The position numbers and the translations under genes were made by a program. From assembly GCA_903813345.2 (NCBI GenBank), contig CAIIXF020000003.1, positions 23,451,248 to 23,515,247 of the forward strand: a DNA stretch of 64,000 nt, in the 5' to 3' direction. How positions within the stretch are numbered: the stretch's first letter is position 1; each line of letters opens with the position of its first letter. This stretch comes from Owenia fusiformis. Taxonomy: Eukaryota; Annelida; Polychaeta; Sabellida; Oweniidae. Positions 1 to 64,000 of this stretch are shown here, one piece after another. The notes below the pieces were generated by a model. That model was not told where the DNA came from and made no database searches. It worked only from the letters and a program-made list of their open reading frames with translations.

Positions 1-380
1 TCTATTCTATATGTGGATTTTTATGAGATGCTTAACTCTCTTTATAGTGTGTTTGTTTATAGATTCTCAGGTCAGAGTGGATCGTTCTAAGTCAGAATTG
101 TCCTTGTCAGGTCATGAACATAAAATTGCTCTCTTTACTAGATCAACTTAACTTCATAAATTTTTGCATTTCACCTGTTTTCTAAGAATTTCGCCAGATC
201 CATTTTTTAAGTTCACATGGTTTTTGTACAGTTATTTTCAATCATCTTCATTCTTTCGTGGTTATAAGGTAAGATACTTTTATGGTTCTTATTCTTGCAT
301 CTTTAAGGAATAACCCATTATATCTTGAAACTATTTAACTCCCATATATTTAGATCTAAAGTGAAATATGAATACCATTT

Positions 381-527
381 ATCACCGCCAGAAGTGGTGA
401 CATAGAATTAAAGTCGTGAACGTTTTTGTGGATAGGGTTCATCGGTGGAAATTCGGCGTTTGTAACATCAACATCTGAAATAATTTGCAATAACTTACAA
501 GCTGGTGACATTTTGTTGCCTTGTTTT
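381..527. repeat. GTCACCACC-type short inverted-repeat element, copy 1
   Basis: A diverged copy of the most frequent dispersed repeat in the window. It opens with a small hairpin (ATCACCGCCAGAAGTGGTGA) and closes with GGTGACATTTTG followed by a CCTTGTT tail. The ends of better copies, ATGTCACCACC and GGTGGTGACAT, are inverted repeats of each other, which suggests a non-autonomous DNA transposon (MITE). Confidence 0.55.
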
Positions 528-1003
528 CTTATTTCATGATCTAAATATATTTAGAATGATAAATACACAAGTGAAACTAGAAAAATAAATTATATTTTGC
601 CATTTTGAATTTACAGGAACAAACAGGATGTACTAGTACTTGGAAATAAAATATCACATCTGTCACACTCTAAATGCTAAAAAAACTGGGAAATCAATTC
701 AAAATATGAATAAAGTTATGAATAAATCATATTGCCACTGCATCCATATGGATAAAAGTATGTCTGGTGAAACCCAAGAGCTGTATTATATATAATGAAA
801 ATGAAACATGTTTGAGATGATGTATTTGCGTGGCTTGAATATATGCCGTAATGCATGTAGGCAATTAGGATAATACGGAATGGGATCGGTTTATATTCAT
901 TCAGTTAATGGAGAAAACAATAGAACAAGTTGGCATTTATGGGAATAGCTAGAATGGATATTAGAATTGGATCATGTTGATACAGCAGGTTGATAATAAT
1001 TAT

Positions 1004-1850
1004 CCCACCAAATGAAGTTCCAATAAGGATATTGGGAAGCCATCTATTCTGTCTCTGTCCGTCTGTCTGTCAATAACTTTATCTCCTATCTTAATTGGAC
1101 TTGAAACAAAAGTGAAGGTTATCCACAAATGATTTGATGAATTCAGTTATTTTCTTTGGTATGCGAAATACCTGAAGTTTTCTTATGTAGTAATTTTAAG
1201 AAAAATAGCTTGATCACATAGCAGACAAATCTTCTGATTCCACCACCCAATATATATAGGTCACTCAAAATCTGCTTTTAAGAGCTTTCTACCCATGATA
1301 CCAAAATGGGACATTCATCTTTAGTTGTTTTGATTGAGTGATATCACACTACTATACCCCCATACTGTATCCTGTATTCCTTTGAAAGAAATACAGGCTA
1401 CATCGAAGTTGCAAATGGAGGATGTTTGTTTATTTCCAAAGTTCTGAAACTATACTAGATTTTACATATATTCCATGTGTTCTACTATACATTGTATAGA
1501 TTCATCGAGCAGTTTGCAACGTATTATTACCAGAAAAGCCCAATAGACAAAGAGAGAATACCCGCTCCATTTGCTACTTAACTGTACCCTGTATCCTTTT
1601 TAAATATCATGTGGTAAGGTAGAGTGGATATATCATTTTATAGAAAATCAAACCAGTGGTATATCACATCGCTTAAATATTTTCCATTCATGTTTAGGTT
1701 GTGAAAAACATTGCAAGCTTAAACTCCCTAGTGAATATGAAGTATACTAATCTTATTGAAATATCCTATCTATTTATTCATATGATGAAAAGTTCAACAT
1801 GACTTGTTAATTGATGTTGTGTTCATTGGGTTTGCTACGCCCTGGAGTTG
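1004..1850. repeat. Relic of the TATCCCA...CGTCCGTCTGTC element
   Basis: The left edge has TTATCCCACCAAATGAAGTT and then a CTGTCTCTGTCCGTCTGTCTG tract followed by CAATAACTTTATC. The right edge reads TTGGGTTTGCTACGCCCTGG. The same left and right landmarks bound the better-preserved element at 28,060-29,110, so this looks like an older relative. No coding capacity is visible. Edges are approximate. Confidence 0.5.
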
Positions 1851-2671
1851 CTGTTTGTCTAGTCTACCGTTGCAGGTCTTCAATAACAAACACATAAATA
1901 AAAACCTTGCTTAATAATAAATAAACATAGGTTGCCACATCTACACACCTACATAAAAACTAAACCAAGAAATTGGCACCTTCACAATAAAATCGAGTTG
2001 TTTAATTGATGTCTTAACAAACAAGAAATGTGTTACATTTTTTGCCCTTTACAAATTGTCACATCGATTAATACATGATGTTGTTAAAAGGGTTACTAAT
2101 GACTGATTAAAATGTTCGATTGTAAACAGTTTTGGAGTTAAGGCTGTTATAGCTTATGCAGTTTATGAAGTAGGCTAGCTACAAGCCCCCCCCCCCTGTG
2201 ACCCTCCTCCCACTACTTGACTACTCAGGAATGAAAACTTCTCACACAGGCCAGGGGAGGTGTGTAATGAGGTGGCATATAGGCGTGTAGCTAGACCATT
2301 CATGAAGATCAAGTTGGAGTTAGTGAAACCTTGGGAATCAAGATGGAATTCATGTAATTACCTTACATTTTCTCATATTCCCTTGCCTAATGGTTGACTG
2401 ATTAGTGTCATTTTACAAACAGAAATCAACAGTCTTTAACCCTTTAATTCCATTGGTTTAGATTACTTTCCCATTGTATCATGTAAATCAAATCACGATT
2501 ATTCAGTTTACGCTTTGCTATAAATGGCATTCAAATACAAGATATAGAGTGATAAGAGAGTAATATCATATCTCTTGATAAAAAAATTCAAAGATAAATT
2601 TCATGGGAAAGTGGTTTGAAGTACCAATGAAGACAAAATAGTTTGAAATCATAGATTCATGTGCTACATTC

Positions 2672-2880
2672 TCAGGCCCGTAACCAGGATTTGCCAAGGG
2701 GGGGTTCATTTTTCAAAAATTTCCAGGGGGGGTTCACATTTGACAATTTTGGCCCAAATATGGCTAAAATCACTTGAGAAGTGCTCAAAATTGTGAAAAA
2801 CTGCATGATTTTGAAAGAATTTTTGGCCAGGGGGGGGGGTTCGCCCGAACCCTGCGAACCCCCCCTGGCTACGGGCCTGA
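2672..2880. repeat. CAGGCCCGTAACCAGG inverted-repeat element (MITE), copy 1
   Basis: The element begins TCAGGCCCGTAACCAGG and ends CCTGGCTACGGGCCTGA, which are near-perfect inverted repeats. The inside has G-runs around GGGGGGTTCA and a shared core (TCACTTGAGAAGTGCTCA, TGAAAAACTGCATGATTTTG). The same core recurs at 19,113-19,260. The minus-strand open frame over it is not a gene. Confidence 0.75.
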
Positions 2881-3359
2881 TTCTAAAAGATAAGATATAG
2901 GCTGTCAATATATCCAAGACGCTGACCAGGAAATGATTGAAAGCGCTGTAGAACAAGACACTAATTATTATTTACACTCAGGTTGCATTACTGCTTATTA
3001 CTACCTTCGTGTAACTAAAATAAAGAACTTCAAGTTACGAGTTCCAGTTGATTAGAATAAAATAGAGGAATTATTAAGGGACTGAAAGGAATAAGATACA
3101 TCTCCCTCATTATATTACATCATCTAGAAATACCATGTTTTATATTCTTGTTTGGAATTCTGTGAACTAATTTAGAAAAAATGATTATTTTAGGTATGGG
3201 TGATGTGGGCAGATTGAGTGTGATTTAAATTAATGGAAGCGTCCATTTGTACCAGGTTAATATCTCAATGTAGACTGCTTCAAGGGCAAGAATAAACCCA
3301 TAATCACCCATTAGTCTTTGATAGATTACCTTACCTAATTTTAATCAAACCCCATTTGA

Positions 3360-3730
3360 AATAAAGCTCACTATTAAGAGCAGAGGTCAGTATAAAAGCA
3401 GAGCCTTCTTAAACAGAGTCCTCTTTAAAAAATAGAGCTCATTATAAAGACAGAGCCTTCTTAAGAATTGACCTTTTAAAGATAGAGCTCATTATAAAGA
3501 CAGAGCCTTCTTAAGAATTGACCTTTTAAATATAGAGCTCATTTAAGGGAAGAGCCTGGTATAAAAGCAGTGCCTATCTCTCACAATAAGGACAGAGCCT
3601 TCTTAAAAGAGCTTATTATTAGGGCAAAGCCTTCTTAAAAATACAAGCCTTTTTATTATTATTATCAAATATAGAGCTAAATATAAGGATAGAGCATTGC
3701 ATAAAAACAGTGCCGTTTTAACAGTCTTCT
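3360..3730. repeat. Imperfect tandem repeat, AGAGCC...TATAAAGACAG type
   Basis: Degenerate units built around GAGCTCATTATAAAGACAGA and GCCTTCTTAAGAATTGACC repeat about ten times. Units at 3,438-3,476 and 3,488-3,530 are nearly identical; the others are diverged. No coding potential. Confidence 0.6.
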
Positions 3731-3754
3731 TTAAAATAGACCTGACTGAGTGTT

Positions 3755-4650
3755 AATATAGTATAAATTAGATGTCAATATACATGGAGTAGGAATTAGA
3801 TGTTAATATTACAGATTTGGAGGTTAATATAGTAGCAATTAGGTGTTAATATTACAAGAATTTGATATAAATACAATGAATTGGATTTTAATACAATAAA
3901 AATGAGATGTTAATGGCACAGGAATTACATGTTAATATTACAGAATTGGATGTTAATAATACATAATTGGGTGTTAATATAGTTGGAATTCAATGTTATT
4001 GTTACAGGAATTAGATGTTTATAATACAAAATTGGATGTTAATATTGCAGGAATAAGATTTTAATACAGTAAGAATGAAATGTTAATATTACAGGAATTA
4101 CATGTTAATATAACAAGAATTGGATGTTAATATTACGGAAATTTGATGTTAATATACTAGAAATTGGATGTTGATATTACAGGAATTAGATTTTAATATG
4201 GTAAGAATGAGATGTTAATGCAGCAGGAATTGCATGTTAATATAACATGAATTAGATGTTAATATAGCAGGAATTGGATGTTAATATTACAGGAATTACA
4301 TGTTAATGAAGCTGGAATTGGATTTTAATATTACAGGAATTAGATGTTAATATTACTGGAATTAGATGTTAATAATACAAAATTGGATGTTAATATAATT
4401 GGAATTAGGTGTTAATATAGCAGGAATTTGATGTTAATGTAATGTCAATATTACAGGAATCGGATGTTAATATTACAGGAATTGGATGTTAATATTACAG
4501 GAATAAGATGTTAATACAGCAGGAATTATATGTTAATATTACCGGAATTGTATGGATATAACAGGAATTAGATCTTCATATAACAGGAATTGGGTATTGA
4601 TATAATAAATGAAATTAATCTTTCCAGCAGGAATTAGATTCTTATTAAGC
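3755..4650. repeat. 22-bp minisatellite (TTAGATGTTAATATTACAGG type)
   Basis: About 40 imperfect copies of a roughly 22-bp unit around GGAATTAGATGTTAATATTA run without break. Substitutions and small length changes between units suggest an old array. The repeated TTAATATTACAG looks like a splice acceptor by chance, but there are no exons. Confidence 0.8.
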
Positions 4651-5289
4651 AGGAATCACTGCCATAAACTCATTTGTCAATAGAACCACTAAACAAATGC
4701 ATTTCCAGAGAATGATTCAATAGGAGACAATTATTGATTTCTTTCAATTTCGTAAGTTGTTTTTGATTTAATCCGACAAGAGAAACCTCGACCTTTTCGT
4801 CTTTATTTGATGAACAGAAATAGCTGTTTATTTAGACTGCAGTAACCAATAGTACAGTCCCACTCAAGATCAATGTTAATGCGTCCAATATTTCCTGAGA
4901 AATACTCTGGAAAGTGATTAAGATGATATGGACTTTTTTTAAATTGGATTTTGGTGTTTTTATTTAAAAGGGATATCCAAGCATATTGGTTTTACAGGTA
5001 AGTACATTATGTGATTGAAAATTGCAAGTTTTCTTTGAGAAAAGTACATACAAAATTGATGTTATTGAGTTCAACGACTTGTTCTTCTAATAACCCTTGT
5101 GGAATCTATTGGTTGCCGTAGTTGGGTTTTAACAGGGAATAGAGGTACTGAGAGGAATAAGTGGTTCAAACACAAAGTCCATTCACTTAATTTAAGTATA
5201 TAAGTGCATAATTAGACTAACAACAGAGATTGGAGATTGGACATAAATAGCACTGGTTTTTTATTTAAGAATAAAGGACCCAAGGTCCT

Positions 5290-6240
5290 GTGCTTACACA
5301 GTTTGGAACCTTCAGAGGAATGTATATCCTGACTTTCAAACAAAAATATTTATTTGGATTTGTCGTCTCGAACTTTGAGTAACTTAGATAGCACAGTTGT
5401 GTGACCTAGTTTGATGACCTTTGACCTTGAAAATTTTACTTATTTAGAGCTCAGTAAGGTCTATTGTGATTAAGCTGACCAAAATTTACATCCAAAAATC
5501 AATTTGAAAAATCAACTTTTTGACCTTTCGAAGGTCACTGAAGGTCAAGTAAAGGTCAAATTCTAAAACTAATGTCAGATTTGAACTCCTGGTAACTTGT
5601 AGATGATTTTCAAAAAAAATTGGTCAAATTGATGCAAGTTGAAAAATAACTTTTTTTACTGTTTCTTGATGTCAAATATCTCAGAAACGGTAAAAATTTG
5701 ATGCTGACATATATTGAGCAATATGTAGGGAATGCATAAATCTAGCAATGATGTAACTCATTGCAAGAAATGATCAAGTATAAGGCAAACTTTGAGAAAC
5801 TTGTCAATCACAAAACCTGCCATTGACTTTATACATGAGAAAGTTTCCTGAAAATGACGAAGTCCTACTTTTTGTCAAATTTTATAGAGTAAACACCAAA
5901 AAATGTAATTCCAAGAGCTTTGAGATCTTCAGAAGACATAAGTTGCATATACAGCAACTACTACAAGTTATTTGAAAGTTCTACTTCAACAAAGTGTCCA
6001 GTTTTTACAGAATATTTGACTTTTTGAAGTCAAAATGAGCAATTTCTCGGAAACCAGGCAAACTTGGGAAATGGCGATGATAGGTCAAATAGGCATTATA
6101 GATATGCATAAAATGAATGTGGATATGACTCAATTCGAAGAGCAGTTCTAATTTGTGTGGCCAATGTTGACAGACGGACCAACAGACGGACGGACTGACA
6201 GACGCCTGGTCGATTCCATAGGCTCACTGTGTGACCCAAT
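5290..6240. repeat. Old dispersed repeat with ACGGACGGAC tract
   Basis: The stretch has recurrent motifs such as TGACCTTTGACCTTGA and AAGGTCACTGAAGGTCAAG, and ends in a CAGACGGACCAACAGACGGA tract followed by CACTGTGTGACCCAATAAG. This layout (long AT-rich body, GACG tract near one end) matches the other GTCC/GACG-bearing elements in the window in reverse orientation. Edges are uncertain and no open frame is present. Confidence 0.4.
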
Positions 6241-8826
6241 AAGTGCTTTTCTATACTTAATTATTTCCTCTAGTAAGGTTTTTCAACTTCCTCTTACAAT
6301 GGAAATGGGATATAAAAAAACGTTTAGGTAATATTGTAATGATAGTGGTAGGTGCATCATGAACCCTTACTAATAAGTTGATGCTGCTTCTTAAAAGAGA
6401 GTTTCATACTCATATTAGACTCATATTGGACTGCACTAGACTCAGAAGAAACACTAAGGGTAACCCTTAACATATTCTGTAAATTGTGTGAAAATAATGA
6501 AGAATATCCCTCTATTTATGAGAGTATTAGCTATTTTTGTTGCAGAGAATCTTCAAGAGCTCATCTTCTGATGAACCTGTATTTTATAGGAGATCCAACT
6601 GTTAATATAATCAATTGATTTCACCCTTGAATACTATTAAGGTGGTGTTTTACAAGTGTAATAGGAGGGACACTCTTATTGAAGACAAATCTGGATTTAT
6701 GAGCTTAAGCATGATATACTATGTAGGATTGGGCGAATATAAGATACTTTATTCAAAATTATGAGAAAACTAATATGGATTAGAATGGCAAGAATATATT
6801 TTGCAATGTAAGAATTTACGCTCTCAACTAGTCGCAAGAAAACAGCTGATGATATACTTTTTTACATAATTTTGTACAGGGACCATGATTAAGGAGAGGG
6901 AGTAAGCTATATGAATATCAAAAAATGGGGCAATTTTGAAAGAATACATATCATTAAAATGAATTTGAAAAATTAGAAATGGACCCTTTTTTAAAAAAGG
7001 TGGGGCCCATTTTTCAAAATGAAGTCAATTAGGCCTGTTAGGCCCAAACTGAAAAAATACCTACTTGAAGGCAATTAAGAGCATCAAATTACTATCTCTC
7101 AATGAGTAATAATAAGTTGTTTACCAAAGATAGATATTATTACAATCACTTAACAGCTTGTTAGTGCTTCAGTTTATCAATTGCGTTGCTTTTGTAAAGC
7201 AATAACCACGTGTAGAATTCCAGGCACTTGTGCCAGTTGCTTATATCGGTGGTGATGATTAGATGGAGCTGCATTGAAATGAATCACTGTGTGAAAAGCA
7301 ATTCCGTTAATGTTACCATATCAGATAAATTATTTCTTTATTTACTACAAAACTGAATATAAAAATCATTAATATTCATGGAAAAGGAGAAAATACCTAT
7401 AGAGAAACACTATACTGTTTGCGGTATGTTCCATCTTTGATTCAGTCAGACTTCTTCTCTTAACTAATGAATTGCCATGGTGTAGAAACACAGACATTCT
7501 TCAATAGATGAAAATATTGTTTTGCTTGTTTATGTAAAAACTGGTATGGTTTTACCTGGAATTGAACTTACTAGTTTTAAATGAGATTTTGATTGATCAA
7601 CTAAAGGCATAAATATATCCTCCTTCATAGTATTAGTATATTAGCAGTCTTTCAACTGTTGGGGATGTCTTTTGATAAGATTGGGTGGGGGGCAAAGGGT
7701 AAAAGGTACATAAAATGTTAGATACCAGTTTTTGCATCTTGATCCATCAAGGTATTACATACATATTACATACGTATTTATGACTGAAGGAATACACTGG
7801 TTTAACAATATGAGTCTTCATCTATGTTAGGTAAAATAGTTTTAAATAATGAAGATGTAGAAATTCAATGACATGAAATGTCATACAAAATTACTCAATA
7901 TATGTGATGGTAAAGAGTAGCTATAATGCTATAGGTGAAAAATTAGTTCAGTAACCTTTAAAAAACTCCTCACAGTTAGCATGTTTGTATTTACAGGTTG
8001 GTCCAAAAATGTGAACCCCTTTTTTTATTCACGTAATATAATTATTATCAAGTGTTACATTTACACACTAGATACCCATAGGGGGGTAAGCTGGGGAGGG
8101 GGGCTATATCAGTGCATTAACAAAAATTGGAAAAACAACCCATATAAATTATTACCTGCATTAATGAGCTAATATTCTCACAAGTTTTAGACGAAGGTCT
8201 TAAGTTTTTGTTGGTACCATAAAAGTCACTCAGTCTTAATCTTGTAGAAGATTATGGCATCAACAGACATGCCTGATTATGGATGAAGTGCTCAATCCAT
8301 GCTCATTTTTCACTGCTCAAAATGTTTAGATACATCTTTATTTTTCCTTAAAATGAAGAAAAATGCATTAAAAATGCAAAATACCCCTAGATATGCTGGA
8401 TAGAGCATATTTTCGGTACTTCAGAAGATGAGGAACATTTTGCCATGATATGTGAAAAAAAACATCAGAATGAAAACTTTTGTTTGATATCCTTAGGCCA
8501 TTTCTAAAATTATAGGCAGTACTGATGTTATATTTTAATAGATGTGTCATAAAATTGTTATGTAATTTTGTTTTGTATTGGCAATTTTTTTTTATCAATC
8601 ATTCAAAAAGTTATATTGACATTTTACAAAATATACATCACATCTGATTTTTTCATTTTGTCATGCTGTATTTCAATATTGACTTTTTGTAGTTGTACTT
8701 TTGTCTGATTTTAGTTTTGTTTAGTTTTATTTATTAGTGACCAATGTGTCATTGCTACGCCATCAGAGTCAATATACATGTAGATTGATTATAAGTGTAA
8801 ATGATTACAATTATTTAATTCTAGAT

Positions 8827-8889
8827 ATGCAGTTAGAATGAAATCTGGAACTACGCTCTGGTTGCCATAGTAGCAGCATGGGGAGATGA
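8827..8889 (+). promoter_or_regulatory. Three short upstream ORFs ahead of the receptor start
   Basis: In the presumed 5' leader, ATGs at 8,827 (4 codons), 8,838 (10 codons, ends TAG) and 8,878 (3 codons) precede the main start. The stop of the last one, TGA at 8,887-8,889, overlaps the main ATG at 8,886 as ATGA. This could lower translation or allow termination-reinitiation. It is relevant only if transcription begins upstream of 8,827. An acceptor-like CTAG at 8,821-8,824 could also start this exon. Confidence 0.4.
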
Positions 8890-8964
8890 AGATGTGGAAC
8901 CAGTTGGTGATATGTCTTGTTGTCATAGCAACCGTGGCCGACACCAAATGTCTTGATGAACCTG
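8886..8964 (+). other. VKR: VKR exon 1: signal peptide
   Basis: The exon encodes MKMWNQLVICLVVIATVADT, a short N-terminus, then a hydrophobic stretch and a small-residue cleavage region before KCLDEP. The donor is G|GTAGGA, leaving phase 1, which the exon at 12,179 completes as GAT. The intron that follows (8,965-12,178) is the longest in the gene and carries two inverted-repeat elements. Confidence 0.75.
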
Positions 8965-11900
8965 GTAGGAATAGTTTTGAAATATTTGAAAATGATTTAT
9001 ATTAATGAATAAAAAAGAGAATGACATTCAATAACCCTGGCTTACTCTTTATTTCTACTCAGTCCGGACCACAGCTACAAGAAAGCCTGTCTGAAATATG
9101 AAGATGTACTTGGGATATTGCAGTAGATTGCACTATAGCTATATACATGTATTTCCATATGAGAAACACAAGGGCTGTGATTTATATTGCAATGGATCTT
9201 GTCCATATAAACTGTGAACTTGATCATGAAATCCATGAGTAACTGGAGATATATAATGCTAAAATCCATCTACATATTGATTTACTTGCAAGATTAATGT
9301 GCCTTGAAAAACCTGTCAGATCCATGACATACAGTCATTAGCAAGCATGCAGTATATATCATTAAAGCCTACCATTCTAGTCTAGTTTCTTGCACTTTAT
9401 ATAAGGTTTGCACTTGACTTTGACAATAAGGATAGTTCATTGATTATAATTGTTGGGAAATTTAGCCATCTGCTTGCACACAGGGTACTAACTTTGACCG
9501 TTAATTTGAATTTTTGACCGACCAGATGTTTGAAAATCAAGGATTGCGAGTCTCATACTGTAACGTTTTTCTTCCAAACTTGTTCTATTCAAAGTAAAAC
9601 AAAATATCCTTTCTGTCAGTGCATTGCTTTATTGTAGAGTCCCTTGTTTAAGCAGCATTTTGGTCCCCAGCTGTAAGAAACCTTTCTCACAGCTGTAGAC
9701 CAAAGTGCCGCTGGACGTAGGGACTCTGTTTAATAGAATAATATACCAACTGAAAGGTTTGAATGGAACAAGTTTGAAGAAAAACGGTGCAGTATGACAC
9801 TCGCAATCCTTTATTTTCAAACATCTGGTAGGTCAAAAATTCAAATAAACGGTTGAAGTTAGTACCTCATGTTGATGTGACAGCTGAAATCGGTTGAAAT
9901 GTACTTAATGCTTTTCAGTGCCACCTGTTCCTTGTTCCAGAAACAGTACTTACTATTTTGAATATCTTACACATTTTTGTCTATTCAATAATTAAGTAGC
10001 ATATGTATTTCATGCTAGAAGGTCCAATTTATTTTAAAATATGATAGAACATATCTACTTTAGCTCTATACAATTGCTGGTATTTGCTGTATACCCAAAG
10101 AATTTTGAATTCTAGTTCTGTACCTGGTTTATTAACATTACATGCATCAGTATTGTATTTACTAGACCCTCTATACATGTACAAATACCACCTGCTGTCA
10201 TATGCATTGTATAAAGTAAATATGTATACTAGATAAATATTCAATTGGGAAGTTTTCTATTCTATATAATATTATGTTTTCTATATGTTATAAAGAAATT
10301 ATCGAAATAATATGGATAAATGAGCATTTGAGTTTTTAGATTGGATCCATATTTTATATGATATACTACTTTTTTCAAGGCCTGACTTCGTCGCTAACCT
10401 TCTAAAGGTTAGAACCCGAATCTTAATGAAACCATATCACCTTTGTTGCGTCGATGATGATGCATAAACATAGCATTTGATAGAAATTAGTGTAAATGCT
10501 TTTCCGACTTTTTCATTTTTCATCAATGTTGACTTTCGGGAAGGCGTTGTAGTTATCACGAAATAACGCATTGACCCTTGAGTTTACTTTGTTGACGTGT
10601 CAACCAAGCATGTCTGGTGTGAAAATTAAAAGAATATTAAGCAATGTTCTACATCCGCCAAGCTAAGTGAAGTAGCCAATATAAAATTACCAATTTCAAG
10701 TGAAGTACGCAACGAACGAAACTGCGTGATCTACAGTCCCACTATTTGTCTGAACGAAATGCTACGTAGAAATATGAGCCGTCTGCTGTATTAGTCGATT
10801 AATAGAGTAAGACCTGTTGGTGATGCTTTATAATTTAGACCAAAACATTGAAGAACATACGAACCTGTAAATCGTGAAAACAACGAACAAATATTCGGTT
10901 TTCATATATGTTCGGTAATTTTTCGTATTGAAACTTCCGGAACTTACAAGGAAATCATTCATTTTCTCGGTCCATGATTTACCTCTTGGATGTTGTGGCA
11001 AATGCTCCATGGTTGACGGAACAAAGGTGATATGGTTTCATTAAGATTCGGGTTCTAACCTTTAGAAGGTAAGTCAGACTCCCAAATGTCAGCTAACTCT
11101 TATATTTAGCATGTTAGCGACGAAGTCAGGCCTTGAAAAAAGTAGTACAAGAAGCTTTTAGAGAGACTTGACATGAGCAGGGTATGCTGTGTAGTGTTGC
11201 ATTAGTATTTTTGCTATTCGAAGGAAATATAATCAAGCCCAGATATGAAATTCTCTGGACCAGTCCTTATATATTATATCTTATCCTATCCTGCAGGCAC
11301 CCTTGATCTGGTTGTAGCAGAGTTGAGCTCATTGACCTTATTCAGTATGTTCTGGTTTTTGGATAACCCTTTTCACACTAAACAACTGCATATGATTGCG
11401 GTTAGGAATTAACAAAAGAACATTGAATTCTTTTTATTTAGTCTACTTTGCGCATTCTGCATATAATTGTGGTTAGGAAACAACAAAAGAAACTTGAATT
11501 CTTTTTTATTTAACAGACTTTGTGTATTTGAAAAATATTCTATTTGAAAGGGTGTATTTACCTATTTTTTATCTGCAGAAACCTTCACTGAGATTTTCTG
11601 TAGTTTTGTCATTGAAAAACCCTCACATAAAATTATAAAAGAGGTCATGGTACAAATGATATTTGAAATAGGTGGAATAAAGATGAATTGTGATATTTTC
11701 AAAGAAATCATTTTGAAATGATGTTGTCTTTGCTGATTTTAATGTTTCCTTTCCCTTTGGAAAAAGTAAGAAGGCATTGAACAGTAATTTTAAGAATATG
11801 GGAATATTTCATCTTTTCATTTCTGTTCTCTCAGTGTACTATTAGTCAGTCCAATGCATTCCTTCAAGAAAACACTATGTTCTACTGTATTATAATAAAT

Positions 11901-14900
11901 TGAAATAATAGAAAGTCTAATGATATAATTGGTTTAGATACTGACAAACTGGACTTCTAGCTAAGCTGGCCCAGCCTAAGTACCTGTTCCCTCTCCTTCT
12001 TCTAGTGCTTGGAATGTTTTGAGTATATTTCCATTGCTGGTGATCTCACCAGCCAGCGTAATCCAAATGTGAAAAGTTTCCTTGTTAAACTGAATAAATG
12101 AAAAACTGACTTGTCTTGGCAGAAACGTGAATAAACGTTCATGGCAAACAGATTGCATAAGATTTTGATCTATTTCAGATGTCTTACCAAAACGGAAAAT
12201 TATGTGGAACAGCCTTAATGGTGGGAAAAAAGAACTCCCCCTGGTGCTTGAAAATAGTTCTCGGCTATCCCACCAGCTGACGAATGCTATACTGAAAATC
12301 CTGTTAGAGGAGAAGCTAGGTTACAACAAAGTTGAGTTTAACAACACCGGTCATCAGTCCAATGTCAGTGAAGTCCTGACACGTGTTGCTGGCTGCTTGG
12401 GGAACAGGTATGTATCTGTAGTGCAGATGTTTTCCTTATAGAAAGTCTGTATATAATTGCTTGAATCACAAGGTTGTCCTGTGAAAAAGTAAGCAAGAGC
12501 TGAATTATGTATTGTTGAATATTTGTGTAAAGATTGATTAAACCTTAATACAATGTTAAAACAAAATACTTAATGTTAAAACATCCCAATCTTTATTATT
12601 TTTATAATTCTTACGAGTTCAACGTATACATAAAGTGTTATGCACTGGTTGCTCCATCCAGTATCATCATGTACTTGTGAGATAGATTGACCTGTAGAAC
12701 CGTTATGCCTATTGAGCTCTCTTTGTGTTGTTTCAGTTGTCCTCTCCTAGATGATAACAAGGTTGTTGTCAACATGGAAACTTGGGTTCCTCCAGGATAC
12801 ACAATTGCCAGCATTGACAATTCAATGATTAGAGCTAGGGTGACTGATGCTGGGCCACTTGGACCATTTGGAAGGTAATTAATGATGACATGTATTTATA
12901 TAAATGATTTTTGTTATTTAGATAATCTGAATGTTACCATTAAGAATGAACATTCATTGTCTTAACAAATAATTATTACATTTTTATGTCACCACCAGAA
13001 GTTGCACTGGTGGTTGGTGTTTGGCATTCAGTGTTTGGTGGTCAGTGTCTGTAACAAATGGCAGGTGGTGACATTTTGCATGTTAATGCCTTGTTGTTAT
13101 TACAATTTGGAGGTGACATTTGGTCAAGACCCCTTGAGGCAAAGGTTCTATTCTGTTTTTTGCTAACATCTGACATATTATGTAACTTAATAATCACATA
13201 TCAAAGTGTACACAAGTGTACTTAATCACATATCAAAGTGTACACAGAAAATACATTTTGACTAGCTCTAAGGAAAATATGATTCATAGTGATACTAGAT
13301 AGTATGCTCTTTGTTGTATAATGTTGCAATGATTGATTTGCGACAAAGTAAACCCTTGGTGCAATCTTGAATCGATTGAATTATTGTCTGTTGAGCCACA
13401 TACTGTATTTTTCAGATTTGGTTGGTATATCCCGAATTCCTTCGTTGACCAACAATGGAAAGATCATGAATTAATTGTTGACCACTGGAGGGTGCTGCAG
13501 GTTGGTCGCATCACGGACAAACTCTCGCTGAAGAATAATGACATCAGAGAAGTGCTTCTCTCAAAGATGAAGCGCCCTGGGATACATCGACAGCAGCCCT
13601 ACTATTGTGATAGCCCAAAATGTATAGATGGAATGTTAGTTGCAGATAGGTGCCATAGATCTAGACCAGAACACAATTGTGCAACATTGCTCAGCAGTTA
13701 TACAGGTCATTATAATAACATTTTTTCAAAGCTATTTGTCTCACGTCAATCTTTATTGTTTGCTTCTAATGTGTACACATATAGCAATCCAGTAGGTATC
13801 TAGGTGTCATGACATCTCAAGAGTCAGTTAAAGATATATGAGCCTCAACACAGGGAAACCGATTTTATCACTTAAATTAAAGTTGTGCTACAGAGCCAAA
13901 AATATGCCCATGTAAAAGAGGAAAATGTGCTAAATTCAAATCCGTCTTTTTGGTCTATATCTGCAAGGAAAATTTTTTAAGACATAAGCCATTGCTCACT
14001 CTAAGGCCTCTTTGTGCTTTTTAAGAAAAATATGTTTTCCTGTCCCCTGACTCATGTACACACGAGAACCAGAGGACTATGCAATGTAGGGTTTTGGAAT
14101 AAACTTCCCATTTTATTTTTGTGTGTGTTTATTCCTGTTTGACAGCTTTGTTCTTTATTTTCAATGTTCCAGATCTTGACTCAGGTCAGCTAGAAGCTAC
14201 AATCAAGAACCACGACTTAAAGGTGAACATAGCCTGGCTTGGTGAGCAGCTAGAGAGCTTTGTGACTCAGTGTGCAGAAGAGAACATCCCGACTCTCTTC
14301 TATAACTGGGAGCCCAACGTCTTAACAAATGGTGATGAGTTCACCCGTATTAAATTCGACCAAAGAGATTTTGAGAAATACCAAATGCGGAAAATGATTT
14401 GGAAGGAGTTGGCGAATGCTCCTGGTGGGAAACCTGCTCATGATCTCTTCCAATCAGTTCACTTCACGACGTCTCAGTATAACGATTTGTTGAGTAGTGT
14501 TAAAAGTTTACACCCAGATATCAATGAGCTAGCCTGTGATTGGATAAAAACACATCAGCCAGTATGGGAGCCATGGATGCCTTCTGAGGAAACTTTATCA
14601 GAAGGGAGTAAACTCTACATAGGGGGTATTTTTACACAGGCTTCAAGAGCATTTAGTGACCCTGCATCTGTATATGGAGCCACGATGGCTATAAAAGACA
14701 TCAATGCTAATCCCGACATATTGAAAGGTTATACACTGGAGTTGCTAGTAGAAAATAGTTCCTTTGATAAGAAAACTGCACTGGAGAAATTCATTGGCTA
14801 TATATACACGAAGAATCCTGAGAAAAAAGTTGTTGGAATCATGGGTAAGGAAATCTGAATTTTTTAGACCTTCCCACTAAATCCTGACCCCTTTTGATAA

Positions 14901-17900
14901 AACAAAGATACTGGTAATTTTGCAAGCAACAGTGTTTTTAAAAAAGTTGAAGTTTTTGAAAATCACCAATAAGTAGCTCTTAGCAATAAGTGGTAAATAA
15001 TGATGATTGTCATAAAAGTTAATGGTGATACAACTTTTATCAAGAGTAGCAATATCCCATCTCAATATATCCTATGGAGAACACTAGAACATCTAATCTT
15101 ATCTTATAGTTGGAGTTTAAGTTAGTATAAATTGTGCTTTTATGTTGCCACCACAAGTGGATGGTGTCCGGCAGTTGGTGTTTGATGTTAGGTGGTTGTT
15201 GTTTGATTTGTTTGGTGTCTGTAACAAATGGTAGGTGACATTTGTATTGAATTAGAAGACTTTTTTCAATGCTAATCTTAAGACAGTATTTAATTCGTAT
15301 ATTTGGAATGTTATGACTTTCCAGGGCCGGGACTAAGAGAAACCAAAGAGCTGGTACAGGTGGCAAACCTCTTCAGTACAATTATAATCAACTATAGTGA
15401 GTTTGAGGAATATGATGACAAACATTATCCATTTTTCTTCAATGCTAAACCTTCAGAGCGACAGATAAGGTATGCAAATATTTTAACAGATTAAAAAATG
15501 CTTTCAAGTTCTCGACTTTTCTTCACTGACTGTACAAACATGATGGAATTTAAGAAATTATCATGTAAAGATTTATATTGCTGAGAGTTTGATTTGCTTT
15601 CATTGTTGCCTTTCTAGATAATACAGTAAAACCTGTATAAAGTAAACACCTATGGAGGCACAAAAAGTGTTCACTGTAGGTAGGTGTAAAACCTGTATAA
15701 AGTAAACACCTATGTAGGCACAAAAAAGTGTTCACTGTAGGTAGGTGTTCACTACAGAGAGGGTTTTTATACAGTAGTTGATGTAAAATGTCTGTTGGAG
15801 TGGTGTTCACTAAGACAGTTTTTTTTCTGAATATTGGATACTATTTTTACTTCCAGCCAGCTGTATGTTGAGATGTTCCACCAATTAGGCTGGAGCAGGG
15901 TAGGTCTGCTAATCTCTGATGGTTATGATGGTCCTGAGGAGGTTCTGCAGGACAACAGTATAGATGTGATCACCAGTATAAAAGTTGCTGATGCTGATAT
16001 CATAGACAATGCAACTGCACAAAAGGTATTTCACTTATTGCTTGGACAATTCAACAGCAGAAAAAGTATTTCACTTATTACATGGACAATTCAACAGCAC
16101 AAATGGTATTTCATTTATGGTATAGACAATTCAACAGTAAAAAGGGAATGACATTTAGGAGCAAATTGAACTGGGACTGAATTCCAACATTAAACTGTCA
16201 CTGCCAACAAAATTCTAATAGGCCTTACTGGAACTGCAAGTTAAAACTCCTAGGCTAGCAGTAAATATGTATTGCCTGGTTGCCAATCTCCTGGAGTTTG
16301 ATCTTTGACTGGCAATCACACAAACATGCAAATAAACGCACAAAATGTGATGTATTGACTGACCTCAGATCTTTTTATGACTTCCTCCTATCAGATTAAG
16401 ACAGATGGAGGGATAGAGAGGCTAAACAATAAACAGACCATTAGTCTTCAGAGACATTATTCTTAAAACTAAAATTGTTTTTATATCTTCATACTTGCAG
16501 TACCTTCAGCAGCTTAAACTCCTGGGAGTGACAATTATCGTAGTTCATGCTGAGGAATATTCAACTGCAGTCATTATGAAAGAAGCTTTCCATCAGGTAA
16601 AATTTAGCTTTCGTAATGCTTTTTAGCATATAAGGACTTTAGTTAATACAGGTCTCATTATGTCACCATTTCATATTGTTATAGGCTCCAACTTTTTTAT
16701 GGACAGTATTCAGCGGTTGGCATTCAGCTTTTGGTGGTTGGCATTCAGCATCTGTTACATCTGTAATGGCAGGTGGTGGCATTGTGCATGTTAATGCCTT
16801 GTTTTGAATTGCCTTTAATTGTTGACACTTTGTCATGTGAAATATGATTTAATTCAGTCATAGATAGCCATTGTCTTAATAGAAGTAAAAGAAATTACAT
16901 AAACAAAATTAATTTGTTATACTTTGATTGCATCAGGCATCCTTTTATTTAGAAATACACTAAACCATTCTTCCATCTCTTTATTGTAGAAAATGACAGC
17001 AGAATATGGTTATGTTTGGTTCCTGCCTTACACGCCCCACTGGTCTATGAGAAACTTTGAATTTGAAATGGACATTGAGGTAGTGAAAGCAACACTGGGG
17101 GCCATGAGCTTAGACATGCAGTTCCTGGATAAACCTGATACGCAAGTTATAGGTGACCATACTGTTGAACAATGGAAGCAGAGTTATATGAAGACCATAA
17201 AACAAGAGGTACACAAGTAAATTTACTTGCAAAAGGTTTTGTTCATATTGTTACATCGTGAATTAAATTTTCTGCATATCCATGGTTTAATGTTTCAGTC
17301 GTACTGTGGTTAGGGTGCCCTTTTCATCATGATTTAAATGGCCAACCACACTTGAAAATCATCATTTGTACCTATTATTTTAAATTCTTTTATGTAATCA
17401 TTGAGAAAATGTCATTGGAAATGGCATTCTGAATCTGCTGGATCTACCAGAATAATGACAGTTTTTGAAACTTTTGTTTTTTAACAGCTGTTTCTTTTAA
17501 ACTACCCGAAAAACTACAGAAAATAACCCAATAAAAATAGACTGTAGAATAACACTTTTTTCAAAAGATTGACTGTATTTTTCATTTTAGGTTGGCCAGA
17601 ATGCCTACCCCAGTCCATTGGCACCTTACACGTATGAATCTGCCTGGGTGTTTGCCTTGGCCCTTGATAGACTCAACAAGGAGATTGATAGGGGAATTGA
17701 AGAGCTTTTTGGAGAGAAAAAAAGGTTTGTAGATACACTGTATAAGCAGTATAGGCCCTAAGGATCTGAAACCTGCTGGTCAAAATGGCCTTACTGACCA
17801 GTCGCAATGTTATTTTCCTATACCTAGTGAAAAATGAAAAAATCAACTGGTCCGTGTCAAAAGTAACCTGGTATAATAACCAGCGGACTGGCCTACATTG

Positions 17901-20900
17901 TGTACACATATTCATGCTTTGATCCAAGTAGGGGTTGCCCTTCGCTAGAGTTTAGCTTTATGTACATGCTTTAAATTAGACTTTATTGCATGATCCTGTC
18001 TAGATAGATTTTATGCTGATAATGCATATACAGGTATATGAAGGCTAGCTAAAATCTAGGATGAAGAACATTTGTAGGCTTGTGACTTAGTATCTTGTAA
18101 AACATGTGTTTTATATTTCCAGCAACACTTTTAAAAATTTTACTGAGTTCGTGAGTGAAATCAGATTCCAAGGTTTGGCGGGGGAGTTTTCTTTCCAAAA
18201 CAACAGGCGACCAGGGGTGATCAATCTCTTTCAATACCAGATGGATTCCTCACAGTTAATCAATTCAAGCCATTTGGAACTCGTGGGTCAATATAAGTCA
18301 TACACTGGTGCCTCGGAACGCCTCAACTTGACTAAAGTGGTCTGGTATGATGGCGGACAGATTCCAAGTGATATTGGAGATTTAGGTAATTTGATTGGAT
18401 ATACAATACATGTATTTATTGAATGATTTGATTGAATGAAAAAACATGGTGTATTGTTATAGTTTCCAACTTTATTGTGGGTGGTGTTTGTTGGTCAGCA
18501 GTCAACGTCTGTGATAAATTCGTACAACTTCCAATAATTTAACAATTACTGTTTAGACTGACTTCAAATTATTACTGTGAACATAAAATGTTATTAATAA
18601 TACTTGATAGTTCTTAAAAGCCAATGTGAGCTACATTTTTAATGAATTCTACAAAATACAAATGGTAGTTTGTAACTTTTCCAGAGCACAGTAATTCTAC
18701 AGAATTGGGTCCACTGGAATACTGTCATGTAGAAGCATTACGAGCTGCCTTAGGTATTACATGTAATGAAGCGAAAACTGTTGCGAATATAATGGGTGCT
18801 GTTGGATTCATTCTGATCGTTATGATAGCATTGGTGGTTATAAAAAAGAGGTGAGATGTATTTCACAATTACAGTTATTATTGTGTGTGAATGTATAATT
18901 GTATGTATATCTTTATTGCACTTTATGAAAAGGAGAAGCATGTATACAGTGTCCAATGAAAATAATGGTAATATAACATTAATGTGCAAATGAACATAGA
19001 ATATCAATATATACAATATATAAAACACACTGGGTTATCTCCAATAAGTGGTGACATATTGTGGTTGTAACCAATTTTTGAATGGACATTTAGCTTTGGC
19101 ATTTGGTGAATGTCCAGCCCCATAGCCATCTCTTGCCAAGGGGTTCACTTTTCAAAGAATGCCCCAAAATCACTTGAAAAGTGCTCAGAATGGTGAAAAA
19201 CTGCATGATTTTGAAATAAATGTTGCCAGGAAAAAAGAACCCCCTAAACTACAGGCCTGATGTCATAAACTTTATACCTTTGAAATTGCAACTTATTATG
19301 TTAATGCCGTGTCTTATAGCTCACTTTGCACTTCTTCCTTGTAGATATGACAGAAAAATGAAGCGAACGAGGGCTAGAATGCAAGAGCTCGGTCTGATGT
19401 CAGACTTTACTTGGCTCTCATTGGATGAGTGGGAGATGGCTCGTGACCAGGTGGTGCTAAATCGTAAATTAGGGGAGGGGGCATTTGGCACAGTGTATGG
19501 AGGGAAGTGCTGTATTAATAATGAATGGCAGGCTGTTGCAGTGAAAACATTAAAAATTGGCTCAACTGTAGAAGAAAAGGTGAGAGAAATATCTGCTCAA
19601 TCTATGTAGAAACAGGAATATTTAATGGTCATGTCACTATGACATGAAATATGCCTGAGTTCTCCCAATAAAGGCCGACCTTGGGAGTCTCTACATTTGG
19701 GCAAGAAAGAAGACATATTTCACGTCATAGTGACACAACTGATGTATTACATACCTTTATTCTCATGGCTACATTGTGATGTCACACATCTGTGTGTGAG
19801 TAGAATTTGATCGAAATGAATATAGCCCGAAGTGGATATAGCCCGCTAACTTTCCCATTGACTGTTTCACGAGGCATGTAATACACATGTACTGTATATT
19901 CTTTCTCAGAAAAATATTGATATGATCTGAGAGTTGCAATAATTGATATTCCTCAAAATATGATATATTCGAGTAATATCCAATTACGATATTCAAAATT
20001 ATCATACATATCCTCACCATACAAGGATCACATTCACTACAGCATAATCTAAATTTTCTACACTTTTCTTACAGCTGGACTTTTTAAGTGAGGCCAATAT
20101 TATGAAAAGATTTAATCATGAGAATATTGTAAAACTACGAGGTGTTTGCACTAGAGGGGAGCCTGCATACGCCATAATGGAGTTCATGTTGTTTGGTAAG
20201 ACTCATTATTTCATCTTTCATGAGGTACTGTACTGATGATGAGTTGATTTTAGCATTTTAGCCAGTTTATGAACAAGGTCATTACAGTTAAACCTGTGTA
20301 CTATGTACACCCATGAAGCCACAAAAAGTGTTCTCTGTAGGTATGTGTTCACTGCAGAGAGGCGATTTTATACAGAAGTCAGTATAGTATGTGCCGCCTA
20401 GAAGGGGTGTTCACTAGACACAAGTGTTCACGATGACAGGTTTCACTGGATATTTTTGAAAGCTCAAAAACATGGATTTATTTAAATATCAATCCAACGA
20501 AATTCAGATTCAATTTCTTCAACTGAATTTGCTAGATGCTCGATCAAATTGAAAATAATGTAATTTTTTTGCAGGTGATCTTAAGAGTTATCTGTCAGCT
20601 AGGCGGGACCTAGTGGGTAGCAAGAGTAAGGAGAGTCATGACGTGTCAGCTCTTAGTCTCACTCGTATGGCACTAGATGTCGCTAGAGGCTTGAAGTATC
20701 TCTCCGATCTCAATTATGTACATAGGTGAGTTTTGTGCAAAGGTGAGCATTTCACAAATGTGAATATTTTACATTAAGTGGCTGCTTGATAAAGATGAGT
20801 ATCTACATAGGATTTTGTACATTAGTAAGGAGGCTAATTTTGATTCTTAATTGGAAGTAATCATTTAAATAAAAAAACATCATTATATACTTTAGTTCTT

Positions 20901-22671
20901 AAAAAGTGTATACAGTCAGAAGTTGGTGAAAAACCATCTCCCAATCATTTAAGTAAATTACAGATAATTTGATGAAATGTTTTGTTTTCTGGGGCTAATT
21001 TAGTAAATCATTCAATGAAATACATGATGCATTTACTCGTATTTTATGCACATTCTTACAATTATGCTTGTTAATTTGTAGGGACATTGCATGTAGGAAT
21101 ATGCTGTTGAACAGTGAAAAAGTGGTTAAGATTGGAGACTTTGGTCTGACACGTTCTATGTATGACTCTGACTACTACCGTTGCAATAGGAAAGGTATGT
21201 ATGACAAGTTCGTACCGATAACATGTGAAAATCACTTTGAAGGTACAATGCAGACCCTTAAATAAAATCCTGTGTAAATGAGCTGAAAAACAAAATAGTT
21301 TTGCTTTGTGAATGTTCAGAATGTTTTACATGTTTGAAAAAAGATTTCGCATAAAACTTAGTTTGGATAAATATAATACTGTAAATATAATTTTGTCACC
21401 AGTGGTTGTGACATATTGTTCTTCGAGTAGTCCCCAACTTTTTGTGGATTGCGTTTGGTGGTCAGCTTTTGGCGTTCAATATCTGTAGCAAATTAACAAC
21501 TTGCAAGGTGGTGACATTTTGTCATGTTAATGCCTTGTTATTTCTGTTTTATAGGGCGATTTCCAGTCAGATGGTGGGCTCCTGAGAGTCTATCAGAGGG
21601 TAAATTCACCTCAAAAGCAGACATGTGGAGCTATGGAATTCTCCTGTATGAAATCTCAACATTTGGCAGTTTTCCCTACCAGGGACTCTCCAATAATCAG
21701 GTGCTGAAATATGTCACAAGTGGATTCACATTGTGGCTGCCAAAAGATATAAATAGTAAATTGTAAGTATGAAGCTCATTTGGAAGATTTGCTGAAAAAT
21801 GAGTATCAAGTATGTACTTGCACAATTTGTAATTCAATGGTAATGATCATTATAATATCGTCTACATTTCAGGCGAACACTGTTAATGCAGTGCTGGTTA
21901 AAAGATCCAGAGAAACGGCCAACTTGTGATCAAATAATCAATGTAATACATCATAATAGTAAGTTGATAGTGCCATGCTTGGATGCCCCCATGGCGTCAG
22001 TGGCATTAGAGACAAATGGGGAAACTGGATCTGACTCTTTAGAGCTCCCAGTCAGTATCCAAGCCTCTCAAAATCACAAACTACTACGTAGTGTCAGTGA
22101 ACCATCAAAAGACCCGGTGCACCCAGAATGCCAAAGACTCATGGATGAGATGGCTGATGATACTGTATCAGGCTCTAGTATTCATCTTGATGATCTCACA
22201 GTTCATCTCTCGGCATCTATGCCTGAAACATGCGAGAGAATCATCACTCAAAATTTCGCTCACTCTAAATCACACGATCCAGATCTTAACAGACGGATTA
22301 ATATAAATGCTCCTGAATCGCTCATTACGCAAGAGAAAAGTGAACCATTAGAATCTGATATTAATCATAAAGACCCCTTAGAAAAAAATCATCATCCAAA
22401 TTTTCATGAACCTAATAATCGAAGGAGTAACAAACGGATGTCAAAATCTAAGCAAAGGAATGCGATATCTCAAGATGGGGAATACCCTGTACTTTATCGA
22501 GGGAATGGTACCACAAGTAGTTATGAGAGAGATAGTCCAAGTTCTCCGAGACTAACCCCAACCAAACTGCAATTTATGCTCTCTCACGATGAGAAGGATA
22601 GTGATTATAGTAGTGACCATTCCAAGGAAACTAGAAGGAATTACCAAGACAACTGTGTTAGCCATGTATGA
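8886..22671 (+). CDS. VKR: Venus kinase receptor (Venus flytrap + insulin-receptor-like tyrosine kinase)
   Basis: Single-pass receptor tyrosine kinase of the invertebrate VKR family: a Venus flytrap outside the cell, an insulin-receptor-like kinase inside. In other animals the family is tied to reproduction and amino-acid or peptide signals. Exons (all GT-AG, phases agree): 8886-8964, 12179-12407, 12737-12874, 13416-13705, 14173-14844, 15325-15469, 15857-16025, 16501-16596, 16990-17208, 17591-17724, 18123-18385, 18685-18850, 19345-19579, 20075-20195, 20575-20725, 21082-21194, 21555-21762, 21873-22671. Predicted 1,408 residues. ATG 8,886 is the first in frame after a TAG at 8,871; ATG 8,892 is also possible. 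Order: signal peptide, N-terminal binding-protein-like region, flytrap, membrane helix (about 845-865), kinase (about 900-1175), tail. All core kinase motifs are present, so it should be active. The exon 4 donor (GTCATT) is the weakest call. Confidence 0.92.
9484..9866. repeat. Inverted-repeat element in VKR intron 1 (about 110-bp arms)
   Basis: The left arm starts GGTACTAACTTTGACCGTT and runs through CAGATGTTTGAAAATCAAGG. The right arm contains TTTTCAAACATCTGGTAGGT and ends GAAGTTAGTACC. The arms are long and imperfect; the middle is about 150 bp. This is a fold-back MITE-like element with no coding capacity; the small minus-strand frame at 9,629-9,820 is part of it. Confidence 0.75.
10366..11145. 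mobile_element. 780-bp Tc1/mariner-type MITE in VKR intron 1
   Basis: The termini CTACTTTTTTCAAGGCCTGA and CAGGCCTTGAAAAAAGTAG are inverted repeats, flanked on both sides by TA (10,364-65 and 11,146-47), the target duplication of Tc1/mariner transposons. The inverted arms extend through the CCTTTAGAAGGT and ATTAAGATTCGGGTTC segments. The right arm carries a roughly 45-bp insertion. The only open frame (10,828-11,010, minus) is short and unlike a transposase, so the element is non-autonomous. Confidence 0.8.
12179..14600 (+). other. VKR: VKR exons 2-5: N-terminal binding-protein-like region
   Basis: Residues about 27-385. The region has a run of features I associate with glycine-betaine/choline type substrate-binding proteins (type-2 periplasmic fold): an early segment ending ILLEEKLGY, then NMETWVPPG, then DRCHRSRPEHNCATL, WLGEQLESF and LFYNWEPNVL. 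Cysteines lie around NCATL and CDSPKC. Together with the following type-1 flytrap this would put two ligand-binding modules in one ectodomain. The fold assignment is from remembered motif patterns, not a search. The region may be shared by other VKRs, whose length of about 1,300 residues leaves room for it. Confidence 0.55.
12986..13096. repeat. GTCACCACC element, copy 2 (VKR intron 3)
   Basis: Starts ATGTCACCACCAGAAGTTGC, has the shared core TGTCTGTAACAAATGGCAGG and ends GGTGGTGACATTTTGCATG with the TTAATGCCTTGTT tail. It is one of the clearest copies of the family. Confidence 0.75.
15141..15245. repeat. GTCACCACC element, copy 3 (VKR intron 5)
   Basis: Starts TATGTTGCCACCACAAGTGG, contains the core GTGTCTGTAACAAATGGTAG, and ends in GGTGACATTTG. 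Shortened relative to the copy at 60,467. Confidence 0.65.
15625..15760. repeat. ACAGTAAAACCTGT-type element, VKR intron 6
   Basis: Contains two near-identical tandem units of TAAAACCTGTATAAAGTAAA followed by CACCTATG, GGCACAAAAA and GTGTTCACTGTAGGTAGGTG. Relatives lie at 20,285-20,450, 26,650-26,888 and 30,893-31,085. The 26,650 copy has inverted ends ACAGTAAAACCTGT and ACAGGTTTCACTGT, so this is probably a DNA-transposon-derived family. Confidence 0.6.
16005..16138 (+). repeat. 40-bp tandem repeat across the exon 7 donor of VKR
   Basis: The segment starting GACAATGCAACTGCACAAAA, followed by the donor GTATTTCAC, recurs at exact 40-bp steps (GACAAT at 16,005, 16,045, 16,085 and 16,125). The first copy contains the end of exon 7 and the real donor at 16,026. 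Copies 2 and 3 carry donor-like GTATTT at 16,066 and 16,106. Because 40 is not a multiple of 3, use of a later donor would shift the frame. Confidence 0.85.
16659..16805. repeat. GTCACCACC element, copy 4 (VKR intron 8)
   Basis: Starts TATGTCACCATTTCATATTG, has TCCAACTTTTTTATGGACAG and GGTTGGCATTCAGC, and ends GGTGGTGGCATTGTGCATG with the TTAATGCC tail. Confidence 0.7.
17747..17901. repeat. CAGTATAGGCCCTA inverted-repeat element, copy 1 (VKR intron 10)
   Basis: Begins CAGTATAGGCCCTAAGGATC and ends near TGGCCTACATTG, inverted ends of about 12 bp. The body contains ACCTGCTGGTCAAAATGG and TTATTTTCCTATACCTAG, both repeated in the copy at 52,064-52,209 in a KIF15 intron. Confidence 0.7.
18456..18525. 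repeat. GTCACCACC element, degraded fragment (VKR intron 11)
   Basis: Carries only the middle of the family: TTCCAACTTTATTGTGGGTG, then GGTCAGCAGTCAACGTCTG and TGATAAATTCG. Both ends are lost. Confidence 0.4.
18685..18850 (+). other. VKR: VKR exon 12: juxtamembrane and transmembrane helix
   Basis: After a cysteine-bearing stretch (LEYCHVEALRAALGITCNEA) comes the hydrophobic segment IMGAVGFILIVMIALVVI and then KKR, a stop-transfer signal. Exon 13 continues with a very basic sequence (RYDRKMKRTRARMQ), as expected on the cytoplasmic side. The acceptor is TTTTCCAG and the donor AG|GTGAGA. Confidence 0.88.
19040..19112. repeat. GTCACCACC element, degraded fragment (VKR intron 12)
   Basis: Contains AATAAGTGGTGACATATTGT and then a diverged AGCTTTGGCATTTGGTGAAT stretch. 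It directly abuts the element at 19,113. Confidence 0.4.
19113..19260. repeat. CAGGCCCGTAACCAGG-type element, copy 2 (VKR intron 12)
   Basis: Shares the internal core AAAATCACTTGAAAAGTGCT and TGGTGAAAAACTGCATGATT with the element at 2,672-2,880 and ends CTACAGGCCTGA. The ends are more diverged, so it is an older copy. Confidence 0.65.
19632..19734. repeat. Palindromic element in VKR intron 13
   Basis: The left arm GTCACTATGACATGAAATAT is matched by a right arm containing ATATTTCACGTCATAGTGAC, separated by about 60 bp that themselves pair in part (CCCAATAAAGG, CCTTGGGAG). Short fold-back element, no coding potential. Confidence 0.65.
20285..20450. repeat. ACAGTAAAACCTGT-type element, VKR intron 14
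   Basis: Starts TACAGTTAAACCTGTGTACT, contains GCCACAAAAAGTGTTCTCTG and AGGTATGTGTTCACTGCAGA, and ends CGATGACAGGTTTCACTGG, the inverted partner of the start. Confidence 0.65.
21393..21542. repeat. GTCACCACC element, copy 5 (VKR intron 16)
   Basis: Starts TTTGTCACCAGTGGTTGTGA, contains CCCCAACTTTTTGTGGATTG and GTGGTCAGCTTTTGGCGTTC, and ends AAGGTGGTGACATTTTGTC with the GTTAATGCCTTGTTAT tail. It ends about 12 bp before the exon 17 acceptor, so the element contributes part of that intron's 3' end. Confidence 0.75.
22000..22671 (+). other. VKR: VKR C-terminal tail
   Basis: About 230 residues after the kinase, polar and apparently disordered, rich in Ser, Asn, Asp and His, with basic SNKRMSKSKQRN and the proline-directed patches SPSSPRLTPTK. 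Tyrosines in GEYPVLYRG and DSDYSSD could be phosphorylated, but I see no firm adaptor motif. The last codons and the stop lie at the start of a tandem repeat that continues into the 3' region. Confidence 0.8.
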
Positions 22672-22960
22672 CACACAGGAAGAAATTACCCAATCACTTC
22701 TGTTAGCCATGACACAGGAGGAAATTACCCAGTCACCTTTAAGTAAGCTATGTATGACACATAGGAGGAAATTACCCTATCAGCAATCACCTCTGTTAGC
22801 CATGACACAGGAGGAAATTACCCAGTCGCCTCTAAGTAAGCCATGTATGACACATAGGAGGAAATTACCCTATCACCTCTGTTAGCCATGACACAGGAGG
22901 AAATTACCCAGTCACCTCTAAGTAAGCCATGAATGACACACATGAGGAAATTACTCAATT
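22634..22960 (+). repeat. Tandem repeat starting across the VKR stop codon
   Basis: Units of GGAGGAAATTACCCAGTCAC, then CTCT(G/A) and GTTAGCCATG or AAGTAAGCCATG plus TATGACACA repeat about six times with alternating variants. The first, most diverged unit includes the last VKR codons (through GTTAGCCATG) and the stop TGA at 22,669-22,671. The rest is 3' untranslated. The open frame at 22,589-22,885 in another phase is a shadow of this array. Confidence 0.75.
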
Positions 22961-25900
22961 ATCTATTAGGCCATATTGCACAGGAAAAAAATAACTCATA
23001 ACTCCAAAAAGCACTCAGTAATCATTTCCATGATGAAAATACCCAGAAATCTCTGTTAGTGCCATGCATTACTTTTTTGAGTAAATCACCCAGTACAGTT
23101 TGTAACAAGTATGAACCAAAGGAGAAATTCACCAAGAAATCTATATAAATACATGTAAAAGGCAATTTTTAAAGTCATCTTCATCCATTTTGGTGCAATA
23201 CAGCTGTATAGATGGCAGTGAATATTAGTTATTCTGCCTGGTACCCTCACATCTACCATAGGTATCGGGAAGTTAAAAAAGGCATTTGATTGGATTATTT
23301 ATTTTATCTTATTTGTAAACAAAGGGACCATTTGCTAATCTCTTATTGTCCCAGGCCAGCACCTTATTATGACTTCTACCTTTTGTGCCAGTTAAGTGCA
23401 ATGGATTGACTCAATATTTCATGTAGATGTATGGAATATGTATTAAACAGTAAAACTGGGACTGATGCCTGTATCAGTTAATTTTAAAATGAGCCAAATG
23501 GTACTACAAGTGTCTAATATCAGGTTTACTTTACATACTATGATAATGGATATTTAATTTGCAATATTGTATCGTTTAAAAGTAAGGATTAAAACCAGGA
23601 TTCCATGAGTGACTTCTTTGTATGTTATTCATGTTTGCACTAAAGGTAATTACCCAGAATTTAAAGATGAATGTATTTTCTTTAAAGAAAATCTCATGAT
23701 AGGTTCAACTTTGAACTCTGGGTTATATCCTCCCTTTTTACACTGCTATTTCATCCTTTGTGCATTCAACAACAGAAAATCTAAATTTCGGGGGGATATT
23801 GAGATTTTATAAATACTGTGATAGACCAGAATTGCAAGATTTACTAGAAAATGTACATTTAATTTAGTTTAAATTTGATCTTGGGAAATGTGTAATAATA
23901 TTGTGCCTATAATCTGTACCAACAAGATGTTTTAAAAATTTCATTGCTTTACATGATGACTCCTTCCTTACATTTAGGAATTTAGCTCCTTTTATATTTT
24001 AATTTGCATCAGATTGGGCAAGAAAGCTGAAAATGTGCCATGTTTAAAAATGCTTTGCATTACAAATCTTTACACATATATTTACATTATATTTGCTCTG
24101 GCTTTTACACCTGAACAATCATAGTTTACCTAAAATTATTACGTGATGGTAATGATAGAGATTTGCTTGCTTCTACTTTGTGTCCTTGATTGAAGTAGGG
24201 TTGGCACAGAACATAATCAGAATAGAATAATAAAGTTTTAGAGCTATCTTTCAGAATTTGAAACAATATATACCTATATATAAGCATAATATATTTTACG
24301 TGAAAAATCTAAAAAATATTGTCACGTTTTGTTGTTCACTATAGCGAGTAGATTTTCTCTCAGGAAACTGATAATATTTTTGGAAATTTAGATGCTGTTC
24401 TAAAAGTTCTGTGCTGGAGGCGAAAATCACAATGTTTCATTTTCCATTTTTATTTTAAGTATTCTGTTCTGAGATTTAGTTATACTCGTATAATTGCTGC
24501 TGGCTTCACTGATGTTAGGGAGGGAGATACCAGTGGTGTAAGGGATAGCATCACATTCATTTTACGTTTATGAAGCAGTGTCAACATATTTCGTCATTAT
24601 TATTTAATTATTTTGCCATTATGCACAATGCACATATGCTTTATGTAATTCTGATAAGCTTAAATAGCAGCAGATATGATATACAGATTAATATATTTAA
24701 AATATGTTCTATAGTATGTAATTATGTGTATATAAGTTGTAAATACTCTTCAGCAACAATGCAATGAAATTGTAAATATACAGGGTGTTCAATCGACATT
24801 GTACACATAACATTGGGACACCTTGTATTGTAATAAATGTTTAATATTGAATATGGTATATAGATGAAAGTGAACTCAATCTCAGAGGATTTCACATTTG
24901 ATATAAATGATTAAGTGCAAGGCCCTTCCAGGATAATTGTCTGCTAAGCAGTTTCTTGTTGAAAAGAGGACGGTAACAAGGAGTTCTCCAACTTTTTGCT
25001 TGATATTAAAAATTGCAAAATTACAGTTTTTGAAATGAAAAAAATATCACAAAAAGGCAACATGTTTGACATGGGAGGTTTTTGAATATATTACTAATCA
25101 GATTAACTTGTAAGGGTCTAAATGCAATATTAAAAACACTGACTGAAAAGTTAGATATTTTGACAGTTTTGACTCAATTTACATATTCCATATATGCGAA
25201 CATTTATTAAGGTTTCCACATTTTTTGTATCTTTTCAATGCAGGGACTATAGCTCATCTACTAGCTTGTTTACCTGCTCTATAAGCCTTGCATTTAGAGG
25301 ATGCGTTTTAACTAAAAAAAGTTTTTGAATTTCAAATTCATGTGAGGTCTGCTCAGGTGCTCATAAGGGTCAATATCAGGTTCTTAAAATCTCAGTTCTC
25401 TCTCAAAGACTTGCATTTTACTGAATTGAGCACTAATATTTCTTTATTTTAAAGTCATTGACCTTGTTTTTTGTTGCATGCTGATTTCTCAGTATTCCAC
25501 TTCTGTTATTTGTATTTGAAAACAGAATCTCTCAAACTTTTATTTTCAGATGGTTTAGATTCAGAAGTGAGAGAGAGTTTATAAAACAATGAAATAAAAA
25601 AAATCCTAAAAATAAAGCCACACTTTTAATTCTGTCAATTTGCACTAATTAGAGAAAATGCACCATGTCAAGAAAATGCACTAAGTAGAAATAATGGAAT
25701 AGTCATGATTCCGTGACATGCTAAGTGCAGAAAGGCTTTACATTCATTTGCATTTTATCAGTCAACATTAAAGCTATTCATTCATTACACTGGTCAGTTG
25801 ACAGCTTCCCAAAAAAAAAGAAGTTTTTATCGCTAGATTTACATCAACATGTCCTGCAAGTTTGAATCTTTTATTGACTTTCAAATGACCTTTATACATG

Positions 25901-26282
25901 TACTAATACCAGATATGGAAATTGAGCTATGTTGTTCTGGTTTTCATCAAGTTGATTTGAATATTGGAGAGTTCGTCTGGGCTTTCAAATATCAACTTTT
26001 TTAAAATTCAACCATTGATTATTTTATGTATTATTTGATACAGGATTGAAATATGAGGTCATTTTTATATTGTTTCCTTTGGACCTTTTTATGGGCACAC
26101 ACAGTACACACTGGTTTCATTAAAGGACAACTGAAATAGCTTTTCTCAACTTGCAGCTACAAAAATGCGGTTTTCTCCATTCTAAGCCCAACGTATAGTT
26201 TTTGCGATAGCCATTATAAAATAAATGTTAGATAACTGCTAACGGTCATAGATAATGAAATAAAACTAACTGATCAATTAAA

Positions 26283-26479
26283 TTGGCCCCCACGTGATTA
26301 GTAACGTCATATACAAAATATAGCTTTGGTTTATCGGTACCTTAGTAATGACAACGTCACGGCAACCATAGAATTGTTGTGTAAACAAATAACAAAACAT
26401 TTTGGCATTGTGATGTCATGATCTAATGGACCAAAACGGGCCACGTGGGGACCAGTGAGAGATCACGTGGGGGCCAATA
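26283..26479. repeat. Inverted pair with TTGGCCCCCACGTGAT
   Basis: TTGGCCCCCACGTGAT near 26,283 and its reverse complement ATCACGTGGGGGCCAA near 26,464 are a perfect 16-bp inverted pair. A further GGCCACGTGGGG lies between them near 26,440. The flanks look like part of a larger decayed element (about 26,125-26,540). CACGTG is also an E-box core, but nothing indicates function. Confidence 0.55.
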
Positions 26480-26649
26480 AGGTCACAACCAATTCGAATA
26501 TTGCTTATTAAGCAGCATATAACGATCGTTAGAGTGAAATAATTTTCACACTACTGATGAGAAAACATATCCCAATACATTTATCAAAAAATTATATTGA
26601 TTCCTTTAGGTTAAAAATACCATTTCATATCTGCTTTAATTTCTTATAT

Positions 26650-26888
26650 ACAGTAAAACCTGTCCTAAGTAAAACACCTTTGGTACCTCCAAAAAGTGTT
26701 CCACTTGTGAGGTGTTCAACTTATATAGGTTCATTTAACATTAAGTCAATTGATCTTGGGACTCCGAAAAGTGTTCGACTTATGAGGTGTTCCACTTATA
26801 CAGGTTTATTTAACATCAAGTCAATTGGTCTTGGGACTCTGAAAATTGTTTGACTTACAGAGGTGTTCCATTTCACAGGTTTCACTGT
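26650..26888. repeat. ACAGTAAAACCTGT inverted-repeat element, best copy
   Basis: The ends ACAGTAAAACCTGT and ACAGGTTTCACTGT are inverted repeats with one mismatch. The body holds three imperfect units of CTTGGGACTC(C/T)GAAAA and GTGTTCGACTTATGAGGTGT. The plus-strand open frame at 26,557-26,853 follows this repeat and is not a gene. Confidence 0.75.
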
Positions 26889-28059
26889 TATTGGAACAAG
26901 TACACGTAGGTTGATTCTCATCACTCTCTTGTGCATCACCCAGATGCTTCCTTTATGTGGGTAGATCAACATTGTGATAGCTTCACATCACATCCTGCAA
27001 TTTGATTGGAGATGATGTGGGAGATGACGTAATGGGGAATCCCCAAATACGATAGAATATGAAAGAATTGTGAGGGCTACTCACTTCTTCTGCCACAGAG
27101 TTGTTAATGCCAAATTAAGAGGTTACCATGGTATTCCATGATGTCACCAAATCACCAAATTTAGATTTTTGAGCAAATATCCTGGGATAAATGAGACCAG
27201 AGTGACCTTAAAGAAAGCAATATCTCAAGAAAGTCACCTGTCCTCTGTTCACCCCTTGCACCTCTTATAAAATTTGTTATTTATCATGGTTTAGTTTTGA
27301 GGTTTTATACTGTGCATTTGCCCAGCAGGCTTTTGTATGAAAAGATGAACTTAAAATTGTTTACCAGATATAGTAAATGTGTTTTTACTCAAGTTTTATC
27401 TTAGTTTTTTTATTTTATGACCCTTATGTTAACAGTATAAGTGCACATCTATTTTAACATCTGTAAAAATCATATTATCATTCTCTTACTATTTGTATAT
27501 GAAAAGTTCAAGAAATATGTCTCTTTTCAGTGTTATTTGAAAATCCCACTAATCTTATCTCTACTTTATGTTCTATACAGTATTTTATGTATATTACATT
27601 GAAAATAGAAATGAATTAAAAGCCTTCTTTTACGATATTGGGGAAGTGTGTGGGGTTGGGTTCAATCTGTAACATTACCTGTAAATAGTGGTAATACGTT
27701 AGGTATGTTATAAATGCTGTTTTCGTAGCCTTTGGCTTTTGATCTTAACCTCATTAACCTAAATAGGTGTTTGCATAATTAATTATATGACTCAAAAGGA
27801 ATTCTATAATTTACCGCTTCATAGTAGAAAATTTGGTTCATTTTAATTAATGAATGTATCACTTTAAATGTCTTGAAGGATAAAATCATTCATTATTGTG
27901 GAATCAATTACAACTAAAAATAAATCTTTATGAAAAACATACATGTCCTTAAGATATTGTCATTTTGCTGAGGCTTAGTAATGTATCTATTATTCTTTTA
28001 TCCTACATTAAAATCAATGCTTTGTAATGGAATATGAGATTTTTAATGGAATATGAGAT

Positions 28060-29110
28060 TTTTAATGGATAATTATCCCATCGAACGAAGTTCGGAGGGA
28101 TATAGGGAACGCCTCCGTCCGTCCGTCTGTCCGTCCGTCCGGGCAATAACTCAAATACCGTTGGCCCGATTTTGTTCATATTTTGTACACATATACCCTA
28201 TGGGGGTAGAAGTTCTGCTCGAAAGCCGATTTTCAAAATGGCCGCTCATTTCAAAATGGCGGCCATTTTAGTGCCGAATTTACAGTAATTTAGGTGCAAT
28301 ATGTAAAACTGTAATAGCAATATGTTTTAGATGTAAAAAAATTATATAGGACATTAATAAAGCTAGAAATGTAGATATTAAAGAAGCACATGGCAGCCAT
28401 CTTGAAAAATGGCGGCCTTTACTCATTTTTTTACGATTTTTGCTGTAACTCGAAAAGTAGTGAAGCGATTTTGTTCATATTTGGTATGTGAATACTATAA
28501 GCCTGACACACTGTCCTATGACACTTTTGGTAGAAGGCGGCCAATTTAAAAAAAATTTTGAAAAAAATGGCCGCCATTTTAACATATTTTACTATAACTC
28601 GAAAAGTAGTGAAGCGATTTTGTTCATATTTGGTATGTGAATACTATAAGCATGGCACACTGTCTAATGACACTTTTGGTAGAAGGCAGCCATTTTGAAA
28701 AATGGCCGCCATTTTAACGTATTTTACTATTACTCGAAAAGTAGTACAGCGATTTTGTTCATATTTGGTATGCGAATACTATAAGCATGACACACTGTCC
28801 TATGACACTTTTGGTAGAAGGCGGCCATTTTGAAAAAATTTTTGAAAAATGGCCGCCATTTTAACATATTTTACTATAACTCGAAAAGTAGTGAAGCGAT
28901 TTTGTTCATATTGGGTATGTGAATACTGTAAGCATGGCACACTGTCTAATGACACTTTTGGTAGAAGGCGGTCATTTTTCAAAATGGCCACCATTTTAAC
29001 GTATTTTACTATAACTTGAAAAGTAGTGGAGCTACATTTTTGCTATATACTTTGTTTGTAAAAATGCCATCCATGGCTGTTCGATGGGATTCGCTACGCT
29101 TTGGCGTTGC
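28060..29110. repeat. Element with CCGTCCGTCCGTCTGTCC tract and repeated GGCGGCCATTTT units
   Basis: The left edge has TATCCCATCGAACGAAGTTC, a GTCCGTCC tract and GGGCAATAACTC; the right edge reads TGTTCGATGGGATTCGCTAC, whose TCGATGGGAT inverts the left ATCCCATCGA. Inside, four to five units of about 140-165 bp repeat ACTCGAAAAGTAGTGAAGCG, TTTGTTCATATTTGGTATGT, GACACTTTTGGTAGAAGGC and AAAATGGCCGCCATTTTAAC. Units are about 90% alike by eye. No protein is encoded; the short frames here follow the repeat. Confidence 0.75.
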
Positions 29111-30892
29111 TGTTGTTCTGGTTAGATTTTGAGCTAGTGTTTATATTGAATTCTATGAGCAAATTACTAAATTCTGAGCTTATACTAATGTCATGAGATA
29201 GTGTGTTAAAACAGAGCTGGTTTTACAGTACAATACTACCAAAAAACCCTAAACTTGTAATGAGGAGGAGTATAGTGACTTGGGGGGAACCATAAAAGAA
29301 TTTTATCTGAGGAAATAGAATATTTCTTAGACGCATTTTCTCACAAGCGTCCATATGTTGGGAGGTTATTCTCATTCTTCTTGCAGTGAAATAGTAACCT
29401 TTGCATTTGTTCGAACTTCACTTCTTAAAAGAGAGCTTCAGTAGTTTGTAACTAGACACTGCGTGCAGGGTAGTGAAATAGTAAAAAATGTTTTGTGATT
29501 AATTTTGCAATTTACATACATGTTCACATTTTTTCCAATCTTCAGAAATCTTTTATTTCGTATTTAATTTATTTATCTAGTATTTAGGGTATACAATTTT
29601 ATTTACTTCATTGTTTCCCTAATTCAATCAGATATTTGCGAAAATTTCTCAAATGTGAAATCTTCGAGGTTTACAGTGTATGAGTTGGACTGTTTACAAA
29701 CGTCACAAAGCTCTGGTTAATCAGTATGAAATAGTTCACAAGTTTGTTGAGCCTGCGCACATACACTGACTTAGCTTAGCTGACCTAAAGAATTTTCATA
29801 CAAGCCAAAATGTTTATTTAGCAATATTATCATCCTTTTATTTTAGTCATTTTAGCTGTTTTATATTCAAATCATGTTTCTTTAGGGTATTTTACCAACC
29901 TGTGTTGAACTCTTTGTATGAACCTTTATGTGTATTGGTGGATCCAATTTGCTAATAAAAATGTTAAAATAAAATGTTTTGTGTACTGTGCATGTAATTG
30001 TCATTCTGTAAAGAGAAATGTTTTTAAAGTTTGAAGTAATGTGGGATAAACAGCTATTGTATAAGCTTACTCAGTACATGTATAAAAGCTAATAGACATC
30101 ATTGATGATAACAAGGCATGTGTCTAGTAAAGCATATATAGGATTGAATTTTGTCTTTAAAGACTCCATATAAAGTTAAACCCAATTTGGCCTACATTGC
30201 AGTCTTACCCAATGCTATCAAACTTTGCATAGGGCCTTTAAAGGTACAACTAGGATAACAGAAAAGTTGAGAGTAACTTTCATCAAAAATTTGGCAATAG
30301 GTTTGAAAAAGTATGCATCCCCTTTTTAGTTCAAACGAATTAGGATATTTCTAAAATCTTGCTAATTATTAATTACAAATGTTTTTGGTTTGTTTTCCTG
30401 ATCAGTATATGAAAAAATATTAGAAAAATCTCAATTCATTAAAATTTGAGAGGGTATTGAAAATGGTGAAACCAATGACAAATTGGAAAACATTCCATAT
30501 ATAGTTAAGGATTTAAGCCCTGGACTTGAAGGCATCATTCTTTTCATAGATCTTTGCATGACTGTGTAGCTGGAATGCAAAGTTTTAGGACATCATCTAA
30601 GTGGAATGAAGCAGCTGCAATGCATTGGGTCTTGGGCTTAAATTCCTTTCACACATTGCAAAATATTTTCTACAAAATCATCTAAAAATACAAAATCACT
30701 AAAAGAAAGTTTTTTAATGAAACTTTTGGCAAGGGTCAAGTATTGGCAAAGCATCAATTTCAATCTCCTTACCTTGACAACCATACAAAACAAATGCGTC
30801 ATTGATTATTTCATGCACTGTTGTCATGTGAAATACTGTGTTTGGATTGGCTGGAATCTGACACACCTTGCCTAGCTATGTGTGAATACAGT

Positions 30893-31085
30893 AGAACCTG
30901 CAAAGTGGAACACCTCTGTAAGCGGAACACCTCACAAGTGGATTAGTTCAAAGTCCCATTTTAAAAACCCATTGACTTAATGTTAATTGAACCTCTGTAA
31001 GTGGAACACCTCCAAACTTAAATGGTGAACGTCCCATATTGAAAAATTAACCTGCAAAGTGGAACAGTCAATTTTCCATGAATTT
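30893..31085. repeat. ACAGTAAAACCTGT family, diverged copy
   Basis: Starts ACAGTAGAACCTGCAAAGTG, repeats GGAACACCTCTGTAAGCGGA and GAACCTCTGTAAGTGGAACA, and trails off near CCTGCAAAGTGGAACAG. Related to 26,650-26,888 by the GGAACACCT core. Confidence 0.6.
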
Positions 31086-31708
31086 CAATACTGATATGAT
31101 ACTTATGTAAACAGAATTAACCTCCTACAGTGATATCTGAGTGTAAAAACAGGTAATAACGTGATAATGTGATAATTGAGACATCTAATTAAAAGATTGA
31201 CATAAAAATGTTGCAGTCTTATTATCAAAACATTGAACATCCTGTCCTTTTTGACAGCTATCTGCTCATCTTTGAATGCAGGAGACAGGCTTGACTATTT
31301 GAGGGACAGGCTCGACTATTCCTGGGGATGGTTTAGAATATTAGGGTCAGACACTCTCTTTTGAGACCCGATGCAGACAAACCTTGCTCACTTCAACTGC
31401 GGCATCAGGGCCAAGATAGTCCTGTCCAGATTTTTACCAATATTTCTTTTTTTTAAAAATGATTTTTTTACCTTCAATTGTTTTCATCAACAATTTTATC
31501 ACCCTTAATTCATTGAACTACAGGACATGATTTGCCTAAATACAACATAAAAAGCCCAATTGTGTAATATAATTAAGATAGATTTATTTTTGTAACATAT
31601 AACATATCTGCAAAACATCACAAATAGGTTAAAGTGAGGACTACAGAAAAATATTGTACATTTTAAAGGAATGATAAATTAAGAATTGAGACTGGAGTCT
31701 CATTGTTA

Positions 31709-31815
31709 GCCTTGCCCAAGTCGGTATATTTTTACTTATCCTGATCTTGAATTATTACCACTGGTCATAATAGAAGTCAAGATAAGTAAACGAGACTGAC
31801 TTGGGCAAGGCTATC
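31709..31815. repeat. Palindromic MITE GCCTTGCCCAAGTCGG, copy 1
   Basis: TTAGCCTTGCCCAAGTCGGT pairs with GACTTGGGCAAGGCTA about 105 bp later, and ACTTATCCTGATCTTGA pairs with TCAAGATAAGTAAA. The whole element folds into one hairpin. A second copy lies at 36,651-36,757. Confidence 0.8.
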
Positions 31816-32311
31816 TCATCGTGAAAGAGTTAGATTCATCAGTGGATATGAAAGAAACATAGAACCCCTTTTCAGGCGTTGATGTACATTGTAGATGTAG
31901 ATTTTTAAATTTTCAAGGAAACCATGTAAATTTTATTCTTATTTTTCAAGAAAGGGTATACATAAACTTTAACTTGATTTTTCTAAACAAAAGGCTACAA
32001 ATGCACACCATTTGTACATTATGCACACCATTTGTACATTCAGAGGAAGAGTAACTGTTAATGTGAACTTATAGTTTATTCTTCAAGAAAGGCCAGAATG
32101 GGTAGACACATCTGTACATGAATGTTGATTTCCTCCTTAAAGACTTTACATTAAATTGTTTTAACACATTGATTGCACTGTAAATGTCAATATAGTCAGG
32201 TATATTACACCTAATTTTGACAAGTTTTTTTTAAAACGATTGACCGCTGTGAAATCTGCTATCTCCACATATGATGCATTGGATTCTTCTATTATCCTGG
32301 TCCCTGATTTC

Positions 32312-35300
32312 CTATGTCTCATATGGTAGCTCACAATTTTTGTTCTTGAAATCTTCATAAGTTTTGCATCCAGCTGCATTTTCTGCCATCCAGTGGAAAA
32401 GATTTACTTTGAACCTCCAAGTTCCATCTGCAACAATAAACAGCATTTAATTCATTTGTGAAAGGTAGACATATGAAACAGCATAGGCTTTCAATAGACA
32501 TTCGAAAGAGTAGACATGTGAAACAACGTATGTGAAACACTAGATATGTGAAGCAGCAACATTTGAAACAGTAGATATGGTGAAACAGCAATACTAGTAT
32601 AAGAAATATTACACATGTGAAACAGCAACATAATAAACAGTAGATATTTGAACCAGCACATATATGTGAAATAGCAACATACAGACATAGAAACATAACA
32701 CATGTGAAACAACAACATAGTAATCAATAGATATGTGAAACAGCAACATAAGAAACAATGGGCATGTGAAGCAGCAACATAAGAAACAGTAGACATGTGA
32801 AGCAGCAACATAAGAAACAGTAGACATGTGAAGCAGCAACATAAGAAACAGTTGGCATGTGAAGCAGCAACATAAAATACAGTAGACATGTGAAGCAGCA
32901 ACATAAGAAACAGTATACATGTGAAGCAGCAACTTAAGAAACAGTTAGCATGTGAAGCAGCAACATAAGAAACAGTATACATGTGAAGCAGCAGCATAAG
33001 AAACAGTAGACATGTGAAGCAGCAACATAAGAAACAGTGGGCATGTGAAGCAGCAATTTAAGAAACAGTATACATGTGAAGCAGCAACATAAGAAACAGT
33101 TGGCATGTGAAGCAGCAACATAAGAAACAGTAAACATGTGAAGCAGCAGCATAAGAAACAGTAGACATGTGAAGCAGCAACATAAGAAACAGTGGGCATG
33201 TGAAGCAGTAATTTAAGAAACAGTATACATGTGAAGCAGCAACATAAGAAACAGTGGGCATGTGAAGCAGAAACATAAAAAACAGTGGGCATGTGAAGCA
33301 GAAACATAAGAAACAGTGGGCATGTGAAGCAGCAACATAAGATACAATAGACATGTGAAGCAGCAACATAAGAAACAGTGGGCATGTGAAGCAGCAATTC
33401 AAGAAACAGTAGACGTGTGAAGCAGCAACATAAGAAACAGTAGACATGTGAAGCAGCAACATAAGAAACAGTGGGTATGTGAAGCAGCAATTTAAGAAAC
33501 AGTAGACATGTGAAGCAGCAATTTTAGAAATAGTAGACATATGTGAAGCAGCAACATAAGAAACAGTATACATGTGAAAGTATACATGTGAAGCAGCAAC
33601 ATAAGATACAGTAGACATGTGAAACAGCAACATCAGAAACACTATATACGTATATAGATGAATCGGCGCCTGTCTCTTCATAATATTTCAACTACCAAAT
33701 ACTGGATACTTCATTAGAACCGTGACTTTTCATTTGCCTTCCCTGTTTTATTTTGCCAAAATTAAAACAATACAAATGTCATTTTAACTTTCTTCTGCAA
33801 GCATTATTGATTATAAAGACATATAAATCTATGAATAATTGTTACTTACTATTACAATTATCCGTGCGACAGCATGTCTTCTTGTCGACACATTCACTAG
33901 CTTTGGCACATCCCCATTCATTACTAGTCTCCCGGGTGTAAAAACACCTAAAACACAACATTTTGTTTTAGCAATAGAACTAGCTACATTTCCTAAATTC
34001 ATGGGGAATATTTAGCTCATGGGCATGATTAAAAGTCCAATGATGGCTTACTCTAATGATCAAGTTTGGATCAACGTGTGAACAAAAACAACGTCATGAA
34101 TAAAAGAAAATTAACGACCAATTGCAATAGAATGTTATGTTAGGATTTTGATCTTCCAATATTTGCTTCACTATGTTTCAATATAACTATCAGGTAAGCG
34201 TGTCTGTTTGCCTGCGTACGTACGTACGTGCGTGAGTGCGTGCGTGCGTGCGTGTGTACCAATAAAAAGAGGCTAAATGAAGGCTGAGTATAATGAGAAA
34301 GCGGAGACGTACTTCCTTCAATGATCAGTGATGATATGATTGCGGATTCTGTAATACGGAATTAACATGCAGAATTGCATACTGATAAAGACTTGACAAA
34401 ATTGAAGGTGTACAATGAGTCCCCCATTTCAATGTTAAATTATCTTGGCATGACATCAAATTTTGAAAAATTAATCATATCGAGAAACAAAGGGATGAAT
34501 AGAAAAAAGTAATGAATCAGTGGTATATTTATTTAGTTTGTGATTTACGCCAAGAAATAAGGGAATATATACTCTTCTTATCAATGGCCCATTGTTTTAT
34601 CCATACAGAATTCTGTGAAAAACAAGTTGGTACTGATGTCACTTAATTTATTAACATCCTCCTTATCGTCTCTTGATCACAGAGGTGCAAAGATGACAGA
34701 GATAATACACGACGTATTCTGAATCACTACCATGAATGTTCGGGGTACTACTAGTGGTCCCACGAGACAACATCGTAGATGGAAACGCCGAAGGAGTAAT
34801 TTGCTATACCAGAAATCGATTTACACACTTGATTATAAATACATGTACAGTAAATAAATCTGAGGAATGATCTAAAATTCAGACGTACAAAAAACTCCAG
34901 AGGGAAATCACGAGTCGAATGACCTCATAGGCCTTGAATTGGTGATGCAAAACTCGCAGTTGTTTTAACATGATCATGCCCTAAAGTCAGCGAACACCCA
35001 AACAATGTATCCAGTCTACCTAGTTGGTCTAGTTGTTGATGTAACTTGCTTGAGTTTTATTTTATTGCAAATATTGCCCCATCTTACTTATGTCAGTATT
35101 TCATATGAACTATAATTTTGTCGAGTCTTGATGTTTGCAACCTTCCAGAGTTTGTGCCACGAGGGTTGACAAAAAGTTTTGTACGATTATTTAGAATGAA
35201 TATCAATTAAAAAGTTGATCAGTTCAGAATGTTTTCTTTGTGGTCGATTGATATTGAAATAGGAATACTTGACAAAATGAAGAAAATGCTATGTTGTCGG

Positions 35301-37326
35301 GTGTAGATCGAAAATTATTAACCTTTCCAAAATGCTCCACGTGCATACCAACGACCAACAACCGCTGTCGAAATTAAAAATACGTTATATCAAAAAGGCA
35401 TAAATAAGGCAAGTCTTTTCCTGCCTAGCCCCGTCAATTCGGTCACCATTTTGACTATTCAATCATTTTCACCTGGTAACTTGAGTTGTTTTACAAAAAT
35501 TATGTTTCCCATTGCCTAATTGATAAAGAATCGCCGAACTTGAATTGCCATCGTATATTTTGGAATCAAAAGCTTAAAGGATTTCTCGTAGTTTGTCATG
35601 TGTGCCAAAAAGTGAATCCTTCGAATACAAACAGTGTCACCAAAATTACTTAGGTTTGCTTTGATCAGTGTACATAGTAAGTCCAAGGCAAGCAAGTGGA
35701 TGAACAGTATGCCCTGAAATAAAGGAGGATTGGACGCCGTTATTCAAACTCGATGCCCGGCGTAGAACAATTTGGTAACACTATTACTCATATTTTGAAG
35801 ACTAGAACTGCTGAGGAAGCTTGAATGCTACCAAAATATTCCCAATGACCATCTTTCAACGAAATACTTGGTTCAAAGAGAACCTTATAGAAATATTTTA
35901 CTAATTTGTTCCACTGCAGGCAACGAAGTATCGAGTTTGAATAATGGCTGCCAATCCTCCTGTCCAGGTCTTTGTATCTTGGATACATCCAAACGTTCAG
36001 AAAGTTAAAAAGTCATTGACCACCTCTAATGTATACAAATGCGTAACATGGGTGGACATTTGTTTTATTTATATGGGTTTGTTTCAATTACAAATTCGAA
36101 ATAAATGTGAGGCTGACATTTTAAGTCAAAAGAACCATTTAATGTACGCATTTAAAACCAATCTACAAATACATCCGACAGTCAGTTTATATTTAGTTAA
36201 ACGTCTTTATTTATTTTATCTTAGAATTTGTAAACGTAAAAAAAGGTTAACGTTCTTAAAAGAAATAAAGATGATTTTAATTATGATTGTATCGTATGTT
36301 TTTTTGTTATCCTTATAGTTTTTATTTCTCTTATGCTCATAAGTAACCTTCGATCTTTTATTTATTTCTTTTTTTAGTGTCGGTGCGAATGCCATGCATT
36401 ATTCTTGGGGACTTATACTGACCCTAAAGTTGAAACTGTCAAAACAAGTCAATATAAAACCACATTTTATGTTTTTCAGATGAATCGAATTTAACAACAA
36501 CATGGAGTGATACAATCTCCTGGTCATTAAGTCCATTCTACGAAAACAAAATTAAGTTTTATTGTTTTGTTATTGTGTACAATGTCTACAACATTTATTT
36601 TCATTAGCGGATTTTTCAAAAGGACCAGATTTCCTTTTTTATTGTTACATTTAGCCTTGTCCAAGTCGGTATCTTTTACTTATCCTGATCTTGGATTATT
36701 ATCGGCGATCATAACAGAAATCAAGATAAGTAAAAGAGATCGACTCGGGCAAGGCTATGTACATTGTAAAAACACGAAAATTCCAAATGAAACAAAATGT
36801 TGAAACCTCAAAACTCAGGCAAATGGGTTTGACCACAAAGGTTTTTATCAGAGTCCCTTAACATTGATGAACCCTAAAATTCAAGAAAAGGTTTGAATTG
36901 GGAGTTTTTGGAATGACTAAACAGACATTTAATTTGTGATATGGTGCAAGCTAATGATCTTACGTAAAATATTGACGTTGTCACTATGGAAACAGAACAA
37001 CAAACCTCATCAAACCATATCAAATCATGGTCAGTGACCTGTCAGTTTTCCAGTTCTATAGTTATTTGTACCGGGTAAATTAGTTTCAGCTCAAGAAAAT
37101 CATTTTCATTCTTGAAATAAATCAAAAAAATCTTGACGTTTTTAAACCTTATGTCACACGGCACAGTCACTATACAATATCTATTGTGTAAATGTACTCA
37201 CCTATCTTGGTCCTTTTGACATTCACAGTCTCGCCTGTCATAAAATGTTAGCCGTTTGTAGCATTTTAGGCCTTCAATAGAACTCACGACCAAAACTATC
37301 ACAGCTAAACAAAGTAACACTTTCAT
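32312..37326 (-). CDS. Secreted Ly6/uPAR-like (three-finger) protein
   Basis: Three exons on the minus strand, GT-AG and phase-matched: 37202-37326, 33850-33947, 32312-32427; 112 residues. Exon 1 gives a clear signal peptide (MKVLLCLAVIVLVVSSIEG) followed by LKCYKR, the usual start of a mature Ly6 domain. The mature part has cysteines in the order C, CEC, C, C, C, CC, C and ends its core with KKTCCRTDNCN, the family's CCxxDxCN hallmark. Ly6 proteins act outside the cell, free or GPI-anchored. I see no hydrophobic GPI tail; exon 3 adds about 37 residues with two more cysteines instead, so this looks secreted. Exon 3 is the least certain part, although its acceptor (TTTATTGTTGCAG) is good. The true last exon could be elsewhere. 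Confidence 0.72.
32500..33650. repeat. 31-bp minisatellite in intron 2 of the Ly6-like gene
   Basis: About 37 copies of a 31-bp unit, CATGTGAAGCAGCAACATAA then GAAACAGTAGA, run almost head to tail; the copies before 32,760 are more diverged. Because 31 is one more than a multiple of 3, each minus-strand frame reads the same 31-residue pattern (SYVAASH, FLCCCFTC, FLMLLLHM), so several overlapping open frames of 72-207 codons appear. They are by-products of the repeat, lie inside an intron and lack any other sign of coding. Confidence 0.9.
34214..34257. repeat. (CGTA/CGTG)n microsatellite
   Basis: GCGTACGTACGTACGTGCGT followed by more GCGTG units; alternating purine-pyrimidine throughout. A simple repeat, the most CpG-rich short tract in the window. 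Confidence 0.9.
35721..35965. repeat. Inverted-repeat element in Ly6-like intron 1
   Basis: AAGGAGGATTGGACGCCGTT, then ATTCAAACTCGAT on the left, is mirrored by ATCGAGTTTGAAT, AATGGCTGCCAATCCTCCT on the right, with small gaps. MITE-like, 245 bp, non-coding. Confidence 0.65.
36651..36757. repeat. Palindromic MITE GCCTTGCCCAAGTCGG, copy 2
   Basis: TTAGCCTTGTCCAAGTCGGT pairs with GACTCGGGCAAGGCTA, enclosing ACTTATCCTGATCTTGG and its complement. It is about 85% identical to the copy at 31,709-31,815. Confidence 0.8.
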
Positions 37327-38371
37327 TTCGTTCTATTATATTATATTTGTATAAATCGCAAAATTGTATAAATTATTTTGTCCTTGTGTCCGTCGTGCTC
37401 AAGTTCTTAATGAACACGAGTTACCGCTGGTGCTGTTTTAAAGAAACTACAAACAAAATATATAAAGCCCGGACACCATGAACTAGGACCATGGATTCTT
37501 TCATATGCAAATGTAAATAGCCTAATTCGAATAAGTCAATATATTTTTTCGTGTACGATGTGGAGGAGTGGGCACGAATTATGAGTAATTTAAGACCGGA
37601 ACATACACGAGTTCACAGATCTTGAATAAATTATATGCCTTTCGGTTATAATGTGACAAAAATATAAAAAATTGATTTAATCTGTAGTTTAATTAAAAAT
37701 GTCCTCAAATATTGGCTTTTTGTAGTCCTAGATGTAAAATACCAAACGGTCGCACTTTGTAGGATAATTAAAGGTGGACAGAGAGTGGAATGGTCTTTAT
37801 TGACGGAAAAATTAATATAGAAATAACTTTTATATAAATAACTATATTATGACACTTAAACTTATACTCAATTTTTCAAACCTTAGAAATAGGTTAAATC
37901 ATGACTAGTGCGAATGTCCATTCAGAAATTTATACACGGGTGATGTCGTGTTTTAAACGATAAAAGATGAAAAGATGGTAAAGAGGAGGATAGGGGAAAT
38001 CCTGTCGATGTCATCCGGGATGGGGCATACAGGTGTAATGTCTTCGTGTTTATGGTTTTATGACTGTATCGAAACAGTTGAATCATCTTTATGTGAACTA
38101 CTGATCCCAACTACATCACTGACCCACCTGGAGAAGGGTATTCTAACAGTTTGAAATAGACAAAACTGAATGACAAAAAACACGTGCATAAAATAAACAA
38201 ATAAATACATAAATAAATAAATGAATGATTATTTATATGAACTAGTACACCCAGAATCTCTTTTTAAAAGTACCGTTTTAAGGTCGTAAAGATTCGAAAT
38301 TAATTTTGTTGTTTCTAATACCAAGTACTGACTCAAGGCTCTAGGTACTAACGTGCGAGAAAAGCCCTATA

Positions 38372-38807
38372 TACAGGATGAGCCAAAAAGGTAACCCGAA
38401 ATGGCTAACGCAACCCTTGAAACATTGAAACACGGGATAAGATTGGAGATGAGAGCCATTACACAAGTTGCCTGTGCTCGTGTAGCCTAGTGAACACCAA
38501 TAAATCAAGTTTACCTCTAGACACCGAACGCCAGCAATTTACAGCATGATCTTGACCATTGAATATGTACCCATGGAAGTTGGTATACTCAACTGTAACC
38601 AAGAACATTGAACAAGGTTGAATTGTATTACACATCATGCCCGTAGCCAGAGAGGGAGATGTGAAAAAATTGTGAAAATCTCCCCCCCTGAAAAAACTCC
38701 CCTCCTGGTAAAAGCTGGCTAGGGGCATATAGTAAAGCACATGACGGATAAAACCATGCTGAATGACTGAGTATGTTTGGGTTACCCTTTTCGGGCTCAC
38801 CCTGTAC
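38372..38807. mobile_element. TA-flanked inverted-repeat element with a second element nested inside
   Basis: The ends TACAGGATGAGCCAAAAAGG and TTTTCGGGCTCACCCTGTA are inverted repeats flanked by TA, and each continues into a GGTAACCC/GGGTTACCC pair, as in Tc1/mariner-type non-autonomous elements. Inside, 38,636-38,735 reads GCCCGTAGCCAGAGAGGGAG to AAGCTGGCTAGGGGCAT, a diverged CAGGCCCGTAACC element, so the insertion order is readable. No transposase is visible. Confidence 0.65.
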
Positions 38808-39010
38808 TAACTTAGTCAGTGTATCTAGAGTGTGGGGATGAATATATCTGCATTCTTGCCAAACCTGAGATAGTCATAGAATATCTATTTTACTGCTGGT
38901 GCAAGCCTCTGCATTATCAGGGGACCATCAGTGCCCGCATCGGGGCTTACAAGTTAGTAACGGCCCAGGGACCAGTTCTAATCTTAGTAGACGCATTTCG
39001 TTCAGTGACA

Positions 39011-39020
39011 TCTCGCGAGA
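39011..39020 (+). promoter_or_regulatory. TCTCGCGAGA core-promoter element upstream of KIF15
   Basis: A perfect TCTCGCGAGA palindrome lies 147 bp before the KIF15 ATG, followed directly by a partial second copy (TCTCGC). In vertebrates this is a known housekeeping promoter element bound by BANP (also linked to KAISO). Its place just upstream of a cell-cycle kinesin in otherwise CpG-poor DNA supports a promoter role. The transcription start itself is not identified. Confidence 0.6.
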
Positions 39021-39157
39021 TCTCGCAAGCGCCAAAAATTTGAAAATATTTACAAATTTCGGAGATATATTTCGATGATTCTACGCATTTGCTGGACATT
39101 GAACTTAAATACTTACAGCTATATGTATTGATCCCGTACTGTAGTTCGACAGTAACC

Positions 39158-42100
39158 ATGAAAGGGGATGGTAAGTACACGTAATTATTGGTAAAATCGA
39201 ACTCAAACAAATCTGGAAAATATTTTCGACTTTTTTTTCAAATAAAATTCTTCAAACTCAAAGTTAGAAAGTACAACAAGTGTTAGTACACATAGCCTAA
39301 CACCTTGTGAAAAACCAAAAAAATGATAATATTAGCTGACATAAACGTGCCAGGATATTAGCAACAACAACAAATTAAATAATATGCTTCGGTCCCCCAA
39401 ATCTGTCAGCCTGTCTGTCAGTACATGACAGGGTTCTCACTTGACTATATCCTATTTAGTCTGAATTATATTCAGACTATAAGGCACATATGTTAAAGTT
39501 TAGATATGTGTTTACATAGGAAGTGCTATTCAAAATGGCTGATTGGGTAAAATTAATTTGCACATTTGTTACTTCAACTAGCTTTATTTCCACTTGACAA
39601 TATGCTGTGTTACTTTTTATTGCATTTAATTGTACCTTACTACTTAATTGAAATTTTGTAATGTTTATTTTATTGAAGAAATGGTTCCTCTAATTGATAA
39701 TTTTCCACAGGAAAGTAGTACATCATAACAGACTGACTTCTAGTCAGTTTGTTGGATACATACTAGGGTTCTCACAAGGAAATTTTTAGACCCTAGATCT
39801 CGCGGTATCGCAACTACTCCTCCCTCATGTGAGATCAGAGATATCCTATGAGTATACTTTTCAAAATACTACTTAAGGCCAGGGTGCTTGTTGGGAAATC
39901 TTCTGCATTCCTCAATTGAGTCGCATGTTATTGTTCAAACAAGAATCACTCCTTCCCCACATTATCTACATCTTCCAGTTTTGCACAAATAGTGCACATA
40001 TGTACTTAGAAAAGACTTGTTAGAAGATTTGTTTGGTAAATTGTATAAAAACGAGAAAATTCAGTGAAAAAATTTCTGAATTTTTTCACTGAATTTTCTT
40101 GTTTTTTATACACTTTATCGAAACATTCTTGTTACAATTCTTTTCTAGGCATATAAATGTACTCTTTGTGCAAATCTGGAAGATGTAGGCCATGTGGGAG
40201 AGGAGTGATTCTTGTTTGAAAAATAACATGTGACTCAACTGAGGAATGCAGAAAATTTCCCATCATGCACCCTGACCTTAAGATTATCTTCCTATTTGAA
40301 TCACAATATACATTTCTAAAAGGTTTCTGACTTCCTATTCCTTGTTTTTATCCAGTTTTATGTATTTTCTCAAGAGTTTTACCACAAATAATGTGACAAA
40401 AATGTAAAATTAGACTCCGGGAAAATATATCTGTCAGCCCGTCTGTCAGTACACGACAATGTTGACTTAGGCCTATACCTTTGTTCAATTAATATGTCAA
40501 ATTAGAGCTGTATATCCATTCCAACAGTTTTAACCATTCTTGTTGTTGATATCATTTTTTTATCCCGTGCCAGGACTATAGTCCTGAAAACGTCTCAATC
40601 TTTTGCCTGTAGGATTATAACATGGGAGAATTTTCTACGCCACTTACACTTAAGATACCTACTTCAATATATTCCTTGGTATTTTAGCATTCTTTTTGCA
40701 CGGGATAATCCTTTTTGTGCTTCGATGTTGCTGAATGGTCCATCAATACTTACTGTTCTCTCTGTTGCCAAAATCTGTGTATTATCACTTGTGTAACTGA
40801 TCTCCAGGGGTCTATTCTTGTACCATTCTTAGTAAAGAACATTCGCAATTCGTAAATTTTACGAAATTACGGAAATGCAACTTTCTGAAATTGGCAAATT
40901 TATCAATGGACTTACGAACATTTGTTACCACGAACGGTACAAGAACGGGCCCCAGGAGGACAAATCACACCCACGGGCCTTTATTTATATAGTTGAGATT
41001 TTAATGAATATATGATATACATCAATCTTGTGATTCGTCAAATCACACGATGAGGATGTCATATTTTGACATATTTTGGGTAATTATTATGTAACACATT
41101 GTTCATTTGGCTATTCTTATATATATTTCAGTTGTAAAAAAATTGTAAAACTGTCAATGAATATAATATTATATTATAAGAATTTCTGATCAAGGGGGAA
41201 GCAGTGTTTTCTCTCTTGCATAGATGGAAATATATTACTACATGATTTTAAGTTTTAGTCGTTGAAATCAAAAATCTTGGAAGATGGAGGTTCTAATGCC
41301 CTTGTCTCATTATCACCCAAGTAGAGAAGAAAGAATGAAAAATGACCCCTCTCGGGAAAATTGGGTATCAATACAAAATATATTCATTCAAATATACAGG
41401 CAGTTAATATTTTTTGCAGGTAACTCAAGTTCACTATCTTCGACTTCTGGGTAAGTTATCATTGTAGACTTGGTTGTTATTGCAGTCATTTCTGTTTGAG
41501 TCTACCTTTTGTATAAACATATAGCTGAGATACAAATTATTGTTTAACTAACAAGGAATATTTTGGAATATATATTTGAGATGATCATAACTGTATATAT
41601 ATTAACCCTCGACTTTATTTTCATTTATTTTCTCTTTATATGTAAGTATATAGAGATTATCCTATATGAGGTTCAGGATATTGGGATTATCCCGAGGCCA
41701 ATATAATATATCTGCCCGAGGGCCGTAGGTCCCGAGGGTAGATATATTATATTGGCCAAGGGATAATCCAAATATCCTGAACCGACTATAGGATGATCTG
41801 TTTATCCCATACCAATCAACTTGTTCAATTGGCCAAAGTTCAGAAACTTTGCAACCAACCGTGGAATTATTTTAAAATATTCATGTCCAGTTTTGTATTC
41901 TTGTCCGTAGCCGGATTTTCCTGTTCAAATCTTTGATTATTAACGGGGTATACTGCTCCTTTCCTTCTTTAAAGCATCAAACAGATCGCGATTGTCTGCG
42001 TTTTTCTCCATTGTCGTTTACAGTATGCGAACGTTACAAAAATAACCAATACGGGAACAGCGATTATGACGTAGCAGGTAGATAAACTATATCTGCCCGC

Positions 42101-45100
42101 TCGGAGCGGGACGTAAAGCTATATCTGCCCGCTGATGAAAATATAAGTTTTTACAAACCGGCTTTATGTACCCGTAACACGTCCAAGTATGGGATAAAAG
42201 AGTCTTTAGTATTGCACTCATCTTAAAATATTATTCAATAGAACTGGTGTCATGTCTAATTTAATGATTTTCAGAGATGGGGACTCGATCAAGGTGTACC
42301 TGCGGGTACGCCCCATGGACAGTTCCATAGACAGCAGCACTAATTGCTTAGATGTAAACACAAACAGAAATTCAATTGTCATGCAATGCAAACCTGAGCC
42401 AAAATTATTCACATATGACTGTGTAGGGGATTCTAATATAACACAGGTAAGGATGGGTAAATGTCTCCGCTCAATCGATATTCCCCTTGTATTCAGTTTA
42501 CTAAGTATTACCTCTATGTGAGAAGTTGATGATTGTGATTCTTCCAGCTTTAGACCTACAGTACATAGATCTCATTAACACTTGCATTAGTTTCCCTTTG
42601 AAGAGTGGTACTCCTTGATTTGCAGGACAGCGTGTTCCAAACAGCAGCAACTGACATCATAGAATCAAGCATTAGTGGCTATAATGGGACCATATTCGCT
42701 TAGTAAGTAATCCATTGATTGTTATATAAGCAACTTTTGCAATATAAAGACCGTGATAGAACATTTAAATATTGTAGATTTTTAAAATAATTTAACATTA
42801 AAGGCTAGAAGTCTTGATTCATTGTTTAAATAAGAAATGATTACTGTATTCATAAAAAATGACCTTTCATAAATTTTATTCATATTTACAACCCCTAGAA
42901 GTGATGCATATTTAACATACTATTTTATGTCATCACCAGAAGTGTTTATATATTGTTACTTGTTAGTCTCCAACAATTTTGTGTTTGGTGGTCAGCTCTG
43001 TAGCAAATGGCAGGTGGTGACACGTTAATGTCTGTTGTCTGTTGTTAGATTATATTTCCACCTCTGAGACAACCAATGAAAAGTACTGAAGACCTGACGT
43101 GTGTACATAACCATTTTCTTTTTCTTCCAGTGGTCAAACAGGGTCAGGTAAAACATACACAATGTTAGGACCTTCTGAACTGGAGAGCTTCCAGAATGAC
43201 AAGCGAGGACTGATTCCACGCAGCTTTGAGCACCTTTTCCAAAATATCCGGGGTAAAACTGAATCTGTAAGTAGGTTTATTGAATTAAGAAATATATGCA
43301 TTAAAAGTTTAATTGAATACCACTCATAACATATATGGGACACCCTGTATTCCTTACCTTGTAAGATCCAAGTTCCTCTATATCTTGTGCCTGGAAGTGA
43401 AAAATTTCAAAGCCACAGTGCCATGGGAAGTAACCAAGATTTTGCTCGAAGCCTGAATCCCAATGAACCCTAGTCATGCTTGTATGAGGAAAAATAGAAG
43501 GCTCTCTACCTTTGTTCATTTTATCTTGTGTTTCTTGTCTCCTTAATACCTGTTTTAAAAGTCACTCAGTACATTAAACATCACTATACAGTATTGCATT
43601 ATATTGATATATTTTGTGATTCAGACTGACAATGATACAAAATGGGAGTTCCTTATCAAAGTGTCATTCCTTGAGATCTACCAAGAACAAGTGTATGACT
43701 TACTTGATACAACAGCTGCCCCTAAGCACCTGAGGGAAGACATCAAGAGAGGGGTCTATGTAGAAGCTCTCACTGAGTATACTGTCAGCAATGCAGCTGA
43801 GGCTTACGAGGTAAATATTTTGTGACTTGGAAAGTTAAATTACATGTTTTAAGAGAACTTTTAAGTGAATGTGTAATAAGACCCAGAGGGATGCTTCAGT
43901 ATATTCCATGGACCTCTTTACAGGCATTTGAATTCCTTTACATTTATACTCAATTTGGCAAGTAAATACCAAGTGGAGAACTTAGTAGCCCATCTACTTT
44001 CTATTTGTTAAGAACGTATATCTGTTGTGTACAAACATGAGGTTATGTTTGGTTGGTCAGAAATATGGAGTAAGTACTTCAATTCATACATTTGATCAAG
44101 AGGTGGCTGCATCATATTAAATGAATGTAACCAAACTTTTCATTAATAAATTCAGGTGTTATCCACTGGTTGGAACAGCCGCACTGTAGCAAGCACACAA
44201 ATGAACAGAGAGAGTTCAAGAAGTCATGCTGTGATGACTGTCACCATAGAGTCAAAGGTGAGGCAACTTGTATAATCAATTTCAATATACAATGTGACCC
44301 AATAGTAGGTTTACAGTTATTCAACAATCCGTATACTGTAACTGTAAACCTACTTTTGGGCCAACCGGTATTTGCCCACAAATCAATATTGTAACAAACA
44401 AGTCGATTGCTTTGATTTGAAATGTTCAGAATATTGATCGATAAACTGATTGAATTGAATTGTGATTGTAGGAGACCAGAGGAGAAGTAGAGAATGTTCG
44501 GATGTCCCAGTTACATCTCGTTGATCTCGCAGGTTCCGAGAGGCAGAAAGACACAAATGCCGTTGGTGGTCGATTAAAAGAAGCAGGGAGCATAAATAAA
44601 TCTCTTTCCACTCTTGGACACGTCATGATGACGTTGGTAGAGAAAGGAAAGGGAAAACAGCGGTTTGTGCCATATAGAGACTCCAAGTTGACCTTCCTTC
44701 TTAGGGTGAGGTTCTTGATAGTAAAAGAACTTACTTCAAATTTTAAATCATACTTTAAGTAATGTTGATACTACATACTTGTACTTGTTAATTTGTTTTA
44801 TATTAAGAGATTTTTATGCACCCCTCCCTAATCTTGCACAGTTAGAATCAGATGTGGAATTTAGAAGCTTTATCAGCATGAAAAACTGATCTAGAAAAAA
44901 GGTCTGTTGCTTTTACGATAAAATGCCTCGAAAACCTTTTTCCTTGAGGTATTTTTAAATTGGTATCCGTATTATATTATTTTATAATGCATTGTACTGT
45001 TGTGATAACATGTACTTCCAGGATGCTTTGGGGGGCAATGCCAAAACATTTATGATTGCATGTGTACATCCTGGCTTCAAGTAAGTTATACTAACCTGTA

Positions 45101-48100
45101 TTTACTATTTGAAACATATCAAAAACAATTTAATGCAGTATAGAAGTACAACATAAATATTGTTATATCACATCTATTATAACATTTTCCTCTTCTTTTT
45201 CTTCATGTTTTAAGATTTCAGAAAATGTGTATTATGTAATACTTTGTAGAGAAGGGTGACTCGACCCGACTCGAGAGGCCAAACCCGAGACCCGACCCGA
45301 CCTTATCCGCACTTGACCCAACTCTTATATTTTGCTTATGTTTTTCAGGTGTATAGGGGAGACTTTATCAACTCTCCAATTTGCCAGAAGGGCAAAGATG
45401 ATCAAAAACAAGGTGAGGAAATCAAACACTTCCTTTTCATTTAGTAATCTGTTAGTCTATTTACTTGTCTGTCCAATGGCAATGACATGGCTGAGGATAA
45501 GAACAGCTCAGATACTAATGAACCAAATTTGCTTGTTGGGATTAATTACTCTGTGTAGTTGCTATTTTCTAGATACTACATGCTTTTCCACACTAGAGAC
45601 AACTTTCCTATAATGTGATTCCCATTGTAATTTAGTTAAATGTTTTCCTCAAATTGATTCAATACTTTGGGATGTTCTTGGTGTTTTTACGAATAAACAT
45701 TCATGTTCTGGTACATAAAATATAGATAGGATGATGGACTTTGTGTTTTACTCCAAAAATCGTTCATATTCTGGTAAATAAGATATTGATAGGATGGTTG
45801 ACTTTGTATATTTGAAAAAATTTCTCACACATGTTTTAACTACTACACTACACTACACTATGTAGTGCAATTTATTGCTTCAAATGATGTTGTTTCTCTG
45901 TTTCAGGCTGTTGTAAACGAGGACACAAGGGGGAATATACTGGCCCTACAGGCTGAAATTAAATACCTGAAGATGTGTTTGGCATCAAGTGGCATTGAAA
46001 ATATGTCACAACCATCAGGTATGTACAGAGTGAGCCATTGAACATATCTGATACTTAACTATTCAAATTTATTGTATTCAGTCGAATAAATTTAATTCAT
46101 GTGTGAAGGCATTTCTATCTCCACCTAGAAATGGAGTCTGGTGGCAACACTTGGGCCTGTTAGAAATTGTTTCTAAATATAACTTGGTCAATTTCTCCAT
46201 GTAATTTAATGGAGGGGTTTCCTCAAAAAGTGAAATGCAAGTGTAAAGTGAAGTGTAACGCTTGTTTAACCTTCAGGTGATACCACAGAGCCCAATGAAC
46301 CAGCCACAGAAAGTACTGACCCTGGGGTGGAACAGTGGAAGAAGAACTTCATTGATGCCATGCTGTATGTTGAACAGATGCAGAGAAAGAAACAGGTAAT
46401 AGATATGTTGTGGGTCACCTATTAACATTAAAATATGATTATATTAATTATATTGAGTTCATTAAATTTTTCATAGCAGCCTAAATAAATTAAAACAACA
46501 GGCAGAATTCATAAATTTACATAAAAAAGTTGAGAAGTTGAGAAAATCGCCTGTTGCATGCTGCTATTGAAACCCCTGTATAAAACATAAAATCAAGACT
46601 GGGAGTCTCCAGCAATATATAGCATCCCAGAGACAAGAGATGATGTTAGAGTGTATGGAATATGTTTCTAGTTACTTGAAGACAAAGTAAAAGATGCTGA
46701 GAAGCTATTAGAGGAGAAAAGCAAGGCAATACAGAGACAAGAGATGATGTTCAAGTACAAGAATAGCCGTATAGACCAATTGTTGAAACCAGGGAGAGAC
46801 ATAGATTACCAACAATTAAATGTAAGTAAAATACATGTGTGTATTTGTCAAGAAAACATTGCATTTACTTGCAGTGGATCTGAAATTATGATTATTTATA
46901 AGATTGACTTGTATAGGGGATAGAATGAAGTATATGATCCAGTAAACCTTATAGATGTACATAATTATTATATAATCTTAAAAGTACAAAGATTTTTTTA
47001 TTGATTTTTTTATTTAATTTTTTTTAATTTATTTATTTTAAGCTTTTGCATTTAGAAATTGGCTCAAAAACCAAACGAATCAAAGTTTCATCTTAGGATG
47101 AATTTCACTAATTTTGAATTCTTTGTTGTCATGTCTCCAACTTTTTTATGGATGGTGTTCAGTGGTGGTCAGCATTCAGTGTCTGTGATAAATGGCAGGT
47201 GGTGACATTTTGCATGTTAATGCCTTGTTTTTCTTTGTTATAATTTTTAATTATGTCCTCATAGACTGACCTGCAACAGGAGATAGACCTGAGGCACAAA
47301 GGGTGTAGGCGTATAGACGAATACATACAACTGGATACCAGGAGAAAGCTCTTAGAGAGAGAAAGAACAGATTTACTCAACCAAGAGTCATACAGACTTG
47401 GGAGGGCGACAGATCAGAAGCGTGTCCAAGAACTACTAAATGAACTACAGAAGCTTCAACGTAGTGAGGAGCTCAGAGGTAAGTTCAAGGAATACTTTTT
47501 TTGTGAATGTCAAGAGGTTACATACAAACATTTGAATAAGCAGAGCTTGCATGATTTCTGACACTTATTGTTGAATTTTCATATCATAGAAGGTGTATAA
47601 ATACAATGAACAAATAAAATCCATGCACGGTAAGTTAAATTGAATTTCAACCAAACTGATATTATTAATCAGAATGATTCCTTTACTGTTTGTGATATGG
47701 CTTTTGTCTTTTGCTTCTGAAGGGTACATATTATATGTTCATATTTTCTAGATGGTGGGATGGGGAAGTCAACACCAAGTACAAGTGAGAGAGAGGCTAC
47801 TGTTGCCATAGGAACTGAGCGATTGAAATCTCAAATACAAGACATGCAAGCTGAGATGGAATCAGTGAGTAATTTTGAATATTTTGTTTGCTTCTTTATA
47901 TTAATAGTGCATGTAACTGCAATAACAATATACTTAATAGCACTTGTTATGTCACCATGGATGGTGTTTTTGTTTTGGCAGTTGGAGTTTGGCATCTGGT
48001 GTTTGGTGTTGTCATCTGTAACAAATGGCAGGCGATGACATTTCGTATGTTAATGTCTTGTATAATGCTGCTGTGCTTTGTTTCTGGCTTTATTGATACA

Positions 48101-51100
48101 TCAGATCAGAAATGATGGAAATGTGGTCTTTACTCTATCTAGGTTAGACAAGAAAAAGAAGAAATGAAAGAAGGTTTTCGTAAAAAAGAAATTGAGCTAC
48201 AAGCTGACATCGAGGCAAAGGATTCCTATATACAAGAACTGGAGACTAAATATAAGGCAACCAAAGCAAAGAATGCAGCATCACACCAACTTCATAATGA
48301 CTTGATCAAGGTTGGTCTGAACTTTTACAATTTAAGATGTTCTATGATAAAAACATCAATACCTTAAATACTTTGAAAATATGGCACAAATGATTGTTCT
48401 ACATATCTTTACTAGAGGAATAAATATTATAATTCACTATTTTTGACAATCCACAAAATAATAGTGTAATGTGATTATGTTTTGAAAGGTTACAAGCTAA
48501 AGTATTGGATTTTATTAGTATCACTGGTATTTCTGGCACTATACTTTGAGAATTTTTCATTGAATTTTTGATAATGTTCTTTAGAGATTAACTCCAACGA
48601 AGTCTTCATTGAAGTACAACTTGCGTAATCGCCCTGTATTAGGCCCCAGGGATAGCCTGACCCCAGGTGGCTACTCTGATGATGAAGAGGGTATCTCTGA
48701 TATGTTGGCACCTCAACAGATGATTGATGAGGAGAAAGAGACTCTCAGGGAAGAGCTTCATAAAGTCAAGGTAGGTTCAGTTTTGATTAAAATGTCTAAT
48801 TAAATGTATCAACAGATGATTGATGAAGAGAAAGAGACTCTCAAGGAAGAGCTTCATAAAGTCAAGGTAGGTTCAGTTTTGAGTAAAATGTCTAATTAAA
48901 TATCTCAACAGATGATTGATGAAGAGAAAGAGACTCTCAGAGAAGAGCTTCATAAAGTCAAGGTAGGTTCAGTTTTGAGTAAAATGTCTAATTAAATGTC
49001 TCAACAGATGATTGATGAGGAGAAAGAGACTCTCAGAGAAGAGCTACATAAAGTCAAGGTAGGTTCAGTTTTGAGTAAAATGTCTAATTAAATGTCTCAA
49101 CAGATGATTGATGAGGAGAAAGAGACTCTCAGAGAAGAGCTACATAAAGTCAAGGTAGGTTCAGATTTGAGTAAAATGTCTAATTAAATGTCTCAACAGA
49201 TGATTGATGAGGAGAAAGAGACTCTCAGAGAAGAGCTACATAAAGTCAAGGTAGGTTCAGTTTTGAGTAAAATGTCTAATTAAATGTCTCAACAGATGAT
49301 TGATGAGGAGAAAGAGACTCTCAGAGAAGAGCTACATAAAGTCAAGGTAGGTTCAGTTATGATTAAAATGTCTAATTAAATGTCTCAACAGATGATTGAT
49401 GAGGAGAAAGGGACTCTCAGAGAAGAGCTACATAAAGTCAAGGTAGGTTCAGTTTTGATTAAAATGTCTAATTAAATGTCTCAACAGATGATTGATGAGG
49501 AGAAAGAGACTCTCATAGAAGAGCTACATAAAGTCAAGGTAGGTTCAGTTATGATTAAAATGTCTAATAATTAAATATCTCAACAGATGATTGATGAGGA
49601 GAAAGAGACTCTCAGAGAAGAGCTACATAAAGTCAAGGTAGGTTCAGTTTTGAGTAAAATGTCTAATTAAATGTCTCAACAGATGATTGATGAAGAGAAA
49701 GAGACTCTCAGAGAAGAGCTACATAAAGTCAAGGTAGGTTCAGTTTTGATTAAAATGTCTAATTAAATATCTCAACAGATGATTGATGAGGAGAAAGAGA
49801 CTCTCAGAGAAGAGCTACATAAAGTCAAGGTAGGTTCAGTTTTGAGTAAAATGTCTAATTAAATGTCTCAACAGATGATTGATGAAGAGAAAGAGACTCT
49901 CAGAGAAGAGCTACACGAGGTTCAGTTTTGAGTAAAATGTCTAATTAAATATCTCAACAGATGATTGATGAAGAGAAAGAGACTCTCAGAGAAGAGCTAC
50001 ATGAGGTTCAGTTTTGAGTAAAATGTCTAATTAAATATCTCAACAGATGATTGATGAGGAGAAAGAGACTCTCAGAGAAGAGCTTCATAAAGTCAAGGTA
50101 GGTTCAGTTTTGATTAAAATGTCTAATTAAATGTCTCAACAGATGATTGATGAGGAGAAAGAGACTCTCAGAGAAGAGCTACATAAAGTCAAGGTAGGTT
50201 CAGTTTTGAGTAAAATGTCTAATTAAATGTCTCAACAGATGATTGATGAGGAGAAAGAGACTCTCAGAGAAGAGCTACATAAAGTCAAGGTAGTTTCAGT
50301 TTTGATTTAAAGGTCCATCTGCCGAATTGTTATGTTAGCATCAAACAGTGTTGCCATAATTATAGTTGCCACATTTGTGACTGGAGTTTTGATTCAGAGA
50401 CACCAGCATGAATTATGTTTGTATATTTTTGTTTATTCTGTTTAGAACTTAACTAAACTGTCGTTCATTGATAGTCATTTGAAATAGCCTTGTGATTTCA
50501 GCTTTTCAGAAAATCACAAAGAAAGTGAAAATATGGGCTTTTGTTGTATTAGTTTAAAAGGTACACTGATACAACATTTGTGCAACTCTTAAGTTTTGAA
50601 CACTTTCTCTTGATATTAGGATGCTAACCTTGAACTTGAGAAGAAGGTAGAGGCAGCAGAGAATATGGGTTATAATCCTATGCTAAAGGCTGAAAGTGAA
50701 AATATGGTCCTTTGTTGTATTAATTTAAAAACTACACTGATCCAACATTTGTACAACTCTGATTTTCTCTTGATATTAGGATGCTAATCTTGAAGTTGAG
50801 AAGAAGTTGGAAGCAGCAGAGGCAGATCTCATAATGACAAGACAAACCAGGTCTAAGCTGGAGCATCAAAATGAGAAACTGGAAGATGTAAGTAAATTTT
50901 CTGTGTGTAAGCATGATTGTGATCACGATATAAGATTACATCTTATCTATCAGTCAGTGTCACTTGGTAATATACCTAAGTTTTGTCAGTCATATACTGT
51001 AGTTTTCATTTTTCTAGTTTTGCTCTATTCCAACTTTCTTACTATTACATTATTCTAACTACTATAATATTGGATGAGTATGTTATATTTTCAGTTGTTG

Positions 51101-54100
51101 AACAAAGAGAGATGTGAATGGAAGGAACAAGCGAATCAGCTGAATACCAAGATACAATCGCTACAGAAAGACATCAATGATATCACTTCTCAACTTTCAA
51201 GTAAGTGCATCCGCCCATTTGTCTGTCCATCTGTCTGTCAACACATTCATGAGCTTAATTCAAAATGGCTACTCAATTCAAAATGGCCACTGTGAAAATG
51301 AAATTCTTGGCCAAAACTTGAATGCCTCACTTACCAACTTTAGTCATATTAGAAGAGTTATGTCATCCTGGTTTCTGGGCTATTTTAACGAGCTATGTAT
51401 GTTAACTTTAAAATATAGGTTACTTACTGTGAATAAACTCTTAATTCCAGTGAAAGAAAGTGAAGTGATTGATCTATCTTGTATGATGGACAATGCTGAG
51501 AGAGAAAAGAAATCAATGAAGCAAGACCAGGACCGTCAGGCCCACCTATTGGCAGACCACCAAACTAGAGTTCTCGTTCTAGAAGCAGAGAGTGCCAAAG
51601 TGTTGAAGCAATTTGAAGAAACACAAAAGGATTACTTCACAACCAGAGTATGTTAAAATTATTTTCCCTATATGCTACAACTAGCTTTGCATGTATTGTT
51701 ACCTAGGAATCATGGAATGGGTGTTTATATTTTAATGAGTGTCCCGAGGCATAATACAAATAATTACATGTTTCCCTAGCTAGAAAGTCACTAGAATGAG
51801 AGAGGTATAGACACCATTAGTTATTCTTAAGTGCTTTCTTCCAATTCTTGATGCATGTGTGGAACAATTATAACATTTTATGGGTTTTTATTCAATTTTT
51901 TCATTTTTGTAGGATCGATCAGAATCACTCCAAGTAGAAGTATATGCGCTGGAAAGTAACATAGAAGAAGCAAGAACTAAACTAGAAGAGGTGACACAGC
52001 TCAATATGCAACTGGAGGCAGAGTTAAAGGTTAGCGTTTTAATTATAATGACATCCATGTCCCCAGTGTAGGCCCTAAGGATCTATAACCTGCTGGTCAA
52101 AATGGAAGTACGGAACAGTTTCAATGTTATTTTCCTATACCTAGGGAAAAGGTGCGTATCAAAAGTAACCGTGTAATGACCAGCAGACCGGCCCTTAAGG
52201 CCTACACTGCATGTCACTGGAATAATATCTCTATTAAGTCAACCCACTTTAATATGATCAGTACTCAATAAAGACATTGATTTTATGATTTATGACAAAT
52301 ATATGACCTCAAATTTTATTCTGGCCATTACCAAAGACCACAATTGCTATGTGATTTCTGTCTTTTAACAAATTTTCGGTCAAATATTGTGCCATAAATC
52401 ATAAAATCGTCCTCTTTATTCCTTAAAGGCTTTTAAATGAATTTGGAAATTGACCTCAATGTTTCCATGTTTGATCTTCTGATTTTATATTTCAGGATAC
52501 CCACAACAGACTAAAGCAACAGGAGCAGTCCAATATAAACCTGCTACAAGACAAAGTAAGAAACATACTTTACTATTGGAGATAACATATACAATGCTAG
52601 AAATCTTTCCCCTCCAAATGAGTAACACTCAGAAGTCTGAATGTTTTAGTATGTGCAATAGAATCAAAATTGGGGAATGGTGGTCACATTTCACAATTTT
52701 CACATTTTTAGAAAAAAACAAAGTTATATTTTCAATATTGTCAAATCAGTTTGAATATGGAGCTTATTATCACTTCACATTTCATTCAAAACTAAATTGG
52801 ACAAATATGCTTTTAATCATGCAAGATACAAATAGTTCATAAATATTCTGATAATTTTAGGACCAGGCCACACAAGAACTGGTGCAGGAGAAAGGTTCGC
52901 TGGAGGGAGAATTAACAAAGGTGACCAAAGAGAAAGACACTCTCCAAGCAGAGCTGGATGAAGAGAGAAACAAGCTGGTAGAGGTCCAGGAGAAGCTTGC
53001 TGAATCTACAAGACTGAATGAAGTCAACAAGGTAATATATCTGTTTTGTTATGAAACATTAGAACTTAGTTTAATATTATCTGCATTGAGGGTGAGATTA
53101 TTGATCTATGATCTTATTTATAGATATATCACTTTCCATTTATTGGGATTCAATATTTTCGTTCCATTCATTTGGTTTGCCTGACTTGCTCGACTCACAT
53201 AGAAAAATCTTTGTATGTTGGCATACCTCTTCAGATAACAGATGCATTTCAGAGTTGTATATATGTTCTGAGAAAACACTGATACTCTGAGCTACCTGGG
53301 CTGGGTGAGCTTATGTTGAATAGTTCATTTGAATGTGATAAAAGTAACACTAGAATATTTTTTATGCTTAGACGGAGGTGAAAAAGTTTATGCAGCAGTA
53401 TTCATCTGAACATGAAGAGAAAGAGACTCTGCAGACAGAGGTGGACCGGAAATCAAGCTGTATCACTGACCTACTACAAGAGGTATTTATTACTGCATAT
53501 AATACATACTGGGGCAGGGATGTACATGGAGATTATAGTTGTGGGGGTAGTATGGTTAAAGGCTTATGTTATTCATCTATGGAAATTTTCCATAATTGAA
53601 ATAATTAACAAATTCAATTTCAAAATATTACTATGAATGAATGTGTGTTATAAACATGGCTATTTCTGCTCTTTTTTAACATCCCTGACTTTAATACTTG
53701 TATGAAAATTCTACTCACAGTCTGCCCATGCTTATATATTGTATATCTCTTTTAACTTAAATGAAGTGTCATTTTGTAGTTCTGTAGAGAGCATGTTTGT
53801 GTGTACCTTATGAAAATCATTCCACTTTATGTCTCTTTAAAAGCTATTTGTTATGTTCCAGGTGACAATCTTGAAGCGAGATTTAGACCAAATCACTGAT
53901 GAGAAGGCACATGTTACAAGTCAGTTTCAGCATCTTGACAATGAAAAATCGCAGATGGCAAATAAATATGAAGTTGAGGTAGGCGTTCAAGTAATAGTGA
54001 TTAGTACTGTTATTTTATTTTAGTAGGTAGACTAAAGCCTGGTGTGTCTGAACTCTGAAGTCAAGCCTGCTTGTTTTTAATAGAAAATGTTGCTTTTAAT

Positions 54101-57100
54101 TTAACTAATTTAAAGATTCTCATATTACTTTGAGTTCCTAGTAAAGTATAACTTGAAAGTTGAGTTAATGTTGTAAAAGTGTAGGTTTTAGATTTAAACA
54201 CATCCATCCATTCATTCATTAATCTTTTTATTTCGTTCATTTTAGTTATCCCTGATGCGTGATGAGTTTGACTATAACATAGAGTCTGCCAATGATGCTT
54301 TAGAGGCAGAGCAAGCATCCTGCAAATCACTTGAGGCTGAGCTTCAGTTGATTACATGTAGTTAATTCATTTGTTTATTTCAGTTATCCCTGATGCGTGA
54401 TGAGTTTGACTATAACATAGAGTCTGCCAATGATGCTTTAGAGGCAGAGCAAGCATCCTGCAAGTCACTTGAGGCTGAGCTTCAGTTGATTACATGTAGT
54501 TAATTCATTTGTTTATTTCAGTTATCCCTGATGCGTGATGAGTTTGACTATAACATAGAGTCTGCCAATGATGCTTTAGAGGCAGAGCAAGCATCCTGCA
54601 AGTCACTTGAGGCTGAGCTTCAGTTGATTACATGTAGTTAATTCATTTGTTTATTTCAGTTATCCCTGATGCGTGATGAGTTTGACTATAACATAGAGTC
54701 TGCCAATGATGCTTTAGAGGCAGAGCAAGCATCCTGCAAGTCACTTGAGGCTGAGCTTCAGTTGATTACATGTAGTTAATTCATTTGTTCATTTTAGTTA
54801 TCCCTGATGCGTGATGAGTTTGACTATAACATAGAGTCTGCCAATGATGCTTTAGAGGCAGAGCAAGCATCCTGCAAGTCACTTGAGGCTGAGCTTCAGT
54901 TGATTACATGTAGTTAATTCATTTGTTCATTTCAGTTATCCCTGATGCGTGATGAGTTTGACTATAACATAGAGTCTGCCAATGATGCTTTAGAGGCAGA
55001 ACAAGCATCCTGCAAGTCACTTGAGGCTGAGCTTCAGTTGATTACATGTAGTTAATTCATTTGTTCATTTCAGTTATCCCTGATGCGTGATGAGTTTGAC
55101 TATAACATAGAGTCTGCCAATGATGCTTTAGAGGCAGAGCAAGCATCCTGCAAGTCACTTGAGGCTGAGCTTCAGTTGATTACATGTAGTTAATTCATTT
55201 GTTTATTTCAGTTATCCCTGATGCGTGATGAGTTTGACTATAATATAGAGTCTGCCAATGATGCTTTAGAGGCAGAGCAAGCATCCTGCAAGTCACTTGA
55301 GGCTGAGCTTCAGTTGATTACATGTAGTTAATTCATTTGTTTATTTCAGTTATCCCTGATGCGTGATGAGTTTGACTATAATATAGAGTCTGCCAATGAT
55401 GCTTTAGAGGCAGAGCAAGCATCCTGCAAGTCACTTGAGGCAGAGCTTCAGTTGATTACATGTAGTTAATTCATTTGTTTATTTCAGTTATCCCTGATGC
55501 GTGATGAGTTTGACTATAACATAGAGTCTGCCAATGATGCTTTAGAGGCAGAGCAAGCATCCTGCAAATCACTTGAGGCAGAGCTTCAGTTGATTACATG
55601 TAGTTAATTCATTTGTTTATTTCTGTTATCCCTGATGCGTGATGAGTTTGACTATAACATAGAGTCTGCCAATGATGCTTTAGAGGCAGAGCAAGCATCC
55701 TGCAAATCACTTGAGGCTGAGCTTCAGTTGATTACATGTAGTTAATTCATTTGTTTATTTCAGTTATCCCTGATGCGTGATGAGTTTGACTATAACATAG
55801 AGTCTGCCAATGATGCTTTAGAGGCAGAGCAAGCATCCTGCAAGTCACTTGAGGCAGAGCTTCAGTTGATTACATGTAGTTAATTCATTTGTTTATTTCA
55901 GTTATCCCTGATGCGTGATGAGTTGGACTATAACATAGAGTCTGCCAATGATGCTTTAGAGGCAGAGCAAGCATCCTGCAAGTCACTTGAGGCAGAGCTT
56001 CAGTTGATTACATGTAGTTAATTCATTTGTTTATTTCAGTTATCCCTGATGCGTGATGAGTTTGACTATAACATAGAGTCTGCCAATGATGCTTTAGAGG
56101 CAGAGCAAGCATCCTGCAAATCACTTGAGGCAGAGCTTCAGTTGATTACATGTAGTTAATTCATTTGTTTATTTCAGTTATCCCTGATGCGTGATGAGTT
56201 TGACTATAACATAGAGTCTGCCAATGATGCTTTAGAGGCAGAGCAAGCATCCTGCAAGTCACTTGAGGCAGAGCTTCAGTTGAGGAATAAGGAACTAGAG
56301 GGAATAAACAAGGAGGTAATATTTCAATAAAAAGCATGGATGTAAGAGTGGATGTAAATGTAAACTTCTTTACAGTAAGTTAGTTAAAAAGTCACACAAT
56401 TAAAATACATAAAAGAAAATACAATTCAACAAATATGTCCAGCCGCTGCCGACTTATGAGTCACAATAAAATGTGTCTTCTACGCCACATTTTAAAAATA
56501 CATACAAGCTGTTGGAAGAAGCAATACTCCATAGTCATCAATCTATTATCTGTTAATTATATATAAAAAAGATGTAATCACGATAAAAAGACTATCTTGT
56601 GTATTATAGAAGAAGCAACACCACAGAGTTATCTAGCCATTATCAAGTATAAAATAAATATATGGTTGCAATACAAAAGCCTGGTTAGTGTATTATTATG
56701 TCACAGCCACAAGTGGTGACATCTTGTTCATCTCCAACTTTTTTTTGTGGAGGGTGTTGTGTGGTTGGTGTTTAACATTCAGCGGTTGATGTTCAGCATT
56801 TGGCAGTTGATGTTCGGCATTTGGTGTCTGTAACAAATAACAAGTGGTGACATTTTGAGTGTTAATGCTCGTTATGCTTGTTATGTTTGTAGTTCTCCAA
56901 GAGGTCTGAGCAGTACTACAAGTTACAGGAAGAGTTTGCTAAGTTGGAAGCTGAGAGGACATCAGAGGATGTTGTTAGAGGGTTACAAGACAGGAATGAT
57001 GAGCTGAGAACAGAGGCTGAAAGGTGAGTATAATGAACAGTTTTGGAAAATTGGGCTACCTCAATAGGCATATCTTCCAACATTAAATGAAAATAAAATG

Positions 57101-60100
57101 GGAGATTTTTTCAAAATATGATATTTTTACGGACGATTTAAAAACGATAGTTTTTCCAGCAACATTTTTAAAAAGTATTTTATCTTTTGAAAACCCAAGC
57201 CTATAGATTTTTTACAGTAGTTGTTTCAAAAAAAAATACATTCGTTTTTCCTTTCTTCGCTGGAAATGAAAATTTTTGGGTCCATTCATTCACAGAAATG
57301 GTTTGTTGGCAGGTCTGAAAGGTATCTTGCATTTTTATGATTTTAGTGTCACATAGTGGTCAAATGAACAATAAGTTTACTCTTGTTTGCATTACAGGCT
57401 GAGGCCACTGTTGAAGGAGATCGAGGATATGGAGGAACTATTAACGAAGAGAGGAGTAAGTTTGCGTCATATCCTATTATTTAGAGCTCTGAAAATACTG
57501 GAAGCAATCAGTTTTAATAGATAATATCTTACACGTCTTCAGTATATAAGGCTGACATCCATTTTATTGTGTAGTGTCCTTGCTGGTAATTTTCATTATT
57601 GGTTCCACTCCTACTTTTGCTTTATATAATATTTTGGAAAAATCTGAATTTTCACAAATTGATCCTACGGAATGGTGCCATTTTTAGCTGAAATTAATGT
57701 TGATGTATTTTTTCAGGAGGAAAATGCCAAACTGAGAGAAGAAATGAAACAGATGGAGAAACAGGCCGAGTCAAACCACAGTGTTGTAGTTTCAAGGTAT
57801 GTTAGCCCTAATCTCTGCCACCCCTTGTTCCCAAATAGGTCTTCTAAACCTAACTCCCCTGTGATCACAAGTGGAACAACCCTGGTTAAATCAGTATTAG
57901 ACTCTGGAATGCTCCAAAATCAACAATCAAGGGGTGGACAGCATGTACATGTGACACCTGTGAGTCGCAAACAGACAGATTTGAATCATAATACAAAACG
58001 AATGAACTCAACCTTAGAATTTGATCAAAATATAAAACGCGAAACGAAAGATATGAACTCAACCTTAGAGTTTCAAAGTCCTTCTGATATTGTGAATGGT
58101 TGGAAAAAACTGTGTGCGAAAAGTGAACCTTCATGAATGTACTCGGTCAGGGTGCATCATAATAACACATACACAGGTTAAAATGGAAGTATGTAGGCAT
58201 ACCAGTTGTCCTGTTATTTCCCTGTTAATTCCCTGGGGCCAGCCATTAACAGAAATTTTGTAAAGTTAAGAATTCATAAAATCCATTGTTCTTTAACTGT
58301 GATGTCATTATATCCATGGTTACAACAACAGGATTACTAATTCGTAACTTTACAAAGTTTTTTTAAAGACCCCTTGGTACTCTAAAAACAGATATGTTGC
58401 ATTCCAAATGACTGTAATTTCCTTTGATTTACTGTACAAAGAAGTGATCTCCCCAGCATCAGAGTAACTGGGTAATGCATCTTGCTGAATATAAGAACAC
58501 AGTACATGCCACCATTTTGAAAATTTACAAATACCCAAAAAGGGTGAAATATTGAAATATTTTGATCAAAACATGTAAAATTAGAATTTGGCATCTTTTG
58601 AGACTGATACCAAGGAGATCACTGCATGGATATATTTCTGGACAAGGTAGAGCCTTTTAACAGTAATAAGAAATCCTTGCTTTATTTAGAATAGTATATT
58701 GTAGTGTAGTGTAGTATATTGTAGTGTAGTTTAGTATAATATGTAGTGTAGCTGCTTTGATTGTACAACATACTGATAAAAACCATTGTAGGATAGTTAA
58801 CTACATGTTAATAGTTAGGGGATATAAATGCCCCAAAATTTGATAAACTCCAGAGTGTCTGAGATTTAATTGTTAACATATATAGTTAATTATCCTACAT
58901 TGATCACTTGCGTAGGTCCATAATTGCTTGCACTGTGTGGTTCCTTTGCTTAAAATGATTTTATATTTTTGTTTATTTTGGAATTTTGTTTATTTAGTAG
59001 AATGTAGTGTAGTGTTGCACTGATTTGCTTTCCCATGGTCTTTATGCCCATGGTTTTCTGTATGTATTTCTACATACACCTTTTTACTTTAATTTATTTA
59101 CTTTAATTTAAGACTAGTGATGCTTGCTTCTTTAATAGGGCTGATACAGAAAATGTTTAAAAATTCAAATAATGTAAGCCTAGCTTTTTGCTTCTTTTTA
59201 ATTTCAAATTTTCACTTTTGAAAAAGAAGTGATATATAAATGTAATATACATGGCATGCAATAACAGATTTTGCCAAATATTGAATAATAGAAAATAGGT
59301 TACAGTATTTGGAAAAAGCAGAGGAGCTTCATTATCAATTGGCTTTCAGTAAAATAAAATGAGTGCGCATTAGCTGCCTTTGCATCTACAGGATGGGCCA
59401 AAAAATGTTTCCCTTATTATTTCAGTATACAATCAGAATGAGTTACTTTTTTGGCCCACTCTGTAGTTTATTTATTGTATTTTTTGAATGTATTTACAGA
59501 TGTACTTATAATATACAATTGTCAGTATTTATGTTATAGTAAATGAATAATATGATGTATTATAGAACAACCAATATATTTTTTATTGTTGTGTTATTTC
59601 ATTCGGCTGACAGTATTAGGGTATCTCATGAAGTTGTTTGTTTCAAAATTACAACAAAAGGCAAAAATATCTTAATACACTGAATATTATAAGTGCATCA
59701 TGCTTTCTTTTATTTGCTTTATTTCACCTCTTGCTTTCCCATATAGTTAGTGTCTGATGATATATAAACTTTCTTTCTTTGGTTTGTTTTGAGCTTTTGC
59801 AGCTTGTGCCGGTGCCTGTTATTTTAAAGGGGCAATGAAAGATAGAAGCAAGTCAGGGGAGATTTTCTGTAAAAATATCACAATTTACAATGTGTTTTTC
59901 CTCACCATGATATCATCTGATGCAAAAGTTTATTTCATGTTTTTTTTCAGTTCTGATTTTTATTAAAGTTATTTGAAATTCATTCATGAAAGGGGTGCCT
60001 TCTTTTTCAATGTATCTTTAATGTAAGGAAAGCTTCCATCATTTTACATTCTATCATTTGCTTCCACCTTAATGATTCCACTATTGATCCCTGGGTAATG

Positions 60101-61979
60101 ACCTCCCTTGATCTATCTTATTCCATGATGCACTTTATCATATGCAGGGGTTTCCCTAGAATTTCTCACAACAGTCTATATAAATGAAAACAACAGGCAA
60201 AATTATTGGAATTCATAAATTGACATGGAAAAGTCCCTAAAAACAACAGGCGATTGATAACTTAGATAAACTATTTGTTAGTTTTTTCCCATATATCTAT
60301 CTATATTATAGAATTGATAGAGAAAGGAAGAATATCCAGATTCATGATTGATATGATTTTTGTATTAAACATGATAGATAAAAATCACAACCAAATCTTT
60401 CAGTATTATGAGAGAATGAGTACTTTCATTCATACATTCCAAGTTATTTTGCATCATGTACGTTTTTATGTCACCACCACAAGTGGTGACATATTGTTAA
60501 AGCCTCCACATTTTTTGTGGACATAGGTTGGTGTTTGGCAGTTGGTGGTTGGTGTTTGGCAGTCAATGGTTGGTGTCTGTAACAAATTATGCTGTCTGTA
60601 ACAAAAGGCAGGTGGTGACATTTTGCATGTAAATGCCTTGTTATGGCATTGTATTAAACCCTACCTGTGAAATAAAGTACCTGCAAGACTTTATGAACAG
60701 TTACAGAAAAATACAAATGTAAATGAATGTGTTTTACTGCAGGTTTGACCAGCTGACTGCAGAAAATCAACTGCTGCAAAAGGTAGGAATATTTCTCATT
60801 TGCTCATGATGGTCCTTTGTCAGCATGTGGAAGACTAGAAAATTAATCGAATAGTCTAAATTTCAAATAAAACATTTATTATTTCAAATGTATGCATTTC
60901 ACTTTTTTATTTAGAAAAATATTTTAAAAAATATTTCTTGGTAGAGCACAGAGCAGCCCAATTGCTCCTATGTTTCACCAAGAAATGCAAACATATCTGT
61001 CCAATATATCATAATTCAATTTGACCCACATTTTCCAAGTTTGACCCACTTTTTGGATTAAACTGGGTCATGTGACCCACAAAATGTTGAGGCTACCGCC
61101 AGTACTGATATAAATGTATTAATGTTAACTTACCTGTTCCAGGACCTGACTGCCAGCCAGAAGAAGATAGCAGAACTACATGAGCAGAATGCCCACCTAA
61201 TAGGACATCAGAACCACAAACAGAAGATCCAATACCATGCTAAGATTAAAGAGGAGAATGACAAACTCAGAGAGGTGGGTGCCTATGGCTTTTAAATCAA
61301 GGCTTTTAGCAATGAGAGTTTGACAGTACCCTTAAATTCCAGAGAAACCCAAATGAATTTCATACCCAATCAAATGAATTGTCATGAAAATTTAGTCAAA
61401 GAAAGAATATGATTTCATATTTTTTTTATACAATGCTACTTTAAAATCCTTTTGGGATAATATACTATATTTTTAAAAAATGCAATGATTTAAAAGATTT
61501 TTTAGGTCTAAATTTGACCCTATTTGCAACATGTTTGTGCAGAATACTGTGATTTGGCTGATATCATTTTATGTAATTTCAGCTGTATGTCACATTTAAA
61601 ACAAATATATGTAACATTTAATACAAGTTAGTATACCTCATATTTGATACAAATGCAGGTCATATAAAATGCAAGTGTATGTCACATATAATATTTTTGG
61701 TGATTTCAGGAGTTAGTACAGGTGAAACAAGATCGCAATCGATTACAATTTGAGATCAACAAATCCAAAGACAACAAAACTATAGACACTGGGACCCCTA
61801 ATAGAGAAAAGAAGCGAATTGGCTCAAGTACACACACACCACATAGAGATTCAAAACTTTCTCTTAAACCACAAGGGACTCCACTAAAGGAGAATATGAT
61901 CCCTAAGGCTAAAGGACTGACCCCTAGGGTGGCAACTAAGGGGGTTAATGTAGGGGAGGAGGGTTCTGGGAGTACATGA
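39158..61979 (+). CDS. KIF15: Kinesin-like protein KIF15 (kinesin-12)
   Basis: Plus-end-directed mitotic kinesin that helps hold spindle poles apart. Exons: 39158-39170, 41420-41450, 42275-42446, 42626-42702, 43131-43266, 43625-43810, 44156-44257, 44472-44705, 45022-45080, 45349-45412, 45907-46018, 46277-46395, 46672-46821, 47265-47478, 47752-47864, 48143-48310, 48585-48770, 50780-50887, 51095-51200, 51451-51647, 51913-52029, 52496-52555, 52861-53031, 53372-53482, 53862-53978, 56178-56315, 56893-57023, 57398-57455, 57717-57796, 60743-60782, 61143-61274, 61710-61979. All phases agree; 1,323 residues, close to vertebrate KIF15 (about 1,390). ATG 39,158 is the first in frame after TGA at 39,041. 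N-terminal motor, neck [10 protein letters not shown], then a long coiled coil ending [13 protein letters not shown], matching the vertebrate C-terminus. Extra mini-exon copies (48,816-50,289) could add up to 268 residues. Odd: exon 1 codes only four full codons, and a long frame follows the stop. Confidence 0.95.
39877..40277. mobile_element. 401-bp near-perfect palindrome flanked by TTAA (piggyBac-type MITE) in KIF15 intron 1
   Basis: The element starts GGCCAGGGTGCTTGTTGGGA and ends TTCCCATCATGCACCCTGACC, with TTAA on each side (39,873-76 and 40,278-81), the target duplication used by piggyBac transposons. Almost the whole 400 bp folds on itself; the centre is TTTCTGAATTTTTTCACTGA. No open frame. 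Confidence 0.75.
40805..40955. repeat. Inverted-repeat element in KIF15 intron 1
   Basis: AGGGGTCTATTCTTGTACCA on the left and GGTACAAGAACGGGCCCC on the right are inverted repeats; inner segments (AACATTCGCAATTCGTAA, TTACGAACATTTGTTA) also pair. About 150 bp, MITE-like. Confidence 0.65.
41655..42200. repeat. Compound fold-back elements in KIF15 intron 2
   Basis: First, 41,655-41,800 is a hairpin: GGTTCAGGATATTGGGATTA and GGCCAATATAATATATCTGC mirror TAGATATATTATATTGGCC and GATAATCCAAATATCCTGAA. Second, TTTATCCCATACCAA near 41,809 mirrors AGTATGGGATAAAAG near 42,186, enclosing two TATCTGCCCGCT copies. The second pair bounds about 390 bp. These fill most of the intron, ending about 75 bp before the exon 3 acceptor. 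Confidence 0.65.
42926..43040. repeat. GTCACCACC element, copy 6 (KIF15 intron 4)
   Basis: Starts TTATGTCATCACCAGAAGTG, contains GTGTTTGGTGGTCAGCTCTG and TAGCAAATGGCAGGTGGTGA, and ends ACACGTTAATGTCTGTTG. Confidence 0.7.
44306..44355. repeat. Small hairpin in KIF15 intron 7
   Basis: AGTAGGTTTACAGTTA and TAACTGTAAACCTACTTT are perfect inverted repeats of about 16 bp around a short loop. Probably the remnant of a fold-back element. Confidence 0.6.
46627..46753 (+). repeat. Exon-fragment duplication at the KIF15 exon 13 acceptor
   Basis: The 20-nt exon 13 sequence CAGAGACAAGAGATGATGTT (46,734-46,753) has an identical copy at 46,628-46,647, in the intron just before the acceptor at 46,671. The flanks keep weaker similarity (AGCAATATATAGCATCC and AGCAAGGCAATA). 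A piece of exon has been copied into its own upstream intron. Confidence 0.7.
47128..47230. repeat. GTCACCACC element, copy 7 (KIF15 intron 13)
   Basis: Starts GTCATGTCTCCAACTTTTTT, contains GGTGGTCAGCATTCAGTGTC and ends GCAGGTGGTGACATTTTGC with the TTAATGCCTTGTTTT tail, about 35 bp before the exon 14 acceptor. Confidence 0.7.
47947..48062. repeat. GTCACCACC element, copy 8 (KIF15 intron 15)
   Basis: Starts TTATGTCACCATGGATGGTG, contains GTTTGGTGTTGTCATCTGTA and ACAAATGGCAGGCGATGACA, and ends TTAATGTCTTGTA. Confidence 0.7.
48720..50289 (+). repeat. KIF15: Array of 17 copies of a 51-nt mini-exon with its own splice sites
   Basis: Copy 0 is the 3' end of exon 17 (48,720-48,770). Sixteen more start at 48816, 48912, 49008, 49104, 49200, 49296, 49392, 49488, 49587, 49683, 49779, 49875, 49961, 50047, 50143, 50239. 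Each reads [17 protein letters not shown], preceded by TCAACAG (acceptor) and followed by GTAGGT (donor), with a 45-nt intron containing CTAAT branch-like sequence. Exons are phase 0 on both sides, so any number can be included: +17 residues each (+15 for the copies at 49,875 and 49,961, which lost 6 coding nt and use GTTCAG). Coding differences are few (K for R, G for E, I for R in single copies). Unspliced reading meets TAA after ten codons. Either true extra exons or an intronic array. Confidence 0.9.
50521..50795 (+). repeat. Duplicated acceptor and exon start, KIF15 exon 18
   Basis: Two copies about 160-171 bp apart each contain GAAAGTGAAAATATGG, TTTGTTGTATTA, CTACACTGATCCAACATTTG (or ACAC variant), TCTCTTGATATTAG and the exon start GATGCTAAxCTTGAAxTTGA. 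The second copy begins the full exon at 50,780. The first (acceptor at 50,619) reads DANLELEKK and could end at AAG|GTAGAG (50,646) as a 27-nt phase-0 exon, but otherwise runs on without a good donor. Confidence 0.75.
52064..52209. repeat. CAGTATAGGCCCTA inverted-repeat element, copy 2 (KIF15 intron 21)
   Basis: CAGTGTAGGCCCTAAGGATC on the left, AAGGCCTACACTGC on the right; shares ACCTGCTGGTCAAAATGG and TATTTTCCTATACCTAGG with 17,747-17,901. The ends match better than in copy 1. Confidence 0.75.
54246..56315 (+). repeat. KIF15: Array of 15 copies of a 138-bp exon-plus-acceptor unit, KIF15 exon 26
   Basis: Units begin at 54,246 and every 138 bp to 56,178. Each holds [20 protein letters not shown], then [15 protein letters not shown]. 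In copies 1-14 this is followed by ATTACATGTAGTTAATTCAT and TTGTTTATTTCAG, the next acceptor, with no usable in-frame donor; reading through meets TAA. Only copy 15 continues ([11 protein letters not shown]) to a donor, GAG|GTAATA at 56,315, giving a 138-nt, 46-codon exon. Copies differ at only a few bases (GCT/GCA, AAC/AAT, TTT/TTG). Copy 11 has lost its AG (TTTCTG). Copies this alike imply very recent amplification or homogenisation. Confidence 0.92.
56698..56880. repeat. GTCACCACC element, copy 9 (KIF15 intron 26)
   Basis: Starts TATGTCACAGCCACAAGTGG, contains TCCAACTTTTTTTTGTGGAG and repeated GTTGATGTTCxGCATTTGG, and ends AAGTGGTGACATTTTGAGTG with a TTAATGC tail. It ends just before the exon 27 acceptor at 56,892. 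Confidence 0.75.
57797..58136 (+). CDS. KIF15: Possible alternative KIF15 3' terminal exon (read-through of exon 29)
   Basis: Exon 29 (57,717-57,796) ends AG|GTATGT, but its frame stays open for 112 more codons past that donor to TGA at 58,134-58,136. The extension is Ser/Asn/Thr-rich with [22 protein letters not shown] and a duplicated MNSTLEF block, and ends [14 protein letters not shown]. If the donor is skipped, KIF15 would end here without its C-terminal segment (residues after about 1,177). The long intron behind it (57,797-60,742) gives room for a 3' untranslated region. Chance openness is also possible. Confidence 0.4.
58670..58760. repeat. TGTAGTGTAG simple repeat
   Basis: Irregular AGTATATTGTAGTGTAGTGT units in the large KIF15 intron 29; related GTAGTGTAGTG sequence recurs near 59,003. 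Low-complexity only. Confidence 0.7.
59388..59465. repeat. Short TACAGGATGGGCC inverted-repeat element
   Basis: TACAGGATGGGCCAAAAAAT and TTTTTTGGCCCACTCTGTA are inverted ends 78 bp apart, related in sequence to the ends of the element at 38,372-38,807. A minimal mariner-like MITE in KIF15 intron 29. Confidence 0.65.
60147..60255. repeat. CTAGAATTTCTCACAACA / AACAACAGGC repeat, copy 1
   Basis: Reads CCCTAGAATTTCTCACAACA, then AATGAAAACAACAGGCAAAA and a second AAAAACAACAGGCGAT. The same blocks occur at 63,865-63,930 and, for the AACAACAGGC part, near 46,494. A dispersed repeat of uncertain class. Confidence 0.5.
60467..60643. repeat. GTCACCACC element, copy 10, longest (KIF15 intron 29)
   Basis: Starts TATGTCACCACCACAAGTGG, has CACATTTTTTGTGGACATAG, several GGTTGGTGTTTGGCAGT units and TGTCTGTAACAAAAGGCAGG, and ends GGTGGTGACATTTTGCATG with the AAATGCCTTGTTAT tail. 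Its two ends, ATGTCACCACC and GGTGGTGACAT, are exact inverted repeats, the best evidence for the family structure. Confidence 0.8.
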
Positions 61980-62486
61980 CGACTAAGCAGCACAGAAGGA
62001 ATATGCCTTATAAATACATCTATACCTTACACCCCTAATCGTGATTACAAACACCACACACACTTACAGATACCTAACACCCCTCAGATGAAAGTCAGCT
62101 CTAACCTGATCAAAGATGACAGATGTCAGTCAACACCTCAAGGGGCTCAGCCCCGCCCCCATCATCATGCTAATCCACCATTCACACCTTGGCAACACAT
62201 AACACACCTACTGCATACGCCGAGTAAACCCGTCCTTGAAACCAGCAACATTGTCAATCAATCCACTTTGAAACCGCCCAAAACCCCAAGTGCTAAGTCT
62301 ATTCCACAGGCCAAGGATGAAGTAACTCTTCATCCACCCAAGACCCCAAGCTCCAAGTCTATGTTACAGGCCAGTAAGGACATGTTAGAAGGAGACCCAT
62401 ATCTTTCTGCACTGTATCTTGGAGCTATGGTTGGGTGGAAGCTCTCAACTCCACAAAAACACAACAAAGATGGCACTGCGATATGA
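61980..62486 (+). other. KIF15: Long in-frame extension after the KIF15 TGA
   Basis: Directly after the TGA the same frame is open for 168 codons to TGA at 62,484-62,486. It is rich in Pro, Thr, Ser and Lys like the tail before the stop, and carries two related blocks, PPKTPSAKSIPQAKD and PPKTPSSKSMLQASKD, then LSALYLGAMVGWKLSTPQK. The stop context is TGA-C. It may be a readthrough tail, a reading frame recently closed by a point change, part of another splice form (acceptor-like CTTACAG at 62,063-62,069), or chance. Confidence 0.5.
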
Positions 62487-64000
62487 TCATATTCCAACAC
62501 CCCTTTACTTTAAAAATGAACTCAACCATACTGACTAGAGGGAACAGTACAACTTTAAGAATTTTTTATGCTGAGTCTTTGAATGAAAATGTTTTTTGCT
62601 ACTCTTTCCAGATCAAATGGAAATGAAAATGTTTTAGTTGTTAGATTGTATTATATTATTATATTGGGAGTTATTTTTGTAAAATGATGTCATAACTTCT
62701 GTGCGGAAGTTTATGTTGAAATATTACTGATCCCATGAATTTGTATGTTCAGATAAGAATTCAATTTACAAAGTGTTTGTGGAACGCAGTAAAGTATGTT
62801 TTATAACATATTAAAATACTGTTTCATTTTGAATAACAAATAATAAAATGAAAAAATAAGCAAATGAAAACAGAATAAGCAAAGGAAGAAAGTGTAACAT
62901 TAAAATGCCCTCCAAGAAAAAAGGCAAATTCAAATATGAAATTGTGGTTGAAACTTGAGCTTATCTTTCATCATGATCGTGATTTGTAAGTATATTGATG
63001 AAAAATATTTGCAAATTTTAAAAGTTAAAAAATAAATCCTGCATTTATTGATAACTGTGGCACAGTATTGTACATATTTATATACATTTGAGCATTGTAC
63101 ATGTGATTTTTTTAGAATTGTATAAATGAAATCTGTAAATATTAACATTTTGATAATATAATTAATATAAATGAACTTAATCGTATGTGGGGCCATTTGG
63201 AATAAAAATGAATAGAAAAATATTTTAGTACCAAAACATTGTTTTTATTATTTCATTACTGAAAGCAGGATCAAATGAGGAATGAAGCATGGAACTAGGC
63301 ATGGGAAGGGTCCATAGATCTTCAGTAATTACCCCTCCCCAAGCATGGGGACTGGGGACTAGCAAACATCTTTTCAGAATACTTTGTTTCTAAATCATCT
63401 CCATACTGCAGCTTTAATACAATATAGTATTCTTATTGTAAAAAACATTTGCAAGATAACAAGATTTTCTTTGTTTAACCTAGCCAATAAAAAAGATAAA
63501 TGAATGCAATGACATAACATCAAGACACATTTCCCTATGATGTAAGAGCATTAGGCCAAAAGTGTAAACAATAGGGGCATAAAGTTGACGCAATTACTCT
63601 GACCACCCACAAGGCATGGAGATGGAGTTAGCAAAATAATGATCTTGAAACAAATCTGTTTCCAAGTAAAACTCATACCACAGCTTGCTTTTGTATGAAA
63701 TTTTCATAGTAAGATCTAAGAAACGATTGCAAGATGAAAAGATGATTTCTTAATAATTACTGACTAAATACTTTAATGACCCAGAATTCATAGTTGAACC
63801 TACATGCATCTTCATGATGTGAATGAACCTCTAGATCTGTTTTTACATGAAGATAGGATCATCTACAGGCCTATCACTAGAATTTCTCACAACACGCTGA
63901 GGCTAAATAAATGAAAACAACAGGTTCAAATGTGTATCATTGTTTCAGTGTTTGTACTTTTTGATGAAGTAAGCTAAAACTACATATAGATGGCATTACT
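62487..64000. other. KIF15 3' flank, no further gene seen
   Basis: AT-rich. AATAAA-type hexamers occur at about 62,842 and 63,201 and could serve KIF15. From 63,865 to 63,930 lies a second copy of the CTAGAATTTCTCACAACA/AACAACAGG repeat. No exon of another gene could be recognised before the window ends. Confidence 0.5.

Follow-up and report, generated by a model that had tools for sequence, protein, structure and literature searches.

Tandem repeats that span exon-intron boundaries, known as mirages, have been described in the lancelet genes for Adh3, the globins BflGb6 and BflGb9, PGBD5, and troponin C (PMC3087553, PMC3902484). The published repeat units measure 10 to about 160 nt and lie on either the donor or the acceptor side of the boundary, and many copies carry a splice signal and adjoin an authentic exon. 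Concerted evolution, from which copies at the boundary are exempt, and length instability among individuals or cells are further properties ascribed to mirages. PMC3087553 describes lancelet globin genes with tandem repeats across both 5′ and 3′ boundaries; Adh3 data together with globin RT-PCR suggest there that regular splicing is undisturbed, and a mirage copy is proposed as a possible later exon. In PMC3902484, PGBD5 is added to the mirage genes, troponin C is cited as another, and the mirages of Adh and troponin C are stated to yield no aberrant mRNAs.

Tandem duplication is also the basis of a model of intron gain (the Rogers model), in which it creates a GT...AG interval, with examples from potato RdRp (PMC4974935) and Drosophila (PMC2891723). 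For the potato gene, RNA reads support a new intron that arose from a duplication across an intron-exon boundary; one splice site, the acceptor with its pyrimidine tract, was inherited, and the other was recruited from exonic sequence. Many tandem copies of exonic segments within one gene are furthermore known from the exon arrays of Dscam (PMC1397879), and many small exon-like segments per gene from the schistosome micro-exon genes, with exons of 3-81 bp, introns of up to 5 kb, and secreted products (PMC10526429).

Here, we describe two arrays of the mirage type in a single KIF15-like kinesin gene, located in a stretch of 64,000 nucleotides (the window). Array 1 (48712-50305) is very likely a mirage-type minisatellite on an exon-intron boundary that is removed together with its intron. 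As in the lancelet mirages, the units of both arrays span a boundary, and many of their copies carry a splice signal and adjoin an authentic exon. The locus differs from known mirages in its many copies (17 and 15, compared to 6 and 3 in two lancelet BflGb6 haplotypes) and in that a single gene carries two such arrays with opposite polarity. With potato RdRp, array 1 shares the geometry of a GT...AG interval with one inherited and one recruited splice site; however, it is the donor that array 1 inherits, its acceptor is weak, its spacers are devoid of a pyrimidine tract, and both arrays are described here from DNA, whereas the potato intron was shown by RNA reads. The schistosome genes, for their part, differ from the 45-nt spacers and the kinesin product seen here, and compared to Dscam, array 1 lacks complete exons bearing good acceptors of their own. 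Moreover, Dscam copies are diverged alternatives, whereas the copies in the present arrays are near identical.

Among the matches listed in a search of open-licence papers, none described such an array in KIF15, and boundary minisatellites with multiple copies appeared there for lancelets only; a search aimed at molluscs had no match. The GC content of the window (34.5%) is lower than that of lancelets (roughly 41%), so that the host may be found outside this group. In that case, the mirage phenomenon would extend past cephalochordates.

Two boundary arrays in a KIF15-like gene

The host gene lies on the + strand and comprises 30 coding exons between 42252 and 61976 in our own exon model, which was built from sequence without RNA. 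The predicted motor fragment (328 aa, with the exon at 42626-42702 absent from it as well as from the scored splice-site sets) matched the Pfam family Kinesin (4.7e-94), and its top four matches in the PDB were all KIF15 (best E 2.3e-112), with KIF4 as the next kinesin (6.3e-67). The C-terminal piece (282 aa) matched HMMR_C (7.1e-10), while a family search with the middle piece (390 aa) gave no match. The combination of a motor closest to KIF15 and an HMMR-like C-terminus identifies the predicted protein as KIF15 (kinesin-12). Scans against Rfam (gathering threshold) and for tRNAs gave no matches.

Array 1 begins within the 15th coding exon of this model (48585-48770, + strand), which an earlier note on this DNA had numbered exon 17. 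It consists of 17 tandem copies of a 96-nt unit that combines the final 59 nt of this exon (48712-48770) with the first 37 nt of its intron, i.e., from an exon 3′ end, a donor, and an intron start. TRF reported 16.8 copies of 96 nt with 95% matches and a score of 2811; therefore, the array does not represent a chance pattern. In a standard unit, CTCAACAG (8 nt) is followed by 51 nt from the end of the exon and then by 37 nt from the beginning of the intron. Copies start at 48720, 48816, and so on to 50239, and their exonic parts cover 48720-50289, in agreement with the count and span given in the earlier note.

Several details that had been reported for all copies turned out to apply to most of them. 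TCAACAG was indeed seen before all 17 copies, and the acceptor-like CTCAACAG of copy 0 is coding sequence (encoding QQ), as had been proposed. GTAGGT follows 14 of the 17 copies (0-11, 14, and 15), while copy 16 carries GTAGTT and copies 12 and 13 have neither. Phase 0/0 holds for the 51-nt exonic part of the 15 donor-keeping copies. Likewise, 13 of the 16 spacers are GT...AG intervals of 45 nt, the first of which (48771-48815, +) reads GTAGGT...CTAAT...TCAACAG; one spacer measures 48 nt, and two measure 35 nt and are devoid of GT. Copies 12 and 13 (49875-50046, +; 86 nt each) are 10 nt shorter than the standard unit and have lost the donor AAG/GTAGGT (exon/intron), with read-through leading into an in-frame TGA. 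Copy 8 contains a 3-nt insertion, and the last copy (50239-50305, +; donor GTAGTT, 7.75 bits) passes into diverged intron sequence. Read-through beyond the exonic part meets an in-frame stop in all 17 copies.

Identity between copy 0 and the later copies extends upstream of the 51-nt part by 8 nt in 15 of 16 cases and by 7 nt in copy 1. Since this flank reaches into the QQ codons of the exon, the founding duplication would have had its start within the exon and its end within the intron. Units 3, 5, 9, 11, and 15 are identical, while the edge copies 0, 1, and 16 differ. Unit distance showed little correlation with separation in Mantel tests of array 1 (r 0.05, P 0.36) and of the second array described below (r 0.14, P 0.14).

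Array 2 (54230-56283, +), which the earlier note had missed, is located in the same gene and consists of 15 tandem copies of a 138-nt unit comprising an intron end, an acceptor, and approximately the first 105 nt of an exon. Copies 0-13 read into an in-frame TAA, and only the last copy continues to the rest of the exon and its donor (GAG/gtaata, 7.9 bits), constituting the sole complete exon of the array (56178-56315, +). The only donor-like sequence in copies 0-13, CAT/GTAGTT, is weak (3.5 bits), and its use would give an intron of 26 nt and an exon of 112 nt; the addition of one copy shifts the frame and meets stops. Acceptors score 10.5 bits in 10 of the 15 copies and lower in the other five, with the AG being lost in copy 10 (TTTCTG).

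Arrays 1 and 2 are thus mirror images of each other, with donors lacking good acceptors in the former and acceptors lacking good donors in the latter. At the boundaries of our model, the unit of array 1 spans the donor at 48770 and that of array 2 the acceptor of the exon at 56178, so that both boundary types known to be repeated in mirages, 5′ and 3′, are found repeated within one gene. As large boundary-spanning arrays that share a gene but differ in polarity, the two provide a natural matched pair for the question of whether mirages seed introns or are ignored by splicing, as array 1 could in principle form symmetric mini-exons and array 2 could not. They also represent a warning to annotators, since a first gene-finder pass predicted coding segments in both of them even though splice sites within the arrays had been masked.

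Splice sites and the proposed fate of the array 1 copies

The matrix used for scoring splice sites was derived from the gene models in the window (29 donors and 32 acceptors), with leave-one-out used for the acceptor minimum. It omits the donor at 48770, the acceptors at 56178 and 43131, and two donors from exons with ends placed one base off; the receptor-kinase model, which is less certain, contributed 4 donors and 6 acceptors. In array 1, the standard donor AAG/GTAGGT scored 10.9 bits, which exceeds 27 of the 29 modelled donors. However, the acceptors of the 16 added copies (-1.49 to -2.07 bits) all fell below the lowest of the 32 modelled acceptors (0.73; median 8.3), with the matrix having been trained on exons that were found with a generic splice consensus biased to T-rich acceptors. 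Most of the six motor-domain acceptors, which are supported by homology, look T-rich, but the one at 44156 does not, and acceptors in the KIF15-like gene are therefore not uniformly strong. The coding sequence at the acceptor-like position of copy 0 reached -0.85 bits, and 47% of 516 intronic decoy AGs scored at least as high as the standard array 1 acceptor. The acceptor of the next coding exon (50780-50887, +), which is the expected partner of the 48770 donor, scored 8.6 bits.

These scores bear on the proposal of the earlier note, in which every copy represents a mini-exon bearing splice sites of its own. On such a reading, some or even many among the 14 added copies that are intact would be spliced in via 45-nt introns, and the KIF15 stalk would vary in length. 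The strong donors (10.9 bits), the AG at every copy start, the symmetric 51-nt frame, and the CTAAT located 20 nt upstream of the AG, which is a good branch-point match, all speak for such splicing. YTRAY was found at 12 of 27 modelled acceptors and at 130 of 461 decoys. We nevertheless consider this proposal improbable. The added acceptors lie below all 32 modelled ones and resemble decoys in 16 of 16 copies, which contrasts with the acceptor comparable to real ones expected of a tandem-duplication intron, and two copies lack the standard donor, which contrasts with the acceptor and donor borne by each Dscam-type copy. Furthermore, the copies of array 2 have accumulated although they cannot be spliced singly. 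The shortest other intron in the KIF15 model measures 179 nt (42447-42625).

A frame-preserving AG (yielding a mini-exon of at least 12 nt) within the last 59 exonic nt was found at 23 of 25 other donors in this gene, and a YAG at 12 of 25, which also counts against the mini-exon proposal. Neither phase 0/0 nor an exonic AG can therefore be regarded as surprising in itself. The gain of up to 268 residues envisaged in the earlier note (14 x 17 + 2 x 15) would require the substitute donor GAG/GTTCAG in copies 12 and 13, which scored -0.29 bits compared to 11.13 for the standard donor; donors at the standard position would add 238 residues (14 x 17) at most.

The coiled-coil register was examined with a simple a/d scoring of hydrophobic residues of our own. 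In the one-copy protein, the heptad register runs unbroken across the repeat unit and on into the exon that follows. The scoring bore out the earlier suggestion that a 17-residue insert shifts the register: every additional copy displaces it by 51 degrees, with the original register restored only at seven extra copies (or multiples thereof), so that the inclusion of copies would place a register break at each 17-residue unit, a further point against translated mini-exons. The mean core score drops only slightly, from 4.16 with one copy to 3.72 with 17, and a product with extra copies may thus stay locally helical.

Array 1 therefore probably belongs, as an unusual case, to a known kind of repeat, and sixteen additional functional exons are the less likely reading. 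We suggest that the array was founded by a tandem duplication of 59 nt from the exon end together with the donor and 37 nt of intron, an anatomy that is directly visible in the units, and that later slippage or unequal exchange would have raised the array to 17 copies. TCAACAG would then represent former exonic bases that end in AG by chance and not selected acceptors. In this respect, the earlier note appears to have been right that the duplication turned exonic bases into the AG at the spacer end, as exonic CTCAACAG is placed there in the manner of the tandem-duplication models for the birth of introns in PMC3087553 and PMC4974935. In the transcript, splicing would connect the copy 0 donor at 48770 with the strong acceptor at 50780, and the other 16 copies would leave with the 2.0-kb intron. 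As the splicing machinery recognizes an exon by its acceptor and donor as a matched pair, copies with only one good site would be skipped and lost with the intron. Copy number would be expected to vary among individuals while the protein stays unchanged.

A less strict version, in which the copies are mostly skipped but low-level inclusion or the use of alternative donors occurs as noise or as early intron birth, also appears unlikely. The AG and GT of mirages could act as cryptic sites according to PMC3087553, and the spliced potato RdRp intron arose by duplication across an intron-exon boundary (PMC4974935). However, if a later donor were used but no array acceptor upstream of it, a spacer containing an in-frame stop would be retained.

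Synonymous variants shared among copies

Exonic variants of both arrays were found to be synonymous in 7 of 11 cases compared to 2.7 expected (P 0.004). Only the first 41 nt of copies 12 and 13 entered this count, whereby the CAC of copy 12 beside the deletion was dropped as well. Of the variants common to at least two copies (48720-50289 and 54246-56282), six out of six are synonymous (1.5 expected, P about 9e-5), although the split into shared and singleton variants was made after the data had been seen. Singleton variants, by contrast, are non-synonymous in 4 of 5 cases over both arrays and in 3 of 3 in array 1.

At first sight, the shared variants of array 1 (3/3 synonymous) favor translated mini-exons. 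Array 2 shows the same pattern (3/3), thereby supplying half of the six cases, although its copies cannot be spliced or translated one by one; the translation of every copy can therefore not be the whole cause. The mostly non-synonymous singletons likewise count against mini-exons. That some array 1 copies are spliced in via 45-nt introns with formerly coding acceptors and that selection on translated copies contributes to the synonymy of shared variants is hardly probable. If such ongoing exon or intron birth were true, the length of the KIF15 stalk would vary with minisatellite copy number.

We favor the view that seeding from the translated copy may account for the synonymous excess in part. 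In simulations with the edge copy alone translated, 38% of shared variants were synonymous under uniform duplication and 46-63% under edge-biased duplication, while the control values were 28-29% in the absence of any translated copy and 100% when every copy was translated. Uniform exchange with a single translated edge copy was rejected as a cause, as it yielded 26% compared to 29% in the untranslated control. With values of 26-63%, the edge-copy simulations account for only part of the synonymous constraint. One array 2 variant (site 93, P 0.002) showed a clear gradient in the direction of the translated copy, and the same test gave P values of 0.06 to 0.82 for the other five shared variants.

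Other exon-edge repeats in the window

Close to the downstream end of array 1, the acceptor and the start of the next exon are present in an older second copy (50521-50661, +; exon part from 50620) with 82% identity to 50692-50821. The donor chosen for it by the gene finder scored -6.0 bits, and this upstream copy resembles a pseudo-exon that lacks a good donor.

A third, degenerate exon-edge array (16001-16145, +) consists of 3.7 copies of a 40-nt unit and spans the predicted donor at 16025 in a receptor-kinase-like gene. Three of 10 arrays in the window contain a splice site compared to 0.79 expected, which is a marginal enrichment (P 0.046); the 10 arrays, with units of at least 31 nt, were condensed by hand from 46 TRF rows.

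The presence of three arrays containing a splice site, one of them degenerate, also argues against a misassembly that produced the copy number or the whole of array 1. Tandem arrays are often misassembled, which counts in favor of such an artifact. A lancelet mirage was, moreover, apparently assembled aberrantly in a draft genome, according to PMC3087553. However, copies of array 1 carry private substitutions, a 3-nt insertion, and 10-nt deletions, and such differences show that they are not stacked duplicates of one stretch; we regard an assembly artifact as extremely improbable.

Further features of the window concern a possible receptor kinase. The ORF at 14103-14858 matched ANF_receptor with 26.6 bits (cut-off 25.4; the exon alone reached 24.6) and, below the cut-off, an OpuAC-like substrate-binding domain, while the exon at 19346-19579, located downstream, matched a tyrosine-kinase-like family. 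Based on these matches, the two segments may possibly belong to an unusual receptor kinase. Additionally, an array with an 86-nt unit (22660-22954) begins at the last codons and the stop of the predicted receptor-kinase gene, whose ORF ends at 22671.
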